Below, one piece after another: positions 1 to 64,000 of a stretch of DNA of 64,000 nucleotides. Each line of letters opens with the position of its first letter. The first letter of the stretch is position 1. The translations under genes and the position numbers were made by a program. Below the pieces are notes generated by a model that did no database searches, was not told where the DNA came from, and saw only the letters and a program-made list of their open reading frames with translations. The stretch lies in assembly GCF_000482705.1 (NCBI RefSeq), contig NZ_AXWO01000014.1:62001-126000 (forward strand), in the 5' to 3' direction. This stretch comes from Glycomyces arizonensis DSM 44726. GTDB lineage: Bacteria; Actinomycetota; Actinomycetes; Mycobacteriales; Micromonosporaceae.

Positions 1-2
1 CG

Positions 3-2060
3 ATGCGATGGACCCGAAGACGGGTCGTATTGGCCGTGTCGTCCATTGCCGCCGTGTTCGTCGGACTCGGGGTCGCACTGCCGATGGCCGCCCAGGCGGC
101 CGAAGGGTGCGAGGTTGACTACACGGTCCAGAACCAGTGGCCCGGCGGCTTCACCGCGAACGTGAACGTGACCAACCTCGGCGACGCCATCGACGGCTGG
201 GAGCTGTCGTGGACCTTCCCGTCGGGGCAGCAGGTCACCCAGGCGTGGAACGCCACGGTCACCGCCTCGGGCGGGCAGACCACCGCCACCGACGCCGGTT
301 ACAACGCCTCGATCGCGAGCGACGCCTCGGTCGGCTTCGGCTTCAACGGATCCTGGTCGGGCGGCAACGCCGAACCGACCGACTTCACCCTCAACGGCGT
401 CCTGTGCACCGGAGGCGTCGAGCAGCCGACCGACCCGACGACGACCACGCCGCCGCCGACCGGCGACACCGACGCCATGGCGACCGTCGAGGCGATGCAG
501 CCCGGCTGGAACCTCGGCAACTCGCTCGACTCGGTCGGCGCCGACGAGACCGCGTGGGGCAACCCGCGCATCACCCAGTCGCTCATCCACAACGTGGCCG
601 CCCAGGGCTACAACAGCATCCGGATCCCGATCACCTGGGACAACCACCAGGGCTCGGCGCCCGACTACACCATCGACCCGGCATACCTCGACCGCGTCGA
701 GGAGGTGGTCAATTGGGCGCTCGCCGAAGACCTGTACGTGCTCATCAACATCCACCACGACTCGTGGATCTGGGCCGCGGACATGCAGTCCAACCACGAC
801 CAGGTGGTCGCCCGCTTCAACTCGATCTGGACCGACGTGGCCGACCGCTTCACAGACGCCTCGCCGAAACTCCTGTTCGAGAGCCTCAACGAGCCGCAGT
901 TCAACAACGTCGACGACGCCACCGCCCACGGCCTGCTGGACGAGCTCAACACCTCGTTCCACCAGATCGTGCGCGACTCGGGCGGCAACAACGCCACCCG
1001 CGTCCTGGTGCTGCCGACGCTGTTCACCAACGCCGGGCAGACCCACCTCGACGCGCTGACCGACACGATCACCGCGCTCGACGACCCCAATCTGGCCGCG
1101 ACCGTGCACTACTACGGCTTCTGGCCGTTCAGCGTGAACATCGCCGGATACACCACGTTCAACGACGAGGTCCGCCAGGACATCATCGACAACTTCGACC
1201 GCGTCCACAACGAGTTCGTCGCAGCCGGCATCCCGGTCATCATCGGCGAGTTCGGCCTGCTCGGCTTCGACCAGCACACCGGCACCATCGAGCAGGGCGA
1301 GATGCTGAAGTTCTTCGAGTTCGTCGGCTACTACGCCCGGCAGAAGAACCTCACCCTCCAGATCTGGGACAACGGCCAGCACTTCGACCGGACCGCGTTC
1401 GAGTGGCACGACCCCGAGCTGTTCGCGATGCTCGAGGCCAACCGCACGACGCGTTCGAGCACCGCCTCCTCGGACCAGGTGTTCGTCGAAGCCGCCGGCG
1501 CCGTCGCCGACGCGACGCTCACGCTCGACCCGAACGGCAACACCTTCGAGGGGCTGCGCAACGGCGACACCGAACTGACCGAGGGCACCGACTACACGGT
1601 CTCGGGCGACCAGCTCACCATCAAGGCCGCCACGATCACCGATCTGGTCGGCTCCGGCGAGTACGGCGTCAGGGCCGACCTGTACGCCGACTTCTCGGAC
1701 GGCGCCCCGTGGCGGATCAGCGTGGTCAGCTACGACGCCCCGACGGTGCAGGCCGCCTCCGGGACGACGAGCGGCTTCGCGATCCCGACGCGGTTCCGCG
1801 GCGACCAGCTCGCCACCATGGAGGCCGTGTACGCCGACGGCAGCGGCAACGCCGGCCCGCAGAACTGGACCCCCTACAAGGAGTTCAGCCACACCTTCGA
1901 GCCGGATTACGACGCCGGCACGATCACGCTGACCCCGGAGTTCTTCGCCGAGGTCACCGACGGCAAGCAGGTGACCCTCACGTTCCACTTCTGGAGCGGC
2001 GAGACTCTCACCTACACCATCACCAAGTCCGGCACCTCCGTCACCGGTTCGACCGGCTGA
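3..2060 (+). CDS. Secreted GH5 endoglucanase with N-terminal CBM2
   Basis: Likely secreted endo-beta-1,4-glucanase acting on cellulose outside the cell. A signal peptide (basic MRWTRRR, hydrophobic stretch, cleavage near A33) leads into a CBM2 cellulose-binding domain at about 36-137, whose C36 and C135 probably pair. A Pro/Thr linker covers about 138-157. The GH5 catalytic domain covers about 160-480, with acid/base E297 in FESLNEP and nucleophile E416 in IIGEFG. The last 200 residues are beta-rich and resemble the X2/Ig-like modules appended to cellulases. The ATG lies three bases from the window edge; the clean signal peptide argues it is the true start, but an upstream start cannot be excluded. 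A strong hairpin follows, so it is probably monocistronic. Family is confident; exact substrate is inferred. Confidence 0.93.
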   Translation: MRWTRRRVVLAVSSIAAVFVGLGVALPMAAQAAEGCEVDYTVQNQWPGGFTANVNVTNLGDAIDGWELSWTFPSGQQVTQAWNATVTASGGQTTATDAGYNASIASDASVGFGFNGSWSGGNAEPTDFTLNGVLCTGGVEQPTDPTTTTPPPTGDTDAMATVEAMQPGWNLGNSLDSVGADETAWGNPRITQSLIHNVAAQGYNSIRIPITWDNHQGSAPDYTIDPAYLDRVEEVVNWALAEDLYVLINIHHDSWIWAADMQSNHDQVVARFNSIWTDVADRFTDASPKLLFESLNEPQFNNVDDATAHGLLDELNTSFHQIVRDSGGNNATRVLVLPTLFTNAGQTHLDALTDTITALDDPNLAATVHYYGFWPFSVNIAGYTTFNDEVRQDIIDNFDRVHNEFVAAGIPVIIGEFGLLGFDQHTGTIEQGEMLKFFEFVGYYARQKNLTLQIWDNGQHFDRTAFEWHDPELFAMLEANRTTRSSTASSDQVFVEAAGAVADATLTLDPNGNTFEGLRNGDTELTEGTDYTVSGDQLTIKAATITDLVGSGEYGVRADLYADFSDGAPWRISVVSYDAPTVQAASGTTSGFAIPTRFRGDQLATMEAVYADGSGNAGPQNWTPYKEFSHTFEPDYDAGTITLTPEFFAEVTDGKQVTLTFHFWSGETLTYTITKSGTSVTGSTG

Positions 2061-2078
2061 CGCGGGGACGTTCGGCAG

Positions 2079-2112
2079 GGGGCCGGTCGCTTCACCAGGA
2101 GCGACCGGCCCC
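2079..2112 (+). terminator. Intrinsic terminator after the cellulase
   Basis: A perfect 13-bp GC-rich stem (arms 2079-2091 and 2100-2112) with an 8-base loop sits 18 bases after the cellulase stop. No U tract follows, as is common in actinobacteria. Confidence 0.75.
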
Positions 2113-2217
2113 TTGCCGCATGACGCTCGACGCCGAGGCGAGCGGCCGCCGGAGGATTCGGGTAAGGTTCGTCCCATCTGGTCAGTCCCCCTCGCCCTCT
2201 TCGCGAAAGTGCTCCGC

Positions 2218-3180
2218 ATGATGCGACTCCCCCGACTCGCCGCCCCGCTCCTCGCCGCCGCCCTGCTGCTGTCCGGCTGCGGTGCGGGGCAGGCCGCCGC
2301 GGACTCGGCGGCGGACGAAGGCTGCCCCGAATCGGGGTTGCAGGTGTCGGTGACGCCGACCGGCGAGGCGGCCGGGAAGCGCTTCCTCGCCATCGGGCTG
2401 GTCAACTGCGACGACGTGCCGCACGTGCTCGACAGCTACCCCAATGTCGGCGTCTTCGGCGGGAACATCACCATCAGCCGCGACGGCAACGAACCCGAGT
2501 CGGTCACGGTCGATCCCGGCGGGGCGCTCATCGCGCCGCTCGCGTGGGACACCGTCCCCGAAAGCACCGACGAGGACACCCTCACGGTCGACCGGCTGCT
2601 CATCAACGCGCTGCCCGAGTACCAGGGGTACGAGGTCGCCGTCGAGCCGAGCTTCGAGCTCTACGTCGACCAGGTGCTCGACCTCGGCGCCTGGCAGAAC
2701 CCCGCCGAGGACGCGCCGCCCGAACCGGTCGAGACCGAGACCCCCGAGCCTGGGCCGGTCGAGACCGGCGAATGCCCCGAGACGGGCTTCCGGATCACCG
2801 TCTCGCAGGGCAGCGCGGCCATGGGCCTGCGGACCGCCGGGATCGAACTGGTCAACTGCGGCGAGAAGGCGATCGAGGTCAACGGCTACCCGGTCGTCGG
2901 CGTGCCCGGCGACGGCGCACTGCTCGACGTCGAGGTCCACCAGGGCTCCGACCGGATCACCGACCCCGGCCCCACCCCGCTCACGGTCGAGCCCGGCGAC
3001 TCGATCAGCGCGGGCATGCTGTGGCGCAACAAGGTCGAGTCGTCCGACCCCGCCGACGTCGTCAACGCGACCCGGCTCGTCATGACCTATGCCGAAGGCG
3101 CGCCGACCGTCGTCGTCGAACCCGAAGCCACGATCGACCTCGGCACCACCCGCTACCTGGAGGTCACCGCCTGGCGCTGA
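2218..3180 (+). CDS. Lipoprotein with two tandem DUF4232-like domains
   Basis: Predicted surface lipoprotein of unknown function. The start at 2218 (or the adjacent ATG at 2221) gives a short basic N-terminus, a hydrophobic core and the lipobox LSGC. Longer readings upstream lack any signal logic. The mature protein is an internal duplication. Each half opens with CPE(S/T)G, then a beta strand, then L-V-N-C, then an N/S-x-YP-x-VGV turn, about 150 residues apart. They are separated by a Pro/Glu/Thr-rich linker. This pattern matches actinobacterial DUF4232 secreted proteins. A TAAGGT hexamer at 2163-2168 may be the -10 element. No enzymatic motif is visible. Confidence 0.8.
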   Translation: MMRLPRLAAPLLAAALLLSGCGAGQAAADSAADEGCPESGLQVSVTPTGEAAGKRFLAIGLVNCDDVPHVLDSYPNVGVFGGNITISRDGNEPESVTVDPGGALIAPLAWDTVPESTDEDTLTVDRLLINALPEYQGYEVAVEPSFELYVDQVLDLGAWQNPAEDAPPEPVETETPEPGPVETGECPETGFRITVSQGSAAMGLRTAGIELVNCGEKAIEVNGYPVVGVPGDGALLDVEVHQGSDRITDPGPTPLTVEPGDSISAGMLWRNKVESSDPADVVNATRLVMTYAEGAPTVVVEPEATIDLGTTRYLEVTAWR

Positions 3181-3255
3181 GGCGCCGGGCCGCGACAGGA
3201 ACGGCGCTCACCTCGTGCGGGTAAGCTGGCCGCCGGGCTAGCAGAAGGAGCGGAC

Positions 3256-4260
3256 ATGTCGAACCTCAAAGTCTTGTTCATCGGCGGCAGCGGCATCATC
3301 AGCACCTCGTGCGTGCACGAGGCGGTGCGCCAGGGCATGGACGTCACCGTGCTCAACCGCGGCACGAGCAAGCTCCGCCGCCTGCCCGACGGCATCACCA
3401 GGCTCACCGCCGACTCGAACGACCCCGACTCGATGCGCGAGGCGATCGGCGACACCTATTACGATGCCGTCGTCAACTGGGTCAACTTCGTGCCCGACCA
3501 GGTGCGGCGCGATATCGACGTGTTCGGCGGCCGCTGCGGCCAGTACGTCTTCATCAGTTCGGCCTCGGCCTACCAGACCCCGCCGACCCGCATGCCGGTC
3601 GTGGAGTCCACGCCGCTGAAGAACCCCGAATGGCAGTACTCGCGCGACAAGATCGCCTGCGAAGAACTCCTGGTCAAGGCCTACCGCCAGGACGACTTCC
3701 CGATGACGATCGTGCGGCCCTCCCACACCTACGACGAGACGCTCCTGCCCTTCGAGGCCAAGTGGAACGTCATCGAGCGGATGCGGGCGGGCAAGCCCGT
3801 CGTCGTCCACGGCGACGGCACCTCGCTGTGGACCATCACGCACAGCCGCGACTTCGCCGTCGGCCTGGTCGGCCTGCTCGGCAAGGAGGCCGCCATCGGC
3901 GAGCCGTTCCACATCACCGGCGATGAGGCCCCGTCGTGGAACCGGATCTTCGAGGACGCCGCGGCCGCCGCGGGCGTCGCCGATCCCAAGCTCGTGCACA
4001 TCGCCACCGAGACGATCGCCGCCGCGATCCCCGAGTGGGGGCCGGGCCTGCTGGGGGACAAGGCGCACACGATGATCTTCGACAACTCGAAGCTCAAGCG
4101 CCTCGTGCCGGCCTTCGGCCAGTCCACGACGCCGTTCAAGCTCGGCATCCGCGAGGTCGTCGACTGGTACGACGCTCACCCCGAGCAGCGGGCCGTCGAC
4201 CCCGGCGTCGACGAGCTCCAGGACCGCCTCATCGAGGCGTTCGGCCCCCGGCCGCTCTGA
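3256..4260 (+). CDS. NAD-dependent epimerase/dehydratase (extended SDR)
   Basis: Cytoplasmic extended short-chain dehydrogenase/reductase, probably acting on a nucleotide sugar or similar substrate. The N-terminal Rossmann strand and glycine loop read VLFIGGSGIIS. The active site shows SSASAYQ and the YxxxK pair in YSRDK. The C-terminal half, including a RPSHTYDE region, resembles the substrate-binding part of the epimerase family. A good ribosome binding site (GAAGGAG) lies 6 bases before the ATG. The methyltransferase follows after 24 bases with its own ribosome site, so the two are likely co-transcribed. Substrate not identifiable. Confidence 0.85.
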   Translation: MSNLKVLFIGGSGIISTSCVHEAVRQGMDVTVLNRGTSKLRRLPDGITRLTADSNDPDSMREAIGDTYYDAVVNWVNFVPDQVRRDIDVFGGRCGQYVFISSASAYQTPPTRMPVVESTPLKNPEWQYSRDKIACEELLVKAYRQDDFPMTIVRPSHTYDETLLPFEAKWNVIERMRAGKPVVVHGDGTSLWTITHSRDFAVGLVGLLGKEAAIGEPFHITGDEAPSWNRIFEDAAAAAGVADPKLVHIATETIAAAIPEWGPGLLGDKAHTMIFDNSKLKRLVPAFGQSTTPFKLGIREVVDWYDAHPEQRAVDPGVDELQDRLIEAFGPRPL

Positions 4261-4284
4261 GCCGAGAAGGAGAAAGGAGTCGCG

Positions 4285-5025
4285 ATGTCGGTGAAGCCGC
4301 GCGGGAACTACGGCGTGGACGCCCCGTGGGTGCCGTGGTTGTGGATCGGGATCGCCGCGGTGTCGGCCGGCGGGGCCATCGGATTCGGCCTGTGGCGCGC
4401 GGGATGGTGGTCGGCCGCGCTGGCCTGGTACTTCGTCGCGGCCACGGTCTTCTGCCTCACCGGCGCGGCCTTGTACTGGCATGCCTCGCTGCGCGGGAAG
4501 TTCGTCATCTGGGACCGCCTGCTGCGGCGTATCTCTCTGGCTCCTCACGCGCGGGTCCTCGATCTGGGCTGCGGGCGTGGCGCGGTCGCGATCATGGTCG
4601 CCTCCAGGTTTCCCGATGCGACCGTGACCGGCATCGACCTATGGCGAACCGGCGACCAATCCGGCAACTCGCGTGACGCCACCGAGCGCAACACCGCACT
4701 GAACGCGGTCGATGCGCGGGTAGCGCTCGACACCGGCGACATGACGCGCCTGCCTTACCCCGATGGGACCTTCGCCCTGGTGACGGCCAGCCTGTCGATC
4801 CACAACGTCCCCACGGCCGAGGGGCGCCGAGCGGCGATCGAGGAGGCCGTGCGCGTGCTCGCACCGAGCGGCCGGATCCTCATCGCCGACATCCAGCGCA
4901 CCGGCGAATACGCCGCCGAGCTCCGGCGGCTCGGCTTGACCACGACCGGCCCCACTCCACTCGGCTGGCGTACCTGGTGGACCGGTCCATGGATGGCCAC
5001 CGCGGAACTCGACGCCACGCGATAG
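4285..5025 (+). CDS. Membrane-tethered class I SAM-dependent methyltransferase
   Basis: Two N-terminal hydrophobic segments (about 16-36 and 43-65) anchor a Rossmann methyltransferase domain. Motif I is VLDLGCGRG at 91-99, the acidic end of strand 2 is TGIDLW, and a post-II region reads GDMTRLPYPDGTFALV. The domain resembles the UbiE/Methyltransf_11 family. The start is supported by a purine-rich ribosome site (AAAGGAG). The two-helix anchor plus soluble domain suggests a lipid-like or membrane-proximal acceptor, but nothing identifies it. Follows the SDR gene in the same direction and ends 6 bases from the convergent S66 gene. Confidence 0.82.
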   Translation: MSVKPRGNYGVDAPWVPWLWIGIAAVSAGGAIGFGLWRAGWWSAALAWYFVAATVFCLTGAALYWHASLRGKFVIWDRLLRRISLAPHARVLDLGCGRGAVAIMVASRFPDATVTGIDLWRTGDQSGNSRDATERNTALNAVDARVALDTGDMTRLPYPDGTFALVTASLSIHNVPTAEGRRAAIEEAVRVLAPSGRILIADIQRTGEYAAELRRLGLTTTGPTPLGWRTWWTGPWMATAELDATR

Positions 5026-5031
5026 GCGCGG

Positions 5032-5961
5032 CTAACGCAGCGCCGGAACCGCGAACGTCAGCGTCCCGGCGTCGGCGTCGAGCGTCGCCGGGACGCCCAG
5101 CGGCACCGTCCACGACGGCGTGCAATGGCCGAAGCCGACGCCTTCGAGGATCGGGACGCCCAGGTCGCCCAAGCGGTCCATGACCACGGCACGGACCTCG
5201 TCCTCGGGGCCGCAGTCGATCCACGAGCCCAAGGCGATGCCCGCGACGCCGTCCAGCAGACCCGATCGGCGCAGCTGCGTCAGGTAGCGGTCGAGCCGGT
5301 AGTCCTCCTCCGCGGTGTCCTCCAGCAGCAGGATGCCGCCCGCGCCGTCCGGGCGGTCCTCGCCGGTGCCGACGCTGGAGGCGAGCAGGCTGAGGCAGCC
5401 GCCGAAGGTGACCCCCTCGGCCCGGCCCGACACGAGCGCGCGAGCGGTCGGCGGCGCCAGCTTCCGCACCGCCTCGGGCTCGAACAGCGTCCGCCGCAGA
5501 TGCTCCCTGGTCGCCGTGTCGTCGATGAACGCCGACCACGTCGGCATCGGCCCATGAAGTGTTGCCACGCCGAGGTTGACCGCGAGCGCCTCGTGCAGGG
5601 CCGTCGCGTCGCTGAACCCTATGTAGACCTTCGGCTCGGCCCCTCGCAGCGCCTCCCAGTCGACGAAGTCGAGCATCCGCTGGGCCCCGTAACCGCCCCT
5701 GGTCGAGACGACCGCCGCGAAACCCGGGTCGCTCCAAGCCTGTTGGAGATCGGCGGCGCGCGCTTCGTCGCTCCCGGGCAGATACGCCAGGCGCGGATGC
5801 AAGCCGTTGACGTACGGCATGACCACCGGGTCGAGGCCCCACTCCCGCAGGATCGCCAGGCCCGCCGCCATCCGGTCCTCGGGAGCCGCGCTGCTGGGGG
5901 AGACGACCGCGACCCGGTCGCCCGCCCTGAGCCGCCGCGGCCTGCGCAGCGCCTCGATCAC
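5032..5961 (-). CDS. S66 family LD-carboxypeptidase (LdcA/MccF-like)
   Basis: Serine peptidase of family S66, which removes the terminal D-Ala from muropeptide tetrapeptides (LdcA) or cleaves microcin C-type peptidyl-nucleotides (MccF). The nucleophile S117 lies in IGFSD, preceded by STRGGYGAQR. The Ser-Glu-His triad is completed by E214 (LLLEDTAEEDY) and H279 (GFGHCTPSW), at family-typical spacing. Length 309 is normal and no signal peptide is present, so it is cytoplasmic. The GTG start overlaps the TGA of the S9 peptidase gene (GTGA), so it is the last, translationally coupled gene of the peptide-import operon. Cell-wall peptide recycling or detoxification is an inference from that context; the subclade cannot be fixed by eye. 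Confidence 0.88.
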   Translation of the reverse strand: MIEALRRPRRLRAGDRVAVVSPSSAAPEDRMAAGLAILREWGLDPVVMPYVNGLHPRLAYLPGSDEARAADLQQAWSDPGFAAVVSTRGGYGAQRMLDFVDWEALRGAEPKVYIGFSDATALHEALAVNLGVATLHGPMPTWSAFIDDTATREHLRRTLFEPEAVRKLAPPTARALVSGRAEGVTFGGCLSLLASSVGTGEDRPDGAGGILLLEDTAEEDYRLDRYLTQLRRSGLLDGVAGIALGSWIDCGPEDEVRAVVMDRLGDLGVPILEGVGFGHCTPSWTVPLGVPATLDADAGTLTFAVPALR

Positions 5962-7943
5962 GGCCGCAGCTCCAAGTCCGCGCCCTCCGGCGCCGCGAAG
6001 CCGAACACCTCCGCGTACAGCGCGTGCTCGGCGAGGAGCGCGCTGACGATGGTGGACGCCCTGCGGAAGCCGTGCTGCTCGCCCTCATAGGCCAGATAGG
6101 CGTGCGGCACGCCCCGGCCCGCGATGCGCTCCAGCAGCAGCTCGCAGTTCTCCGGCGGGCAGATCGCGTCCTCCAGGCCCTGCAGCAGGATGAACGGCGC
6201 CGAGATCCGCTCGGGGTGGTTGACCGGCGAGCGCTCGCGATAGCGCTCCGGCACCTCCTCGTACGGGCCGACCAGGGACGTCAGGTACTGCGACTCGAAG
6301 TCGTGCGTCCCGATGCCGAGCCACCCGGCGAGGTCGAGGATCGGGTACATGATCGTCGCGCAGGCGTAGAGCCCTTCGGCCGCAGGCGAGGTCAGCGACG
6401 CCGCCGACGTCCAGCCGCCCGCGCTGCCGCCCCTGACCGCCAGGCGCGACCGGTCGGCCGTGCCCTCGTCGGCGAGCGCCCTCGCCACGGCCGCGCAGTC
6501 CTCGACGTCCACGACGCCCCACTGCTCCCGCAGCCGGTCGCGGTACTCGCGCCCGTAACCGGTCGAGCCGCCGTAGTTCACCTCCACCACGCCGATGCCC
6601 CGCGAGGTGAAGTAGGCGATCTCCAGATCGAGGACGGAACGCACGCTCCCGGTCGGACCGCCGTGGACCCACACGGCGAACGGCGGCGCCTCGCCTTCGG
6701 GCGCTTCGTATCCGGGGCTCAGCGGCCGGTAGACGTGCGCGTGGACGTCGCGCCCGCCCGGCCCGGCGAAGGTCCGGTGCTCGGGCACGGGGTAGTAGGC
6801 CGGATCGACGCGGTCGGCGTGAGCGCCCCCGATCACCTCGGCCGCGCCGGTGGCGGTGTCCCAGGAGACGACCTCGTAGTCGCGCGTCGGACTGGCGGCC
6901 AGTCCCACGACCCGCTCGCCGTGCGCGACGAGCGCCGGGGCCCACTCGGTCCAGGGGCCGGGCGCGTCGGCCATCGCGCCGATGTCGGGGTCGAGGACGC
7001 CGAGCCGGCCCTCGCCCTTGCCGCGGATGCAGGCGATCCGGCCGTTGGCGAGGACCGCGAACCACTTCGAGCCGATGGTCCACATCGGCCCCGAGAACTC
7101 CTGCTCGGCCGGGTACAGCTCCGTCGCCTCGCCCGAGACAGGGTCGATGCGGTGCAGGTTCCACCAGCCGGTGCGGTCGCTCGCGGCCACGAGCGAGCCG
7201 TCGGGGGCCCATTCGACCTGCGGGATGGACTCCCCGCCGCCTCCGGCGACGGTCCGCGCGTTCGCGAGCGCCCCCTCGGCGGTGAGGTCGGCGACGCGCA
7301 GTTCCGTCGCGTCCCACGGCATGTCCGGGTGGTTCCACGCGATCCACGCCGCCCGCGTCCCGTCATCGCTGATCCGCGGCCCGGTGGTGAACCGGTAGGA
7401 ATCACTGGTCAGCTCGCGCACCGCCGAGCGGTCGTCGGCGGCCGAGCCGTCCAGCGGCACGGCGGCGATCACCCGGCGCACGTCGGTCGGCCGCTCGCCG
7501 GTGAACTCCTCCAGCACCGCCCACACCTCGCGCCCGCCCGGGGCCACGGCCATGTCGCACCACCGCAGCCCGGCCGGGAGCCGCGGGACCGGCGTCAACG
7601 GCCGCGGCTCGGCGTCCCCGTCCGGCTCGAACCGGTAGAGCCGCTGGTCGCCGAAGTGCGAGAACACGATCAGCGGGCCGTCTTCGGCCATGAGCCCGAC
7701 CCATGGCGTCCCGCCGTACTCGTGGACGCGATTGCGCGCGTTCCACGGTTGGGGCAGCGCTGTCGCGGTGGACCCGTCGGCGCGGCGGCGCACCAGGGCC
7801 CGCCGCCCGCCCTCGGCCGGGCGCGGCTCGGTCCACCACACCTCCTCGCCGACCGCCCCGAGGAAGGCCGGGCGGCCGTCGTCCGCCGCGACGAGTTCGG
7901 CGCTGATCGGGGACTCCCAAGTCCCGTAAGGAGCGATGGCCAT
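5958..7943 (-). CDS. S9 prolyl-oligopeptidase-type peptidase
   Basis: Cytoplasmic serine peptidase of about 661 residues. The N-terminal two thirds form a beta-propeller (repeated W-S-x-D/DG-type blades). The C-terminal alpha/beta-hydrolase domain has nucleophile S507 in RGGSAGGW, D592 in LEDAICP and H624 in GEQHGF. The fold suits acylaminoacyl- or dipeptidyl-peptidase activity on short peptides. The start chosen is ATG at 7943, beginning MAIAPYGTWESP, with AAAGGA 9 bases upstream. A longer reading through the M20 gene is an antisense-like artefact of the GC-rich frame. It lies 17 bases after the M20 gene and overlaps the S66 gene by four bases. Confidence 0.9.
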   Translation of the reverse strand: MAIAPYGTWESPISAELVAADDGRPAFLGAVGEEVWWTEPRPAEGGRRALVRRRADGSTATALPQPWNARNRVHEYGGTPWVGLMAEDGPLIVFSHFGDQRLYRFEPDGDAEPRPLTPVPRLPAGLRWCDMAVAPGGREVWAVLEEFTGERPTDVRRVIAAVPLDGSAADDRSAVRELTSDSYRFTTGPRISDDGTRAAWIAWNHPDMPWDATELRVADLTAEGALANARTVAGGGGESIPQVEWAPDGSLVAASDRTGWWNLHRIDPVSGEATELYPAEQEFSGPMWTIGSKWFAVLANGRIACIRGKGEGRLGVLDPDIGAMADAPGPWTEWAPALVAHGERVVGLAASPTRDYEVVSWDTATGAAEVIGGAHADRVDPAYYPVPEHRTFAGPGGRDVHAHVYRPLSPGYEAPEGEAPPFAVWVHGGPTGSVRSVLDLEIAYFTSRGIGVVEVNYGGSTGYGREYRDRLREQWGVVDVEDCAAVARALADEGTADRSRLAVRGGSAGGWTSAASLTSPAAEGLYACATIMYPILDLAGWLGIGTHDFESQYLTSLVGPYEEVPERYRERSPVNHPERISAPFILLQGLEDAICPPENCELLLERIAGRGVPHAYLAYEGEQHGFRRASTIVSALLAEHALYAEVFGFAAPEGADLELRP

Positions 7944-7960
7944 GTTCTGCGTCCTTTCGC

Positions 7961-9295
7961 CTACGCCGCGCGCAGGAAGTCGTCGAGCACTCGCACCCCG
8001 AAGCGCAGGCCGTCGGCGGGCACCCGTTCGTCCACCCCGTGCGCCAGCTTGCCGTAGCCGAACTCGGCGGGCAAGCGCAGCGGCGAGAATCCGTAGCCGA
8101 CGATGCCCAGCCGCGAGAACTGCTTGGCGTCGGTCCCGCCCGACATGCAGTACGGGACGACGCGCGCCTCGGGGTCGAACCGTTCGATCGCCGAGCGCAT
8201 CGCCGCGAACGTCGGCGAGTCCACCGGCGCGCCGAGCGGCACGGTGCGGTGCTGGAACTCCCAGTCCACTTCGGGACCGGTCAGCTCGTCCATCGTCGCG
8301 ACGAACTCGTCCTCCCAGCCGGGCAGCATCCGGCCGTCCACCTGCGCGGCGGCGTGCCCCGGGACGACGTTGACCTTGTAGCCGGCCTCGAACACGGTCG
8401 GGTTGGCGCTGTTGCGCAGCGTCGACTCGACCAGCTGCGCGGCCGGGCCGAGCTTCGCCAGCAGGTCGTCGGCGTCGAACTCCTCGGCGTCCAGGTCCAC
8501 GTCGACGCCGTACACCGCCGCCAGCTCGGTCAGCGCGGCGCGCACCGTCGGCACCGGCCGCACCGGCCAGCGGTGCCGCCCGATGCGCGCAATGGCCTCG
8601 GCGAGGATCACGACCGCGTTGTGCGGGTGGGCCTTCGAGCCGTGCCCGGCCGTGCCGCGGGCGGTCAGCCGCAGCCACGCGGTGCCGCGCTCGCCCGCCC
8701 CGACCGGGTAGATCCGCAGGCCGTCGCCGCCGTGGAAGGTGAACCCGCCCGACTCGCTGATGCCCTCGGTGCAGCCCTCGAACAGCGCCCCGTGCCGCTC
8801 GGCGAGGAACCCCGCGCCGTACTCGGCGCTGGCCTCCTCGTCGGCGGTGAACGCCACGACGACGTCCCGCCTCGGCCGCACCCCGGCCCTGGCCCAGGAC
8901 CGCACCGCGGCCAGGACCATCGCGTCCATGCCCTTCATGTCGAGCGCGCCGCGGCCCCACACGATCCCGTCGCGGATCGCTCCGGAGAACGGGTCGACCG
9001 ACCAGTCGTCGGCCTCGGCGGGCACGACGTCGAGGTGGCCGTGCACCAGCAGCGCGTCGGCGGACGGGTCGGTCCCGGCGATCCTGGCGACCACGTTCGA
9101 GCGCCCCGGCGCCTTCTCGAGGATCACCGGCTCGGCGCCCGCCTCGGCGAGGCGCTCGGCGGCGTACTCGGCGGCCTCCCGCTCGCGGCCGTCGCCGCCG
9201 CCCCGGTTCGTGGTGTCGATGCGGATCAGCTCGGAGGTGAACCGCACGGCCTCCTCCAGCGCCCGCTCGTCAATGGCCGGCCCAAGCTCAGTCAT
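7961..9295 (-). CDS. M20 family zinc metallopeptidase (dipeptidase-like)
   Basis: M20/M25/M40 aminoacyl-peptidase, 444 residues, predicted to hydrolyse dipeptides or N-acyl amino acids in the cytoplasm. Metal and catalytic motifs are evident: HGHLDVVP (ligand His and catalytic Asp), GRGALDMKG (bridging Asp), TADEEAS (general base Glu then ligand Glu), and a C-terminal SGGTDAKQF with HGVDERV supplying the last His. It sits 21 bases after dppF and 17 bases before the S9 gene in the same operon, so it likely processes imported peptides. A closely similar paralogue lies at 62317-63633. Confidence 0.9.
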   Translation of the reverse strand: MTELGPAIDERALEEAVRFTSELIRIDTTNRGGGDGREREAAEYAAERLAEAGAEPVILEKAPGRSNVVARIAGTDPSADALLVHGHLDVVPAEADDWSVDPFSGAIRDGIVWGRGALDMKGMDAMVLAAVRSWARAGVRPRRDVVVAFTADEEASAEYGAGFLAERHGALFEGCTEGISESGGFTFHGGDGLRIYPVGAGERGTAWLRLTARGTAGHGSKAHPHNAVVILAEAIARIGRHRWPVRPVPTVRAALTELAAVYGVDVDLDAEEFDADDLLAKLGPAAQLVESTLRNSANPTVFEAGYKVNVVPGHAAAQVDGRMLPGWEDEFVATMDELTGPEVDWEFQHRTVPLGAPVDSPTFAAMRSAIERFDPEARVVPYCMSGGTDAKQFSRLGIVGYGFSPLRLPAEFGYGKLAHGVDERVPADGLRFGVRVLDDFLRAA

Positions 9296-9316
9296 GCTCC
9301 TCCTTCGGACGGCCCT

Positions 9317-10303
9317 TCACGCCGCCGCCCGCCGCTCGATCGGATGCAGGTGGCACGCCGAGTCGTGCCGCGACGCGTCGGCGGGCAGCACCGCGAGGTC
9401 CTCACTCTCGCACCGGCCCGCGACCGCCGAGGCCCGCCCCGAGGCGAACTCCTGGCAGCGCGGCCGGAACCGGCAGCCGCCGGGGATCCGCGCCGCGTCC
9501 GGCAGCTCTCCGGACAGGACGATCGGCTCCGGCAGCGGCGAGTCCGGCAGGACCGACACCAGCGCCCGCGTGTACGGGTGCCGCGGGTCGGTCAGCACCT
9601 GCTCGACCGGGCCCTGCTCGACGATCCGCCCGAGGTACATGATCGCGATCCGGTCGGCGATGCTCCAGGCCAGTCCCAGGTCGTGGGTGATCACCAGCGC
9701 GCCCAGGTCCATCTCGTCGCGCAGGCGCAGCAGCAGCGCGAGGATCTCGCCGCGCACCGACGCGTCCAGGCTCGCCACCGGCTCGTCGGCGATGATGATG
9801 CTCGGGTCCAGGACCAGCGCGCCCGCGATCACCGCGCGCTGGCGCTGGCCGCCGGAGAGCTCGTGCGGGTAGGACAGGAAGAACTTCTCGGCGGGCCGCA
9901 GCCCGGCCCGCGAGAGCGCGCCCGCGACCCGCCCGGCCTCGTCGTCGTGGATGCCGTGGATGCGCAGCCCCTCGGCCACCGCGTCGTAGATCGTGTGGCG
10001 CGGGTTCAGGGCCCCCGTCGGGTCCTGGAGGATCAGCTGGACGCTGCGCCGGTAGGCCTTCAGCGCCTTCGTGGAGTAGCGCAGCGGCTCGCCGCCGAAC
10101 GAGACCGATCCCCGCGTCGCCCGCTCCAGCCCCAGCAGCGTGCGCGCCAGCGTCGTCTTCCCGCAGCCCGACTCGCCCGCCAGCGCGACGATCTCGCCGG
10201 GCGCCACGTCGAGGTTGACGCCGTCGACCGCGCTGGCCGTCCCCCCGCCCGGCAGGCCGAAGTCCACGCCGAGGTCCCTTGCGGACAACAGCGGTGATGT
10301 CAC
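9317..10303 (-). CDS. dppF: Oligopeptide ABC importer ATPase (DppF/OppF)
   Basis: ATP-binding subunit, 328 residues. Walker [10 protein letters not shown], signature LSGGQRQR and Walker B IIIADEP are present, followed by an H-loop (VITHD). The C-terminal oligopeptide-transporter extension carries cysteines in GCRFRPRC and GRCES. In related Opp ATPases such a cluster of cysteines has been linked to an iron-sulfur site; that is only a possibility here. The start is GTG at 10303, with AAGGAGG 6 bases upstream, overlapping the dppD stop (GTGA). Confidence 0.93.
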
Positions 10304-11304
10304 TGCGGTCCCTCCTTCTCCGTCGAGGCGATCGGGCCGCCGGCCTGGGCCACGAAGCAGGCGCTGTGCCTGGTGCCGGTGTCCGGCAGCGCCAGCAGCC
10401 GCGGCTCGGACGCCGCGCACTCGGCGACCGCGACTGCGCAGCGCGGCCGGAACGAGCAGCCCGGCGGCAGATCCGCCGGGTCCGGCGGATCCCCGGCCAG
10501 CCCGCCCGGCCGCTTGCGGGACGCCGCGTCGCCGATGACCGGGAACGCCGCCCCCAGCGCCGCCGAGTACGGGTGGCGGGCGTTCGCGAACAGCTCGCCC
10601 GCGGGGCCGAGCTCGACGACGCGCCCGGCGTACATGACCGCGGCCCGGTCGCACGTCGCCGACAGCACCGACAGGTCGTGGCTGATCATCACCAGCCCGA
10701 CGCCGCGCTCCGCGACGAGGCCCGTGATGAGCTCCAGCACCTGGGCCTGCACCATGACGTCGAGCGCGGTGGTGGCCTCGTCGGCGACGATCAGCTCCGG
10801 GTCGCAGGCCAGCGCCATGGCGATCATGACCCGCTGGCGCTGCCCGCCGGAGAGCTCGTGCGGGTAGTTCCGCGCCCGCGAGGGCGGCAGGCCGACCAGT
10901 TCGAGCAGCTCGGCGGCCCTGCGGGCGGCCTCGGCCCTGGTGACGTCCTCGTGCACCAGGATCGGCTCGGCGATCTGCGGGCCGATCCGCTGCACCGCGT
11001 TGAGCGAGTGCATCGCCCCCTGGAAGACGATCGAGGCCCCGACCCACCGGACGGCGCGCAGCCGCCCCCAGCCCATCGTGAGCACGTCCTCCCCGTCGAG
11101 CAGGATCTCGCCGGTGACGGTCGCGCTCGGCGGCAGCAGCCGCAGGATCGCCATCGCCAGCGTGGACTTCCCGCAGCCCGACTCGCCCGCGATGCCGAGC
11201 GTCTGCCCCGCCTCCAGCGCCAAGTCCACGCCCCGCACGGCCGGGACCGCGCCGCGGGAGGTGCGGTAGGTGACGTCGAGGTCGCGGATCTCCAGCAGCG
11301 TCAC
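10300..11304 (-). CDS. dppD: Oligopeptide ABC importer ATPase (DppD/OppD)
   Basis: First ATPase subunit of the importer, 334 residues. It shows Walker [10 protein letters not shown], the signature [11 protein letters not shown], Walker B LIVADE and the H-loop MISHD. The C-terminal domain has FRPRC and further cysteines, as in its partner DppF. The GTG start overlaps the dppC stop and its own stop overlaps the dppF start, which ties the stoichiometry of the two ATPases together by translational coupling. It pairs with DppF as a heterodimer on the cytoplasmic face of the DppBC channel. Confidence 0.93.
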
Positions 11305-12215
11305 GGCGCCTCACCTCGCAGACGGGGATTGAACACGGCCTCCAGCGCCCTGCCGCACATCATGAACGCGGCCACGACCACGAGGATCGCCAGACCCGGC
11401 GGCAGCAGGTACCACCAGGCGTGCGCCGAGACCGCGCCGTTGTTGGACGCCCGGTTGAGGATCGAGCCCCACGAGACCACGTTCGGGTCGCCCAGGCCGA
11501 GCCACGCCAGCGAGGATTCCATGAGGATCGCCGAGGGCACCAGCAGCGTCGCGCTCGCCAGCACCAGCGGCAGCACGTTCGGCAGTATGTGGCGCGTCAT
11601 CTGGTGCCAGTGCCCGGCGCCGAGCGCCCGGGCCCGTTCCAGGTAGGGCCTGGCCTGCACCGTCAGCGTCTGCGCGCGCACCAGGCGCGCCGTGCCCGAC
11701 CAGGACACGATCGCGATGACGGTGACCGTGGTGGCGACGCTGCGCCCCAGCACGGCCAGCAGCGCGATCGCCACCACCAGGCTCGGCAGCACCATGAACC
11801 AGTCCGAGACGCGCAGCGCGATCCACCCGTACCAGCCGCCGACGTGGCCGCTGGTGATTCCCACGAGCGTGCCGACGAGGATCGCCGCGACCGTCGCGGT
11901 CAGACCGATGACCAGCGAGAGCCTCGTGCCCCACAGCGTGAGCGCCAGGACCGAGCGGCCCGTCTCGTCGGTGCCGAGCCAGAACTCGGCGCTCGGCGGC
12001 TCCATGCGCCCGCCGGTGGCCTGCGTGACGCTGAGCGCCGAGGCGTCGATCAGGAGCGGCGCGGCCACGGCCAGGACGACGATGAGGCCCAGGAGCACCA
12101 GGCCGACCATGCCGCTGCGCTGCGTCCGGTAGTCGCGCCACGCGCGCGCCATCGCGCGCCTGCGCCTGGCCCAGGTCACCGCGCGCGGTGAGAGCGATTG
12201 CGCCTGAGTGCTCAT
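11301..12215 (-). CDS. dppC: Peptide ABC importer permease (DppC)
   Basis: Inner-membrane permease, 304 residues, six predicted membrane segments after a basic N-terminal tail. The EAA-type coupling loop reads [20 protein letters not shown]. The start ATG at 12215 overlaps the dppB stop (ATGA). Longer readings of this frame run through dppB and are artefacts. Partner of DppB; family assignment is firm, peptide size preference unknown. Confidence 0.92.
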
Positions 12216-13288
12216 GACTTGCGGATCCTCGGGTCGATGAACCAGTACAGGATCTCCGCGCCCAGCACCGCGACGATCGTCGAACTGGAGAACAGGACGA
12301 ACAGGGCCTGGAGCATCGGCCGGTCGGGGTAGAAGATCGAGGAGACGAACAGGCTCCCCAGGCCCGGCCAGCTGAAGACCGTCTCGGTGACGATCGCGCC
12401 GTTGACGATGCCGCCGATCGCCAGGAACACCAGCGTGATCGTCGGCAGCAGCGCGTTCGGCACGGCGTGCCTGCGGCGCACCGCGTCGTCCCGCAGGCCC
12501 TTGGCGCGGGCGGTGGTGAGGTAGTCGGCGCCGACCTCGTCGAGGATCGAGGAGCGCATGACCATCAGGTAGCCCGCGTACACCACGGCCGTGTAGGTGA
12601 GCACCGGCAGCACCAGGTGGTGTCCGATGTCGAGCGCCTGCGGCAGGAACTCGTCCGGCGTGCTCGGCGAACGCATCCCGTTGACCGGGAACAGCCCCAG
12701 GTAGCGGGCGAAGACCAGGATGGCGATCATGCCGAGCCAGAACGTCGGCGCCGAGTACAGCAGGAGCCCGGTCGTCACGTGCGCGCGGTCGAACCGGCTG
12801 CCCTGCTTCCAGCCAGCCCGGGTGCCGATCCAGAAGCCGAGCAGCACGGCGAGGACGACGCCGGTGCCCGCCAGCAGCAGCGTGGCCGGGAGCCGTTCGA
12901 GGACCAGTTCGGAGATCGGGCGGCGGAACTGGAGCGAGGTGCCCAGGTCGCCGGTCAGCGTGCCGGTGATGTAGTCCAGGAACTGGTTCCACATCGGCTG
13001 GTCCAGGCCCAGCTCGGCGCGCATCGCCTCCCGCTGCTCGGGGGTGACCGGGCGCTCGCGGGTGAGCTGGTCGATCGGGTCCCCGGCGATGAGCCGGAAG
13101 ATGAAGAACGAGGAGAACAGCACCAGCAGCAGGGACACGGCAGCACCGCTGACGTGTTTGAGCAGGTAGCGGCCGAAACCCGTGGTGACGCGGCCGGTAG
13201 GCGCGGTTCGGGTCCCCGCTGCCGGTGCCTGTTCCGCGGACGGGTCCCGATCGGGGCTCCCGTCCGCGGAGGGTCGATGGGCGGTCAT
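12212..13288 (-). CDS. dppB: Peptide ABC importer permease (DppB)
   Basis: Permease subunit, 358 residues. A Pro/Ala/Asp-rich cytoplasmic tail of about 35 residues precedes the first membrane helix. The typical DppB first periplasmic loop with GDPIDQLTRERPVTPEQ follows, then the coupling loop TARAKGLRDDAVRRRHAVPN. One base separates its ATG from the stop of the substrate-binding protein gene. The long tail is unlike enteric DppB but common in actinobacteria. Confidence 0.92.
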   Translation of the reverse strand: MTAHRPSADGSPDRDPSAEQAPAAGTRTAPTGRVTTGFGRYLLKHVSGAAVSLLLVLFSSFFIFRLIAGDPIDQLTRERPVTPEQREAMRAELGLDQPMWNQFLDYITGTLTGDLGTSLQFRRPISELVLERLPATLLLAGTGVVLAVLLGFWIGTRAGWKQGSRFDRAHVTTGLLLYSAPTFWLGMIAILVFARYLGLFPVNGMRSPSTPDEFLPQALDIGHHLVLPVLTYTAVVYAGYLMVMRSSILDEVGADYLTTARAKGLRDDAVRRRHAVPNALLPTITLVFLAIGGIVNGAIVTETVFSWPGLGSLFVSSIFYPDRPMLQALFVLFSSSTIVAVLGAEILYWFIDPRIRKS

Positions 13289-13289
13289 C

Positions 13290-15116
13290 TCACTCTCGCT
13301 CGTCGGCGGTGCTCCTGCGCCGCATGAAGAGGAGGACCCCGCCCGCTATCAGGACCACGACGACCGCGCCCGCGCCGATGAGCACGCCGGTGGAGACGCC
13401 GCCCTCGTCGCCGCTTCCCTCGACCGGGGTGGCCGAGAGGTAGGCCCACGCGAAGCCCTGCTGGCCGGTGATCATGCCGCCCTCGGCGGGTTGCGTCCGC
13501 AGGTCCGTCACCTTGTCGTGGTTGTAGGCCTCCAGGACGTTCTGGTAGTAGAGCCAGATGACCGGCGCGTCCTCGTAGAGGATCCGCTGCTGCTCCTTGA
13601 CCAGCTCGGCGCGGGCGTCGGGGTCGGGCTCGACCATCTGCTGCGCGTGGAGGGCGTCGTACTCCTCGTTGCAGTAGAAGTTCTCGTGCGAGCGCTCCGA
13701 GCCGTCGGTGGTGGTCGGCAGCACCGCGCAGGTGTGCATGGCCAGCATCTCGGTCGGGTTGGGGCCCACGCCCCAGCCGGAGAAGGCGATGTCGTACTCG
13801 CCGAGGTAGACCAGGTCGTTCAGCGAGCCCTGCTCGATCGGCTCGGGCACGGTCTCGATGCCGATCTCGCTCCACCACTCGGTGACGTACTCGACGACGT
13901 TGGCGTAGTCGGTGTTGTCGGCGTGGTAGTAGAAGCGGAAGCTGAGCCGCTCGCCGCCGCCGGGCATGGTGCGGACGCCGTCCTCGCCGCGCTCGTATCC
14001 GGCCTCGTCGAGCATCCGGTTGGCCTCGTCGAGGCTGAACTGGACGAGCTCGTCGCCGCCGTCCCAGTGCCACTGCTCGAAGATCGCCGGGATGATCGAC
14101 ACGGCCGGGTCGCCGTTGCCCGCCAGGACCTTGTCGACCAGCTCCTGCTTGTCGATCGCGGTGTGCAGCGCCTGGCGCACCACCGGGTCGCGCAGGGCCG
14201 GGTGGCCGTCGCCGTACAGCTCGCGGTCGGCGGTCTGGGCGCCGTGGTTGAGGATCAGCGAGACGAACCGGCGGCCCTGGGCGTTGTTGACCGTGATGTG
14301 GTCCTGCTCCCCGAGGGCCTCGGCCTGGGCGGGGTTGAGGCCGTTGACGATGTCGACCTCGCCGGCCTCCAGGGCGGCGACGGCGGCGTCGCCCTCGCTG
14401 TAGTAGTCGTAGACGACCTCGTCGAAGGCGGGCGCGCCGTCCCAGTAGTCCTTGTTGGCGCTCAGGCGGACGAACTCGTCGGTGCGGTACTCGCTGACCT
14501 GGAAGGGGCCGGAGCCGACCAGGGGCAGCTGGTCGTTGGCGTCGTCGGCCGAGGGATCGGGGTAGGTCTCCCAGACGTGCTTGGGGACGATGAAGACCCC
14601 CGCGTTGAGGATCTCGGCGGGGGCGGCCTCCTTGAGCGTCAGCACGAAGGTGGTCTCGTCGGGGGCCTCGGCGCTGACGAGGTTGCCAGCGAAGTCGATG
14701 TTCCAGTCGTGGATGGCGGGGTTGCTGATGAGCAGGTCGTAGGTGTAGGCCACGTCCTCGGCGGTCAGGGGCTCGCCGTCGGACCAGGTGACGCCCTCGC
14801 GGACGGTGAAGGTCCACGTCAGGCCGTCATCGCTCTCCTCCCATTCGGTGGCCAGGCCGGGCACGGGCTGGTAGTCGTCGGCACCGGTCCTGATGAGAGT
14901 GTCGTACGTCATCATGTTGGTGTTGTAGGTGATGACGTAGCGGGACTTGAAGGGGTTGAAGGTGTCGACCTCCTGGTCGGTGGCGACCAGCAGCCGGTCG
15001 ACGTCGTCCTCGTCCTGCGCGGCGGCCTGCGTCGACGTCGCGGTGAGGATGCCGGCGGACAGCGCCAGCACGCCTCCGGCGGCCATGAGCCGCCGCGTCA
15101 TCGGTCTGGTTCTCAT
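13290..15116 (-). CDS. dppA: Family 5 peptide-binding protein with C-terminal membrane anchor
   Basis: Extracytoplasmic solute-binding protein of the peptide/nickel class (SBP_bac_5), 608 residues, first gene of the operon. A Sec-type signal peptide (basic start, hydrophobic core, cleavage near TQAAAQ) has no lipobox cysteine. Instead the C-terminus carries a hydrophobic helix (VLIGAGAVVVVLIAGGVLLF) followed by MRRRS, so the receptor seems to be held by a C-terminal transmembrane anchor rather than a lipid. Family motifs include the LATEWE and GLTWTFTVREGVTWSDGEP blocks. The rest of the operon follows at one-base spacing. Confidence 0.9.
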   Translation of the reverse strand: MRTRPMTRRLMAAGGVLALSAGILTATSTQAAAQDEDDVDRLLVATDQEVDTFNPFKSRYVITYNTNMMTYDTLIRTGADDYQPVPGLATEWEESDDGLTWTFTVREGVTWSDGEPLTAEDVAYTYDLLISNPAIHDWNIDFAGNLVSAEAPDETTFVLTLKEAAPAEILNAGVFIVPKHVWETYPDPSADDANDQLPLVGSGPFQVSEYRTDEFVRLSANKDYWDGAPAFDEVVYDYYSEGDAAVAALEAGEVDIVNGLNPAQAEALGEQDHITVNNAQGRRFVSLILNHGAQTADRELYGDGHPALRDPVVRQALHTAIDKQELVDKVLAGNGDPAVSIIPAIFEQWHWDGGDELVQFSLDEANRMLDEAGYERGEDGVRTMPGGGERLSFRFYYHADNTDYANVVEYVTEWWSEIGIETVPEPIEQGSLNDLVYLGEYDIAFSGWGVGPNPTEMLAMHTCAVLPTTTDGSERSHENFYCNEEYDALHAQQMVEPDPDARAELVKEQQRILYEDAPVIWLYYQNVLEAYNHDKVTDLRTQPAEGGMITGQQGFAWAYLSATPVEGSGDEGGVSTGVLIGAGAVVVVLIAGGVLLFMRRRSTADERE

Positions 15117-15184
15117 GAGGGGCAGTACCTCGCATTCGGATCCGAACGGATCGGTCTCCGGTCGTCGGGCTTCGGTACGGAACA

Positions 15185-15213
15185 GGATGACGGAAATATT
15201 CTTCTCTTGTCAA
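15185..15213 (-). promoter_or_regulatory. Candidate promoter of the peptide-import operon
   Basis: On the minus strand a consensus -35 (TTGACA, 15213-15208) is followed after 17 bases by TCATCC, a weak -10, in an AT-rich island. It would give a 5' leader of about 70 bases before the binding-protein ATG. Confidence 0.4.
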
Positions 15214-15302
15214 TGTTACGGAGAAAGTTTTCAACCATGGCGACGCTTGCGGTCACCTATGCGAATAGCTCGGTGCATCGCTGCTGCGGTCTCCGGTGAG
15301 TG

Positions 15303-15848
15303 TCACGGTTCGCAGCCGACGCCGTCACCGTCGCGGTCGAGGTGGTTGCCGTAGCCGGGATCGCCGACGTGGATGGGTGCGGCGCCGGCGGCGCGGACGG
15401 CGTCGCAGTTCTCGTAGTAGACGGAGGACCCGCTGTCGTCGTCCTCGCCCCCATCGCCTCCCTCGTCGTCGGAGGCCGTTGTGGGCTCGGGCTCGGGTTC
15501 TGGCTCCGGTTCGGGCTCCGGCTCAGGTTCCGGGTCGGCCGCTTCGGATGCAGCGGGCGTGGGTTCGGCGGTCGTCGGCTCAGCGCTCGGCGTGGTGGCC
15601 TCGGCCGACGGGGATGCCGTCTCGGTCGCCTCGTCCGCCGGTGAGGGCGATTCCGTCTCCGAGCCCTCAGGCTCATAACCGGAGGCGTCGAGAATGATGC
15701 CGAAGATGCAGAACGCCAGAAGCGTGCCGAACACGCTGTAGATGACGATCATCCACCATCGCGTGTACCACCGTTTCCCGGAATCCGGGGAAGGTCGCAT
15801 CGGTATGGGATACGTGTCATGAGGGGAAGGGGAGTCGGCGTTGCTCAT
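15303..15848 (-). CDS. Membrane protein with C-terminal Excalibur domain
   Basis: A 181-residue type II membrane protein. A Pro/Ser-rich cytoplasmic start is followed by one membrane helix (about 27-50), then a low-complexity outer linker of Ser/Thr/Glu/Pro ending in an (EP)n run. The C-terminal Excalibur domain (YYENCDAVRAAG through DRDGDGVGCEP) has the conserved cysteines and the calcium-binding-like DxDxDG. Excalibur domains usually occur on secreted nucleases and cell-wall proteins; here no enzyme domain accompanies it, so a surface calcium-binding or adhesion role is possible. The start is supported only by the reading, since the upstream ribosome site is weak. Confidence 0.82.
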   Translation of the reverse strand: MSNADSPSPHDTYPIPMRPSPDSGKRWYTRWWMIVIYSVFGTLLAFCIFGIILDASGYEPEGSETESPSPADEATETASPSAEATTPSAEPTTAEPTPAASEAADPEPEPEPEPEPEPEPEPTTASDDEGGDGGEDDDSGSSVYYENCDAVRAAGAAPIHVGDPGYGNHLDRDGDGVGCEP

Positions 15849-16235
15849 GATGGCAGGAGCTTTCTGATAGTCGTGCTCTCAATGGATTCCGAGCACGATA
15901 CGGCAACGAAAAGAATGGAATTCCATTGAGGATGAGAGACGTGATCAATGCAAGCTATCAGCTTCGGGAAGATCTGTCAGTACACTCTTCGGGCGAGTCG
16001 CATACCCTGCTCCAGGAGGGGTTGCATTAACGTTCGTCGCCATAGGATCGACGATCCGGCAACGAGGAAAATGATCTTGCGAACTGTTCGAATGGTGGAT
16101 TGCCGCGCGGTTCGGGCGTCGCCCGTACTGCGACGGGAAGCGAGGCCGCCGCATCCGTTCGCCGGGTCGATGAAGACACGAGGAATGCACTCCCGTCACT
16201 TTGATGTCAACAGTGACAGTGGATGATTTCCGGTC
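15849..16235. promoter_or_regulatory. Intergenic region with hairpin and palindrome
   Basis: 387 bases without a convincing gene and with lower GC than its surroundings. It holds an 8-bp inverted repeat (15871-15878 with 15891-15898, 12-base loop) just upstream of the Excalibur gene and a perfect 14-bp palindrome AATGGAATTCCATT at 15914-15927. CTCAATGG at 15878-15885 is repeated in inverted form at 15923-15930. Short open frames on both strands here lack ribosome sites and codon bias. Confidence 0.45.
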
Positions 16236-17189
16236 TTATGATTCGGCCGGTCGCGCTTCGCCCCAGTGGGGTGCCTCTTGGGCGCGGGGACGCGATCTGA
16301 GCCTGCGGAGCATGCGGGCGTCGGTGAAGCCCACCGCGCGCGCCGCCGACTCCACCGTCTCGCCCTGGCCGATCAGGTGCTCGGCCCGCTCCAGCCGCAG
16401 CAGCGACTGGTACCGCAGCGGCGTCATTCCCGTCGCGCGGGCGAACAGCCGCGTCAGCGTGCGCTCGCTGACCCCCGCCTCGGCCGCCAGTTCCGAGAGC
16501 CGCAACGCCTCGGTGAAGCGCACGTCGATGACGTCCTGGACGCGGTGCACGACGTCCGACAGGTGCGAGCGGTGCCGCAGCATCACACTGTGCTGGGAAG
16601 CGTCGCCGTTGCGGCGCGCGTACACGACCATGCCGCGGGCGATGCGCGCCGCCGCCGCATGCCCGTGCCGCACGCCGATCAGGTGCAGTGACAGGTCGAT
16701 CCCGCTGGCGATGCCCGCCGAGGTCACGATCCGGTCATCGGTGGTGAACAGCCGGTCGCGCACCACCGACGCCGCCGGGAACCGCTGCGCCAGTTCGTCC
16801 TGCAGCGCGTGGTGGGTGGTGCAGCGCCGCCCGTCGAGCAGCCCCGCCTGCCCCAGCGCGAAGGCGCCCGCGCAGACGCTCGCGACCGTCCCGCCCCGCT
16901 CGTGGTGCGCCGCCAGCCCGGCCGCGTGCGCCTCGGTGAGCCTGGGATGCCGCACGCGCCCCGGCGAACGCCAGCCGGGCACGAAGAGCAGGTCGCCGAC
17001 GTCCAGCTCGGGCCAGTCGGTCGAGGCCCGGACCGAGAGGCCCTGCGCGGTCGGCACGTCCTCGTGCTCGGCGACGTAGTACGACTCGTAGCCGAAGCCG
17101 AGCTCGCTCGCGGTCGAGAACACCTGCGCCGGACCGGCCAGGTCCAGCAGGTGCACCTGCGGCAGGAGCAGGAAGACGACGCGGGTCAT
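16236..17189 (-). CDS. GlxA/FtrA-type AraC-family transcription regulator
   Basis: Transcription factor of 317 residues. The N-terminal class I amidotransferase-like (DJ-1/PfpI) domain covers about 1-170 with the elbow VASVCAGAFALGQAGLLDG. The C-terminal AraC double helix-turn-helix covers about 210-300 (LRLSELAAEAGVSERTLTRLF, then the signature RLERAEHLIGQGETVESAARAVGF). The second HTH ends somewhat unusually (ARMLRRLRSRPRAQ), lacking the usual FxRxF stretch. It lies 27 bases downstream of the isochorismatase-fold gene, and that pairing suggests it controls the hydrolase. The effector is unknown. Confidence 0.87.
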   Translation of the reverse strand: MTRVVFLLLPQVHLLDLAGPAQVFSTASELGFGYESYYVAEHEDVPTAQGLSVRASTDWPELDVGDLLFVPGWRSPGRVRHPRLTEAHAAGLAAHHERGGTVASVCAGAFALGQAGLLDGRRCTTHHALQDELAQRFPAASVVRDRLFTTDDRIVTSAGIASGIDLSLHLIGVRHGHAAAARIARGMVVYARRNGDASQHSVMLRHRSHLSDVVHRVQDVIDVRFTEALRLSELAAEAGVSERTLTRLFARATGMTPLRYQSLLRLERAEHLIGQGETVESAARAVGFTDARMLRRLRSRPRAQEAPHWGEARPAES

Positions 17190-17216
17190 GCGGGGGCCTC
17201 TCGATCTGGTCAGCCG

Positions 17217-17804
17217 CTAGGAGGCGGCGGTCACCTCCGCGACACTACTGATCCGCGCGAACCGGCCCGCCAGCGCGTACTCGGTCCGGGCGATGACCTC
17301 GTCGGTGCCGAGCGTGCGCGGGTCGGCCAGGATCGCCTCCAGGTCCCGCCCGGGCTCGGCGCCCGGGTGCTCGATCGGGTTGGTCGCCGTCGCGTCGGAC
17401 ACGAACGTCACCCCGAACCCGAGGTCGGAGGCGACCCGCGCGGTCGTCTCGCAGCACTGCTCGGTGCGGATGCCGCTGATGAGCACCTCGCCGACGCCCT
17501 CCCTGGTCAGGATCTGGTGCAGATTGGTGGTGGTGAACGCGTTGTGCGAGGTCTTGGTCAGCTCCGGCTCGCCGGGCTCGGGCTTCAGCCCCTCGATGTA
17601 GCGGACGTGGCCCTGGTCGGGATCGAAGGCCCCGCCCGAGCCGGGCGCGGTGTGCAGGACCCACACCACCAGGTCGCCTTCGGCGCGGGCGTGGTCGACG
17701 AGGCGGCCCGCCTTCTCGGCGATGTCGGGATCGGAAATGGCCGCCCAGTCGGGGAGCTGCCGGAAGGACTCTTGGACGTCGATGACGATCAGTGCTTTCT
17801 TCAT
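17217..17804 (-). CDS. Isochorismatase-family cysteine hydrolase
   Basis: 195-residue cytoplasmic hydrolase of the isochorismatase/nicotinamidase superfamily. The catalytic triad reads D9 (VIDVQ), K84 (ELTKTSHNAF) and C117 (GIRTEQCCETT); the doubled cysteine C117-C118 is uncommon, with C117 in the family register. Members of this type hydrolyse amides or vinyl ethers; the substrate cannot be assigned. First gene of a probable pair with the GlxA-type regulator downstream. Confidence 0.87.
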   Translation of the reverse strand: MKKALIVIDVQESFRQLPDWAAISDPDIAEKAGRLVDHARAEGDLVVWVLHTAPGSGGAFDPDQGHVRYIEGLKPEPGEPELTKTSHNAFTTTNLHQILTREGVGEVLISGIRTEQCCETTARVASDLGFGVTFVSDATATNPIEHPGAEPGRDLEAILADPRTLGTDEVIARTEYALAGRFARISSVAEVTAAS

Positions 17805-17879
17805 GCCCCAATCCTGGCGCCCCGCGGGCCTGGGCGACAGGCATCATCCCGGCCCGATGCGGAACGATCCGGTCACCGC

Positions 17880-18770
17880 CTACAGGTGCCAGGAGCCGTT
17901 GGTGCTCAGCAGCATCGAGTACACCGAGTCGGTCGCGCACACGAACAGGCGGTTGCGCTTGGGGCCGCCGAAGACCAGGTTCGCGACGGCCGGCTGGGGG
18001 ATCGCCAGCGTCGCCAGCAGCGTCCCGTCGGGATGGAAGCAGTTCACGTCGGCCGCGGCGGCCCAGACGCGGCCCTCGACATCGAGGCGCAGACCGTCGA
18101 AGTTGCCGCCGGGGGATTCGGCGAACACCTCGCCGCCGCTCAGCGAGGCGCCGTCGACCGCGAACGATCGGATGTGGCCGCGGGCGGTATCGGCGATGTA
18201 GAGCCGGCGCTCGTCAGGGGAGAAGGCGAGCCCGTTGGGACGCGCGAAGTCGTCGGCCACCCGCTCCACCGCGCCCGATGCCGGATCGACGCGGTAGACG
18301 TGGCAGCCGTCGATCTCCGGTTCCGCCCGGTGGCCCTCGTAGTCGCTGGCGATCCCATAGGGAGGGTCGGTGAACCAGACCGCGTCGTCGGAGGTGACCA
18401 CCACGTCGTTGGGGCTGTTGAGCCGCTTGCCGTTCCAGCGGTCGGCCAGCACCGTGATCGAGCCGTCCAGTTCGGTGCGGGAGACCCGCCGCCCACCATG
18501 CTCGCAGGAGACCAGGCGGCCTTGGCGGTCGAGCGTGTGGCCGTTGGCGTAGCGGGCGGGGGAGCGGAAGACGCTGACCGAGCCGTCCGTCTCGTCCCAG
18601 CGCATCAGCCGGTCGTTCGGGATGTCGCTGAACAGGAGGTAGCGGCCCGACGGCACGTACACCGGGCCCTCGGTCCACCTGCCGCCCGAGAACAGGCATT
18701 CGAGGTAGTCGTCGCCGCCGACGTTCCAGCGTTCGTCGCGGACATCGAACGTTACGGGCGTGTTGCTCAT
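17880..18770 (-). CDS. SMP-30/gluconolactonase-type lactonase
   Basis: Six-bladed beta-propeller lactonase of 296 residues, predicted to open sugar lactones in the cytoplasm. Metal-site residues are readable: E34 in WTEGPV, N179 in ARPNGLAF and D225 in GGNFDGLRLD, with NSPNDVVV (about 118-125) lining the site. The ATG at 18770 is taken because the next in-frame upstream sequence is unrelated. It precedes the isochorismatase and GlxA genes on the same strand with a 75-base gap, so it may share transcription with them. Confidence 0.88.
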   Translation of the reverse strand: MSNTPVTFDVRDERWNVGGDDYLECLFSGGRWTEGPVYVPSGRYLLFSDIPNDRLMRWDETDGSVSVFRSPARYANGHTLDRQGRLVSCEHGGRRVSRTELDGSITVLADRWNGKRLNSPNDVVVTSDDAVWFTDPPYGIASDYEGHRAEPEIDGCHVYRVDPASGAVERVADDFARPNGLAFSPDERRLYIADTARGHIRSFAVDGASLSGGEVFAESPGGNFDGLRLDVEGRVWAAAADVNCFHPDGTLLATLAIPQPAVANLVFGGPKRNRLFVCATDSVYSMLLSTNGSWHL

Positions 18771-19211
18771 CTGGCGGCTCCCCTGTCGACCGGTGGTGTC
18801 GCCCGCGAATCTATATGGTCTCCAGCGGCGTGACGCCTCCGCGTCGGTGGGGGCGGGAGGGGCTTGCGAGACCGGTGGGCGGGGTGCTTTAATGGTCGCC
18901 GTGCCACGTGGCGCCGACCAGGAAATTCAAGGCAGGTCGGCAGTCGGGCGAGCACCATACATCGAAGGGTCGTGTCATGAGGTTCCTCTCCGCACTCTCC
19001 GTATGACGTAAGCGCGTTCGCGCGCACCGTCTTCCGTTCTCGGCATTGCTTCGCGCTGCCGTGCAACGACTCCAATGACGCCTCCGCAGCCGGCGACGCA
19101 CCTCGTCGCGCCTCGGCGGCTCCGCGGCACCGTTCCATTCCCGTGCCGCACGCATTCCGCCATCCGCGCATGACGCGGGCTTTCTTTGACCATGGAGCAT
19201 CACCACAGCAC
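18771..19211. other. Intergenic region, mostly unexplained
   Basis: About 440 bases between the divergent lactonase and hemerythrin genes. Apart from the small ORF at 18889-18978, I see only short frames without ribosome sites. It should contain promoters for both flanking genes, but none stands out. Confidence 0.5.
18889..18978 (-). CDS. Possible 29-residue peptide
   Basis: A short frame whose ATG at 18978 is preceded by an excellent ribosome site (GAGAGGA, 5 bases). The peptide starts MTRPFDVWCSPDC and ends VGATWHGDH before TAA. It holds two cysteines three residues apart and two tryptophans. No known family is recognised; no processing or export genes lie nearby. It could be a small protein, a leader peptide or chance. 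Confidence 0.3.
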   Translation of the reverse strand: MTRPFDVWCSPDCRPALNFLVGATWHGDH

Positions 19212-19976
19212 ATGCAGACTTCCGACAACGACCACCAGACCACTGACCGAGCCGCGGCCGCCGACACGCTCATGTTGACCACCGTCAACGCCGAGACCGA
19301 TCACGAGCGGACCTTCGCGCTGACCTATCTTCGCGACGGCGATCGGCTGCTCCTCACCGCCGAGCCCGGACTCGACTGGCATCGCGACCTCTTCGCCCAC
19401 CCGATGGTGAGCGTCGCGATCGGCGCCGAGACCTTCGGCGCCGTCGCCGTGCCCGCCGAGGACGGGTCCACGGTGGCCCTGGAGCGGTCAGGGCCCGAGG
19501 ACGCCGAGGTGGACAACCTCGCCGACCTGCTCGTGCATGTCCACACCTGGCTGCGCTCGCAGTTGCGGCACGTCCGAGCCGAGGCCGACGTGTACTTCGC
19601 CGCGCGGGCCGCCCACGACGGCCCCGGCGATGCGCCGAAACCCGGACTCGGCCTGCAACTGCGCCAGCACTGCCTGGCATTCTGCCAGTCACTGGAGTTT
19701 CACCACACCCACGAGGACCACATGTTCCCCGCCATCGAAGGCGACCACCCGCACCTGCGCGAGGCCATCGACCGGCTCCGCTCGGAGCACCGGACGGTGG
19801 CGCGGATCCAAGGTGAGCTGGCCGCGCTGCTGTCCGATATCGGCTCGGCCGACCCGGCCGCGTTCAGTACCGAGCTCGACCGGCTGTCCGAGGAGCTGAC
19901 GGCGCACCTCGACTATGAGGAGGAGGCGCTGATCCCGGTCCTGGCCGAGATCCCGTTCCCGCCGACCGCCGCATAG
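19212..19976 (+). CDS. Nitroreductase-like/hemerythrin HHE fusion protein
   Basis: Two-part cytoplasmic protein, 254 residues from ATG at 19212. The N-terminal 95 residues (TFALTYLRDGDRLLLTAEPG, then LFAHPMVSVAIGAETFGAVAVPA) look like the split-barrel of deazaflavin-dependent nitroreductases. The C-terminal half is a hemerythrin HHE bundle. Its di-iron ligands are suggested by QLRQH, HxxxE in HTHEDHMFPAIE, SEH, and HLDYEEE. Such fusions occur in actinobacteria and suggest redox or oxygen sensing; the function is unproven. A longer start at 19143 adds an atypical Arg/His-rich leader and was not chosen. A 20-bp terminator follows. Confidence 0.8.
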   Translation: MQTSDNDHQTTDRAAAADTLMLTTVNAETDHERTFALTYLRDGDRLLLTAEPGLDWHRDLFAHPMVSVAIGAETFGAVAVPAEDGSTVALERSGPEDAEVDNLADLLVHVHTWLRSQLRHVRAEADVYFAARAAHDGPGDAPKPGLGLQLRQHCLAFCQSLEFHHTHEDHMFPAIEGDHPHLREAIDRLRSEHRTVARIQGELAALLSDIGSADPAAFSTELDRLSEELTAHLDYEEEALIPVLAEIPFPPTAA

Positions 19977-19982
19977 TCGGCC

Positions 19983-20028
19983 GCGCGCTCACGCGGCCCT
20001 CCACTTAGGGAGGGCCGCGTGAGCGCGC
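19983..20028 (+). terminator. Strong intrinsic terminator
   Basis: Perfect 20-bp stem (19983-20002 and 20009-20028) with a 6-base loop, directly after the hemerythrin stop. It isolates that gene from the glycerol regulon. Confidence 0.85.
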
Positions 20029-20143
20029 CCCGATCCGGATGGTCTGCTGTACCTGTGTCGCCGGCCCGGGCGGCGCCCGTCGACGCCAAGCGCGAGGGCA
20101 CACTTGCGTGGACCCCTGGTCGGCAAAGACCACTAGCGTTTAG

Positions 20144-20156
20144 CATTGTCGAACGC
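20144..20156 (+). promoter_or_regulatory. Candidate GylR operator, copy 1
   Basis: CATTGTCGAACGC occurs 27 bases upstream of the regulator ATG. The identical 13-mer recurs before glpF. It is flanked by GCGTT on the left, giving imperfect dyad arms (GCGTT and AACGC). A site here would allow autoregulation. Confidence 0.5.
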
Positions 20157-20183
20157 GGACGATCTACGAACGGAGGCGCTGCG

Positions 20184-20948
20184 ATGCCGAGGAACATCCA
20201 GTCGCTGGAGCGCGCCGCGGCCATGCTGCGGCTGCTCGCCGGCGGCGAGCGCCGACTCGGCCTCTCCGACATCGCCTCCGCGCTCGGCCTGGCCAAGGCC
20301 ACCGCCCACGGCATCCTGCGCACCCTCCAGCACGAGGGCTTCGTCGAACAGGACCCCGCCTCGGGCCGCTACCAGCTCGGCGCCGAGCTGCTGCGCCTGG
20401 GCACCACCTACCTCGACGTCCACGAGCTGCGCGCCCGCGCCCTGGTGTGGACCGACGACCTGGCCAGGTCCGGCGGCGAGGCGGTCTACCTCGGCGTCCT
20501 GCACCAGCAGGGCGTCCTGGTCGTCCACCACGTCTTCCGGCCCGACGACAGCCGCCAGGTCCTGGAGGTCGGCGCCATGCAGCCGCTGCACTCCACCGCG
20601 CTCGGCAAGGTCCTGGCCGCCTACGACCCCGTGGCCCACAGCGAACTCGTCGAGGCCGAGCGCGAACCCTTCACCGCCAGGACGCCGACCGAGCTCGACG
20701 ACGTCGAGCGGGCGGTCGAGGCGACGCGCGCGCAGGGCTACGCGACCGACGTCGAGGAGACCTGGGACGGCGTCGCCGCGGTGGCGGCGCCCGTCTTCGA
20801 CCGGCGCCGCCTGGCCGTCGGCGCGGTCGGCATCACCGGCGCGGTGGAACGGGTCTGCGAGGGCGGCGAAGTCCGCCCCGAGCTCGTCGCGGCGGTGCGC
20901 GACTGCGCGAGGTCGGTCTCCCGGGACCTGGGCTCCGGCCCGTTCTGA
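20184..20948 (+). CDS. gylR: IclR-family regulator of the glycerol regulon (GylR-like)
   Basis: 254-residue transcription factor. The N-terminal winged helix-turn-helix (about 1-70) includes LSDIASALGLAKATAHGILRTLQHEGFV. The effector domain covers about 75-250, with the IclR signature around WDGVAAVAAPVFDRRRLAVGAV. The ATG at 20184 is chosen for its ribosome site (GGAGG) and because IclR proteins begin just before the HTH. Its place directly before glpF-glpK-glpD matches gylR of Streptomyces, which represses the glycerol operon. Repeats of CATTGTCGAACGC upstream of this gene and of glpF are the likely binding sites. Confidence 0.88.
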   Translation: MPRNIQSLERAAAMLRLLAGGERRLGLSDIASALGLAKATAHGILRTLQHEGFVEQDPASGRYQLGAELLRLGTTYLDVHELRARALVWTDDLARSGGEAVYLGVLHQQGVLVVHHVFRPDDSRQVLEVGAMQPLHSTALGKVLAAYDPVAHSELVEAEREPFTARTPTELDDVERAVEATRAQGYATDVEETWDGVAAVAAPVFDRRRLAVGAVGITGAVERVCEGGEVRPELVAAVRDCARSVSRDLGSGPF

Positions 20949-21089
20949 CGCTTCCCTCCGAGTGCCACGTGGTGCTCGATGTGCTGTGGTGCAGTCGGTT
21001 TCGACGATCTTCGATTTAAGATGTGCTTTCCATCACATATCACTTGACGTGACGGTAACATAGGAGAAGAATTTGCGCACGTTGGTCGA

Positions 21090-21102
21090 CATTGTCGAAC
21101 GC
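21090..21102 (+). promoter_or_regulatory. Candidate GylR operator, copy 2, before glpF
   Basis: Second exact copy of CATTGTCGAACGC, 110 bases upstream of the glpF GTG in an otherwise featureless leader. An AT-rich promoter-like stretch (21010-21070, with TTGACG at 21044) lies just upstream, so a bound repressor would sit downstream of the promoter. Confidence 0.5.
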
Positions 21103-21211
21103 CTGTCGGCTTCAGGAGTCCGTCAGGCCCGTGGGCCGACAAAGCCCTTCCCGGAGGAGAGGGCCGCGGACAACCCGCGGGCCCCGCCTCGACCACGGAC
21201 AAAGGAGTCAC

Positions 21212-21997
21212 GTGTCCACTTCTGACATCATCACCGGTGAGATCGTCGGCACCGCCATGCTGGTCCTCCTCGGCGGCGGCGTCTGCGCCGCCGTCAACTT
21301 CAAGCGCTCCAAGGCCCACAACGCCGGCTGGGTCGCCATCACCTTCGGCTGGGGCCTCGGCGTCCTCACCGGCGCCTACATCGCCGCCGGCGTCTCCGGC
21401 GCCCACCTCAACCCCGCCGTCACCCTCGGCCTCGCCCTCCAAGGCGGCACCGACTGGTCCGACGTGCCCGTCTACATCGCCTCCGAGCTCGTCGGCGCGA
21501 TGCTCGGCGCCTTCCTCGTCTGGATCGCCTACTACGGCCAGTTCAAGACCCACCTGGCCGACCTCGACGTCCAGTCCGGCCCCCTCGACCAGGACACCGC
21601 CGAGGTCGCCGTCCAGCAGGCCGGCCCCATGCTCGGCATCTTCTCCACCGGTCCCGAGATCCGCAACGCCGCCCAGAACCTCGCCACCGAGGTCATCGCC
21701 ACGTTCGTCCTCGTCATCGCCATCCTCACCCAGGGCCTCAACGACGACGGCAACGGCCTGGGCACCCTCGGCGTGCTCATCACCGCGCTCGTCGTCGTCG
21801 GCATCGGCCTCTCCCTCGGCGGCCCCACCGGGTACGCCATCAACCCCGCCCGCGACCTCGGGCCCCGCATCGTCCACGCGCTCCTGCCGCTCAAGGGCAA
21901 GGGAGGATCGGACTGGGGCTACGCCTGGATCCCGGTCGTCGGCCCGCTCATCGGCGCCGCGCTGGCCGGAGGCCTCTACAACGTCGCCTTCGCATGA
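21212..21997 (+). CDS. glpF: Glycerol facilitator (aquaglyceroporin)
   Basis: MIP-family channel, 261 residues, for passive glycerol entry. Both pore motifs are present: HLNPAVT and [10 protein letters not shown]; the Asp after the second NPAR is typical of glycerol rather than water channels. Six membrane helices are readable. The start is GTG at 21212, with AAAGGAG 4 bases upstream. A longer ATG reading adds a charged non-homologous leader. Followed by glpK after 67 bases. Confidence 0.94.
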
Positions 21998-22064
21998 TGA
22001 GACCGAACCCGACAGAACCGAATTTGGCAGAGCCAATCTTGACAATGACGTTCAGGAGCGCAAC

Positions 22065-23597
22065 ATGACCGACGCACACACCGCAGGACCCTTCATCGCG
22101 GCCATCGACCAGGGCACCACCTCCAGCCGCTGCATCATCTTCGACCGCGACGGCCGCATCGTCGCCGTCGACCAGAAGGAGCACGAGCAGATCCTCCCCA
22201 GGCCCGGCTGGGTCGAGCACGACGCCGCCGAGATCTGGAACAACGTCCAAGAGGTCGTCGCCGGGGCGATGGTCAAGGCCAAGGTCGTCCGCGAGGACAT
22301 CCTCGCCATCGGCATCACCAACCAGCGCGAGACCACCATGCTGTGGGACAAGCGCACCGGCGAGCCGGTCCACAACGCGATCGTCTGGCAGGACACCCGC
22401 ACCGACGCCCTGTGCCGGGAACTGGGCGGCGACGTCGGCCAGGACCGCTTCCGCCGCGAGACCGGCCTGCCGCTGGCCGCCTACTTCGCCGGGCCCAAGA
22501 TCGCCTGGCTGCTCGACAACGTCGAGGGCCTGCGCGAGCGCGCCGAGGCCGGGGAACTCCTGTTCGGCACCATGGACTCCTGGGTCGTCTGGAACCTGAC
22601 CGGCGGCGTCAACGGCGGCGTGCACGTCACCGACGTCACCAACGCCTCCCGCACCCTGATGATGAACCTCTCGGACCTGAACTGGAACGAGGACATCGCC
22701 GCGGCCATCGGCGTGCCCATGCAGGTGCTCCCCGAGATCCGCTCCTCCTCGGAGGTCTACGGCGAGGTCACCGGCGGCACCCTCGGCGGGCTCCTCGGCG
22801 GCGTCCCCGTCGCCTCCGCGCTCGGCGACCAGCAGGCCGCCCTGTTCGGACAGACCTGCTACGACGTCGGCGAGGCCAAGTCCACCTACGGCACCGGCAC
22901 GTTCATGCTCATCAACACCGGCGAGAAGCTCATCCACTCCGAGTCGGGCCTGATCACCACCGTCGGCTACCAGATCGGCGAGGACGACCCCGTCTACGCC
23001 CTGGAGGGCTCGATCGCCGTCACCGGCTCGCTCGTGCAGTGGATGCGGGACCAGATGGGGCTCATCAGCACCGCCGCCGAGATCGAGACGCTCGCCTCCT
23101 CGGTCGAGGACAACGGCGGCGCCTACTTCGTCCCGGCCTTCTCCGGGCTGTTCGCGCCCTACTGGCGCTCGGACGCGCGCGGCGTCATCGCCGGGCTCAC
23201 CAGGTACGTCACCAAGGCCCACATCGCCCGCGCCGTCCTGGAGGCCACCGCCTGGCAGACCCGCGAGATCGCCGACGCGATGACCGAGGACTCCGGCGTC
23301 GAGCTCGCCGCGCTCAAGGTCGACGGCGGCATGACCTCGAACAACCTGCTCATGCAGTTCCTCGCCGACGTGCTCGACGCTCCGGTGGTGCGCCCGATGG
23401 TCGCCGAGACCACCTGCCTCGGCGCCGCCTACGCCGCGGGCCTCGCCGTCGGCTTCTGGCAGAGCACCGACGACCTGCGCGCCAACTGGCGCCGCGCCGC
23501 GGAGTGGACGCCCGCCATGGACGCCGAGCTGCGCGAGAGCGAATACCACCAGTGGCGCAAGGCCGTCGAACGGACCATGGGCTGGATAGAGGAGTAG
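22065..23597 (+). CDS. glpK: Glycerol kinase
   Basis: FGGY-family kinase, 510 residues, the family's usual length, making sn-glycerol 3-phosphate. Visible motifs: [13 protein letters not shown] (phosphate 1 loop), [11 protein letters not shown], the substrate region [21 protein letters not shown] and the adenosine site [11 protein letters not shown] at 22065 follows CAGGAG with 7-base spacing. Cytoplasmic, second gene of the glpFKD operon. Confidence 0.96.
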
Positions 23598-23609
23598 AGG
23601 AGCGGAACC

Positions 23610-25235
23610 GTGACCATCCTGCAGCGCGTCCCCGACCCGGGGGCGCACCCGACCGGCGGCTCGCCCGTGTTCACCACCCTGAACCCGAGCCGTGCCGAGA
23701 GCCGCGAGCAGCTGTCGAGGGCGACCTACGACCTGCTGGTGATCGGCGGCGGCATCCTGGGCATCTCCACCGCCTGGCACGCCGCCCAGTCGGGGCTGCG
23801 GGTGGCCCTCGTGGACGCCGGGGACTTCGCCGGCGCCACCTCCTCGGCCTCCTCCAAGCTCCTCCACGGCGGCCTGCGCTATCTCCAGACCGGCGCGGTG
23901 AAGCTGGTGGCCGAGAACCACTTCGAGCGCCGCGCCGTCACGCGCGCGGTCGCCCCGCACCTGTCCAGGCCGCTCACGTTCTACCTGCCGGTCTACAAGG
24001 GCGGTCCGCACGGCGCGGCCAAGCTCGGCGCGGGCGTGTTCGCCTACTCGGCGCTGTCGGCCTTCGGCGACGGCGTCGGGCACCTCTTGAGCCCCGCCAA
24101 GGCCAGCGTGGACGTGCCGGAGCTGCGCACCGAGCACCTCAAGGCCGTCGCCGTCTACGGCGACAGCCAGATGAACGACGCCCGCATGGCGCTCATGACC
24201 GTCCGCGCCGCCGCCGAGTCCGGCGCGATCGTCCTCAACCACGCCGAGGTCACCGGCCTGCGGTTCATGCAGGGTCGCGTCACCGGCGCCGAGCTGCGCG
24301 ACCGCGTCGACGGCACCGAGTTCGGCGTCGACGCGCGCGTGGTGCTCAACGCCACCGGCCCGTGGGTCGACCACCTGCGTCGCATGGAGGACCCTGGCGC
24401 CGCGCCGTCGATCCGCCTGTCCAAGGGCGCCCACCTGGTGCTCAAGCGCACCGCCCACTGGCGGGCGGCACTGGCGACGCCGATCGACAAGTACCGCATC
24501 ACGTTCGCCCTGCCGTGGGAGGACATGCTGCTGCTCGGCACGACCGACGAGGAGTACACCGGCGACCCGGCCGACGTGGCGGTCACCGAGGCCGACGTCG
24601 ACCAGATCCTCGGCGAGGCGAGCCTGTCGGTGCAGGACCGCCAGCTGCGGCGCGAACTGATCACCTACTCCTTCGCCGGACTCCGCGTCCTGCCCGGCGG
24701 CCCCGGCGCGACCGCGAAGGCCAAGCGCGAGACGGTGGTGACCGAGGGCAGGGGCGGGATGCTGTCGGTGGCCGGCGGCAAGTGGACCACGTTCCGCCAC
24801 ATCGGACGGACCGTGATGAGCAAGCTCGCCGAACTGCCGGGCCGCTCGATCGGCCGGGAGATGGAGCCGCTCGAGAACCTGCCCAAGCGCCTGCCGCTGC
24901 CGGGCATCGCCAACCCGCACGCCGTCGAGCACCGGCTGCTCAGCGACGGCGGCAGGCCGGTCCCGCACCTCGGCGAGGACACGGCCGCGCACCTGGCGAC
25001 GCACTACGGCTCGATCGCGTTCGACATCGCCCGGCTCGCGGGGGAGCACCCCGAGCTGGCCGAGCGGATCCACCCCGAGGCGCCCGAGATCTGGGCGCAG
25101 GCGGCCTACGCGCGCGACCACGAGTGGGCCGAGACGGTCGACGACGTGCTGCGCCGCCGCACCACCCTGACGATCAGGGGCCTGGACACGCCCGAGGTGC
25201 GGGCGAAGGTCCAGCTGATGCTCGATTCGAAGTGA
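23610..25235 (+). CDS. glpD: Aerobic-type glycerol-3-phosphate dehydrogenase
   Basis: FAD-dependent, membrane-associated oxidoreductase, 541 residues, converting glycerol 3-phosphate to dihydroxyacetone phosphate. The dinucleotide fold reads LLVIGGGILGIS, with the signature SSKLLHGGLRYL, a FAD-domain LNATGPWVDHLR and TTDEEYTGDP, and the C-terminal GlpD cap domain. Starts with GTG 12 bases after glpK. A bidirectional-looking hairpin follows. Confidence 0.95.
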   Translation: MTILQRVPDPGAHPTGGSPVFTTLNPSRAESREQLSRATYDLLVIGGGILGISTAWHAAQSGLRVALVDAGDFAGATSSASSKLLHGGLRYLQTGAVKLVAENHFERRAVTRAVAPHLSRPLTFYLPVYKGGPHGAAKLGAGVFAYSALSAFGDGVGHLLSPAKASVDVPELRTEHLKAVAVYGDSQMNDARMALMTVRAAAESGAIVLNHAEVTGLRFMQGRVTGAELRDRVDGTEFGVDARVVLNATGPWVDHLRRMEDPGAAPSIRLSKGAHLVLKRTAHWRAALATPIDKYRITFALPWEDMLLLGTTDEEYTGDPADVAVTEADVDQILGEASLSVQDRQLRRELITYSFAGLRVLPGGPGATAKAKRETVVTEGRGGMLSVAGGKWTTFRHIGRTVMSKLAELPGRSIGREMEPLENLPKRLPLPGIANPHAVEHRLLSDGGRPVPHLGEDTAAHLATHYGSIAFDIARLAGEHPELAERIHPEAPEIWAQAAYARDHEWAETVDDVLRRRTTLTIRGLDTPEVRAKVQLMLDSK

Positions 25236-25242
25236 GGGAGCG

Positions 25243-25274
25243 GCGGGCCGCGCCGATCGCTCGGCGCGGCCCGC
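25243..25274. terminator. Bidirectional terminator between glpD and the ArsR gene
   Basis: Perfect 14-bp stem (25243-25256 and 25261-25274) with a TCGC tetraloop between two convergent genes, ending exactly at the ArsR stop codon. Confidence 0.82.
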
Positions 25275-25802
25275 TCATTCGCGTCCGGTGTCCGGGTGGA
25301 TGGCGATGAACAGCGAATAGGGCTTCGCGTCCGGTCCCGGTTCCTGGCGGGCGAGGTCGTTGAGCAGCGCCTGCAACCGCCGCTGGAACTCCTCGTACTG
25401 CGCTTCGCTCAACCGCGGCCCCAAGCGCGCGACGTTCACCTGCGCCGGGTCGTCCAGCTGCGCCACCTCGGACTGGAACACCTGCAGCATGGCCCCGGTC
25501 AGGACCGACCAGTGCTCCTCGCCCATTTTCAGCCTCCACGACTTGCGCGTCGCCAGGTACGGGATCTCGCGCGCGCCGCGCGCGCCGGAGCGCTCCTCCT
25601 GGGCCGCCAGGAAACCCGTGTCGACCAGTTTGCGCACGTGGTGCAGCACCGTCGCCGGGTTCGCCCCGAGCCGCTGGGCGATCTCCTTGTTCGTCAGCGC
25701 CTTGTCCAGGCACAGCCTGAGGATCCGCAGCCGCACCGCCGAGGCCACCGCCTTGGCCTCCGCCTCGGTCGCCAGGGGCCGGTCGTCGCTCTCATCCGCC
25801 AC
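25275..25802 (-). CDS. ArsR-type winged-helix repressor
   Basis: HTH protein of 175 residues from GTG at 25802. The winged helix (about 12-75) contains ASAVRLRILRLCLDKALTNKEIAQRLGANPATVLHHVRKLVDTGFL. The rest is helical and Gln/Glu-rich, like the effector halves of ArsR/PadR-like regulators. The GTG appears leaderless: TACGAT lies 6 bases before it and no ribosome site precedes it. An apparent TTG start at 25859 falls inside the shared operator and is unlikely. It is divergent from an MFS exporter, so it probably represses both through the 36-bp dyad. The ligand is presumably an exported toxic compound; unknown. Confidence 0.85.
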   Translation of the reverse strand: MADESDDRPLATEAEAKAVASAVRLRILRLCLDKALTNKEIAQRLGANPATVLHHVRKLVDTGFLAAQEERSGARGAREIPYLATRKSWRLKMGEEHWSVLTGAMLQVFQSEVAQLDDPAQVNVARLGPRLSEAQYEEFQRRLQALLNDLARQEPGPDAKPYSLFIAIHPDTGRE

Positions 25803-25825
25803 GCCCTCATCGTAGCGGCAAGAGT

Positions 25826-25861
25826 GATTGACTTTTCCCAATCGATTGGGAATACTCAATC
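25826..25861 (+). promoter_or_regulatory. MFS promoter with operator dyad in its spacer
   Basis: TTGACT (25828-25833) and AATACT (25851-25856) are exactly 17 bases apart. The spacer holds most of the perfect 18-bp palindrome TTCCCAATCGATTGGGAA (25835-25852). Outer arms GATTGA and TCAATC extend the symmetry to 36 bp about the same centre. A repressor here would block RNA polymerase directly. Confidence 0.78.
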
Positions 25862-25863
25862 AT

Positions 25864-25893
25864 ATGCTCGTCTCTCCGCACGGGGCCCACTGA
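25864..25893 (+). CDS. Possible 9-codon leaderless upstream ORF
   Basis: ATG at 25864 lies 7 bases after the -10 hexamer, at the expected transcription start, and encodes MLVSPHGAH. Its TGA overlaps the MFS ATG (TGATG). The MFS start has no ribosome site, so translation may pass from this mini-ORF to the transporter. Inferred from position only. Confidence 0.4.
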   Translation: MLVSPHGAH

Positions 25894-27152
25894 TGGGCCG
25901 CCTCGGACTGCTCCGCGACCACGACTTCCGCGGGCTGTTCCTGTCCACCACCGTCAGCCAGTTCGGCCAGCAGGTCACCATGCTCGCCCTGCCGCTCGTG
26001 GCGGTCATCGCGCTCGACGTGAGCGAGTTCGAGGTCGGCGCCCTCGCCGCCATGACCACGCTCGCGTTCCTGCTCGTCGGCCTGCCCGCGGGCGCCTGGG
26101 TCGACCGGATGCGCCGCCGCCGCGTGCTCATCAACTGCGACCTCATCCGGTCGGCCCTGCTGATCACCGTGCCGCTCGCCTGGTGGGCCGACGTCCTCAC
26201 CATCTGGCAGCTCTACGCCGTCGCCTTCGTCAGCGGCGTGTTCACCGTCTTCTTCGACGTCGCCTATCAGAGCTACCTGCCCTCCCTGGTCGGGCGGGAG
26301 AAGCTGATCGAGGGCAACGCCAAGCTCGAGACCGTCCGCTCCACGGCGCACCTGAGCGGGCCCGCGCTCGCCGGGCAGCTCATCGGATGGCTCGGCGCGC
26401 CGATCGCGCTCTTCGTCGACGCCGTCACCATGGGCGCCTCGGCCCTGTTCGTGACGCGCATCCGCCGCCGCGAGCCGAGGCCCGAGGTCGAGCACGGCTC
26501 GAAGATCACCAGCGAAGTCCGCGAAGGACTCGCCTTCGTGCTCCGCAACCCGTATCTGCGGGCGATCGTCGGCTCGACCGGGTGGTTCAACCTCTGGTCG
26601 TCGGGCTTCATGGCGATGCAGGTGGTCTACCTGGAGCGCGAACTGGGCCTCACGGCCGGCCAGATCGGCCTGCTGCTGTCGAGCTTCGGCATCGGGGGAC
26701 TGCTCGGCTCCTTCGTGGCGCGCCGGATCGCCTCCTGGATCGGCGAGGGCCGCGTGCTGTGGGTCGCGACCGCGGTGACCTCCCCGGGCATGCTGATCCT
26801 GCCCGCCGTCGAGCCGGACTGGACGCTGCTCCTGGCCACCGCGGGCATGGTCCTGGTCGGCACCGGAGGGGTCGTCTACAACGTCACCCAGGTGAGCTTC
26901 CGGCAGCAGCTGACCCCCGACCGGATGCTGGGCCGGATGAACGCCACCATCAGGTGCCTGGTCTGGGGCGTGCTCCCGCTCGGCTCGCTCCTCGGCGGCG
27001 CGCTCGGACAGGCCTACGGCTCGCGGACGGCGCTGTGGATCTGCGCCGCGGCCGGCTGCCTGACGTTCGTGCCGGTGCTGCTGTCCCCGCTGCGGAACCT
27101 GCGCGAACTCCCGCGGCACGCCGAGGAGGAGCCCGAACCGGTCGCCGCCTGA
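25893..27152 (+). CDS. MFS exporter (MdtG/EntS-like)
   Basis: Major facilitator with 12 predicted helices, 419 residues. The N-terminus (MGRLGLLRDHDFRGLFLSTTVSQFGQQVTMLALPL) is typical of the DHA3 drug-efflux group. Motif A reads GLPAGAWVDRMRRRRVL. There is no good ribosome site before ATG 25893; the start is fixed by homology-like features and the TGATG junction with the mini-ORF. Divergent from the ArsR-type regulator, which likely controls it. Drug or siderophore export is the family role; the substrate is unknown. Confidence 0.88.
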   Translation: MGRLGLLRDHDFRGLFLSTTVSQFGQQVTMLALPLVAVIALDVSEFEVGALAAMTTLAFLLVGLPAGAWVDRMRRRRVLINCDLIRSALLITVPLAWWADVLTIWQLYAVAFVSGVFTVFFDVAYQSYLPSLVGREKLIEGNAKLETVRSTAHLSGPALAGQLIGWLGAPIALFVDAVTMGASALFVTRIRRREPRPEVEHGSKITSEVREGLAFVLRNPYLRAIVGSTGWFNLWSSGFMAMQVVYLERELGLTAGQIGLLLSSFGIGGLLGSFVARRIASWIGEGRVLWVATAVTSPGMLILPAVEPDWTLLLATAGMVLVGTGGVVYNVTQVSFRQQLTPDRMLGRMNATIRCLVWGVLPLGSLLGGALGQAYGSRTALWICAAAGCLTFVPVLLSPLRNLRELPRHAEEEPEPVAA

Positions 27153-27155
27153 GCG

Positions 27156-27674
27156 TCAGCCGAACTCGTCGAAGGCGGGCGGGAAGTCGAATCGGCCGCG
27201 CAGTTCCTCCCCCCAGTTCGCGAGCGCGCGGACCTGGAAGTACGGTGCCCAGTTCGGATCGGACGGGACCACCCCGAGCTCCTCGGCGAGGACGAAACCG
27301 AAGCGGCCGTAGAACTTCGGGTCTCCCAGCAGCACGATCCCCGGCTCGTCGACAGCATCGGCCGCGCCGATCACGGCGTGCATCAGCGCCGCCCCGATCC
27401 CCTTGCCGTGCAGGGCGGGCTCGACCCCGATGGGGCCGAGCCCGAGCACGCGCTCACCGGCGAGCCGCCCGTGGGTGCAGACCACATGCCCGGCGATCTT
27501 CCCGTCCACTTCGGCCACCAGCGACAGCCGCGGCACCCAGTCCTCGCCGCCGCGGAGCGCGTCGACAAGGTCGGCCTCGTGGCCGGAGGCGTGCTGGGCG
27601 GTGGCGAAGGCGGCGTCTTGGACGGCGTGGACCGCGGCCCGGTCGCTCTCGGTCTCGCGTCGAATCAAAGTCAC
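27156..27674 (-). CDS. GNAT N-acetyltransferase (YhbS-like)
   Basis: 172 residues. The GNAT core shows LGLGPIGVEPALHGKGIGAALM (acetyl-CoA pyrophosphate loop) and VLLGDPKFYGRFGF, the block characteristic of YhbS-type enzymes. The GTG start at 27674 has no ribosome site; CATACT lies 6 bases upstream, so it looks leaderless. Ends 3 bases from the convergent MFS gene. Acceptor unknown. Confidence 0.86.
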   Translation of the reverse strand: MTLIRRETESDRAAVHAVQDAAFATAQHASGHEADLVDALRGGEDWVPRLSLVAEVDGKIAGHVVCTHGRLAGERVLGLGPIGVEPALHGKGIGAALMHAVIGAADAVDEPGIVLLGDPKFYGRFGFVLAEELGVVPSDPNWAPYFQVRALANWGEELRGRFDFPPAFDEFG

Positions 27675-27732
27675 CGGCAGAGTATGACCGCCGCTCCTCG
27701 CGGGGGCAATGGATTTCCGCGGCGCACGGGAA

Positions 27733-27769
27733 GGGCCGCCCGCGACCGGCATCCGGTCGCGGGCGGCCC
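27733..27769 (-). terminator. Terminator after the GH42 gene
   Basis: Perfect 17-bp stem (27733-27749 and 27753-27769) with a 3-base loop, 12 bases after the beta-galactosidase stop. Confidence 0.85.
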
Positions 27770-27781
27770 CTGACGCTCCGC

Positions 27782-29893
27782 CTACTCCTCGACCAGGACC
27801 CGCACGTCCCACGCGCCGAGCCGCAGCCGCTCGCCCGCCGCGTACGAGGCGTCGCCGAGCACGTCCCGCACGGCCGAGGGCAGCTCGAAGTCGACCTCGT
27901 CCCACGACCAGTTGTGCACGAAGCGCACCGTGCGGCCGTCGCCGGTGCGCCCGCTCGTCGCCGTCACGCTCGCGTGCGCCGGGCGCCACGCGTCCTCCGG
28001 TGCGACCCACCCGAACAGCGCCTTCGCGAACGCCGGATCGGGAACCGTCCCCACGTAGGTGACGCGGCCCTTGCCGTGCGCCTTCGTCGAGGCCGCGGCG
28101 AACTTGCCGTAGTGCGGGTGCACGTACTCGGCCAGCGCCTCGGCCCCGTCCAACAGCAGCCCGTCGGCCCAGCGCGTGGCCGCCGCGTCCTCTGGCAGGT
28201 CCAGCGGCGAGCCGTCGACGCCGCGCACCGGCACGCGCGAGGCGAGGTTCGCGAACTCGTCGTACCAGGCCCCGGCCGCCTCGGCGAGCCTGCCGGGCTT
28301 GACCTCCAGGCGCGCCCGCGCCTCCTCGTCGCCGTAACCGGTTCGCGGGCCCACGACCAGGTGCCCGCCCGCCTCGGCGTACGCTCCGAGCCAGTCCAGC
28401 GTGGCGTCGTCGGCGATGTAGAGCCCGGCCGCCACCAGCACCGGGTGCCGCTTCGCGAACGCCTCCGGCGCGTCGAGCTGCTCGACGTGGACGATCCTCG
28501 CCTGGAGCCCGGCGTCGAACGCCCCCCGGTAGAACGGGTCCACGATCGACTCGTACGACCTGCGGTCGGCGCCGCGGTCGCCGAGCGCCAGCTGCGGGTG
28601 CGTCGCCAGGCCCCACTGGCTCGCCTTGGAGTACAGCACCGCCACGTCCGCGTCCGGCACCATGTCCGCCAGCAGCTCGCCCGCCTTGCGCAGCTCGCCG
28701 CCCAGCACCGCCAGCTCCCGGTAGGTCCGGCCCGGCTCCCGGCTGTGCGGCAGGACGCCGCCCCAGTACGTCTCCGCTCCGAAGTGGAGCGTGTGCCAGT
28801 GCCAGTACTCGATCATCCGCGCCCCGCGCGAGACCAGCGCCCACCCGGCCTGGCGCCATTGCCCGTCGTAGGCCGGCTCGTTGTTCCACGGCGTGCCGAT
28901 CGCCTGCGCGTTCGTCTCGGTCACCAGGAACGGCGCCTGCTTCGAGGAGAACAGGCGGTCGGCCGAGTGGTAGAGCGCCCACGTGCCCTCGGTCATCCAG
29001 TCCTCGGCGCCGCCGTCGTCCTTCGGCAGCGCCAGGGCGTCCTGCATCCGGTAGTACGGGTTCCCCGCGGTGACGTCGAGCCGCTCGGCCACGGCCCGGT
29101 CGTCGACGGCCGGGCGCGGATAGGAGATGCACGTGGTCACGAACTGGTCCTCCCGCGCGTACTCGCGCGCGATGTCGGCCTGCCAGCCGATGAACTCGGT
29201 GGTCAGCTCGTTCTGGAACCGCCGCCACGCCAGCGCGTACTGCGGCTGCGCGTTGCCGTCGGGCCGCCACAGGTCCGCCCACGTCGAGATCCGGTGCGAC
29301 CAGTACACCAGGCCCCATTCGCGGTTGAGGGTCTCGACGTCGCCGTAGGCGTGCCGCAGGTGGTCGACGAAGCGCTGGAACACGCCCTCGTTGTGGAAGA
29401 GCTGGAGCCCCGGCTCGTTGTCGACCTGGAAGCCGATGACCGCCGGGTGGTCGGCGTAGCGGGCCAGGATCTGGCGGACGACCCGCTCGGCGTGGAACTT
29501 GAACGCCGCGTGCGTGTAGTCGACCTCCTGCCTGGCGCCCCAGCCGATCCGCTCGCCGGTCCGGTGCTCCCCGGCTATCTCGGGGTAGCGCCGCGCCAGC
29601 CACGGCGGGACCGCGTACGTCGGCGTGCCGAGCACGACGCCGATGCCGCGCTCCCTCGCCCCGTCGAGCACCGGCGCGAGCCACTCCAGGTCGAAGCGGC
29701 CGTCCTCCGGTTCCCAGGTGCTCCACACCGATTCGCCGACGCGGATCACCGAGAAGCCGGCCTCGGCCATGAGGTCGAGGTCGGTCGCGAGCCGGTCCCG
29801 CGCGGGGCCCGACAGGATGCCGTGCTGGGCCTCCGGCTGGTACTCGTGGTAGTACGCGGCCCCGAACAGGATCGGATTCGGCCAGTTGTCCAT
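27782..29893 (-). CDS. GH42 beta-galactosidase
   Basis: Intracellular glycoside hydrolase of family 42, 703 residues, no signal peptide. The acid/base is E160 in GFQVDNEPG and the nucleophile E326 in LVTETNAQ. The N-terminal ILFGAAYYHEYQPE and ARRYPEI blocks are typical. The middle trimerisation domain and the small C-terminal beta domain are also present. AAGGA precedes the ATG by 8 bases. It lies downstream of a sugar ABC importer and its LacI regulator, so it probably hydrolyses imported beta-galactosides (galactan or lactose-like oligosaccharides). Exact linkage is unknown. Confidence 0.93.
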   Translation of the reverse strand: MDNWPNPILFGAAYYHEYQPEAQHGILSGPARDRLATDLDLMAEAGFSVIRVGESVWSTWEPEDGRFDLEWLAPVLDGARERGIGVVLGTPTYAVPPWLARRYPEIAGEHRTGERIGWGARQEVDYTHAAFKFHAERVVRQILARYADHPAVIGFQVDNEPGLQLFHNEGVFQRFVDHLRHAYGDVETLNREWGLVYWSHRISTWADLWRPDGNAQPQYALAWRRFQNELTTEFIGWQADIAREYAREDQFVTTCISYPRPAVDDRAVAERLDVTAGNPYYRMQDALALPKDDGGAEDWMTEGTWALYHSADRLFSSKQAPFLVTETNAQAIGTPWNNEPAYDGQWRQAGWALVSRGARMIEYWHWHTLHFGAETYWGGVLPHSREPGRTYRELAVLGGELRKAGELLADMVPDADVAVLYSKASQWGLATHPQLALGDRGADRRSYESIVDPFYRGAFDAGLQARIVHVEQLDAPEAFAKRHPVLVAAGLYIADDATLDWLGAYAEAGGHLVVGPRTGYGDEEARARLEVKPGRLAEAAGAWYDEFANLASRVPVRGVDGSPLDLPEDAAATRWADGLLLDGAEALAEYVHPHYGKFAAASTKAHGKGRVTYVGTVPDPAFAKALFGWVAPEDAWRPAHASVTATSGRTGDGRTVRFVHNWSWDEVDFELPSAVRDVLGDASYAAGERLRLGAWDVRVLVEE

Positions 29894-29922
29894 GGATGGT
29901 TTCCTTCTTCTATTCGCGATGA

Positions 29923-29956
29923 GGGCCGGGGGCCGTCCTCGCGTGGCCCCCGGCCC
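29923..29956 (-). terminator. Internal terminator between permease and GH42 genes
   Basis: Perfect 12-bp stem (29923-29934 and 29945-29956), 10-base loop, 12 bases after the permease stop. It may reduce, rather than stop, transcription into the hydrolase gene. Confidence 0.6.
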
Positions 29957-29968
29957 GGCTTTGAAAGC

Positions 29969-30862
29969 TCACTGCTTGACCGCTCCGGTCACCAGCCCCG
30001 ACTGCCAGTAGCGCTGGAGGAACAGGAACGCGATGATCAGCGGGATGACCGACAGCAGCGAGCCGGTGATCACCAGCGGCACCAGGTCCCCGCTCGCGCC
30101 GCCCGCGGCCGCCGCCTGGCCCTGCCACCTCGCCAGGCCCACCGTGATCGGGTACAGGTCCGGGTCGTTGAGCATGATCAGCGGCAGGAAGTAGTTGTTC
30201 CAGGTGTTCACGAGGGTGAACAGCAGGACCGTCGCGAATCCGGGCGCGAGCAGCCGCAGCGTCACCTGGAAGAAGATCCGGAACTCGCCGGCGCCGTCGA
30301 TGCGGCCGGCCTCCAGGAGGCTGTCGGGCACCGCCGACTGGACGTACACGGTCATCAGGAACAGCCCGAACGGGTTGATCAGCGAGGGCAGGATGATCGC
30401 CCACGGCGTGTCGGCCAGTCCCAACCTGCTGAACAGCAGGTACGTCGGGATCGCCAGCGCCGTCGTCGGGACCATGACCGCGCCGAGCACGGTCATGAAC
30501 ATCGCCCGGTTGCCCTTGAACCGGTACTTGGCGAAGCCGTACCCGGCCAGGGACGCCAGCAGCGCCCCGCCCCCGGCGGCGGTGACCGCGTACAGCAGCG
30601 TGTTGCCCATCCACCGCAGGAACACGTTCCCGTCGTAGGTGACCGTCTCCCCGATGTTGTCGAACAGGGCGAAGTCCCCGGAGAACCACAGCCCGAAGGT
30701 GGAGAACAGGTCCGCGCTGGTCTTGCTGGAGGCCACCAGGACCCAGAACAGCGGCAGCAGGAAGTAGGCGGCGGCCGCGAGCATCCCGATCGTCAGAATG
30801 GTGCGGCGCCCGCCCTTGATGCGCCCGGCGCGCGGGCGCTTGATCGTCGTCTCGGCGGTCAT
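29969..30862 (-). CDS. Sugar ABC importer permease, MalG type
   Basis: 297-residue membrane subunit of a CUT1 carbohydrate importer with six helices. The coupling loop reads EAGRIDGAGEFRIFFQVTLRLLAPG, and the C-terminus ends near the sixth helix with QRYWQSGLVTGAVKQ, as in the MalG class. The ATG overlaps the stop of the MalF-type permease (ATGA). No ATPase gene is nearby, which is normal for actinobacterial CUT1 systems that share the MsiK ATPase. Confidence 0.93.
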   Translation of the reverse strand: MTAETTIKRPRAGRIKGGRRTILTIGMLAAAAYFLLPLFWVLVASSKTSADLFSTFGLWFSGDFALFDNIGETVTYDGNVFLRWMGNTLLYAVTAAGGGALLASLAGYGFAKYRFKGNRAMFMTVLGAVMVPTTALAIPTYLLFSRLGLADTPWAIILPSLINPFGLFLMTVYVQSAVPDSLLEAGRIDGAGEFRIFFQVTLRLLAPGFATVLLFTLVNTWNNYFLPLIMLNDPDLYPITVGLARWQGQAAAAGGASGDLVPLVITGSLLSVIPLIIAFLFLQRYWQSGLVTGAVKQ

Positions 30863-31788
30863 GACCGGCTCCGGCGGTTGGTGAGGAACATGAACACGTA
30901 CGAGCCGACCAGGATGACCAGGCCCAGGATGAACGACACCGCGGCGGCGTAGTTGTACTCCTGGCCGACGAAGGCGAGGTTGTAGGCGTACAGGTTGGGC
31001 GTGTACGAGCTGTCGATGACGGTGGGCGCGAGACCTTGCAGCAGGTTCGGCTCGTTGAACAGCTGGAAGCTGCCGATGACCGAGAAGATCAGGCAGACCA
31101 TGAGCGCCCCGCGCAGCGCGGGGATCTTGATGCTCCAGGCGGTCCGCCACGGCCCGGCCCCGTCGACCGCGGCCGCCTCGTACAGCTCGGACGGGACGGC
31201 CCTGAGCGCGGCGAACAGGATCACCATGTTGTAGCCGGTGAACTCCCAGAACACGATGTTCGCGATCGACCCGAGCATGAGGTCGGCGCCGAGGAAGTCC
31301 GGCGCGCTCGCCCCGACCTTCTCGGCCAGCTGCGCGAACGGCCCGAAGTCCGGCCCGTACAGGTAGCCCCACATCAGGGCCGCGATGACGCCGGGGACGG
31401 CGTAGGGCACGAAGATGCTCAGCCGCACGAACCTGCCGAGCCGGACCAGGCCCGTGTCCAGCGCGAGCGCGAAGAACAGCGCCGCCACGAGCATGAACGG
31501 CACCTGGATGAGGAAGAACAGACCGACGCGGCCGATGCCGGTCCACAGCTCGGCGTCGCCGAAGGCCCGCGTGTAGTTCTCGAAGCCGACGAAGACGGTG
31601 CCGCCGACGAGCTGCTCGCGGAAGAAGCTGAAGTAGGCCGCGTAGACCAGCGGCACCAGGAACAGCGCGGCGAACACGATCATGAACGGGGCGACGAAGA
31701 GGTATCCGGCCCTGCCCGAGCGGTTCGGTCGGCCGCGCCGCTCGGGCGCCCCGGTCCGCGTCTTGTGCGCGGTGGCGGTCGCGGTCAT
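30859..31788 (-). CDS. Sugar ABC importer permease, MalF type
   Basis: 309-residue permease. A basic N-terminus precedes GYLFVAPFMIVFAALFLVPLVYAAYFSFF, and the coupling loop is YEAAAVDGAGPWRTAWSIKIPALRG. Overlaps the binding-protein gene by ATGA and the next permease by ATGA, so all three are coupled. Confidence 0.93.
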   Translation of the reverse strand: MTATATAHKTRTGAPERRGRPNRSGRAGYLFVAPFMIVFAALFLVPLVYAAYFSFFREQLVGGTVFVGFENYTRAFGDAELWTGIGRVGLFFLIQVPFMLVAALFFALALDTGLVRLGRFVRLSIFVPYAVPGVIAALMWGYLYGPDFGPFAQLAEKVGASAPDFLGADLMLGSIANIVFWEFTGYNMVILFAALRAVPSELYEAAAVDGAGPWRTAWSIKIPALRGALMVCLIFSVIGSFQLFNEPNLLQGLAPTVIDSSYTPNLYAYNLAFVGQEYNYAAAVSFILGLVILVGSYVFMFLTNRRSRS

Positions 31789-33146
31789 GACTCGGTCACC
31801 TCGAATCCCTGGTACTCGGCGTATTCGGTGATGCGGTCCTGCCATTCGCCCATGGCGGCCACGGCGTCGGTCCGCTGAGTGAAGGCGGTGCCGACGGTCT
31901 CGGTGAAGTCGGCGTAGACCTGGTCTTGGAACGGCGACCACTGGAAGTCGGGGGAGACGGTGTCGCTGATCTCGGCGAACAGGCCGTTGACCTCCTGGCC
32001 GCCGTAGAACTCGAGTTCCTGCCCGGTGAACTCGGGGTCCTCCAGCAGCGCCGTCGTCGGCGGGTAGAGGAACTGGTCGAACGCCATCGTCTCGGTGGAC
32101 TCGCGGTCGGTGTTGATGAACTGCGCGAAGACCGCGGCCGGGATCTCCTTGTCCGTGGTGGCCATGACCGCCGAGGTCGATCCGCCCCAGTTGGAGGAGA
32201 CCGGCGGGGCGCCCGCGTCCCACTGCGGCAGCGGCGCGACCCGCCACTTGCCGCTGGTCGAGGCGGCCGCGGTGGTCAGGAACGTCGGGGCCCACGCGGG
32301 GGCGACCCATGTGGCGTACTTGCCGCGGTTGAGCGCCTGGTACCACTGGTCGTTGAAGTCGGCGTCGGTGGAGACCAGGCCCCGCCCGGCCAGGTCGCCC
32401 CAGTAGGCGGCGACCTTGGAGGCCGTCTCGGACGTGAGGTCGACGCGCAGGTCGGCACCGTCGGAGCCCGCGAACGGGTCGGATCCGGCCTGCCAGAGCA
32501 TCGCGGCGAAGAACGCCCCTTGGCTGGGGGCGAGGTTGGTCAGGAACACCTCGGGGTCGGCCTCGTGGAGGGCCTCGGCCGCGGCGGCGAAGTCGTCCCA
32601 GGTCTCGGGGACCTCGATGCCGTGGGCCTCGAAGATGTCGGTGCGGTAGAGCATGCCCATCGGGCCGGTGTCCTGCGGGATCGCCCAGATCTCGCCGCCG
32701 GTGCCGGTCGACTGGGACCAGGCGAAGTCGACGAACCGGTCCTCCAGGCCCTCCATCGCGTAGGGGCGCAGGTCGAGCAGGTCGTCGGTGATCGCGAAGG
32801 ACTGGATCATCTGGAACTCCAGCTGCGCCACGTCGGGCGCGCCGTTGATCGCCCGCAGCGCCGTGCGGAGCTTCGCGTAGTGGCTGGCGCCCTGCCCGGC
32901 GTTGACGAGGTTCACCTTGATCGCCGGGTAGGCCTGTTCGAACAGGGCGATCTCCTGCTCGATGCCGGGCACCCACGTCCAGAACGTGATCTCGGTCGGG
33001 GTCCGCATGGCCTCGTCGATCTGGGCCCGCGTGACGCTGGTCGGATGGTCGGTCTTGTCGCGGGCGCACGCGCCGAGCGCGAGCGGCGCGGCGAGGGCGG
33101 TGGCGAGCCCCTTCGCCGCCGTGCGGCGGCTGAGGCGGGGATTCAT
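31785..33146 (-). CDS. Sugar-binding lipoprotein of the ABC importer
   Basis: 453-residue family 1 solute-binding protein. The signal peptide contains a twin-arginine-like SRRTAAKGL and the lipobox LGAC, so it may be exported by Tat and lipid-anchored. ITFWTWVPG and the APAWAP hinge-region blocks are characteristic. It precedes both permeases. With the GH42 gene this suggests beta-galactoside uptake. Confidence 0.92.
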   Translation of the reverse strand: MNPRLSRRTAAKGLATALAAPLALGACARDKTDHPTSVTRAQIDEAMRTPTEITFWTWVPGIEQEIALFEQAYPAIKVNLVNAGQGASHYAKLRTALRAINGAPDVAQLEFQMIQSFAITDDLLDLRPYAMEGLEDRFVDFAWSQSTGTGGEIWAIPQDTGPMGMLYRTDIFEAHGIEVPETWDDFAAAAEALHEADPEVFLTNLAPSQGAFFAAMLWQAGSDPFAGSDGADLRVDLTSETASKVAAYWGDLAGRGLVSTDADFNDQWYQALNRGKYATWVAPAWAPTFLTTAAASTSGKWRVAPLPQWDAGAPPVSSNWGGSTSAVMATTDKEIPAAVFAQFINTDRESTETMAFDQFLYPPTTALLEDPEFTGQELEFYGGQEVNGLFAEISDTVSPDFQWSPFQDQVYADFTETVGTAFTQRTDAVAAMGEWQDRITEYAEYQGFEVTES

Positions 33147-33180
33147 GGCGCTTCCTTTCGTGGAGGGGCCTGCGGTGCTG

Positions 33181-34230
33181 TTACCGGGTCGGAGGCGGTG
33201 CGGTGGAGGAGCGGACGACGAGGCGGCGCCGCGGTTCGGCGTCGTCCTCGGGCCCCGGGAGTGGAGCCTCGCCGCCCAGGAGCCGCATGAGGGCGTCCAG
33301 TGCCAGGGCCGCGCTGCCCTCGAAGTCCTGGCGGACGGTGGTCAGCGGCACGGTGAGGTAGGCGGCGACGGGGATGTCGTCGAAGCCGACGACGCTGACG
33401 TCCCCGGGGACGCGCCGCCCGGCCTCGGCGAGCGCGCGGATGCATCCGATGGCCATGTCGTCGTTCGCGCAGAACACGGCCGTGGCCTCGGCGGGCAAGA
33501 GAGCAGCCGCTTTGTGTCCGGAGGCGGGGGACCAGTCGCCCTCGAAGTGCGGCGGCGGCTCCAGGTCCCGGTCGAGGTGGGCCTCGCGCCAGCCCTCGCG
33601 CCGCTCGCGCGCGGCCCACCACCGCTGCGGTCCGGCGATGTGCCAGACGCGGCGGTGCCCGAGGTCGAGCAGGTGCTCGGTGGCGGCGCGGCCGACCGCG
33701 GCGGCGGACGCGCCACTGGGGACGACCCGCTCGGGCGGCACGCCGAGGGCGCTGCCGAAGCTGATGACCGGGACGGCCGGGTCGAGGCGCAGCCGCTGGC
33801 CCTCGTCGATGGGCTCGGAGATGACGATCCCGTCGACGCCCTGTTCGAGGAGCCAGTCGATGCCCGACTGGATCGAGTCCGGCTCGCCCGCGGCGGTGTT
33901 GGCGACGATGACCGAGAACCCGGCGGCGCGCGTGGCGCGCTCGAACGCCACCAGCAGCGAGGCCGGGCCGTAGAGCGCGGTGCCGAGGGAGACGACGCCG
34001 ATGCGCCCGAAGCGGCCGGTGATGAGCGCCCGCGCGGCCGTGTTCGGGCGGAAGCCCAGTTCGCGGGCGGCGCGCAGGACCTTCTCGCGGGCCTCGGCGC
34101 TGACGTAGCGCTCGTTGTTGACCACGCGGGAGACGGTCTTCTGGGAGACCCCGGCCAGCCGCGCCACGTCGGTCATGCCGGGCGGGCGGCGCCGGGAACC
34201 GGCTTCGGTCGGCGGCGAGGGGTCGTTCAC
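33181..34230 (-). CDS. LacI-family repressor of the sugar operon
   Basis: 349 residues. The LacI DNA-binding head is MTDVARLAGVSQKTVSRVVN with hinge RPNTAARAL; the periplasmic-binding-like effector domain follows, ending VVGFDDIPVAAYLTVPLTTV. The GTG start is backed by AGGAGA at 7 bases. It is the first gene, 34 bases before the binding protein, so it is transcribed with the operon it probably controls. A 22-bp palindrome lies just upstream. Confidence 0.93.
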   Translation of the reverse strand: MNDPSPPTEAGSRRRPPGMTDVARLAGVSQKTVSRVVNNERYVSAEAREKVLRAARELGFRPNTAARALITGRFGRIGVVSLGTALYGPASLLVAFERATRAAGFSVIVANTAAGEPDSIQSGIDWLLEQGVDGIVISEPIDEGQRLRLDPAVPVISFGSALGVPPERVVPSGASAAAVGRAATEHLLDLGHRRVWHIAGPQRWWAARERREGWREAHLDRDLEPPPHFEGDWSPASGHKAAALLPAEATAVFCANDDMAIGCIRALAEAGRRVPGDVSVVGFDDIPVAAYLTVPLTTVRQDFEGSAALALDALMRLLGGEAPLPGPEDDAEPRRRLVVRSSTAPPPTR

Positions 34231-34248
34231 GGCGGTCTCCTGACGGCG

Positions 34249-34270
34249 CGTCTGACTACGTAGTCAGACG
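34249..34270. promoter_or_regulatory. LacI operator palindrome
   Basis: A perfect 22-bp palindrome whose core is GTCTGACTACGTAGTCAGAC (34250-34269), 18 bases upstream of the LacI GTG. A central CG-containing dyad of this size is typical of LacI-family operators; autoregulation of the whole operon is likely. Confidence 0.75.
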
Positions 34271-34415
34271 TACGGTACGCAACGCCCCGTCACCGTGTCA
34301 AGACCGCGACCCGATTTTTCCGCGAACCGTTCGTGGGAGCGTTTGCGCAGCTAGCCGTCCCCATTGAACCGACACTCGTCGATGCCTCGCCGGGCGCCTC
34401 CGCGCCTCGGCGGCG

Positions 34416-35756
34416 TCACGGCGCCTCGTCCACCGGGACGTCCTCGGCGAGCTCGCCGAGCCGCACCGGCACGGCGACAGGACGGCGCGCGAAGGCGTCC
34501 GCCGCATCCGGCAGGCTCGCCAGCTCGGCGACGTTGCGGCCGCAGATCCGGCCCTGGCACAGTCCGAGCCCGGCCCGCGTCGCCAGCTTGAGCGAGCGCG
34601 CGCCGCCGACGTCCAGATCCTCGACGGCATGGCGGATCTCGCCGTACGCGACCTCCTCGCACCGGCACACGATCGTGCCGTCGCGCAGCCAGCCGCGCCA
34701 GCCCGGCCGGACCGGGTACGCCTCGGCCAGCGCGGCGGCGAACCGCCGCCCGACCCTGGCACGGCGCATCGCCCCGATCGGCGCTCTGACCTTCGCGCCG
34801 AGCCGCTTCGCCGCGGCGGCACCGGCCACCGCGCCCTCGGCCGCCGCCAAGTCCGCGCCGCCGATCCCCGTGAGCTCTCCGGCGGCGAACACGCCCGGCA
34901 CCGAGGTGCCCTGCGCGGCGTTCACGGCCACGAACCCGCCCTCGATCTCACACCGCGCCGCCACCGCCGACTCGAGCTGCGGCGTGAAGCCGAAGCCGAC
35001 GGCGACCGCGTCGACCTCGAAGCGCCGCATGGTGTGCGGCACGGGATTCCAGTCCTCGTCGAGCCGCGCGGCGAGCACCGCCTCGACGCGGTCCTCGCCC
35101 AGCGCCGCGATGACCGCGCAGCGGCGGCGCAGCGGAACGTCGTGGCGCGCCAGAGCCGCCCCGTACTGCGCCAGCTCACCGGCCTTGGTCCAGCCCGCCA
35201 GCGCCCCGCCCGGACGCGCGGCGAACCCCGCGACCGGGTCGTTCGCCTCCAGGATCGCCGACACGCGCGAGCCCGCGTCGATCAGCGACGTCGCCACCGG
35301 CAGCAGGAACGGTCCGGTCCCGGCCACGATCACCCGCTCCCCGACCGCGACGCCCTGGCCCTTCGCCATCGCCTGCGCCGCACCGGCGGTGTAGACGCCC
35401 GGCAGGTCCCACCCGGGGAACGGCGGCGTCCAGTCGTACGCGCCGGTCGCCAAGACGAGCGCCCGCGTCTCGATCGCCCGGCCCGTCCGGTCGGGACCGT
35501 CGGCCGGGCCGGTGCGCACATGGACCCGGTGCCCTTCGAGTATCGGCTCGATCGCCCACACCACGGACTCGGCAAGGTGCTCGACTCCATCAGGGAGCTT
35601 GAAACGATCGCCGCTCTCGCGGGCGTCCTGCCGGTGGTACTGGCCCCCGAGCTTCGGCGCGGCGTCGATCAGGACGACCTCCACCCCGCACGACGCGGCC
35701 GCCTTCGCCGCGGCCATCCCGGCCGGGCCCCCGCCCACCACGACGACCCGCCTCAT
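34416..35756 (-). CDS. FAD-dependent dehydrogenase subunit with BFD-like C-terminus
   Basis: 446-residue flavoprotein resembling the A subunit of D-hydroxyproline, octopine/nopaline and HcnB-type amino-acid dehydrogenases. The FAD fold reads VVVVGGGPAGMAAAKAAASCGVEV, and an internal NAD(P)-type fold VIVAGTGPFLLPVA follows. The C-terminal BFD-like [2Fe-2S] motif is IVCRCEE followed by CQGRICG, positioned to pass electrons between subunits. Its ATG overlaps the small 2Fe-2S gene (ATGA). Confidence 0.85.
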   Translation of the reverse strand: MRRVVVVGGGPAGMAAAKAAASCGVEVVLIDAAPKLGGQYHRQDARESGDRFKLPDGVEHLAESVVWAIEPILEGHRVHVRTGPADGPDRTGRAIETRALVLATGAYDWTPPFPGWDLPGVYTAGAAQAMAKGQGVAVGERVIVAGTGPFLLPVATSLIDAGSRVSAILEANDPVAGFAARPGGALAGWTKAGELAQYGAALARHDVPLRRRCAVIAALGEDRVEAVLAARLDEDWNPVPHTMRRFEVDAVAVGFGFTPQLESAVAARCEIEGGFVAVNAAQGTSVPGVFAAGELTGIGGADLAAAEGAVAGAAAAKRLGAKVRAPIGAMRRARVGRRFAAALAEAYPVRPGWRGWLRDGTIVCRCEEVAYGEIRHAVEDLDVGGARSLKLATRAGLGLCQGRICGRNVAELASLPDAADAFARRPVAVPVRLGELAEDVPVDEAP

Positions 35757-36016
35757 GACGGCAGCTCCGCGCCGTCCTGCGAGCGGATGTCGTCGCCGTC
35801 GGCCACCACCCGCTGGCACGCCCGCACGTCGGGCACCCCGTTGACCACCACGAGACAGTCGAAGCACACCCCGATCCCGCAGAACAGGCCGCGCGGGCGG
35901 CCGCCGATCCGCGTGGTGCGCCACGACCCCCGGCCCGCCGCCAGCAGCACGGCCGCGACGGTCTGTCCCCGCTCGGCGACGTGCTCCGCACCGTCCACTC
36001 GCACTCTCACGCTCAT
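35753..36016 (-). CDS. [2Fe-2S] ferredoxin-like subunit
   Basis: 87-residue protein. CGIGVCFDC and a fourth cysteine in RACQR form a plant-type 2Fe-2S binding pattern, as in the small subunit of heterotrimeric D-hydroxyproline/HCN-synthase-type dehydrogenases. It sits between the two FAD subunits, coupled on both sides by ATGA overlaps. Longer readings of this frame are artefacts. Confidence 0.85.
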   Translation of the reverse strand: MSVRVRVDGAEHVAERGQTVAAVLLAAGRGSWRTTRIGGRPRGLFCGIGVCFDCLVVVNGVPDVRACQRVVADGDDIRSQDGAELPS

Positions 36017-37197
36017 GCCTCCAACGCGATCTCGGGCCGGTCGACCCGGAACGGCCCCGGGTCGACCACCGGCTCGCGGCCGGTGAACAGGTCCGCCAGC
36101 AGCCGCCCGGTGGCCGCCGCCAGGCCGATCCCGGCGCCCTCGTGTCCGGTGGCGTGCCACAGCCCCGGCATCCGCGGGTCCTCGCCGATCACCGGCAGAC
36201 GATCGGGCGTGTACGGCCGGAAACCGCCGTACGCCCGCATCACCGGCACCCCGGCCAGCTTCGGGAACAGGCCGATCGCCCCGCGCGCCAGGCACCGCAG
36301 CACCGCGACGTCGAGGTCGTCGTCGAAGGCGGTCCGCCGGCGGCTCGACCCGATGAGCACCGTGCCCGCCGCGGTCGACTCGACCACGGCCGACGTCCGC
36401 AGGTCGGCCTCCGGGCTGGCGACGGCGTCCACGTAGCCCGCGTCGTAGACCTTGCGGCCGACGAAGCGGGGGAGCGGCGCGGTCACCAGGACCATGCCCC
36501 GCCGCGGGAGCACGTCGATCGGCGCGCCGATCGTCGCGCTGAAGTGCCCGGCCCACGGCCCGCAGGCGTTCACCACCGCGCGGCAGGGGATCGCGTCGGC
36601 GCCAGTGCGCGCCCCGACCACCGCGCCCGAGCGGTCCGTGGCGATCCCGTCCACCGTGACCCCACTGTGGATTTCACCGCCGCGGGCGCGCAGGGCCGCC
36701 AGCAGCGCCGCCGTCGCCAGCACCGGCTGGAGCTGCGCGTCGTCGGGGAAATGCGACACAGCCGTGATCTGCTCGGTCAGATGCGGTTCCAACTCGCGGG
36801 CCCGGTCCGCGTCGAGGTCCTCGACCTCCACACCGGACGCGCGCTGCGCCGCCGTCAGCGCCGCGAGCGGCCCGACGGCCTCGGCGGTCGTGGCGACCGC
36901 CAAGCCGCCCTTGACCTCCCACTCGACCGACGCCAGTCGCGGCCCGATCAGCTCGCGCAGTTCATCGAGCAGCACCGGCCAGCGCCGCCGCGACGCCACG
37001 GCGAGCTCCAGCTGCGGGCCGGGCTCCTTGTCCGAGACGAGCACATTGCCCTCGCCGGAGGCGGTCGTGGCACTGGCGGGCGCGCCGCGGTCGACGACGA
37101 TCACTCGCACTCCGGCGGCGCTGAGCGCCTCGGCGCACGCGGCGCCGATGATCCCGGCACCGATCACCACCACATCGGCCGACTCGATCCTGCCCAC
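36013..37197 (-). CDS. FAD-dependent amino-acid oxidase/dehydrogenase subunit (DadA-like)
   Basis: 394-residue catalytic-type subunit of the D-amino-acid oxidase fold. It has [27 protein letters not shown] (FAD binding) and the C-terminal [17 protein letters not shown] plus [17 protein letters not shown] at 37197 is taken because the fold begins right after it; an ATG at 37257 would add an untypical 20-residue leader. Together with the next two genes it forms a three-part dehydrogenase for an imino or D-amino acid, possibly D-hydroxyproline. No epimerase or deaminase of that pathway is in the window. Confidence 0.85.
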
Positions 37198-37354
37198 CTC
37201 CGACCCGCTCCCTGACCAGAGTGGCACAAGAGCGGCTTCGCGGGGAAGGTTCCGCATTGCCCGAATCGCCCGCGACCGCGCCGCGGAAATTCGGAAGCGC
37301 CGCCGCGGCACCGGGCGCTACGCTGGCGCTCCCCGACCGGAAAGCGGAGCATCG

Positions 37355-38011
37355 ATGGCCTCCAAGCTCGACGGGCCGGTGCTCGAAGGCGCGCTGGTGC
37401 GCCTGGAGCCGCTCGGCCGCCACCACGCCCCCGACCTCGCCGCCGCGGGCGAAGAGGACCGGGCCACGTTCGGCTTCACGTGGGTGCCCACGGCCGAGGA
37501 GACCGGCGCCTACATCGACGCCCACCTCGCCCGCGCCGAAGCCGGGAAGCTCGCGCCCTACGCCCAGATCTCCCTTGAGACCGGCCGGGCCGTCGGCTCC
37601 ACGTCCTTCTGGGACCCGCGGTACCTGCCCGACGACGGCCGCCTCTACGCCGTGGAGGTCGGCTTCACCTGGCTCGCGCCCTCCGCCCACGGCACCGGCG
37701 TCAACGCCGAGGCGAAGCTGCTGCTGTTCGGCCACGCCTTCGAGCAGTGGGGCGTCGCGCGCGTGGACCTGAAGACCGACGCGCGCAACGCCCGCTCCCG
37801 CGCGGCGATCGAGACCACCGGCGCCCGCTTCGAAGGCGTCCTGCGCAACTGGTCCCGCTCGTGGGTGCCCGGCGAGGACGGCGCGCTCCGCGACTCGGCG
37901 GTCTACTCCATCATCGACACCGAATGGCCCGAGTGCCGGGCCCGCCTCGAAGCGCGCGTAGCCGACCTCGCTCAGCGCCGCCGCGGCGGCGTCCCCCGCA
38001 CCGGCCGGTAG
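37355..38011 (+). CDS. GNAT acetyltransferase, RimJ/RimL type
   Basis: 218 residues. The GNAT core shows [31 protein letters not shown] and [25 protein letters not shown], the typical RimL-like blocks. Acts on a protein N-terminus or small amine; acceptor unknown. ATG at 37355 follows a purine-rich AAAGCGGAG. Its 3' end overlaps the convergent ribosomal-protection gene by 40 bases. Confidence 0.88.
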
Positions 38012-39885
38012 TGGTCGTGCTGGGCCACGAACACCGCCTGGCCCCGCGTGACCGACGGCAGGCGCGTCTCGAAGCCGACGACCGCCTCGGTCGCCATCGT
38101 TCCCGACAGGTAACCGGTGGTGTCGGTGGAGAACTGGCCGGAGATGTCCGCGGCGGCGTCCCGCAGCAGTTGCAGGACCACGCTCGACGACCCGGCCGGG
38201 AACTCGATGTCGAAGCGGTGCACCGGCTCGAACACCCACGTCCCCGCCTCGGCCAGCATCTGGTCGAGCAGCAGCCCCGTGACCTCCCGGAAATCGGTCG
38301 CGCTCGCCACGCCGAGATACCCGGCGGCCGTCAGCGCCACCCGGCAGTCGGTCACGGCCCACCCGAACGGCCCCCGCCGGAACCGCTCGTGGACGGTCTC
38401 CTCGACGCCGTTGTGCAGCGCCCGCGTCAGCGAACCGCGCTCGACCTCCAGCTCGTACCGCAGCCCCGAGTCCGGCTCTCCCGGCTCCAGCCGCAGCCCG
38501 ACCGTCACCGGTCGCGACGTCGGCGCCCAGCGGCCCATCTCGTGCAGCGCCTCGACCGGCCGGACGACGCGCTCGATGTGGATCGCCCGGGACTGCTCGA
38601 ACTCGACGGCGATCCCGAACTCCTCGTCCAGCAGTGAGGCCACGACCTCCTTCTGGACCTCGCCGTAGAGCCGCACCGCCATGTGGCCGGCCAGCTCGTC
38701 GAGGTGCGGGTCCACCAGCGGGTCCCGCTCGGCCAGGCTCGCCAGGGCCTTGCGGAGCCGGATCCGCTCGGACGGGTCGACGGGACGGACGATCGTCTCC
38801 AGCGTCGGCGGCGTGAACAGGCCGCCCGGACCCAGCTCGTCCGGTGAGCCGATCGCGTCCCCGATGCGGATGTCGCTCAGCCCGGTCACCTTCGCGATGC
38901 CGCCGGGCGGCGCCGCGCCGCTCGCGGTCGACGTGCCGCCGGTGAACACCTCGACGCCGGTGACCTTGCCCTTGCTCGTCTCGATCTCGCCCTCGGCGCC
39001 CCGGCGGTAGGCCGTCACGCGCTCGCGCGGCCGGAGCGTCCCGCTGCGCACCCGCACGTACGCGAGCCGCTGCCCGCGCGCCCCGTGCTCCACTTTGAAC
39101 ACCGTCCCGCGCGGCCGGCCCGACGGCTCCGGCGTCGGCGAGGGCAGGTACCGCCGGATGCCCTCGGCCAGCGCCGCGACGCCCGCGCCGGTCACCGCCG
39201 ACCCGAAGTACACCGGATGCGCGACGCCGCGCCTCGTCTGCGCGGCCAGCTCGGCCCCGCAGTCGAGCGCGCTCAACGGGTCCGGCTCGTCCAGGTACGC
39301 GGCCAGGAACGCGTCGCTGCCCGCCGCCAGCACCTCGGCGGCCCGCTCGAAGTGCTCGGGGTCCTTGAACGCGAGCGGCTCGACCTCGGCCCCGGCGGTC
39401 CCGATGCCGCGGACGATGTCCATCGGCAGGATCTGCGGCGTCAGCTTCGCGGCGATGTCGCGCAGCAGCTCGTCCTCGCGCGCACCGACCCGGTCGACCT
39501 TGTTGACGAACAGGATCGTCGGCACCCCGAGCCGCTTCAGGGTCCGCATGATGACCCTGGTCTGCGCCTGGACGCCCTCGACGGCCGAGACCACCAGGAC
39601 CGCGCCGTCCAGCACGTGCAGCGCGCGCTCCACCTCGGCGATGAAGTCGGTGTGGCCGGGCGTGTCGATGAGGTTGACGGTGAGGTCGTCGAGGGTGAAC
39701 GCGACCACCGCCGACTGGATCGTGATCCCGCGGCGCCGCTCCAGCTCCATGGAGTCGGTCTGGGTGCTGCCCCCGTCCACGCTCCCGACGCTGTCGATGA
39801 TGCCCGCGTTGAACAGGAGCCGTTCGGTCAGACTGGTTTTACCGGCGTCGACATGCGCGAGTATCCCCAGGTTCAGAAAGTTCAA
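37972..39885 (-). CDS. Tet/Otr-type ribosomal protection GTPase
   Basis: Elongation-factor-G-like GTPase, about 637 residues, close to the 639 of TetM. GTPase motifs: G1 [10 protein letters not shown]2 region RRRGITI, G3 DTPGHTDF and G4 NKVD. Domains II-V follow, with the C-terminal EF-G-like [13 protein letters not shown]. TetM and OtrA members displace tetracycline from the ribosome. The chosen start is TTG at 39885 because the family begins [17 protein letters not shown] and GAGGA lies 6 bases upstream. The longer ATG at 40032 adds a non-homologous basic stretch. Tetracycline protection is likely but not proven, since actinobacteria also carry diverged housekeeping homologues. Confidence 0.85.
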
Positions 39886-39946
39886 TGGAAGTCCTCGGAA
39901 GAGAGATCTGCTGTCCTGGCGTGAAGAACTCCGCAGATTGGCGCAT
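39839..39946 (-). CDS. Possible leader ORF overlapping the ribosomal protection gene
   Basis: ATG at 39946 with GGGAG 6 bases before it encodes 35 residues beginning MRQSAEFFTPGQQ and ending RACRRR. It runs in another frame through the TTG start of the GTPase gene and stops 45 bases inside it. Translation stalled by an antibiotic could alter GTPase initiation. This is an inference from placement and ribosome site. Confidence 0.4.
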   Translation of the reverse strand: MRQSAEFFTPGQQISLPRTSIELSEPGDTRACRRR

Positions 39947-40073
39947 TCCGATCTCCCTTGCCTTCCGAGTTGGCACTGCCGTCCGAGTTGACGTTCGGCC
40001 CGGACATTAAGCGGCCGCAGGCGTCGGCGCAAGTGGTTTTCCGGCTTCGCACGATGGCGATAGAGTGCGAGCC

Positions 40074-41285
40074 ATGAGCATCGTTGAGCGGAGAACGGCG
40101 ATCGAGCGGGCGATCTCGCCCGCGGAGGTCAGGGCGGCCAACGAGCTGGCGCGCCGCTGGTTCGCCTCGCGCCCGCGCCCGCCCGCGGCGGCCGCGGGGC
40201 TCGGCGTCTGGCCGCTGCTCACCACGCTGGCCACCGGCGCCAGCGGCGAGACCCGCGACGAACTGCTCGACGCCGCCGGTATCGGCCCCGATCGCGCCGA
40301 CTCGATCACCGGGGCGCTGCTCGCCGCAGCGCGGACGGTGCCCTCGATCCGCCTGGCGCTTGGCGTCTGGGCCGGTTCCGAGATCGCGCTCGACCCCGAC
40401 TGGATCGCGAAGCTCCCGGCCAACGCGATCGGGACGCTGACCGGCGAGCCGGACGCGGACAAGGCCACCTTGGACCTGTGGGCGTCCGAGGAGACCGACG
40501 GGATGATCGAGCGGATGCCGCTCGACCTGACGCAGCGGATCGACCTGGTCCTTGCCAGCGCGCTCATGGTGCGCACGAAGTGGGTCACCGAGTTCCGCGA
40601 TGCCGCAGTCCCCTTCCGATCGGGGCCGTGGGCGGGGCTCGGCCCCTGCCGTGTCCTGTCGAACACGATCCACGACGACGTGCTGCGCGTGAGTGAGGAG
40701 GCCGCCGTCCTCACCGTGCCCGGCCACGATGGGATCGACGTCCTCCTCGGCCTCGGCCGCGACGGCCTCGCGCCTGGTGAGGTCATGTCCACCCTCTTCG
40801 AAGCCGCGGGCGACCGCGCCTGGGGCCGCTCGTCCGCGGACATGGCGGTGGGGGAGGAGGCCCCCGGCGTCACGGTGTCCGAGTCCCGCTCGTCGAAGCC
40901 GCAGACCACCCCCGAGGTGAATGTCCGGACCGTGCGGTTCTCCGTCTCGGCCGACCTCGACCTGTCCGAGGACGCCGCCGCGCTCGGCCTGGAGTACGCC
41001 TGCGACGAGGACCGCGCCGAGTTCGACCGCCTCGCCGCCGAACCGACCTACGTCAGCCAGGCCAGGCAGCGCTGCGTCGCCGCCTTCAGCGCCACGGGGT
41101 TCGAGGCGGCCGCGGTCACCGCGATGGCGATGGCTCGCATGGGCGGCGTCGCGATGAAGACAGTCCACTGGCACCGGGAGGCGTCGATCGACTTCGATCG
41201 GCCCTTCGCCTACCTCGCCAGGCACCGGCCCTCCGGCCTGATCCTGGTCGGCGGCTGGGTGGACGAGCCCGAGCGGGCCGTCTGA
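40074..41285 (+). CDS. Serpin-like serine protease inhibitor
   Basis: 403-residue protein with a serpin fold signature and no signal peptide. ALMVRTKWVTEFRDA corresponds to the serpin breach/shutter strand. The reactive-loop hinge appears as GFEAAAVTAMAMARMGG, and the C-terminal signature is IDFDRPFAYLARHRPSGLILVGGWV. The EAAA-type hinge is compatible with an inhibitory serpin, though the upstream residues differ from the classical pattern. Start ATG at 40074 (an in-frame GTG at 40065 is possible); TAGAGT lies 7 bases before it, so it may be leaderless. Target protease unknown. Confidence 0.78.
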   Translation: MSIVERRTAIERAISPAEVRAANELARRWFASRPRPPAAAAGLGVWPLLTTLATGASGETRDELLDAAGIGPDRADSITGALLAAARTVPSIRLALGVWAGSEIALDPDWIAKLPANAIGTLTGEPDADKATLDLWASEETDGMIERMPLDLTQRIDLVLASALMVRTKWVTEFRDAAVPFRSGPWAGLGPCRVLSNTIHDDVLRVSEEAAVLTVPGHDGIDVLLGLGRDGLAPGEVMSTLFEAAGDRAWGRSSADMAVGEEAPGVTVSESRSSKPQTTPEVNVRTVRFSVSADLDLSEDAAALGLEYACDEDRAEFDRLAAEPTYVSQARQRCVAAFSATGFEAAAVTAMAMARMGGVAMKTVHWHREASIDFDRPFAYLARHRPSGLILVGGWVDEPERAV

Positions 41286-41335
41286 GCCCGTTCACCGGCC
41301 GGTCCGAACTCGACGCCGACTCATAGAATGGCGGC

Positions 41336-42082
41336 GTGAGCGATAGGACATCGGCGCCGCCGGGCGAGCCGCGGCGATTCTGGACACCGGCCCCGGCGTC
41401 CGCCATGCCTCCCCGGCGACCGGCGCCGGACCTGTCCGACCCCGCCGAGTTCGCCGCCCGCGTCAAGCTGCGCTCACCCCGCTGGCAGGGCCCCGCCCTG
41501 CTGGCGGGGCTGGCGCTGTTCTGCCTGGTCTACTCCATGGTCCCCGGCGATTCGACGCTGCCACTGTCGGCCGACGGCAGACGCCTCGTGCTCCTGCTGC
41601 TCGCCGGGGCCTTCGCGGTCGCGGCGGCGACCGTCCTGTGGTGGGACCTGCGCACCCGAGCCGGCGCGTACCGCCGGGCCCACGCGGACTTCCTCGATTG
41701 CGGGACCGTCGCGCAGGGCTACCTCACCTCGTTGGACGTCGGACACGAGGAGTACCGGCCGGCGTGGGTGCTCATCGACTCCCGCGTGCCCGATGAGCAG
41801 GCGGCCCGCCTCTACGCGGCGTTCGACACCTGGATCGACGCCGTCCTGGCGGACCCGAAGCTCCGCCGCAGGGTGGTGATCTGGTTCCGCACCGGCGGCG
41901 AGACCGTCCCGAGCGAATCGGTGTTCGGCGCCGACGCGACCGGCGGGTTCCTCGTCGGCCCCCAGCTGCGCGGCCACTGGAAGCTGCTGCTGCCGACGGC
42001 CGGAGGCAAGTGGAAGGTGCATCCGGTGCTCTCCGCCGACCCGTCGGGCGAACCGGTGCCCACGCTCGGATCGGGAGCCTGA
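41336..42082 (+). CDS. Two-helix membrane protein of unknown function
   Basis: 248 residues. A Pro-rich cytoplasmic start precedes two membrane helices (about 52-68 and 83-101). A soluble domain of about 145 residues follows (DFLDCGTVAQGYLTSLDVGHEEYRPAWVLIDSRVPDEQA). No family recognised. The GTG start has no ribosome site but TAGAAT 6 bases before it, suggesting a leaderless message. Its stop is followed by a weak 6-bp hairpin (42084-42097) and the convergent DinB-like gene. Confidence 0.65.
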   Translation: MSDRTSAPPGEPRRFWTPAPASAMPPRRPAPDLSDPAEFAARVKLRSPRWQGPALLAGLALFCLVYSMVPGDSTLPLSADGRRLVLLLLAGAFAVAAATVLWWDLRTRAGAYRRAHADFLDCGTVAQGYLTSLDVGHEEYRPAWVLIDSRVPDEQAARLYAAFDTWIDAVLADPKLRRRVVIWFRTGGETVPSESVFGADATGGFLVGPQLRGHWKLLLPTAGGKWKVHPVLSADPSGEPVPTLGSGA

Positions 42083-42110
42083 GGCCCGGTCCCGGGCTTA
42101 CCGCTCATCC

Positions 42111-42749
42111 CTACCGTTCATCCGCGGGCGCCGCGTGCCAGCGCCACCTGGTCAGCCGAGCCCGTCCCGGCAGCGTCCCCCTCCCCGTGGCCCACAGCAG
42201 GGTCGGCCACGGCTCGGTGTCGGTCGGCGCGTCGGGGAACAGCCGCGCGAGCACCCGCGCGCACAGCTCGGCGGGCGGGTCCCACTCGAGCCCGAGCCCC
42301 TCGGCCAGGTCGTGCGTGTGGACCAGGATCTCCACCACGCCCATCGCCGCGAAGCCCTCCGGGTCGGACAGGCCCATGACGTGGTGGGCCCGCACCTCGG
42401 GAGGCATCGTGCGCACCATCGCGGCCAGCAGCGCCGCGGACGCCTCCAGCACCTGGAGCAGCCCCTCGGGGCCCGCCTCGCGTTCGGCGAAGACCGTGCT
42501 CGCCGGGCCGCCGCTGCGCCGCGGCTCGCACACGAACGGCACGTGGCCGTTGATCGGCGGGTGTCGCGGCCCCATCTGGACGGCGTAGGCGAACAGGTCG
42601 TCGGCGATGTGCTCGACGGTCTCCCAGCAGGTCCACTTCAGCGTCCCCGCCCGGTAGTCCCAGGCGTCGAGCTCGGCCTTCCGCAGCCGGTACACGGCCA
42701 GGTCGACGGCGAGTTCGACGTCCTCTGCGGAGACCGGAGCGATGTTCAT
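42111..42749 (-). CDS. DinB/maleylpyruvate-isomerase-fold metalloprotein
   Basis: 212 residues of the four-helix DinB/MDMPI superfamily, which includes mycothiol-dependent enzymes. Putative metal ligands are H47 in TVEHIADDL and the HTHD in ILVHTHDLAEGL, spaced as in the family. The N-terminal ELAVDLAVYRLRKAELDAWDYRAGTLKWTCWETVEH block is typical of the actinobacterial members. The substrate is unknown; a thiol-dependent detoxification role is the family expectation. Confidence 0.72.
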   Translation of the reverse strand: MNIAPVSAEDVELAVDLAVYRLRKAELDAWDYRAGTLKWTCWETVEHIADDLFAYAVQMGPRHPPINGHVPFVCEPRRSGGPASTVFAEREAGPEGLLQVLEASAALLAAMVRTMPPEVRAHHVMGLSDPEGFAAMGVVEILVHTHDLAEGLGLEWDPPAELCARVLARLFPDAPTDTEPWPTLLWATGRGTLPGRARLTRWRWHAAPADER

Positions 42750-42967
42750 GCGAGCACGATACCCGCCGGTCGCCCTCCCCTCCCCGGCGCGGACGGCCGC
42801 CCGGTCGGGCGACCCGCCCGGCGCGTCCCGGGGCCGGTCGACGCTTCTCGCCGCCGCCTCGGTTACGGTGATGGCCTCCCCCGCGTTCCGCCGCCGCGAC
42901 CCCGCGCCGCCCGGACCGGACCCGCATCCCGAACCGCCCCTTGGCGTCCGGTATGGAAGTAGGACTG

Positions 42968-43408
42968 ATGGACACCCCCAAGCCGATCGGATACTGGCTC
43001 AAACACCTCGACAACCTGATGGAACGGCAGTTCCAGGCCGCGCTCGAGGACTTCTCGCTCGACCGGCGCCACTGGCAGGTCCTCAACGTCCTCTACGGCG
43101 GCGCGCGGTCCCCCGAGGAGCTCGAGCGGGCGCTGGCGCCGTTCTGGGGCGAGGAGGAGGGCGTGGACATGGAGGCGGTGCTGCACGGCGAGGGCGGCCT
43201 GAGCCCGCGCGGCTGGATCCGCCGCTCGGACGTGGTGGTGGGGCTCAGCTACGACGGCTACGACGCCTACCAGAAGATCGCCGCGCGCGTCGAGGAGACG
43301 CGCGACACCATCCTGACCGACGTCAGCGCCGAGCAGTACGCCGAGACCATCCGGGTCCTGTCCGTCATGGCCTCCAACATCGAACGCGCCCTCCGCCGCC
43401 CCCGCTGA
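42968..43408 (+). CDS. MarR-like winged-helix protein
   Basis: 146 residues. The MDTPKPIGYWLKHLDNLMERQFQ start, FSLDRRHWQVLNVL recognition region and helical C-terminus resemble small MarR-type regulators of actinobacteria. The wing region (PEELERALAPFWGEEEG) is acidic and atypical. Start ATG 42968 is preceded by TAGGA. It ends one base before the kce stop on the opposite strand and could regulate that block, but nothing proves it. Confidence 0.65.
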   Translation: MDTPKPIGYWLKHLDNLMERQFQAALEDFSLDRRHWQVLNVLYGGARSPEELERALAPFWGEEEGVDMEAVLHGEGGLSPRGWIRRSDVVVGLSYDGYDAYQKIAARVEETRDTILTDVSAEQYAETIRVLSVMASNIERALRRPR

Positions 43409-44245
43409 TCAGGCGGCGCGCACGCCCAGCAGCTTCCTCGCCTCCGCGGCGCCCATCGCCGGGCGCCGCGCCAGGGCCGCCGCCTCGGCGGCGCGGCGGA
43501 CCAGCTGGTCGTTGCCCGTCACCGGCTGCCGTCTGGCGAACGAGACCGTGTCCTCCATGCCCACCCGCAGGTGGCCGCCGTGCGCCAGCGAGGCGAACAT
43601 GACCGGCAGCGTCGTCCGCCCGATCCCCGTGGCCGAGAACGTGGTCCCCTCCGGCAGATGGCGGCGGACCCCTTCGGCGAAGGCCGTCACGGTCGAGGCG
43701 TCCCCGGCGGCGCCGCCCGGCACGCCCAGCACGAAGTCGACGTGCACGTGGCCGCCGTACGGCAGCCCGTGCCGATCCAGCAGGCGCTCCAGCGACGCCA
43801 GGTGCCCCAGGTCGAACAGCTCGTACTCGGGCACGATCGCCGCGTCCCGCATCCGCCCGTGCAGCTCGACGACGAACTCCCAGCGGTTCATGAACACGCC
43901 GTCGCCGAAGTTCACCGTGCCCATCGTGCACGAGGCCATGTCCGGGGCCGCGTCGAGCACCTTCAGGCGGTCCTCCTCGGCGTCGGTGACCGCGCCGCCG
44001 GTCGACAGCTGCACGATCAGGCCGGTCGCCTCCCGCAGCGCCGCGACCGCCTCGCGCAGCCGCCCCCCGTCGAGCGTCGGCCGCGCCTCGTCGTCGCGCA
44101 GGTGCACGTGGATCACCGACGCGCCCGCCGCTTCGCAGGCCACGGCCGCCGCCGTCAGCTCGTCGAGCGTGACCGGCAGCGCCGGGACCTCCCGCTTGTC
44201 GACCTCGGCGCCCGTGGGTGCCACGGTGATGAGCGTCGATCCCAT
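43409..44245 (-). CDS. kce: 3-keto-5-aminohexanoate cleavage enzyme
   Basis: Zinc-dependent BKACE-family enzyme, 278 residues, the family's usual length. With acetyl-CoA it cleaves 5-amino-3-oxohexanoate into acetoacetate and L-3-aminobutyryl-CoA. Zinc ligands match the characterised enzyme: H46 and H48 (VIHVHLRDD), with E231 (GMEDTV); E14 in PTGAEV is also in place. The sequence GGHVHVDFVLG follows. It is one base downstream of kamA on the minus strand. BKACE enzymes have varied substrates, but the surrounding lysine pathway genes fix this one with good probability. Confidence 0.9.
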   Translation of the reverse strand: MGSTLITVAPTGAEVDKREVPALPVTLDELTAAAVACEAAGASVIHVHLRDDEARPTLDGGRLREAVAALREATGLIVQLSTGGAVTDAEEDRLKVLDAAPDMASCTMGTVNFGDGVFMNRWEFVVELHGRMRDAAIVPEYELFDLGHLASLERLLDRHGLPYGGHVHVDFVLGVPGGAAGDASTVTAFAEGVRRHLPEGTTFSATGIGRTTLPVMFASLAHGGHLRVGMEDTVSFARRQPVTGNDQLVRRAAEAAALARRPAMGAAEARKLLGVRAA

Positions 44246-44246
44246 G

Positions 44247-45728
44247 TCAGACCCCCGAGTCGACCTGTGCGTCCTGCCGCTCGCTGGCCGCGCGCGAGGC
44301 GGCCGCCGCCTCGTTCCCGGCCGCCTTGGCCTCGGCGGGCGAGTTCATGTGCCGCCACCACTCCTGGCCCGCCTTCGGGAGCGTGTCGATCGGGTCGTAG
44401 AACGGGTAGCGGCGGGTCAGCGCGTCCGGGTCGTCGGCCTCGATCGAGGTCCGGTAGTTCTTCGTCCAGTACGAGATGCCCAGCTCGCGGTCGTACTCGG
44501 ACAGCTGGTGGACCCAGCGCTTGCCGACCATCGGCACGTCGCAGATGATCCGCGGCGTCGCGTACCCCGGCAGGTAGCCCATGATCGCCGTCTGGAGGTC
44601 CTGCGCGGTGGCCACGGAGGTCCGCCAGTGCTCGGCGTTCGGGATCATGTCGCACATGTAGAAGTAGTACGGCAGGATGTTCGCCTCGCCCTGCATCGCG
44701 AAGCACAGGTCGAGCAGCGCCTCGGGGGTGTCGTTGACGCCGCGCATGAGCACGCCCTGGTTGCGCACGTCCCGCACGCCCGCGTCGAGCATCGCCGCCG
44801 CCGCGGCCGCCACGGTCGGCGTCACCGAGTTGGCGTGGTTGATGTGCGTGTGGATCGCCAGGTTCACGCCCTGACCCGCGGCGCGCTTGGCGACCCGCGC
44901 CATGCCCTCGACGATCTCGTCCTGCAGCCAGTGCTGCGGCAGGCCCATGAGCGCCTTCGTCGCGAGGCGGATGTCGCGGATCGTCTCGAGGTCGAGCAGT
45001 CGGTCCAGGAATGATTCCAGGTGCTTCCACGGCAGGTTCGCCACGTCGCCGCCGGAGACGACGACGTCCCGCACGCCGGGGTGCGCCTCCAGGTAGTCCA
45101 GGATCGCGCCCTGCCGGTCGACCGGCTTCAGCGCGAGCTTGCGCTTGTCGACCGTCGGGGTGGAGTTGCCGACCAGGTCCATGCGGGTGCAGTGCCCGCA
45201 GTATTGGGGGCAGGTCGACAGGAGCTCGGCGAGCACCTTCGTCGGGTACCGGTGAGTGAGCCCCTCGACGGCCCACATGTCGTGCTCGTGGAGCGAGTCG
45301 CGCGCCGCGAACGGGTGCGAGGGCCAGTCGGTGCGCCGGTCGGAGGCCACCGGGAGCATGTAGCGCCGGACCGGGTCGGCGTAGAACGCCTCGGTCCACG
45401 AGCCCCGCGCGGTCTCCTCGATCGCGGGGACCATCGTGTTGAGCATCTGCGGCGGCAGCAGCATCGACATCGTCGCCGCCGACGCGATGTCCCGCTCCAG
45501 GTCCTCGTAGAAGGCCTCGTCGAGCCGGTCGCCGGCCACGGCGCGCAGCTGCTTCACGTTCTTGACGCAGTTGACGCGCTGCCACTGCGCCGAGGCCCAC
45601 TGCTCGGCGGTGACGTCGGCCCAGCCGGGGAACCGCGTCCAATCCGGCTCCACCAGCGTCCGCCGCCGGTACAAGTACGGCTGCTCCACCGCGGCGGATC
45701 GTCCGTCACCATGCGCTCGTTCGGTCAC
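44247..45728 (-). CDS. kamA: L-lysine 2,3-aminomutase (radical SAM)
   Basis: Radical-SAM, PLP-dependent aminomutase, 493 residues, making L-beta-lysine from lysine. The cluster motif is C173-x3-C177-x2-C180 (CPQYCGHC). Lysine-specificity aspartates correspond to D360 (YYFYMCDM) and D397 (IICDVP), the same 37-residue spacing as D293/D330 in the clostridial enzyme, and argue against a glutamate mutase. The likely PLP lysine is K403 in PMVGKRW; here the usual glycine-rich loop is changed. The N-terminus is about 50 residues longer than in clostridia. GTG start with GGAGG 7 bases upstream. First gene of kamA-kce, divergent from kdd. Confidence 0.88.
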   Translation of the reverse strand: MTERAHGDGRSAAVEQPYLYRRRTLVEPDWTRFPGWADVTAEQWASAQWQRVNCVKNVKQLRAVAGDRLDEAFYEDLERDIASAATMSMLLPPQMLNTMVPAIEETARGSWTEAFYADPVRRYMLPVASDRRTDWPSHPFAARDSLHEHDMWAVEGLTHRYPTKVLAELLSTCPQYCGHCTRMDLVGNSTPTVDKRKLALKPVDRQGAILDYLEAHPGVRDVVVSGGDVANLPWKHLESFLDRLLDLETIRDIRLATKALMGLPQHWLQDEIVEGMARVAKRAAGQGVNLAIHTHINHANSVTPTVAAAAAAMLDAGVRDVRNQGVLMRGVNDTPEALLDLCFAMQGEANILPYYFYMCDMIPNAEHWRTSVATAQDLQTAIMGYLPGYATPRIICDVPMVGKRWVHQLSEYDRELGISYWTKNYRTSIEADDPDALTRRYPFYDPIDTLPKAGQEWWRHMNSPAEAKAAGNEAAAASRAASERQDAQVDSGV

Positions 45729-45769
45729 TCTCGCACCTCCGTGTCCGGGATGTTGGCCCGGGAAACCTG

Positions 45770-45818
45770 CAAGACGACGGATAGCCGTCTTGTGACGAGG
45801 ATAACCTTCCGTTACAGT
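45770..45818. promoter_or_regulatory. Divergent lysine-pathway promoter region with inverted repeat
   Basis: CAAGACG (45770-45776) and CGTCTTG (45786-45792) form an inverted repeat. It overlaps a plausible plus-strand -35 TTGTGA (45790-45795), which is 17 bases from TACAGT (45813-45818). An AT-rich stretch (45836-45865) follows before kdd. It lies between the divergent kamA and kdd genes, so one regulator could act on both. Confidence 0.4.
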
Positions 45819-45880
45819 TGAGCGCCAGGTCTCGCATATTGAGATCGTATAAATTCCTCATCATAGGAAGGGCGGCAACG

Positions 45881-46939
45881 ATGTCGACAGGCTCACCAGT
45901 CGGATCGCACCGAGTCGTCAGCCCCGCCGGGGTGCTGCCACAAGCAGCGGACCAACTCGACGACACACCCGATACAGCCGAGAACGAAGTCAGGATCCGC
46001 GTCGAGCGCCTCAACCTCGACGCCGCCTCCTACCGGCAGCTCCACACCGCCCACTCGGGCGACGGACCAGCGATCAGAGCCGCCGTCCTCGACCTCATCG
46101 AGCGGCGCGGCAAGATGCACAACCCCGAGACCGGCTCCGGCGGCATGCTCATCGGCACCGTCGACGCCGTCGGCGAACGCTCGCCCCTCGGCCTCGAACC
46201 CGGGCAGAAGATCGCCACCCTCGTCTCGCTCACCCTCACCCCGCTGCGCATCGACGACGGCCTCGCGCGCTGGGACGGCCTGAGCGAGCAGATCCCCACC
46301 AGCGGGCACGCCGTCCTCTTCGCCCGCTCCATCGCCGCCGTCCTCCCCGACGACCTGCCCGAGGAGCTGGCCCTCGCCGTCTTCGACGTCTGCGGCGCGC
46401 CCGCCCTCGTCCGCCGCACTGTGCTTCGAAAAACCAGCGCCCGCCGCGCCCGCTGCACCGTCGCCGTCCTCGGCGCCGCCGGCAAGTCCGGCTCCCTCTC
46501 CCTGGCCGCCGCCCACGACGCCCGCGCCGCCACCGTCCTCGGCGTCGTCCGCGACGACGCCGAAGCCGCCCGCCTCAAGGCCACCGGCCTCGCCGACCGC
46601 ATCGCCGTCGCCGACGCCACCGACCCCCTCGCCCTCGCCGAGGCCGTCACCGACGCCCTCGACGGACGCGGCGCCGACGTCACCGTCGTCTGCGTCGACG
46701 TCCCCGGCTGCGAGCACGGCGCCATCCTCGCCACCGGCACCGGCGGCACCGTCGTCTTCTTCTCGATGGCCACCTCCTTCCCCGCCGCCGCGCTCGGCGC
46801 CGAAGGGCTCGCCGCCGACGTCGAGATGCTCATCGGCAACGGCTACGTCCCCGGCCACGCCGACTACGCGCTCAGCCTCATGGCCGCCAACCCGCCCCTG
46901 CGCGAGCTGTTCGAGGCCCGGATCGGCGGTGGCGAATGA
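45881..46939 (+). CDS. kdd: L-erythro-3,5-diaminohexanoate dehydrogenase
   Basis: 352 residues; oxidatively deaminates 3,5-diaminohexanoate to 5-amino-3-oxohexanoate with NAD, releasing ammonia. The MDR-like fold shows CTVAVLGAAGKSGSLSLAAA (nucleotide binding) and the N-terminal substrate half with NPETGSGGMLIG. ATG at 45881 is favoured by GGAAGGG upstream; a longer reading starts inside the putative promoter. Its TGA overlaps the kamD ATG. Assignment leans on gene context and overall pattern. Confidence 0.87.
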   Translation: MSTGSPVGSHRVVSPAGVLPQAADQLDDTPDTAENEVRIRVERLNLDAASYRQLHTAHSGDGPAIRAAVLDLIERRGKMHNPETGSGGMLIGTVDAVGERSPLGLEPGQKIATLVSLTLTPLRIDDGLARWDGLSEQIPTSGHAVLFARSIAAVLPDDLPEELALAVFDVCGAPALVRRTVLRKTSARRARCTVAVLGAAGKSGSLSLAAAHDARAATVLGVVRDDAEAARLKATGLADRIAVADATDPLALAEAVTDALDGRGADVTVVCVDVPGCEHGAILATGTGGTVVFFSMATSFPAAALGAEGLAADVEMLIGNGYVPGHADYALSLMAANPPLRELFEARIGGGE

Positions 46940-48507
46940 CCGCGCTCCTGCCGCTCGACCCCGACCTCGTCGAACGCGCCCGCCGCCTCGCCGCCCAGGC
47001 CGGACAGCCCGTCGTCGACCTCGCCCGCAGCCGCACCACCCTCTCGGTCGAACGCGCGACCCTGCGCCTCGCCGGGCTCACCGGCGCCGACCCCGACGGC
47101 ATCCCGTGGGTCAACCGCCTCGTCGACGCCGTCGCCGACCAGACCGGCATCGAGCACGGCGCGGCCCTCCCCGTCTTCCACGCCCTCGCCCAGGGGAACC
47201 ACCCGGACCTGACCCGCCTCGCCCACGCCAGCGCCGCGGGCGGCGTCAAGTTCGAGCTCCCCACCGGCGGCGCCGCCGAGACCGCCCGCGGCCTCGCCCG
47301 CGCCGCCGTCGGCACCGGCTTCGACCGCATCGACGCCCAGCGCCGGGCCCGCGCCGACATGGTCGCCCGGATCGGCGACCCGCCGCAGCGGCCCTGGATC
47401 TACCTCATCGTCGCCACCGGCGACATCTACGAGGACATGCCCCAGGCCCAGGCCGCCGCCAGAGCGGGAGCCGACATCATCGCCGTCATCCGCTCCACCG
47501 GGCAGTCCCTCCTGGACTACGTCCCCGAGGGCGCCACCCGCGAGGGCTTCGCCGGAACCTACGCCACCGGCGAGAACTTCCGGCTCATGCGCTCCGCCCT
47601 CGACGAGACCTCCCGCGAGGTCGGCCGGTACGTGCGGCTGTGCAACTACGCCTCGGGGCTCTGCATGCCCGAGATCGCCGCGCTCGCCGGGATGAACCGG
47701 CTCGACATGATGCTCAACGACTGCATGTACGGCATCCTGTTCCGCGACATCAACCCGATCCGCACCTTCGTCGACCAGCGCTTCAGCCGCCAGATCCACG
47801 CCAGGGCCGGGATCATCATCAACACCGGCGAGGACAACTACCTCACCACCGCCGACGCGGTCGAGGCCGCCCACACCGTCACCGTCTCCCAACTGCTCAA
47901 CGAGTACTTCGCGCACGAGGCGGGACTGAGCGACGAACTGCTCGGCCTCGGGCACGCCTTCGAGATCAACCCCGAACTGCCCGAGTCGTTCCGGCTCGAA
48001 CTCGCGCACGCGCTGCTGGCGCGCCAGCTGTTCCCCGACGCGCCCCTGAAGTGGATGCCGCCGACCAAGCACATGACCGGCGACGTCTTCCGCGGCAACC
48101 TCCTCGACGGGTTCTTCAACCTCGCCGGGGTCATGACCGGGCAGTCGATCCTCCTGGTGGGCATGATGACCGAGGCGGTCGTCACGCCGTGGCTGTCGGA
48201 CCGGGACATCGCCCTGCAGAACGTCCGCTACGTGCTCGGGGCGGCCTCCGGCCTCGCCGAGGACTTCCGCCCGCCCCCCGACGGCTTCATCGCGAACCGC
48301 GCGAACCAGGTCCTCGGCGAGGCCGTCGACCTCCTCGGACGCATCAGGGACGACGGGCTGCTGAACGCCATCGCCGACGGCACCTTCGGCATCATGAAGC
48401 GCCCGGCCGACGGCGGTCGCGGTCTCGAAGGCGTCGCCGAACGCGCCGACGACTACTTCAATCCCGCCGGTGAGGCCCTGGAATCCAGTGAGGAGGAAGC
48501 CCGATGA
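46936..48507 (+). CDS. kamD: Lysine 5,6-aminomutase alpha subunit
   Basis: 523-residue TIM-barrel subunit of the adenosylcobalamin- and PLP-dependent D-lysine/beta-lysine 5,6-aminomutase. With KamE it moves the terminal amino group of beta-lysine to give 3,5-diaminohexanoate. Diagnostic blocks include RPWIYLIVATGDIYEDMPQA, GQSLLDYVPEGAT, IIINTGEDNYLTTADAV and WMPPTKHMTGDVFRG. Coupled to kdd and kamE by ATGA at both ends. Confidence 0.93.
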   Translation: MTALLPLDPDLVERARRLAAQAGQPVVDLARSRTTLSVERATLRLAGLTGADPDGIPWVNRLVDAVADQTGIEHGAALPVFHALAQGNHPDLTRLAHASAAGGVKFELPTGGAAETARGLARAAVGTGFDRIDAQRRARADMVARIGDPPQRPWIYLIVATGDIYEDMPQAQAAARAGADIIAVIRSTGQSLLDYVPEGATREGFAGTYATGENFRLMRSALDETSREVGRYVRLCNYASGLCMPEIAALAGMNRLDMMLNDCMYGILFRDINPIRTFVDQRFSRQIHARAGIIINTGEDNYLTTADAVEAAHTVTVSQLLNEYFAHEAGLSDELLGLGHAFEINPELPESFRLELAHALLARQLFPDAPLKWMPPTKHMTGDVFRGNLLDGFFNLAGVMTGQSILLVGMMTEAVVTPWLSDRDIALQNVRYVLGAASGLAEDFRPPPDGFIANRANQVLGEAVDLLGRIRDDGLLNAIADGTFGIMKRPADGGRGLEGVAERADDYFNPAGEALESSEEEAR

Positions 48508-49244
48508 CCAGGATCGTCCGCCCCTACGGCGACACCACCGGCGACGGCATGGTGCAGGTCTCCTTCACACTCCCAGTGCCCCACGACAAGCGCGCCGAAG
48601 GCGCCGCCGCGCAGCTTGCGGCCAAGATGGGCCTCGACAACGCGATGATCGTCCACGCCAAGGCGATCGGCGCCGGACACACGTTCTTCGTCGTCTACGG
48701 CGCCGCCAGGCACCTGGTCGACCTCGACGAGGTCGAGGTCGTCGAGCGCGACTACCCGCTGCTGAGCCCCAAGGAGGTCAACGACCTCGTCAAGGAGCGC
48801 CTCGGCCGCAAGCTGTGCGTCGTGGGCGCCTGCATCGGCACCGACGCGCACACCGTCGGCATCGACGCGATCCTCAACATCAAGGGCGTGGCGGGGGAGA
48901 AGGGCCTGGAGTACTACCGCGAGCTGCGCGTGGTCAACCTCGGCGCGCAGGTCGCCGTCCCCGAGCTGGTCAACCGCGCCCTCAAAGAGGAAGCGGACGC
49001 GGTGCTGGTCAGCCAGGTCGTGACCCAGAAGGACGCCCACCTCCACAACACCCGCGAGATGGCCGCCGCCTTCCGCGAGGCACTGCCGCCCGAGAAGCGC
49101 CCGCTCCTCGTCGTCGGCGGCCCGCGCTTCGACGAGCGCGCCGCCGCCGAACTCGGCGTCGATCGCGTCTTCTCGCGCGGCACCACGCCGGGCGACGTCG
49201 CCTCCTACCTCGTCCACCGCATCATCAAGGAACCAGTCGCATGA
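48504..49244 (+). CDS. kamE: Lysine 5,6-aminomutase beta subunit
   Basis: 246 residues; carries the cobalamin-binding Rossmann domain with the base-on motif D114-x-H116-x-x-G119 (GTDAHTVGIDAI). The nearby K127 in LNIKGVAGEKGLEYYR is a candidate for the lysine that holds PLP in resting enzyme; verification needs alignment. VVGGPRF and VFSRGTTPGDVA complete the B12 fold. ATGA overlaps with kamD and kal give tight coupling of both subunits. Confidence 0.93.
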   Translation: MTRIVRPYGDTTGDGMVQVSFTLPVPHDKRAEGAAAQLAAKMGLDNAMIVHAKAIGAGHTFFVVYGAARHLVDLDEVEVVERDYPLLSPKEVNDLVKERLGRKLCVVGACIGTDAHTVGIDAILNIKGVAGEKGLEYYRELRVVNLGAQVAVPELVNRALKEEADAVLVSQVVTQKDAHLHNTREMAAAFREALPPEKRPLLVVGGPRFDERAAAELGVDRVFSRGTTPGDVASYLVHRIIKEPVA

Positions 49245-49621
49245 CCAGCCACGACGGACTCACCGTCACCCATCGGCGCTATGTGCCGCACAGCCACGCC
49301 CACTACGGCGGGAACCTCGTGGACGGCGCCTATGCACTCGGTATGTTCGGCGACGTGGCCACGGAGATCTGCATCCGCACCGACGGCGACGAAGGACTGT
49401 TCGCGTCCTACGCGGACGTGCAGTTCAAGTCGGCGATCCGAGCGGGCGACGTCGTGGAGGCCACGGGAACGGTCACCCGCACCGGCAACCGCAGCCGCAC
49501 CATCGAGTTCGCGCTGACCGTCGTCTGCCGCTCCGACCCCGACCGGAGCGCCTCGGCCGCGGCCGTCCTCGAAGCGCCGATCGTCGCCACCACGGCCACC
49601 GGCACCGTCGTGGTGCCATGA
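49241..49621 (+). CDS. kal: 3-aminobutyryl-CoA ammonia lyase
   Basis: 126-residue single hot-dog protein, the usual length of Kal, which eliminates ammonia from L-3-aminobutyryl-CoA to give crotonyl-CoA. MTSHDGLTVTHRRYVPHSHAHYGGNLVDGAYALGMFGD is the family-specific N-terminus. The family resembles thioesterases, but context argues for the lyase. Its ATG overlaps kamE and its stop overlaps the GlmL-like gene. Confidence 0.88.
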   Translation: MTSHDGLTVTHRRYVPHSHAHYGGNLVDGAYALGMFGDVATEICIRTDGDEGLFASYADVQFKSAIRAGDVVEATGTVTRTGNRSRTIEFALTVVCRSDPDRSASAAAVLEAPIVATTATGTVVVP

Positions 49622-51009
49622 CGGGCACGGTCGTGAACGCAGTCGGGGGCATCGTCATGTGCGTCGACGTCGGCTCGACCTACACCAAGGCCGCCGCCGT
49701 CAGCGCCGACACGGGCACGCTCCTGGGAAGCGCCTCGCACCCGACCACACTCGACACCGACGTCATGGACGGCCTGAAAGCGGCCACGGAAGCGGCGTCC
49801 CCGAAAGGCGCAGGCGTCGTCGACACGCTCGTGTGCTCCTCGGCCGGAGGCGGCCTGCGACTCGGAGTGATCGGCAACGAGCCGCTGGTGACCGCCAGAG
49901 CCGCTTACCGGGCGGGACTCTCGGCCGGAGCCCGAGTGGTGGAGGTCTGCGCCGGTGACATCGGCGAAGCGGACATGGAGCGGCTCGCAGGGGCCCGCCC
50001 GGACGTCCTGCTGCTGGCGGGAGGCACGGACGGCGGCGACGAGACGGCGCTCCTGGCCCACGCCGAGGCGCTGGCCGCCGCTCGACTTCGCGCACCGGTC
50101 GTCTTCGCGGGCAACGCCGCAGCGGCAGTGGACGTCCGCAGGCTCCTCACCAGCGCCGGGTTCGAATTGACCTGTGTGGACAACGTCCTGCCGCGCATAG
50201 GCAGCCTCGACCCCGTGCCCGCCCGGACCGCGCTCCGCGAGGTGTTCCTGCGCCACGTGATCGCCGGAAAGCACCTGTCGGCCCAAGCCGGCTTCACCGA
50301 CATGGTCAAGGCCGCCACGCCCGACGCCGTCCTGACCGGCATCGAACTCCTCGCCGACATGACCGGCGAAGACCTGCTCGCGGTGGACGTCGGAGGAGCG
50401 ACCACCGACGTGTACTCGGTGCTCACACCGGACGCCGAAATGAGCGGCCCGCGCGCCGAAGTCGCCGGAACCGCCTGGCGATCGAGGACGGTAGAAGGCG
50501 ACCTGGGCGTGCGCCACACGGCCACGGGCATAGTGGAGGCCGCCGAAGCCGCCGACCTCGACGTCCCCACCACGCTCCGCGACGCCGCCCGCCACCGCAC
50601 CGAACACCCCGGCTTCCGGGCCGAGACCGAAGCGGAACGAACGGCCGACGCCGAGCTCAGCGCGCTCGCGGCGACCGTGGCGGTCGGCCGCCACGCCAGA
50701 GGCGAGCGCATCGGCGGCCCGACCGAGCCGCTGCGCGGCGGCAAGGACCTGGCAGCGGTCAAGCTGGTGATCGGCTCGGGAGGCGTGCTGCGCCGCGATC
50801 CCGAATCACCGCAGTGGCTCCGCGAAGCGGTCTGCGGCCACACCGCCGGAGGCTTCCGCCCACCGACAGCCGCCAGGATCGTCATCGACGCCGCCTATGC
50901 ACTCGCCCCGGCCGGACTCATGGCCGCGAACGGACATCGGACCGCCGCCGAGGCCCTGCTACGCGAGACGCTGCTCAGCTCGCTGATGCGCTTTCCATTC
51001 ATCGACTGA
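49618..51009 (+). CDS. GlmL/MutL-type ASKHA ATPase, mutase chaperone
   Basis: 463-residue protein of the glutamate mutase MutL (GlmL) family. The ATPase halves read CVDVGSTYTKAAAV (phosphate 1) and LLAVDVGGATTDVYSV (phosphate 2), with IGSGGVLRRD near the adenosine site. GlmL-type proteins reactivate or service B12-dependent aminomutases, and its ATGA overlap with kal places it in the lysine operon. No separate MutS-like small partner is encoded here. The 3' end merges into the promoter of the toxin-antitoxin pair. Confidence 0.85.
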   Translation: MTGTVVNAVGGIVMCVDVGSTYTKAAAVSADTGTLLGSASHPTTLDTDVMDGLKAATEAASPKGAGVVDTLVCSSAGGGLRLGVIGNEPLVTARAAYRAGLSAGARVVEVCAGDIGEADMERLAGARPDVLLLAGGTDGGDETALLAHAEALAAARLRAPVVFAGNAAAAVDVRRLLTSAGFELTCVDNVLPRIGSLDPVPARTALREVFLRHVIAGKHLSAQAGFTDMVKAATPDAVLTGIELLADMTGEDLLAVDVGGATTDVYSVLTPDAEMSGPRAEVAGTAWRSRTVEGDLGVRHTATGIVEAAEAADLDVPTTLRDAARHRTEHPGFRAETEAERTADAELSALAATVAVGRHARGERIGGPTEPLRGGKDLAAVKLVIGSGGVLRRDPESPQWLREAVCGHTAGGFRPPTAARIVIDAAYALAPAGLMAANGHRTAAEALLRETLLSSLMRFPFID

Positions 51010-51030
51010 AAATTTATCAGAAGTGATAAT
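51002..51030 (+). promoter_or_regulatory. Promoter and operator of the nucleotidyltransferase/XRE pair
   Basis: TCGACT (51002-51007), 17-base spacer, GATAAT (51025-51030), partly within the glmL-like stop region. An inverted repeat TTATCAGAAGTGATAA (51014-51029) overlaps the -10, a natural autoregulation site. The ATG follows closely, so the message would be leaderless. Confidence 0.55.
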
Positions 51031-51038
51031 ATTGGATC

Positions 51039-51740
51039 ATGGACGGGATTGGGCACGCTTACGACGAGGCCAGCGGAGATCTGCGCGCGGTATTGGATTC
51101 CGCTGCGAAACTCCAGGAACTGGTCCCTGACGCGGTCCTGGTCGGCGGCTCCGCCGCGGCGCTCTACGCCGGGCACCGGGATTCCTACGACCACGACCAT
51201 GTCGTAGCCGACCTCCGTGACCGGTTCGATGTCGTGCTCGAGGCGCTCGAGTCCGAAGGCGAGTGGGTCACCAACCGGGTGCGACCGGGCAAGATCATCC
51301 TCGGCAGCCTCGGAGACATCGAGACCGGTGTGCGGCAACTGATCCGTCGACGGCCGTTGGAGACTGCCGAGATCGAGTTGGGCAGCGGTCGGCTCCTGCG
51401 AGTGCCCACTCCCGCTGAGACCTTGCGGATCAAGGCGTTCCTGATCGTTCGGCGGAACCAGACCCGCGACTATCTCGACGTCGCGGCGTTGAGCGCTCGA
51501 TACGGTACCGAGCATGCGGCGGCGGTCCTCAGCGACATCGACGAGTACTACGCCGATCAGCGCAGCGAGGACGAGGGAGTCCGGTCACAGTTGGTCCGCC
51601 AGCTCAGCGAACCGCGACCGGCGGACTCCGCGGTCACCGCCGAGCTCGGTGCCTATCGCAACCTGAGCGAACGATGGACCGACTGGTCGAACGTGGTCGC
51701 CGCCTGCGGGGCGCTGGCCGAGCGGATCGCGAGAGGATGA
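51039..51740 (+). CDS. AbiEii/MenA-like nucleotidyltransferase, putative toxin
   Basis: 233 residues. The N-terminal VLVGGSAAALYAGHRDSYDHDHVVADL is the GGS plus acidic D/H pattern (D51, D53) of nucleotidyltransferase toxins of the AbiEii/DUF1814 group. The LRIKAFLIVRRNQTRDYLDVAAL block is also typical. Such toxins modify tRNA or other nucleic acid acceptors. It comes before its putative antitoxin, the reverse of the AbiEi-AbiEii order. Codon use is less GC-extreme than the neighbours, hinting at acquisition. Confidence 0.75.
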   Translation: MDGIGHAYDEASGDLRAVLDSAAKLQELVPDAVLVGGSAAALYAGHRDSYDHDHVVADLRDRFDVVLEALESEGEWVTNRVRPGKIILGSLGDIETGVRQLIRRRPLETAEIELGSGRLLRVPTPAETLRIKAFLIVRRNQTRDYLDVAALSARYGTEHAAAVLSDIDEYYADQRSEDEGVRSQLVRQLSEPRPADSAVTAELGAYRNLSERWTDWSNVVAACGALAERIARG

Positions 51741-51744
51741 GGAG

Positions 51745-52203
51745 ATGGCACTGCGGTTCCGAAACCTGAACGTCTCACCGGACGACCCGGTGAAGCGGTG
51801 GCCGGTCGAGGCGGTCCAGACCGCGTTGGAACGAGGATCGGTGCGGGACTGGCAGCGGCTGATCGAGGTGATCGACCGCGACCCCTGGGGCAAGACGGCT
51901 CGCCAGGTCGAGCACGTCTTGACCTACAGCCGCCCGTACGGCGTCGCGAACCTGATGGAACGAGTGCTGCGCAGCGCCAGAGCGGGAGCCGAACGCGCCG
52001 AACGGGCAGCTGTGGCCGGTAAGGTCAAGCAGGCCATCACCGCCTCGGGGCTGACGCGCGCCGAATTCGCCTCGCGCATCGGAACCTCGGTCTCACGCCT
52101 GTCGACCTATGCCACGGGCAAGGTCGTGCCATCCGCGGCGCTCATGATCCGCATTGAGCGGGTCGCCGCGGACAGCTCGTCAGAAAGCCACGAGATCAGG
52201 TAG
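51745..52203 (+). CDS. XRE-family HTH protein, putative antitoxin
   Basis: 152 residues; a helical N-terminus (VEAVQTALERGSVRDWQRLIEVIDRDPWGKTARQ), then an XRE helix-turn-helix in the C-terminal half (KQAITASGLTRAEFASRIGTSVSRLSTYATGKVVPS). It starts 4 bases after the nucleotidyltransferase stop with GAGGATGAGGAG as ribosome site, so it is co-translated in the same message. A terminator follows. Confidence 0.75.
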   Translation: MALRFRNLNVSPDDPVKRWPVEAVQTALERGSVRDWQRLIEVIDRDPWGKTARQVEHVLTYSRPYGVANLMERVLRSARAGAERAERAAVAGKVKQAITASGLTRAEFASRIGTSVSRLSTYATGKVVPSAALMIRIERVAADSSSESHEIR

Positions 52204-52242
52204 CCACCGCTGGGTGCCTTACGGGACTCGCCGAGCGCGCCC

Positions 52243-52273
52243 GGCCCGCGCCGACACACCCCCGGCGCGGGCC
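52243..52273 (+). terminator. Terminator after the toxin-antitoxin pair
   Basis: Perfect 11-bp stem (52243-52253 and 52263-52273) with a 9-base loop, 40 bases after the XRE stop. Confidence 0.8.
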
Positions 52274-52354
52274 GCGAAACCGTTGCGGGAGGCGCCGCCC
52301 GTCGGTTAGAACTACTCGTGGGCCGAGCCGTGGCCCGTCCCCGAGGAGGCCCGC

Positions 52355-53539
52355 ATGTCCACCGCACCACCGTCCCCACCCCGCTGGCACCGGCCTATGG
52401 CCCCGCGCCGCGCCGACGAGGCCCACCGCGTCGCCACGCCGCTGGAACTGCTCTACGACCTCGTCTTCGTCGTCGCCATCGCCCAGGCCGCCGCGGGCCT
52501 GCACCACGCCCTCGCCGAAGGCCACTGGCAGACCGGGCTCGTCAACTACGCCATGGTCTTCTTCGCGATCTGGTGGACCTGGCTCAACTTCGCGTGGTTC
52601 GCCTCGGCCTACGACACCGACGACACCCCGTACCGGATCGCCGTCATGGTCCAGATGGCCGGGGCGCTCATCCTCGCCGCGGGCATCGAATCGGCCTTCG
52701 AGCACCGCGAGTTCCTGGTCGTCACCATCGGCTACACCGTGATCCGCCTGGCGATGGTGCCCCAGTGGCTGCGCGCCGCCCACTCCGACCCCGCCCGGCG
52801 CACCACCTGCCGCCGCTACGCCGCGGGCGTCACCGCCGTCCAAGTCTGCTGGTGGATCGCCGCGCTGGCCGTCCCCGATACGGCCTACCTCTACGTCTGG
52901 ATGGCCCTGGTGGTCTTCGAACTGCTGGTCCCGGTCTACGCCGAGCGGGCCGAGACCACCACCTGGCACCCCCACCACATCGCCGAGCGCTACAGCCTGT
53001 TCACCATCATCGTGCTCGGCGAGACCGTCCTGGCCTCGACGCTGGCCGTCAAGGCCGCCTTCGCGACCGGGCACGACCGCATCCAGGTCCTCGTCACCGC
53101 CGCGGCCGGGCTGGTCGTCCTCTTCTCGATGTGGTGGCTCTACTTCGACCGGCCCGTCCACGACCTCCTCACCAACCTGCGCATGGGGTTCCGCTGGGGC
53201 TACGGCCACTACCTGGTCTTCGCCTCGGCCGCCGCGGTCGGCGCCGGGACGGAGATCGCCGTCGAATCGATCGAGGGGGAAGCACGTCTCGGTCCGGTCG
53301 CCTCCGCGGCCCCGGTGGCGGTGGCCGTCGCCGTCTACGTGCTCAGCGTCTGGGTCCTCCAGGTCCTGCCGCGCGGCCGCGGGCCACTGGCCTGGGCCTA
53401 CCCGCTGTGCGCGGTCCTGGTGCTGGCCTCGATGCTCGTCCCCTGGACCCTCGCGGCGATCGCCCTGCTGATGGCGGGCCTGGTGGCCTGGACGGTCACC
53501 GTCAACCATCGCGAGGCCGCGCGCGGCTCGGCGACCTGA
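52355..53539 (+). CDS. LtrA family membrane protein
   Basis: 394 residues with about ten to twelve membrane helices. LtrA signature blocks are TPLELLYDLVFVVAIAQ and HIAERYSLFTIIVLGETVLAS. The family was named for low-temperature requirement in Listeria, but its molecular function is not established. ATG at 52355 has AGGAGG at 9 bases. The regulator gene follows after 25 bases. Confidence 0.88.
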   Translation: MSTAPPSPPRWHRPMAPRRADEAHRVATPLELLYDLVFVVAIAQAAAGLHHALAEGHWQTGLVNYAMVFFAIWWTWLNFAWFASAYDTDDTPYRIAVMVQMAGALILAAGIESAFEHREFLVVTIGYTVIRLAMVPQWLRAAHSDPARRTTCRRYAAGVTAVQVCWWIAALAVPDTAYLYVWMALVVFELLVPVYAERAETTTWHPHHIAERYSLFTIIVLGETVLASTLAVKAAFATGHDRIQVLVTAAAGLVVLFSMWWLYFDRPVHDLLTNLRMGFRWGYGHYLVFASAAAVGAGTEIAVESIEGEARLGPVASAAPVAVAVAVYVLSVWVLQVLPRGRGPLAWAYPLCAVLVLASMLVPWTLAAIALLMAGLVAWTVTVNHREAARGSAT

Positions 53540-53564
53540 GGCCGGAGGCGGCCGGACGGATACC

Positions 53565-56525
53565 ATGAAGCCCACGATGCGAGTGGAGATCCTTGGCCCC
53601 CTGCGGGTGCGCGACGACGCCGACCGGACCGTCCCCGTCGCGGGCGCTCGGCTGCGCTCGCTGCTGACGCGCCTCGCGCTCGACACAGGCGAGGTCGTCG
53701 GCACCGGCGCGCTGTGCCGAGCGGTCTGGCCCGACGGCGGCCCCGACGACCCCGGCCACGCCTTGCAGGCGCTCGTGTCGCGGCTGCGCGCCGCACTGCC
53801 CGACGACGCCGAGATCCGCGCCGCCTCCGGCGGCTACCGCCTCGCCCTGCCGCCCGACGCGGTCGATGTCCACCGCTTCGAGCGCCTCGCCCGCGCCGGG
53901 CGCCTCGCGCTCGAAGACGGCCGAGGCGAGGACGCCGCGCCGCTGCTGCGCGAGGCGCTCGCCCTCTGGCGAGGCGAGCCCCTCGCCGACCTGCCCGACG
54001 CCGTCGCGGCCGCCACGCGCCTCGACGAGCTCCGCCTCGCCGCGCTCGAAGACCGCTTCGCCGCCGAGATGCCGGACCGCGCCGCCGACTCGATCCCCGA
54101 ACTCACCGAGCTGACCGAGGCCCATCCGCTCCGCGAACGACTGCACGCCCTCCTGATCGACGCGCTGCGCGCCGACGGGCGCGGGGCCGAGGCCCTGGCG
54201 GCCTTCGCGCGGATCCGCGACCGCCTCGCCGACCGACTCGGCGCCGACCCGGGACCGCAGCTGCGCGAGGCGCACCTCGCCGCGCTCCGGACCGAGCGGC
54301 CCGAGCGCCGAGGCAACCTCAAGGCGCCGATCAACCGGCTCATCGGCCGCGACGCCGAACTGGCCCAGATCGCCGAACGCCTCGACGCGGGCCGACTCGT
54401 CACCCTCGTCGGCCCCGGAGGGGTGGGCAAGACCCGCCTGGCCACGGCCGTCGCCGTCGACCGCGATTCCCCCGGCGGCGTCTGGACGGTCGAACTCGCC
54501 GCCGTCACCGGCGCAGGCGACGTCGCCCCGGCCGCCGTGGCCGCGCTCGGCCTGCGCGACGCCGCCGTCCCGCGAGAGGCGCTGACCCGGCTGTCCGAGG
54601 CGCTCGGCGCCGGTGGGACGCTGCTGGTCCTCGACAACTGCGAGCACGTCGTCGACGCCGCCGCCGCACTGGCCGCCGACCTGCTCGGCCGCTGCCCGAA
54701 CCTGTCGATCCTCGCGACCGGGCGCGAGCCGCTCGGCATCACCGGCGAGCTGCTGGTGCCCGTCCTCCCGCTCGATGCCGACGCGGCCGTGCGGCTCTTC
54801 ACCGAACGCGCCCGAGCGGTGCGGCCCGATTTCGAGCCGACCGCGCCGGTCGCCGAACTCTGCGAGCGCCTCGACCGGCTCCCGCTGGCCATCGAACTGG
54901 CCGCCGCTCGCCTGCGCACCATGCCCCTCGACACCATGATGTCCAAACTGGATGACAGGTTCGCGCTGCTGCGCGGCGGCAGCCGCACCGCCCTGCCCCG
55001 CCACCGGACGCTGAGTGCCGTCGTCGCCTGGAGCTGGGAACTGCTCACCGACGACGAGCGCGAGGGAGCCGAGCGCCTCGCCGTCTGCGCCGGAGGATTC
55101 ACCGCCGACGCGGCCGAACACCTCGGCGCGCCACTGGAATCCCTGGTGGACAAGTCACTGGTCCAATTCGATGGCGGCCGCTACCGGATGCTGGAGACGA
55201 TCAGGCAGTACGCGCTGGTGCAGGCGACGGACCTCCACCAGGCCCGCGCCGCCCACGCCGCCCACTTCCTCGCCCTGGCCGAACACGCCGCACCGCGGCT
55301 GCGCGGCAGTGGGCAACTGCCCTGGCTCTCGCGCCTGACCGCCGAGCGCGACAACCTCAACGCCGCCGTCGACTTCGCCTGCGAGACCGGCGACGCCGAC
55401 ACCGCGGTGCGCCTCTGCGCCGCCCTCGGCCACTTCTGGGCGATCCACGGCGAGCACGGCGCCGCGCTCACCAGACTGCTGGCCGCGCTCGCCCTGCCCG
55501 GCTCGGCCCCGCCCGAGACCCGGACTGCCGCCACGGCGATGTGCCTGTTCCACGCCCTGTTCGCCGGAGACCCGGACGCGGTCCTCACCGCCGACCCGCC
55601 GCTGCGCCCGGCCGACCCCATCGGCAAGGCGATCCACGCGATGCTCACCGGCGACGGCCCGCCCGCGGCCGAGCCCGGCACTGAACTCCAAGACCCCTGG
55701 AAACGCGGCATGCTCGCCCTCATCAAGGCCATGAGCAACGGCAACGGCGGCACGTTCGAGCAGATGCACCGCGAACTGATCGCCGCGAGCGCGGGATTCG
55801 GCGAGGCGGGCGACCGGTGGGGACTGGCCAGCGCGCTGACCTACGCCGCGCTCGCCACGGTCGCCCTGGGGGACTTCACGACGGCGCTGAAGGAGATCGA
55901 CGAGGCGGCGGCGGTCGCCGCCGAACTCGGCTCCAACGACTACCAGCGGGTGTGGCGGGCCGTCATCCGCGTCAGCGCCGGTGAGATCGACCGGGCCCGC
56001 GACGAGCTCACCGGCATCGTCGAGGCCGCCGCGGGACTCCCCGCCGCCATAGCCGGTGTGACGCTCGCCGAACTGGCTCGCCACGACGGCGACCACCGAG
56101 CGGCCGGACGGTATCTCGACGGCGTGGCCGAACGCGCCGCCGACGACGCCATGCTCCAGACGATGCTCTGGGACGGGCGCGGCCGCCTCGCCGTGGAGAC
56201 CGGCGAGGCCCGCGAGGCGGCGGCCGCGTTCGCGCGCGCCTTCGACCTCGCCCGCCGCACCGGCGACATGGGCCTGGTGGCGACGGTGGCCGTCGGGGTC
56301 GCCATGCTGCTGCTCCGCCGCGGCGAACCGGTCACCGCGGCCGAGTTGCTGGGGGCGGCCTCCCTGTGGGACCTCGGCATGTCCGGCCTCGACACCCGGC
56401 GGCTGGCCGAGCGCCTGCGCGCCGAACTGGGCGAGAGCGACTTCACCGCCGCCCTCCAACGAGGCGAGCGCCTCGGCCGGGCCGAGACGCTCGCTCTCGT
56501 GGAGGCTCAGACCCGCCGCTGGTAG
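53565..56525 (+). CDS. BTAD/NB-ARC transcription regulator (AfsR/SARP-like)
   Basis: 986-residue regulator. The OmpR-like winged helix covers about 1-95 (MRVEILGPLRVR to SGGYRL). The bacterial transcriptional activation domain (BTAD) covers about 100-245. The NB-ARC/STAND ATPase follows, with Walker A VGPGGVGKTRLA and Walker B LLVLDNCEHV, then LSILATGREPLGI and LPLAIELAAARLR. TPR-like helical repeats complete the chain. These proteins respond to nutrients and often activate secondary metabolism. Its 3' end overlaps the convergent exporter permease by 19 bases, so it may control the exporter, but no biosynthetic genes are present. Confidence 0.9.
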   Translation: MKPTMRVEILGPLRVRDDADRTVPVAGARLRSLLTRLALDTGEVVGTGALCRAVWPDGGPDDPGHALQALVSRLRAALPDDAEIRAASGGYRLALPPDAVDVHRFERLARAGRLALEDGRGEDAAPLLREALALWRGEPLADLPDAVAAATRLDELRLAALEDRFAAEMPDRAADSIPELTELTEAHPLRERLHALLIDALRADGRGAEALAAFARIRDRLADRLGADPGPQLREAHLAALRTERPERRGNLKAPINRLIGRDAELAQIAERLDAGRLVTLVGPGGVGKTRLATAVAVDRDSPGGVWTVELAAVTGAGDVAPAAVAALGLRDAAVPREALTRLSEALGAGGTLLVLDNCEHVVDAAAALAADLLGRCPNLSILATGREPLGITGELLVPVLPLDADAAVRLFTERARAVRPDFEPTAPVAELCERLDRLPLAIELAAARLRTMPLDTMMSKLDDRFALLRGGSRTALPRHRTLSAVVAWSWELLTDDEREGAERLAVCAGGFTADAAEHLGAPLESLVDKSLVQFDGGRYRMLETIRQYALVQATDLHQARAAHAAHFLALAEHAAPRLRGSGQLPWLSRLTAERDNLNAAVDFACETGDADTAVRLCAALGHFWAIHGEHGAALTRLLAALALPGSAPPETRTAATAMCLFHALFAGDPDAVLTADPPLRPADPIGKAIHAMLTGDGPPAAEPGTELQDPWKRGMLALIKAMSNGNGGTFEQMHRELIAASAGFGEAGDRWGLASALTYAALATVALGDFTTALKEIDEAAAVAAELGSNDYQRVWRAVIRVSAGEIDRARDELTGIVEAAAGLPAAIAGVTLAELARHDGDHRAAGRYLDGVAERAADDAMLQTMLWDGRGRLAVETGEAREAAAAFARAFDLARRTGDMGLVATVAVGVAMLLLRRGEPVTAAELLGAASLWDLGMSGLDTRRLAERLRAELGESDFTAALQRGERLGRAETLALVEAQTRRW

Positions 56526-57322
56526 GCCCACACCGACAGCGGCACCAGGACCACCAGGAACCCCGCCGACCACAGCAGCGTGGCCGTCACCGGCCCGGCC
56601 ACCGGGCCGCCCACGAGCAGCCCCCGCACGGCCTCCACCCCGTGCGTGACCGGATTGATGTCGATCCACGCCCGAAGCCACCCCGGCATCGTCTCGGTGG
56701 GAGCCACCATGGAGGTGCCGAACGCCAGCGGGAAGATCCCGAGGAACGCGATGGTCTGCACGATCGCCTCCTCCTTGATCAGCACCCCGACGAAGACGCT
56801 GATCCAGCTGAGCGAGAAGCCGAGCGTCACCGCCACACCGCAGGCGGCCAGCGCCGAGAGCAGGTCGGTCTCGACCCGGAACCCCATGAGGTAGCCGACG
56901 GCGAACAGCGTCACCAGGGTGACGACGTACCGCGCCGAGTCGGCGACCACCGAGCCGATCAGCGGCGCCGAACGGCCGATCGGCATGGAGCGGAACCGGT
57001 CGAAGACGCCCTTCTTGATGTCGCGGTTGATGCTCATGCCCGTCGCCAGCAGCCCGGCCAGCACCGTGCTCATCACCATGATGCCCGGGAAGAGGTAGCG
57101 CAGGTACTCGCCGGTCGAACCGGACACCGCCCCGCCGAACAGGTAGACGAACAGCAGCAGGAACGTGACCGGCATGAACAGCGCGTCGAGGAAGATGCCC
57201 GGATTGCGCCGGACCTTGGTGAGCTCGCGCCCGGTGAGCGCGAGGCTGTGCCGGACCAGCCCCCACCTCATCGTTGTATTCACTGCGGATCGTTCGGTCT
57301 GATCGCGGATGCCGGTGGTCAT
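56507..57322 (-). CDS. ABC-2 type exporter permease (DrrB-like)
   Basis: 271 residues with six helices. The DIKKGVFDRFRSMPIGRSAPLIG and PGIMVMSTVLAGLLATGMSIN blocks are typical of DrrB permeases of daunorubicin-type exporters. ATG at 57322 overlaps the ATPase stop (ATGA). It ends inside the 3' end of the BTAD regulator gene on the other strand. Confidence 0.9.
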   Translation of the reverse strand: MTTGIRDQTERSAVNTTMRWGLVRHSLALTGRELTKVRRNPGIFLDALFMPVTFLLLFVYLFGGAVSGSTGEYLRYLFPGIMVMSTVLAGLLATGMSINRDIKKGVFDRFRSMPIGRSAPLIGSVVADSARYVVTLVTLFAVGYLMGFRVETDLLSALAACGVAVTLGFSLSWISVFVGVLIKEEAIVQTIAFLGIFPLAFGTSMVAPTETMPGWLRAWIDINPVTHGVEAVRGLLVGGPVAGPVTATLLWSAGFLVVLVPLSVWAYQRRV

Positions 57323-58272
57323 GCCGCGGACTCCTCTCGCTCGTCATGGCGCCCGGTCAGGGCGAAGAACACCTCGTCGAGGCTCGGCAGGCGCAGCGAC
57401 AGCTCGGCCACCTCGACGCCGCCCGCGTCGAGCGCCCGCGTGACCTCGGTGAGCGCCCCGGCCGTGTCGACCGGGACGGTGAGCGCCCCGCCGCCGCTCT
57501 CGGCGGGCTCGCTGCCCGAGACGGCGCGCAGGACCTTGGCCGCGACTCTCGCCCCCTCGGCGTCGGCGGCGCGGACGGCGATGGTCAGCCCGCCGACGAT
57601 CCGCTTGAGCTCGGCGGGCGTGCCGTGCGCGATGACGGCGCCGTGGTCGATGACGGTGATGTCGTCGGCCAACGCCTCGGCCTCCTCCAGGTACTGGGTG
57701 GTGAGCAGGACGGTGCGGCCGTCGGCCGTCATCGACCGGATGGTGCGCCACAGGTCCTCGCGCTTGCCCGGGTCGAGCCCGGTGGTCGGCTCGTCGAGGA
57801 AGACGATCCGCGGGTCGCCGACCATGCCCGCGGCCAGGTCGAGGCGCCGCCGCATGCCCCCCGAATACGTCGAGACGCGCCGCGCGGCGTCCTCGGCCAG
57901 ATCGAACAGGCCGAGCAGCTCGTCGGCCCGGGCCCCGGCGCGGGCCCGGCCCATGTCGAGCAGCCTGCCGAGCAGGACGAGGTTCTCGCGGGCGGTCAGG
58001 TCCTCGTCGACCGAGGCGTACTGGCCGGTCAGCCCGATCAGGCGCCGCACGTCGGCGGCGCGCTTGACGACGTCGAGCCCGCCGACCTCGGCGCGGCCCT
58101 CGTCGGGGCGCAGCAGGGTCGCGAGGATGCGGATGGCGGTGGTCTTGCCCGCGCCGTTCGGCCCGAGCACGCCCAGGACGGTCCCGGACCTGGCGGCCAG
58201 GTCGACCCCGGCGAGCGCCGTGGTCTTCCCGAACCGTTTCACCAGTCCTTCTGCTTCGAATGCGTAGTCCAT
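57319..58272 (-). CDS. ABC-2 type exporter ATPase (DrrA-like)
   Basis: 317 residues from ATG at 58272 (MDYAFEAEGLVKRFG). Walker A GPNGAGKTT, signature YSGGMRRRLDLA, Walker B IVFLDEP and the H-loop TTQYLEEAEALAD. The C-terminal extension of about 90 residues is the DrrA type. It pairs with the permease downstream to export drug-like molecules or lipids. The longer reading upstream begins in non-coding sequence. Confidence 0.92.
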   Translation of the reverse strand: MDYAFEAEGLVKRFGKTTALAGVDLAARSGTVLGVLGPNGAGKTTAIRILATLLRPDEGRAEVGGLDVVKRAADVRRLIGLTGQYASVDEDLTARENLVLLGRLLDMGRARAGARADELLGLFDLAEDAARRVSTYSGGMRRRLDLAAGMVGDPRIVFLDEPTTGLDPGKREDLWRTIRSMTADGRTVLLTTQYLEEAEALADDITVIDHGAVIAHGTPAELKRIVGGLTIAVRAADAEGARVAAKVLRAVSGSEPAESGGGALTVPVDTAGALTEVTRALDAGGVEVAELSLRLPSLDEVFFALTGRHDEREESAA

Positions 58273-58449
58273 GCCCCGAAGGCTCCGCGCCGCCCTCACA
58301 GCGCGCTCACACGCCGCTCTCATCGCCCGCGCCCGCCGTGAGCCGGAATCCGGCGCTCGTTGAGAAGCGAGGCAACCCGAACGGGCCCCGGCCGCGTCTT
58401 ACCGACGTACGCCGCCGACGACCTGCTCAGTGGAACCGGCGGCGGACAG

Positions 58450-58488
58450 ACCGCGATCCCGGCGGTGGTGGACCGCCGGGATCGCGGT
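58450..58488 (-). terminator. Terminator after the four-helix membrane protein gene
   Basis: Perfect 17-bp stem (58450-58466 and 58472-58488) with a 5-base loop, 12 bases after that gene's stop on the minus strand. Confidence 0.85.
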
Positions 58489-58500
58489 GCGAAACGCCCG

Positions 58501-59502
58501 CTACCCGTCCAGCCCCATGCGCTCCTCGAGGTCGAACCACTCGGCCGCCGTCTGCGCCAGCCGCGCTCGCGTCCGGCGGTCGAACCGCGGCGAGGTGCGG
58601 ATCTCCAGCACGGCGCCTTCGGCCAGGCGCGTCCACAGCCACTCGGTCCCGCCCGTGAGCGGGATACAGGCGTAGGACTCCTGGCCGGTCTCGGGCACCG
58701 CTTCGAGCCGGTGGTCCTTGCGCACCACCTGCAACCGCTCCTCCGGCGTGGTGCCGAACACGCGCGACTCCAACCGCTCGGCGTTCGTGTTGCCGCTCGG
58801 CTGCCCGAACAGGAGCAGCAGCGCCACCTCGACATGCGAACCGTCGTCCAGGACGAACCGGGCCCGCGCGTAGCCGACGTGCCGTCGCATCGCCCGGACC
58901 TTCGGGTGAAGCGTGTCGAGACGAACCACTTCGGACACCGGCCTGCCGGTGGCCTTCGCGATCTGCTCGGGCGTGAGCGGGTCCCGGTCGACACTCCCAC
59001 GGGGTCGCCGGAGGTCGTACATGGCCCGCGTGCCGCCGACCGGCGCGCACCACCGCACCACGAGCAGCCCTCCGCCGATGATGGCGACCGCAGAGACCAA
59101 CGCCGCGCCGACGATCACCGCCGTCTCGGGCACTCCCACGCCTTGCAACCACGCCGCGGCCATCAACACCAGGCCCAGCACGCCGATCCAGAGCAGCACC
59201 CGCAGCAGCACCCGCACGATCAACGGCAGCGGGAACTCGACCTGCCGTCCGCCCTTCGGCTCCTGCGACCACGCCACCATGGTGCACATGAGGGTGGCCA
59301 GTACGATCGTTCCCCCCAGGACCCCCCAGCCCGTCGCCCACGGCCCCCATTCGAGCTGGTACCGCAGCGCCACGGCCAGGTAGATCGGTGCCGCCGGCAG
59401 CGCGAGAGATGTCAGCAGGAGCAGCAGGAAATTCACCGACACGGGCACACGAGGACGCGGCGGATCGGGGTAGACGAGGTTCTCAGGGGTGGGGGAAGCC
59501 AT
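58501..59502 (-). CDS. Four-helix membrane protein of unknown function
   Basis: 333 residues from ATG at 59502 (MASPTPENLVYPDPPRPR). Four membrane helices cover about 20-155 in pairs, separated by a charged loop (WSQEPKGGRQ). A soluble domain of about 175 residues follows, beginning PVGGTRAMYDLRRPRG. No known family recognised. The soluble half has neither catalytic nor metal motifs that I can see. It is divergent from the transglutaminase-like gene. Confidence 0.65.
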   Translation of the reverse strand: MASPTPENLVYPDPPRPRVPVSVNFLLLLLTSLALPAAPIYLAVALRYQLEWGPWATGWGVLGGTIVLATLMCTMVAWSQEPKGGRQVEFPLPLIVRVLLRVLLWIGVLGLVLMAAAWLQGVGVPETAVIVGAALVSAVAIIGGGLLVVRWCAPVGGTRAMYDLRRPRGSVDRDPLTPEQIAKATGRPVSEVVRLDTLHPKVRAMRRHVGYARARFVLDDGSHVEVALLLLFGQPSGNTNAERLESRVFGTTPEERLQVVRKDHRLEAVPETGQESYACIPLTGGTEWLWTRLAEGAVLEIRTSPRFDRRTRARLAQTAAEWFDLEERMGLDG

Positions 59503-59611
59503 GCCTTGAAGCGTATTGCACCGCATCAATAAGGCCCAATTGACCTGGCAATCTTGAAATCAGGCCGTAAATGTCTCTAGGCTCGGTCGCACCGATCGAA
59601 GGGAGCCGGCC

Positions 59612-60502
59612 ATGGCCACTGAGGACACTTTCGCCCACTGCATCGAACCCGGCCCGCTCACCGCGGGCGGACCCCACCGGGCCGCCCTGAAGGCGCTGCC
59701 CGCCGCCCTCCCCGAACTGTTCGCGGCCGTGCAGGGCCTGCTGATGCACGACTACTGCCGGGAGCAGTACGGTCTCGAACGCGTGCCCGAGTACACCGAC
59801 ACCGCCCACCTGCGGTCGGCCGAGCACATCGTCGGCCGCCTCCTCGCGGGCGGCCGGTCCCTGAACGAGCGGCGGGAGCCGGGTGAGCGACTCGGCGGCA
59901 GCTGCCGCCACTTCACACTGATCGCCGTCGCCGCCCTGCGCGCCCACGGCACCCCCGCCCGCGCCCGCTGCGGCTTCGGCACCTACTTCCAACCCGACTG
60001 GTACATCGACCACTGGGTGGTCGAACGCTGGGACGCCGCGACCGACCGGTGGGTCCTCTGCGACGCCCAGATGGACGAGGTCATCACGCCCGGGCTGCCC
60101 GTCGCCATCGACCCGCTCGACCTCACCCGCGACCAGTTCGTCGTCGCGGGCGAGGCGTGGCGGCGCTACCGCGCCGGTGCAATCGATCCCGACCGATGCG
60201 GCCTCCTGGACGAGGGCAAGTCGGGCCCGTGGTGGATCGCCGGCAACCTCATCCGCGACATCGCCGCACTCGCCGGGACGGAGCTGCTGCCCTGGGACGT
60301 GTGGGGCGCCATGCCGGCCCCGGACGAGACCATCGGGAACGAACTGCTGGAGCTGTTCGACGAGCTCGCCGCGATCACCGCCGACCCCGACACCGCCGCC
60401 GACGTCCGCGATCGCCACGGCCGCGACGACCGCCTCCGCGTGCCCGACCAGGTCTTCAACTTCCTGCGCCAGGCCCGCGAACCGGTTATCACGCCCGCAT
60501 GA
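59612..60502 (+). CDS. Transglutaminase-like cysteine protein
   Basis: 296 residues. The transglutaminase/protease fold is indicated by C98 (GGSCRHFTLIAVAALRAHG), H134 (YIDHWVVE) and D151 (VLCDAQMD), in family order and spacing. The motif LRAHGTPARARCGF is typical of the core. The function may be peptide cleavage or crosslinking. No signal peptide, so cytoplasmic. AAGGGAG precedes the ATG by 8 bases. The rest, after about 160, is helical and unassigned. Confidence 0.8.
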   Translation: MATEDTFAHCIEPGPLTAGGPHRAALKALPAALPELFAAVQGLLMHDYCREQYGLERVPEYTDTAHLRSAEHIVGRLLAGGRSLNERREPGERLGGSCRHFTLIAVAALRAHGTPARARCGFGTYFQPDWYIDHWVVERWDAATDRWVLCDAQMDEVITPGLPVAIDPLDLTRDQFVVAGEAWRRYRAGAIDPDRCGLLDEGKSGPWWIAGNLIRDIAALAGTELLPWDVWGAMPAPDETIGNELLELFDELAAITADPDTAADVRDRHGRDDRLRVPDQVFNFLRQAREPVITPA

Positions 60503-60587
60503 GCGGCGGCCCGGCCATCTCGGCGGGTGGGCATGCCGCGGTGAGATACGGTTCCCTGCGTACGTGACAACGAAGGAGTGACCGATC

Positions 60588-61073
60588 GTGGACGTGGAAC
60601 GCACCGAGCTGCCCGGCATCGGTGTCCGGTTTGAGTTCGAGACCAAGCGCGGCGTGCACCTCGGCATCGTCGCCCACCGAGAGGGCCGCAGGGACTTCAT
60701 CCTCTACGACCCCGACGACCTCGACACCGCCCTCGAATGCGTCGTCCTCGACGCCGACGAGTCGGTCGCGGTCGGCGAACTGCTCGGCGGCGCCCGCATC
60801 GTCGAGAAGCTCAACCGGCTGCACCACGAGATCGAGAACCTCGTCTCCCGCCAACTGCTGGTCGACGCCACCAGCCCCTACGCCGAGCGGCCCCTGGGCG
60901 ACACCCGCGCCCGCACCCGCACCGGCGCCTCGATCGTCGCCGTCGTCCGCGACTCCGGCGTCGAGACCGGCCCCCCTCCCTCGGCGACCCTGCACGTCGG
61001 CGACCGGCTGGTCACCATAGGCACGGAGGAGTCGGTCGAGAAGGTCGAGCGCATTCTGCGCGGGCTCGAGTAG
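60588..61073 (+). CDS. khtT: KhtT-like TrkA-C regulatory subunit
   Basis: 161 residues. A short N-terminal part precedes a TrkA-C (RCK_C) domain at about 75-158 with GARTRTGASIVAVVRDSG and HVGDRLVTIGTEESVEKVERIL. In Bacillus, KhtT is a cytoplasmic subunit that controls the KhtU K+/H+ antiporter, in response to nucleotides and pH. GTG start with GAAGGAG 8 bases upstream. Four bases precede the antiporter gene. Confidence 0.85.
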   Translation: MDVERTELPGIGVRFEFETKRGVHLGIVAHREGRRDFILYDPDDLDTALECVVLDADESVAVGELLGGARIVEKLNRLHHEIENLVSRQLLVDATSPYAERPLGDTRARTRTGASIVAVVRDSGVETGPPPSATLHVGDRLVTIGTEESVEKVERILRGLE

Positions 61074-61076
61074 CGT

Positions 61077-62291
61077 ATGGACCATCTCGTCGAAGTATTC
61101 CTCCAACTCGGCCTGGTCATCGGCGCGCTCGGCATCCTCGGAGCCCTGGCGGGCAAATTCGCCATCTCCGCGATCCCCCTCTACCTGCTCGCCGGACTCG
61201 CGTTCGGCGACGGCGGCCTGCACGACCTCAACGCCGTCCAGAACTTCCTCGACATCGGCGCCGAGGTCGGCATCGTCCTGCTCCTGTTCGCCCTCGGCCT
61301 CGAATACACCCCCCGCGAACTCACCGGCACCATGCGCACCTCCTGGAAGGGCGCGATCGTCGACCTGGTCCTGAACTTCGCCCCCGGCGCGGCCTGCGCG
61401 CTGCTGCTCGGCTGGGGCCCGCTCGCCGCGGTCGTCTTCGGCGGCGTCACCTACGTCTCCTCCTCGGGCATCATCGCCAAGGTCCTGTCCGACCTGGGCT
61501 GGCTCGGCAACCGCGAGACCCCGACCGTGCTCTCGCTCCTGGTGGCCGAGGACCTCGTCATGGCCCTCTACCTGCCGATCGTCACCACGATCCTGGCCGG
61601 CCTCGCCTTCGCCCAAGCCGCCTGGGGCCTCGCGCTGGCCCTGCTCGCGGTGGGCGCGGCGTTCTTCGTCGCCTCCCGCGGCGGCAGCCTGCTCTCGCGC
61701 TTCCTGGCCTCCCCGAGCGACGAGATCCTCATGCTCAAGGTCCTGGGCATCATCCTGGTCGTCGCCGGTCTTGCCGAGCAGGTCCACGTCTCGGCCGCGG
61801 TCGGCGCCTTCTTCGTCGGCATGGCGCTGGCGGGCGAGGTCTCGCACCAGGCCGAACGCGTCCTCGACCCGTTGAAGAACCTCTTCTCGGCGGTCTTCTT
61901 CGTCAACTTCGGGCTCCAGACCGACCCGCAGGACCTGCCGCCGGTGCTCGTGATCGCCGTCGTCCTGGCGGTGGTGACGATCGCCACGAAGTTCGCCACC
62001 GGCTGGTGGGCGGCAAGGCAGGGTGGCTCGTCCTTCACCGGGCGCTTGCGCGCCGGCCTGGTGCTGCTGCCGCGCGGGGAGTTCTCCATCGTCATCGCGG
62101 GCCTCGGCGTCTCGGCGGGCCTGGACCCGGAGCTGGGCACGCTGGCCGCGGCCTACGTGCTCATCATGGCCGCGCTCGGCCCGATCGCGCCGCGCCTGGC
62201 CGACCCGATCGCGGCGAAGCGGCGCCGCCGGATCCGCGCCCGCAAGATCAAGGCCGCCGCCGAGGCGGCGGAGGCGAGCCGCGCGGCGTGA
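61077..62291 (+). CDS. khtU: CPA2 cation:proton antiporter (KhtU/KefB-like)
   Basis: 404 residues, about twelve helices, of the monovalent cation:proton antiporter-2 family. Family blocks include LFALGLEYTPREL, SSSGIIAKVL and LVAEDLVMALYLP, where the conserved Asp of the transport site lies in AEDL, and VFFVNFGLQTDP. No attached RCK domain, consistent with regulation by the separate KhtT subunit. Potassium efflux is the likely role. Confidence 0.9.
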   Translation: MDHLVEVFLQLGLVIGALGILGALAGKFAISAIPLYLLAGLAFGDGGLHDLNAVQNFLDIGAEVGIVLLLFALGLEYTPRELTGTMRTSWKGAIVDLVLNFAPGAACALLLGWGPLAAVVFGGVTYVSSSGIIAKVLSDLGWLGNRETPTVLSLLVAEDLVMALYLPIVTTILAGLAFAQAAWGLALALLAVGAAFFVASRGGSLLSRFLASPSDEILMLKVLGIILVVAGLAEQVHVSAAVGAFFVGMALAGEVSHQAERVLDPLKNLFSAVFFVNFGLQTDPQDLPPVLVIAVVLAVVTIATKFATGWWAARQGGSSFTGRLRAGLVLLPRGEFSIVIAGLGVSAGLDPELGTLAAAYVLIMAALGPIAPRLADPIAAKRRRRIRARKIKAAAEAAEASRAA

Positions 62292-62316
62292 GGCCCCCGT
62301 CTGATAGAAAACTAGG

Positions 62317-63633
62317 ATGACCGAGAACCCGTCCCGTCCCGCCGATGAGGTCGTCGAGATCGCCCGCGATCTCATCCGCATCGACACCACCAACACCGGC
62401 GACCACGCGACCTCAAAAGGGGAGCGCGCCGCCGCCGAGTACGTCGCCGAGAAGCTCGCCGAGGTGGGCCTCGAACCGAAGATCTACGAGTCCCTGCCCG
62501 GCCGCGCCTCCGTCGCCGCCCGCTACCCGGGCGCCGACCCGAACCGCGGGGCCCTGCTGCTGCACGGCCACCTCGACGTCGTCCCCGCCGAGGCCGACGA
62601 GTGGAGCGTCGACCCCTTCGGCGGCGAGATCTCAGGCGGCTACCTGTGGGGCCGCGGCGCGGTCGACATGAAGGACTTCGACGCGATGCTCCTGGCCGTC
62701 GTCCGCGGCTGGCGCCGCGCGGGGAAGGTCCCGCCGCGCGACCTGGTCCTGCTGTTCACCGCCGACGAGGAGGCCGGTTCCGACCACGGCGCCCGCTTCA
62801 TGGTCGAGGAGCACCCAGAGGTGTTCGACGGGGTCACCGAGGCGATCGGCGAGGTCGGCGGCTTCTCCATGACGCTCGAGAACGACCTGCGCGTCTACGT
62901 TGTCCAGACCGCCGAGAAGGGCCTGGACTGGCTGCGCCTGCGCGCCGCCGGGCGCCCCGGCCACGGCTCGATGCTCCACGACGACAACGCCGTCACGCGC
63001 CTGAGCAGGGCCGTCGCCAACATCGGCCAGCACGACTTCCCGGTCGAGATGACGCCGACGGTGCGCCAGTTCCTCGAATCGGTCTCCGAGCTGACCGGCG
63101 TCGAGTTCGACCCGAACAACCCGGACGAGACGGTCGCGAAGCTCGGCCCGGTCGCGCGCCTGGTGGGCGCGACGCTGCGCAACACCGCGAACCCGACCCG
63201 CCTGAACGCCGGCTACAAGACCAACGTCATCCCGTCCTCGGCCGAGGCCGTCCTCGACTGCCGGTCGCTGCCGGGCCGCAACGACGAGCTCGAGGCGAAG
63301 CTGCGCGAGCTGGCGGGCGAGGGCATCGACTTCGACTACGAGATCCGCCAGGCCGGTATCGAGACCTCCTTCGACGGCCCGCTGGTCGACGCGATGGCCG
63401 AGGCGATCCGCCTGTCCGACCCGGGCGCCAGGACCGTCCCGTACATGCTCTCGGGCGGCACCGACGCGAAGGCCTTCGCGTCGATCGGGATCCGCTGCTT
63501 CGGCTTCGCGCCGCTGAAGCTCCCCGCCGACCTGGACTTCACCGCGCTCTTCCACGGCATCGACGAGCGCGTCCCGATCGAGGGCCTCCAGTTCGGCGTC
63601 ACCGTCATGCACCGTTTCCTTTCGCAGTGCTGA
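62317..63633 (+). CDS. M20 family zinc metallopeptidase, second copy
   Basis: 438 residues, closely similar to the M20 enzyme at 7961-9295. Shared motifs: LIRIDTTN, HGHLDVVPAEADEWSVDPFGG, GRGAVDMKDFDAM, TADEEAGSDHGA, NPTRLNAGYKTNVIP and SGGTDAKAF. It has Met-Lys-Asp after the bridging Asp where the other has Met-Lys-Gly. There is no ribosome site; TAGAAA lies 6 bases before the ATG, so it may be leaderless. It stands alone, unlike the operon copy. Confidence 0.9.
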   Translation: MTENPSRPADEVVEIARDLIRIDTTNTGDHATSKGERAAAEYVAEKLAEVGLEPKIYESLPGRASVAARYPGADPNRGALLLHGHLDVVPAEADEWSVDPFGGEISGGYLWGRGAVDMKDFDAMLLAVVRGWRRAGKVPPRDLVLLFTADEEAGSDHGARFMVEEHPEVFDGVTEAIGEVGGFSMTLENDLRVYVVQTAEKGLDWLRLRAAGRPGHGSMLHDDNAVTRLSRAVANIGQHDFPVEMTPTVRQFLESVSELTGVEFDPNNPDETVAKLGPVARLVGATLRNTANPTRLNAGYKTNVIPSSAEAVLDCRSLPGRNDELEAKLRELAGEGIDFDYEIRQAGIETSFDGPLVDAMAEAIRLSDPGARTVPYMLSGGTDAKAFASIGIRCFGFAPLKLPADLDFTALFHGIDERVPIEGLQFGVTVMHRFLSQC

Positions 63634-63660
63634 CTCTCGCAGAGCTGAACGACTGACCTC

Positions 63661-63694
63661 GGCGGGGGTGGTGAGCATGCTCACCACCCCCGCC
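63661..63694 (+). terminator. Palindromic terminator after the second M20 gene
   Basis: Perfect 34-base palindrome (arms 63661-63677 and 63678-63694), 27 bases after the stop; as RNA it would form a long hairpin with a tiny loop. It also isolates the following ABC-F promoter. Confidence 0.8.
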
Positions 63695-63706
63695 GCACTC
63701 GCCCTC

Positions 63707-63736
63707 TGGACAGGACCCCGCAGCATCCCTTAGCCT
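63707..63736 (+). promoter_or_regulatory. Candidate promoter of the ABC-F leader
   Basis: TGGACA (63707-63712) and TAGCCT (63731-63736) with 18-base spacing. The expected transcription start falls at or next to the leader ATG at 63744, so the leader peptide would be translated from a leaderless message. Confidence 0.55.
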
Positions 63737-63743
63737 CTTAGGC

Positions 63744-63764
63744 ATGTGGCTTTACTTCATTTAG
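63744..63764 (+). CDS. Hexapeptide leader MWLYFI
   Basis: ATG-TGG-CTT-TAC-TTC-ATT-TAG encodes MWLYFI. Codons CTT and ATT and stop TAG are unlike the GC-rich host. The peptide is close in length and makeup to MYLIFM, the MsrD leader that stalls ribosomes with macrolides. It lies 147 bases before the ABC-F start. Likely an attenuator peptide. Confidence 0.6.
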   Translation: MWLYFI

Positions 63765-63911
63765 CGGCCTACAGGGCATCGCGTCGAGCACCGCTCCGTG
63801 AACCCATGCGGCACCGCGCGCCACAGTCTCCTGTCTCTTCATGACCGTGCTTCCGCGTGCGCGCCGCTTCTCCCGTCCCCACACCGTGACCGGCTGCTGC
63901 CTGGAGGCGCC

Positions 63912-64000
63912 TTGCTCCACCGCACTCAACTGTCCATTGCAGAAATCACTAAGCGCTACGGCGACAACCTCGTCCTCGACCGGGTCTCCTTCACCGTCAA
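63912..64000 (+). CDS. ABC-F ATPase, 5' part only
   Basis: The first 29 codons run off the window edge. From TTG at 63912, preceded by GGAGG 4 bases upstream, the frame reads L-L-H-R-T-Q then LSIAEITKRYGDNLVLDRVSFTV. This is the opening strand of an ABC-F ATPase, the family including OleB, TlrC, LmrC and MsrD that protects ribosomes from antibiotics. TGGAG (63902-63906) can pair with CTCCA (63915-63919) across the ribosome site and TTG, a possible weak sequestering hairpin. The Walker motifs lie outside the window. Confidence 0.7.
   Translation, partial: MLHRTQLSIAEITKRYGDNLVLDRVSFTV

Follow-up and report, generated by a model that had tools for sequence, protein, structure and literature searches.

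The window analysed here, a stretch of 64,000 nucleotides (62001-126000 of contig C10), comes from a soil bacterium with a genome of 5.05 Mb and 72% GC whose relatives are Glycomyces species. At its far end, downstream of an M20-type peptidase-like gene, lie the following features:

63661..63694, no strand assigned: inverted repeat GGCGGGGGTGGTGAGCATGCTCACCACCCCCGCC with core GGTGAGCNNNCTCACC, read directly from the sequence, between the peptidase-like upstream gene and the promoter
63707..63712, + strand: -35 element TGGACA; 18 of the 19 leader-bearing Glycomyces orthologues have TGGAC- or a near variant, the remaining one (L017) TTTACA
63731..63736, + strand: -10 element TAGCCT; TATAGT, TACAAT, TATAAT and others in orthologues
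63744..63764, + strand: leaderless leader ORF MWLYFI, ATGTGGCTTTACTTCATTTAG; a hydrophobic ORF of 5-6 codons stands at the same place in 19 of 20 orthologues
63755..63769, + strand: 5' arm of helix P1 (CTTCA and TAGCGGCC), comprising the last leader codons, the stop and the next bases; predicted anti-Shine-Dalgarno in the minimum free energy fold
63779..63801, + strand: hairpin P2, UCGCG-UC-GAGC-ACC-GCUC-CGUGA; core invariant across families, outer pairs covarying
63892..63906, + strand: predicted 3' arm of P1 (GGCTGCTG and TGGAG), overlapping the ABC-F Shine-Dalgarno
63903..63907, + strand: Shine-Dalgarno (SD) GGAGG of the ABC-F gene, conserved in orthologues
63912..64000, + strand: start of the ARE4-type ABC-F gene (TTG start, 540 aa), which ends beyond the window at G000:C10:127534

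The promoter claimed in the sequence-only reading (TGGACA-18-TAGCCT) was located with both boxes and its 18-nt spacer, and 7 nt separate the -10 box from the leader ATG. From this geometry, transcription is predicted to start at or within one base of the A of that ATG. A generic sigma-70 scan called 0 promoters at the window locus, which is explained by the weakness of the -10 box; TAGCCT is further from TATAAT than most orthologous -10 boxes are. The leader reads ATG TGG CTT TAC TTC ATT TAG, i.e., the six-codon MWLYFI ORF described earlier, and its stop lies 147 nt before the TTG at 63912, the distance also given before. Its codons had been called atypical for the genome, and two are indeed rare, CTT accounting for 2.1% of Leu and ATT for 2.8% of Ile codons in the genome's long ORFs.

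The ABC-F gene, said to run off the window's edge, does extend past it; recovered whole (L009:412-2034), it is intact. Its product is a full-length, two-domain protein of 540 aa that passes NF000355, the ribosomal-protection-like ABC-F equivalog (424.2 bits against a cut-off of 380). By far the best NCBIfam profile is NF000171 (TlrC/CarA/OleB/SrmB) at 758.4 bits; since this lies below the cut-off of 800 for that curated model, we describe the protein, by its sequence, as closest to ARE4 (TlrC/CarA/OleB/SrmB) rather than as a certified member. Relatives on Streptomyces plasmids are annotated TlrC/CarA/OleB/SrmB, and TlrC and other ARE4 members act against macrolides and streptogramin B (PMC10201436). 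Judged by profile and annotation, the nearest relatives are self-resistance proteins of macrolide producers, so that an inducer of the macrolide type is, by analogy, plausible.

The core pattern of the inverted repeat at 63661..63694 occurs once genome-wide and its region is kept in orthologous loci; the repeat may terminate transcription of the upstream gene or serve as an operator. Within it, the palindrome GGTGAGCATGCTCACC (63670-63685) likewise has one copy in the whole genome. Its region is kept between upstream gene and promoter in most Glycomyces orthologues, with flanking arms that differ in sequence, and its core is altered in L019, the locus that also lacks promoter and leader. The palindrome may be an operator, not solely a terminator.

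Conservation of the leader within and beyond Glycomyces

The ABC-F orthologue is present in 20 of 22 Glycomyces genomes. A comparison of the leader across related genomes had been proposed, and it shows the leader ORF to be kept: by eye, a leaderless ORF of 5-6 codons follows the promoter directly, 138-184 nt before the gene, in 19 of the 20 orthologues, and a mechanical scan scored the promoter-plus-leader layout in 18. This layout consists of TGGAC- or a near variant, a spacer of 17-18 nt (17 in one orthologue), a TA(T/C)NNT-like box and 7-8 nt to the ORF. The peptides (MWLYFI, MWLYLR, MWLYFR, MLIYFL, MLIYFS, MLIFL, MMIFL, MLIFFL, MLIFFS, MLIFFF, MLLYFL) have gained and lost whole codons with the frame intact; at codon 3, ATT/ATC and CTT/CTC alternate, and the stop codon is UAG everywhere except in L012 (UGA). 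A conserved, translated uORF upstream of the resistance gene is a defining feature of ribosome-mediated ABC-F attenuators; the leader has the conservation, in 19 of 20 orthologues with in-frame codon indels, and is predicted to be translated.

The exception is L019 (G. dulcitolivorans contig; G006:C104:5478-7094), where promoter and leader have been lost together and the SD is retained. This is a natural loss of the two as one block, and the ABC-F gene there may be read constitutively from the upstream peptidase gene. The leader is missing, too, from L030, a diverged second copy, and no such leader was found in nine scanned upstream stretches of a second, 36%-identical Glycomyces ABC-F group.

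For a wider sample, upstream stretches of ARE4-type genes were taken from family, order and class sets (n = 110 loci) and scanned mechanically for a -35 box, a -10 box and a leaderless ORF no longer than 20 codons. A promoter with leaderless uORF precedes 59 of the 110 genes across Actinomycetes, compared to 1.6% of shuffles, and the same scan returned 0/274 blocks of the same window and 2/316 blocks of unrelated loci; additional cases outside the mechanical scan were recognized by eye. On the ABC-F tree the peptides form clade-specific types: MGTL../MGSL.. (several families), MRLY.. (one group), MGIFFTL, MLYFL, MALMFL/MAIFFL and MGxIDTIARPxx. Aromatic residues make up 33% of the 56 distinct leader peptides and aliphatic ones another 33%, as against 5% and 20%, respectively, in other short ORFs of the same stretches; Leu is the last residue in 35 of the 56. 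Short ORFs are frequent, and with its weak -10 box and no sigma-70 score the window leader might by itself pass for an ordinary short ORF after a promoter-like sequence. That the leader is conserved, in 19/20 orthologues and class-wide, against controls of 0/274 and 2/316, refutes this reading, to which we give a negligible probability.

Some loci of the wider sample carry other elements. ARE4 genes without uORF tend to have tandem GAGACGNNNCGTCTC-type repeats at the promoter (L040, L047, L051, L054, L092, L111, L127, L129, L131, L132), and the uORF-bearing L176, L178 and L206 have them as well. By eye, these tandem GAGACG..CGTCTC repeats resemble repressor operators, and in sequence ARE4 genes look like having two control modes, uORF and putative operator repeats, used alone or combined. 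A leaderless leader of another kind, MGxIDTIARPxx, stands before the ARE4 genes of L057, L061 and L064, which come from other genera within the same family; it has an R-P-R/W end and is reminiscent of the +x+ macrolide arrest motif. Another ARE4 clade (L065-L069, L071) has, about 80 nt before the gene, a minimal ORF of the ATG-CTC/ATC-CGG-TGA type (MLR, MIR, MLL) that recalls the three-codon uORFs of other ABC-F genes.

The predicted P1 helix and P2 hairpin

In Glycomyces, the leader's last codons, its stop and the next bases are predicted to pair with the ABC-F SD and the bases ahead of it (P1). The arms are TAGCGGCC with GGCTGCTG in the window, CCTTTAGAAAGCAG with CTGCTTTCTGGAGG in L023 and GGCCGATCG with CGATCGGCC in L021. 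True arm pairs outbind swapped ones, with 6 of 20,000 permutations as good when related loci are treated as independent. In 17 of 19 Glycomyces leaders, GGAGG is predicted to pair with the leader region at a probability of about 0.5 or higher, and the value is low in L021 and in L012, which is without P1; the window helix is among the weaker ones, its SD-leader pairing of 0.50 being close to that of shuffled leaders (0.47). Such pairing is likewise predicted in several other clades. In the MRL.. and MGxIDTIARP.. clades the modelled SD is generally unpaired with the leader, so the read-out is predicted to differ there.

When the leader was masked in silico, mean SD opening was 0.04 for the free RNA, 0.15 with a ribosome at the leader end and 0.23 with a ribosome at the start codon. 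This opening is modest because the GC-rich RNA finds other weak, non-conserved partners that replace the leader, and since masking opens the SD only partly, the structural read-out is, on this modelling, the least secure step of the model. The overall folding energy of the leader RNA is not unusual (z -1.2), and folding energy alone was thus set aside as support.

The P2 hairpin is common to many ARE4 leaders, with the bulged consensus GCGU(A/C/U)GAGC nnn GCUCCGC lying 9-31 nt after the uORF stop. Its core is nearly unvarying across families with unrelated leader peptides, and its outer pairs covary: 24 double changes were counted, which none of 500 shuffles matched and slid registers approached with at most 7. 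By eye, the MRL.. clade seems to retain both strands with a longer intervening loop. A covariance model spanning the uORF to P2 (R1), run on 346 genomes, gave strong hits solely before ARE4 ABC-F genes, three of those loci lying outside training; of the weaker matches, under about 31 bits, those inspected lay inside coding sequence. MGSL together with P2 also occurs in four plasmid loci outside training, and an Rfam cmscan of eight loci gave only sub-threshold chance hits and no matching family. Our guess is that P2 may serve as a pause hairpin or be bound by a protein; for a B. subtilis methylase gene, pausing of RNA polymerase has been reported together with tylosin-dependent stalling (PMC6851288). 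Two further uses of P2 were discarded. The core alone is no diagnostic, being genome-wide no commoner than its reversed control across the class and specific only in uORF context, and pairing of its CUCC strand with the SD in the stalled state had a share of at most 0.03 in the eight cases examined.

Comparison with known attenuators

In the translational attenuation of ermC, macrolide stalling on the leader ErmCL relieves sequestration of the SD. ErmCL is longer than the Glycomyces leaders, is not leaderless and stands before a methylase gene (the ermC system is also described in PMC10219788). The leader of streptococcal msrD, MsrDL, is the hexapeptide MYLIFM. Erythromycin makes it stall at its stop codon, for which L3 and I4 are essential, and Y2 is the one residue that could be changed to alanine without weakening MsrDL (PMC10314930). 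The likeness lies in a six-residue hydrophobic leader just before a macrolide-type ABC-F gene. MYLIFM and MWLYFI have M-x-L-x-F-hydrophobic in common, MYLIFM shares L-I-F with MLIFL and MLIFFL, and MLIFL equals MYLIFM minus Y2 with L for the last M. However, MWLYFI keeps L3 and F5 but has Y4, not I4, and so departs from the sequence that defines the MsrDL family, and the intrinsic U-tract terminator that overlaps the leader in MsrDL was not found here within 62800-64000. MsrDL also has its own ribosome-binding site, lies behind mefA, is read out through an intrinsic terminator and prefers a UAA stop, whereas the Glycomyces leader is leaderless, contributes its last codons to a predicted anti-SD and usually ends in UAG. 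We regard it as an apt analogy that the leader would work like MsrDL, and claim no family membership. Tylosin and spiramycin do not stall MsrDL (PMC10314930), so that system cannot tell which drug would induce here.

Among actinobacteria, attenuation of ABC-F resistance genes through a uORF is already known from are5sc and tiaA of Streptomyces (uORFs MLV and MVGDDDISG; PMC12421871) and from lmrC. The are5sc and tiaA genes differ in belonging to the ARE5 subfamily, in having uORFs with ribosome binding sites and other peptides, and in responding to lincosamide, streptogramin A and pleuromutilin drugs with a stall at the start codon (PMC12421871). In Firmicutes, a drug stall on the tiny uORFs of CplR and VmlR (MRI; MIN) frees a sequestered ABC-F SD, for cplR as the translational part of its control, and these systems differ in their poly-U terminator hairpin, three-codon uORF, other drugs and lack of P2 (PMC10201436).

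Candidate mechanism, alternatives and meaning

Beside the gene identity, the conservation of promoter, uORF, P1 and P2, and the ARE4 specificity found by computation, we consider it likely that the leader controls an ARE4-type ABC-F ribosome-protection gene as a ribosome-stalling attenuator, in which a drug stall turns translation on. For the transcript 5' end, drug-dependent stalling, the macrolide inducer, translational control and the role of P2, we infer the following course. RNA polymerase would begin transcription at the leader ATG or no more than one base from it, and a ribosome would begin at the mRNA 5' end without a Shine-Dalgarno. In the absence of drug it would read the 5-6 codons and depart, upon which the leader end, stop and following bases would pair with the ABC-F SD region (P1) and shut translation of the gene. 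If the exit tunnel held a drug, with a macrolide as the likeliest candidate, the short hydrophobic nascent peptide would meet it and the ribosome would stall at the leader end; the stalled ribosome would cover the P1 5' arm, release the ABC-F SD and allow the protection protein to be made. P2, just downstream, would probably be a pause or spacing element. The earlier suggestion that the aromatic hexapeptide senses a drug and induces the ABC-F gene gains support, at the level of sequence, from conservation, in-frame codon indels and ARE4 identity. Its further suggestion, that this follows the same logic as MsrD, stands for the likeness to MYLIFM and is less well borne out for the terminator read-out, there being no U-tract terminator and the leader codons being predicted to pair with the SD.

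Transcription attenuation as in MsrD would have the stalled ribosome block a U-less or Rho-dependent terminator, with P2 as a polymerase pause hairpin coupling translation and transcription. MsrD, VmlR and related ABC-F genes use such control (PMC10314930, PMC10201436), terminator/anti-terminator forms have been proposed for Streptomyces ABC-F leaders (PMC12421871), P2 sits just 3' of the uORF in many clades, a useful spot for a pause hairpin, and the SD of the MRL.. clade is generally unpaired with the leader. Against it, a terminator scan of 62800-64000 returned no terminator-like site and no U-tract intrinsic terminator, and in Glycomyces, as in several other clades, the predicted and conserved long-range helix has the SD at its far end. 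For these two reasons our model favours translational over transcriptional control, and we judge the transcriptional alternative unlikely, if the most serious of those weighed here. It is less probable again that anti-SD pairing (UUCCUC encodes F-L) accounts for most of the aromatic, Leu/Phe-rich makeup, such that any slowing of the ribosome would work and the peptide would be no sensor. As this would predict, many orthologues have TTC CTC TAG as the P1 5' arm, and Leu ends 35 of the 56 leaders, but codons 2-3 of the MLI.. leaders, though mostly unpaired, still encode hydrophobic residues (L/M/W, then I/L) and vary synonymously (ATT/ATC, CTT/CTC), and the MRL.. clade retains ..YFFL/..YIFL ends though its SD is generally unpaired with the leader.

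A sensor of aminoacyl-tRNA shortage (Trp, Leu, Tyr, Phe), instead of a drug or in addition to one, has a precedent in the wblC/whiB7 uORF, which responds to drugs and amino-acid starvation (PMC12421871), and the leaders are rich in L, F and Y, MWLYFI having a Trp codon as well. However, no amino acid is common to all leaders (MGSL, MRLI, MALMFL, MGIFFTL), the sole common theme being a short hydrophobic peptide before a ribosome-protection gene, and we rate this explanation as very improbable. Macrolide-resistance E-peptides are of the MRLFV type. With 4-8 residues, and with MRLYFFL, MLIFL and MRLTFL resembling the E-peptide consensus, the leader peptides might act directly in the same way, helping the drug off the ribosome, their link to ABC-F being additive and not regulatory; this would leave P1, P2 and the fixed position before ARE4 ABC-F genes unexplained, and is the faintest prospect of these four.

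ABC-F attenuators as such are known, Streptomyces included (ARE5: MLV, MVGDDDISG; PMC12421871). As far as the literature searched shows, ARE4 attenuators across Actinomycetes, with leaderless uORFs, leader codons as predicted anti-SD and an ARE4-specific hairpin, appear from the sequences to be new, a class-wide variant of ribosome-stalling attenuators. Our literature search, whose reach ended before the older subscription papers on tlrC, carA, srmB and oleB, found no description of a conserved leader for ARE4 genes, no match for tlrC with attenuation and no relevant paper joining leaderless and ABC-F. The standard finder uORF4u includes a Shine-Dalgarno search within 20 nt of the uORF (PMC10219788), and leaderless leaders could therefore be missed.

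More tentatively, and with rather more doubt than belief, the whole may be an undescribed class-wide drug-sensing RNA of Actinomycetes, in which a peptide with a 5'-terminal AUG/GTG would be made through 70S-type initiation, its codons would serve as anti-SD and P2 (GCGU-N-GAGC/GCUCCGC) would be a specific binding or pausing site. If this were true, the mechanism would include leaderless initiation, and the clade peptides (MGTL.., MRLY.., MLIF.., MGIFFTL) would mark different macrolide specificities. The leader set offers dozens of natural peptides of 4-8 residues for context-specific macrolide stalling, allows leaderless initiation to be examined directly as a component of a regulatory switch, and includes a sequence-conserved hairpin. 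The ARE4 ABC-F proteins that it precedes confer self-resistance on macrolide producers and probably form a reservoir of ribosome-protection genes.
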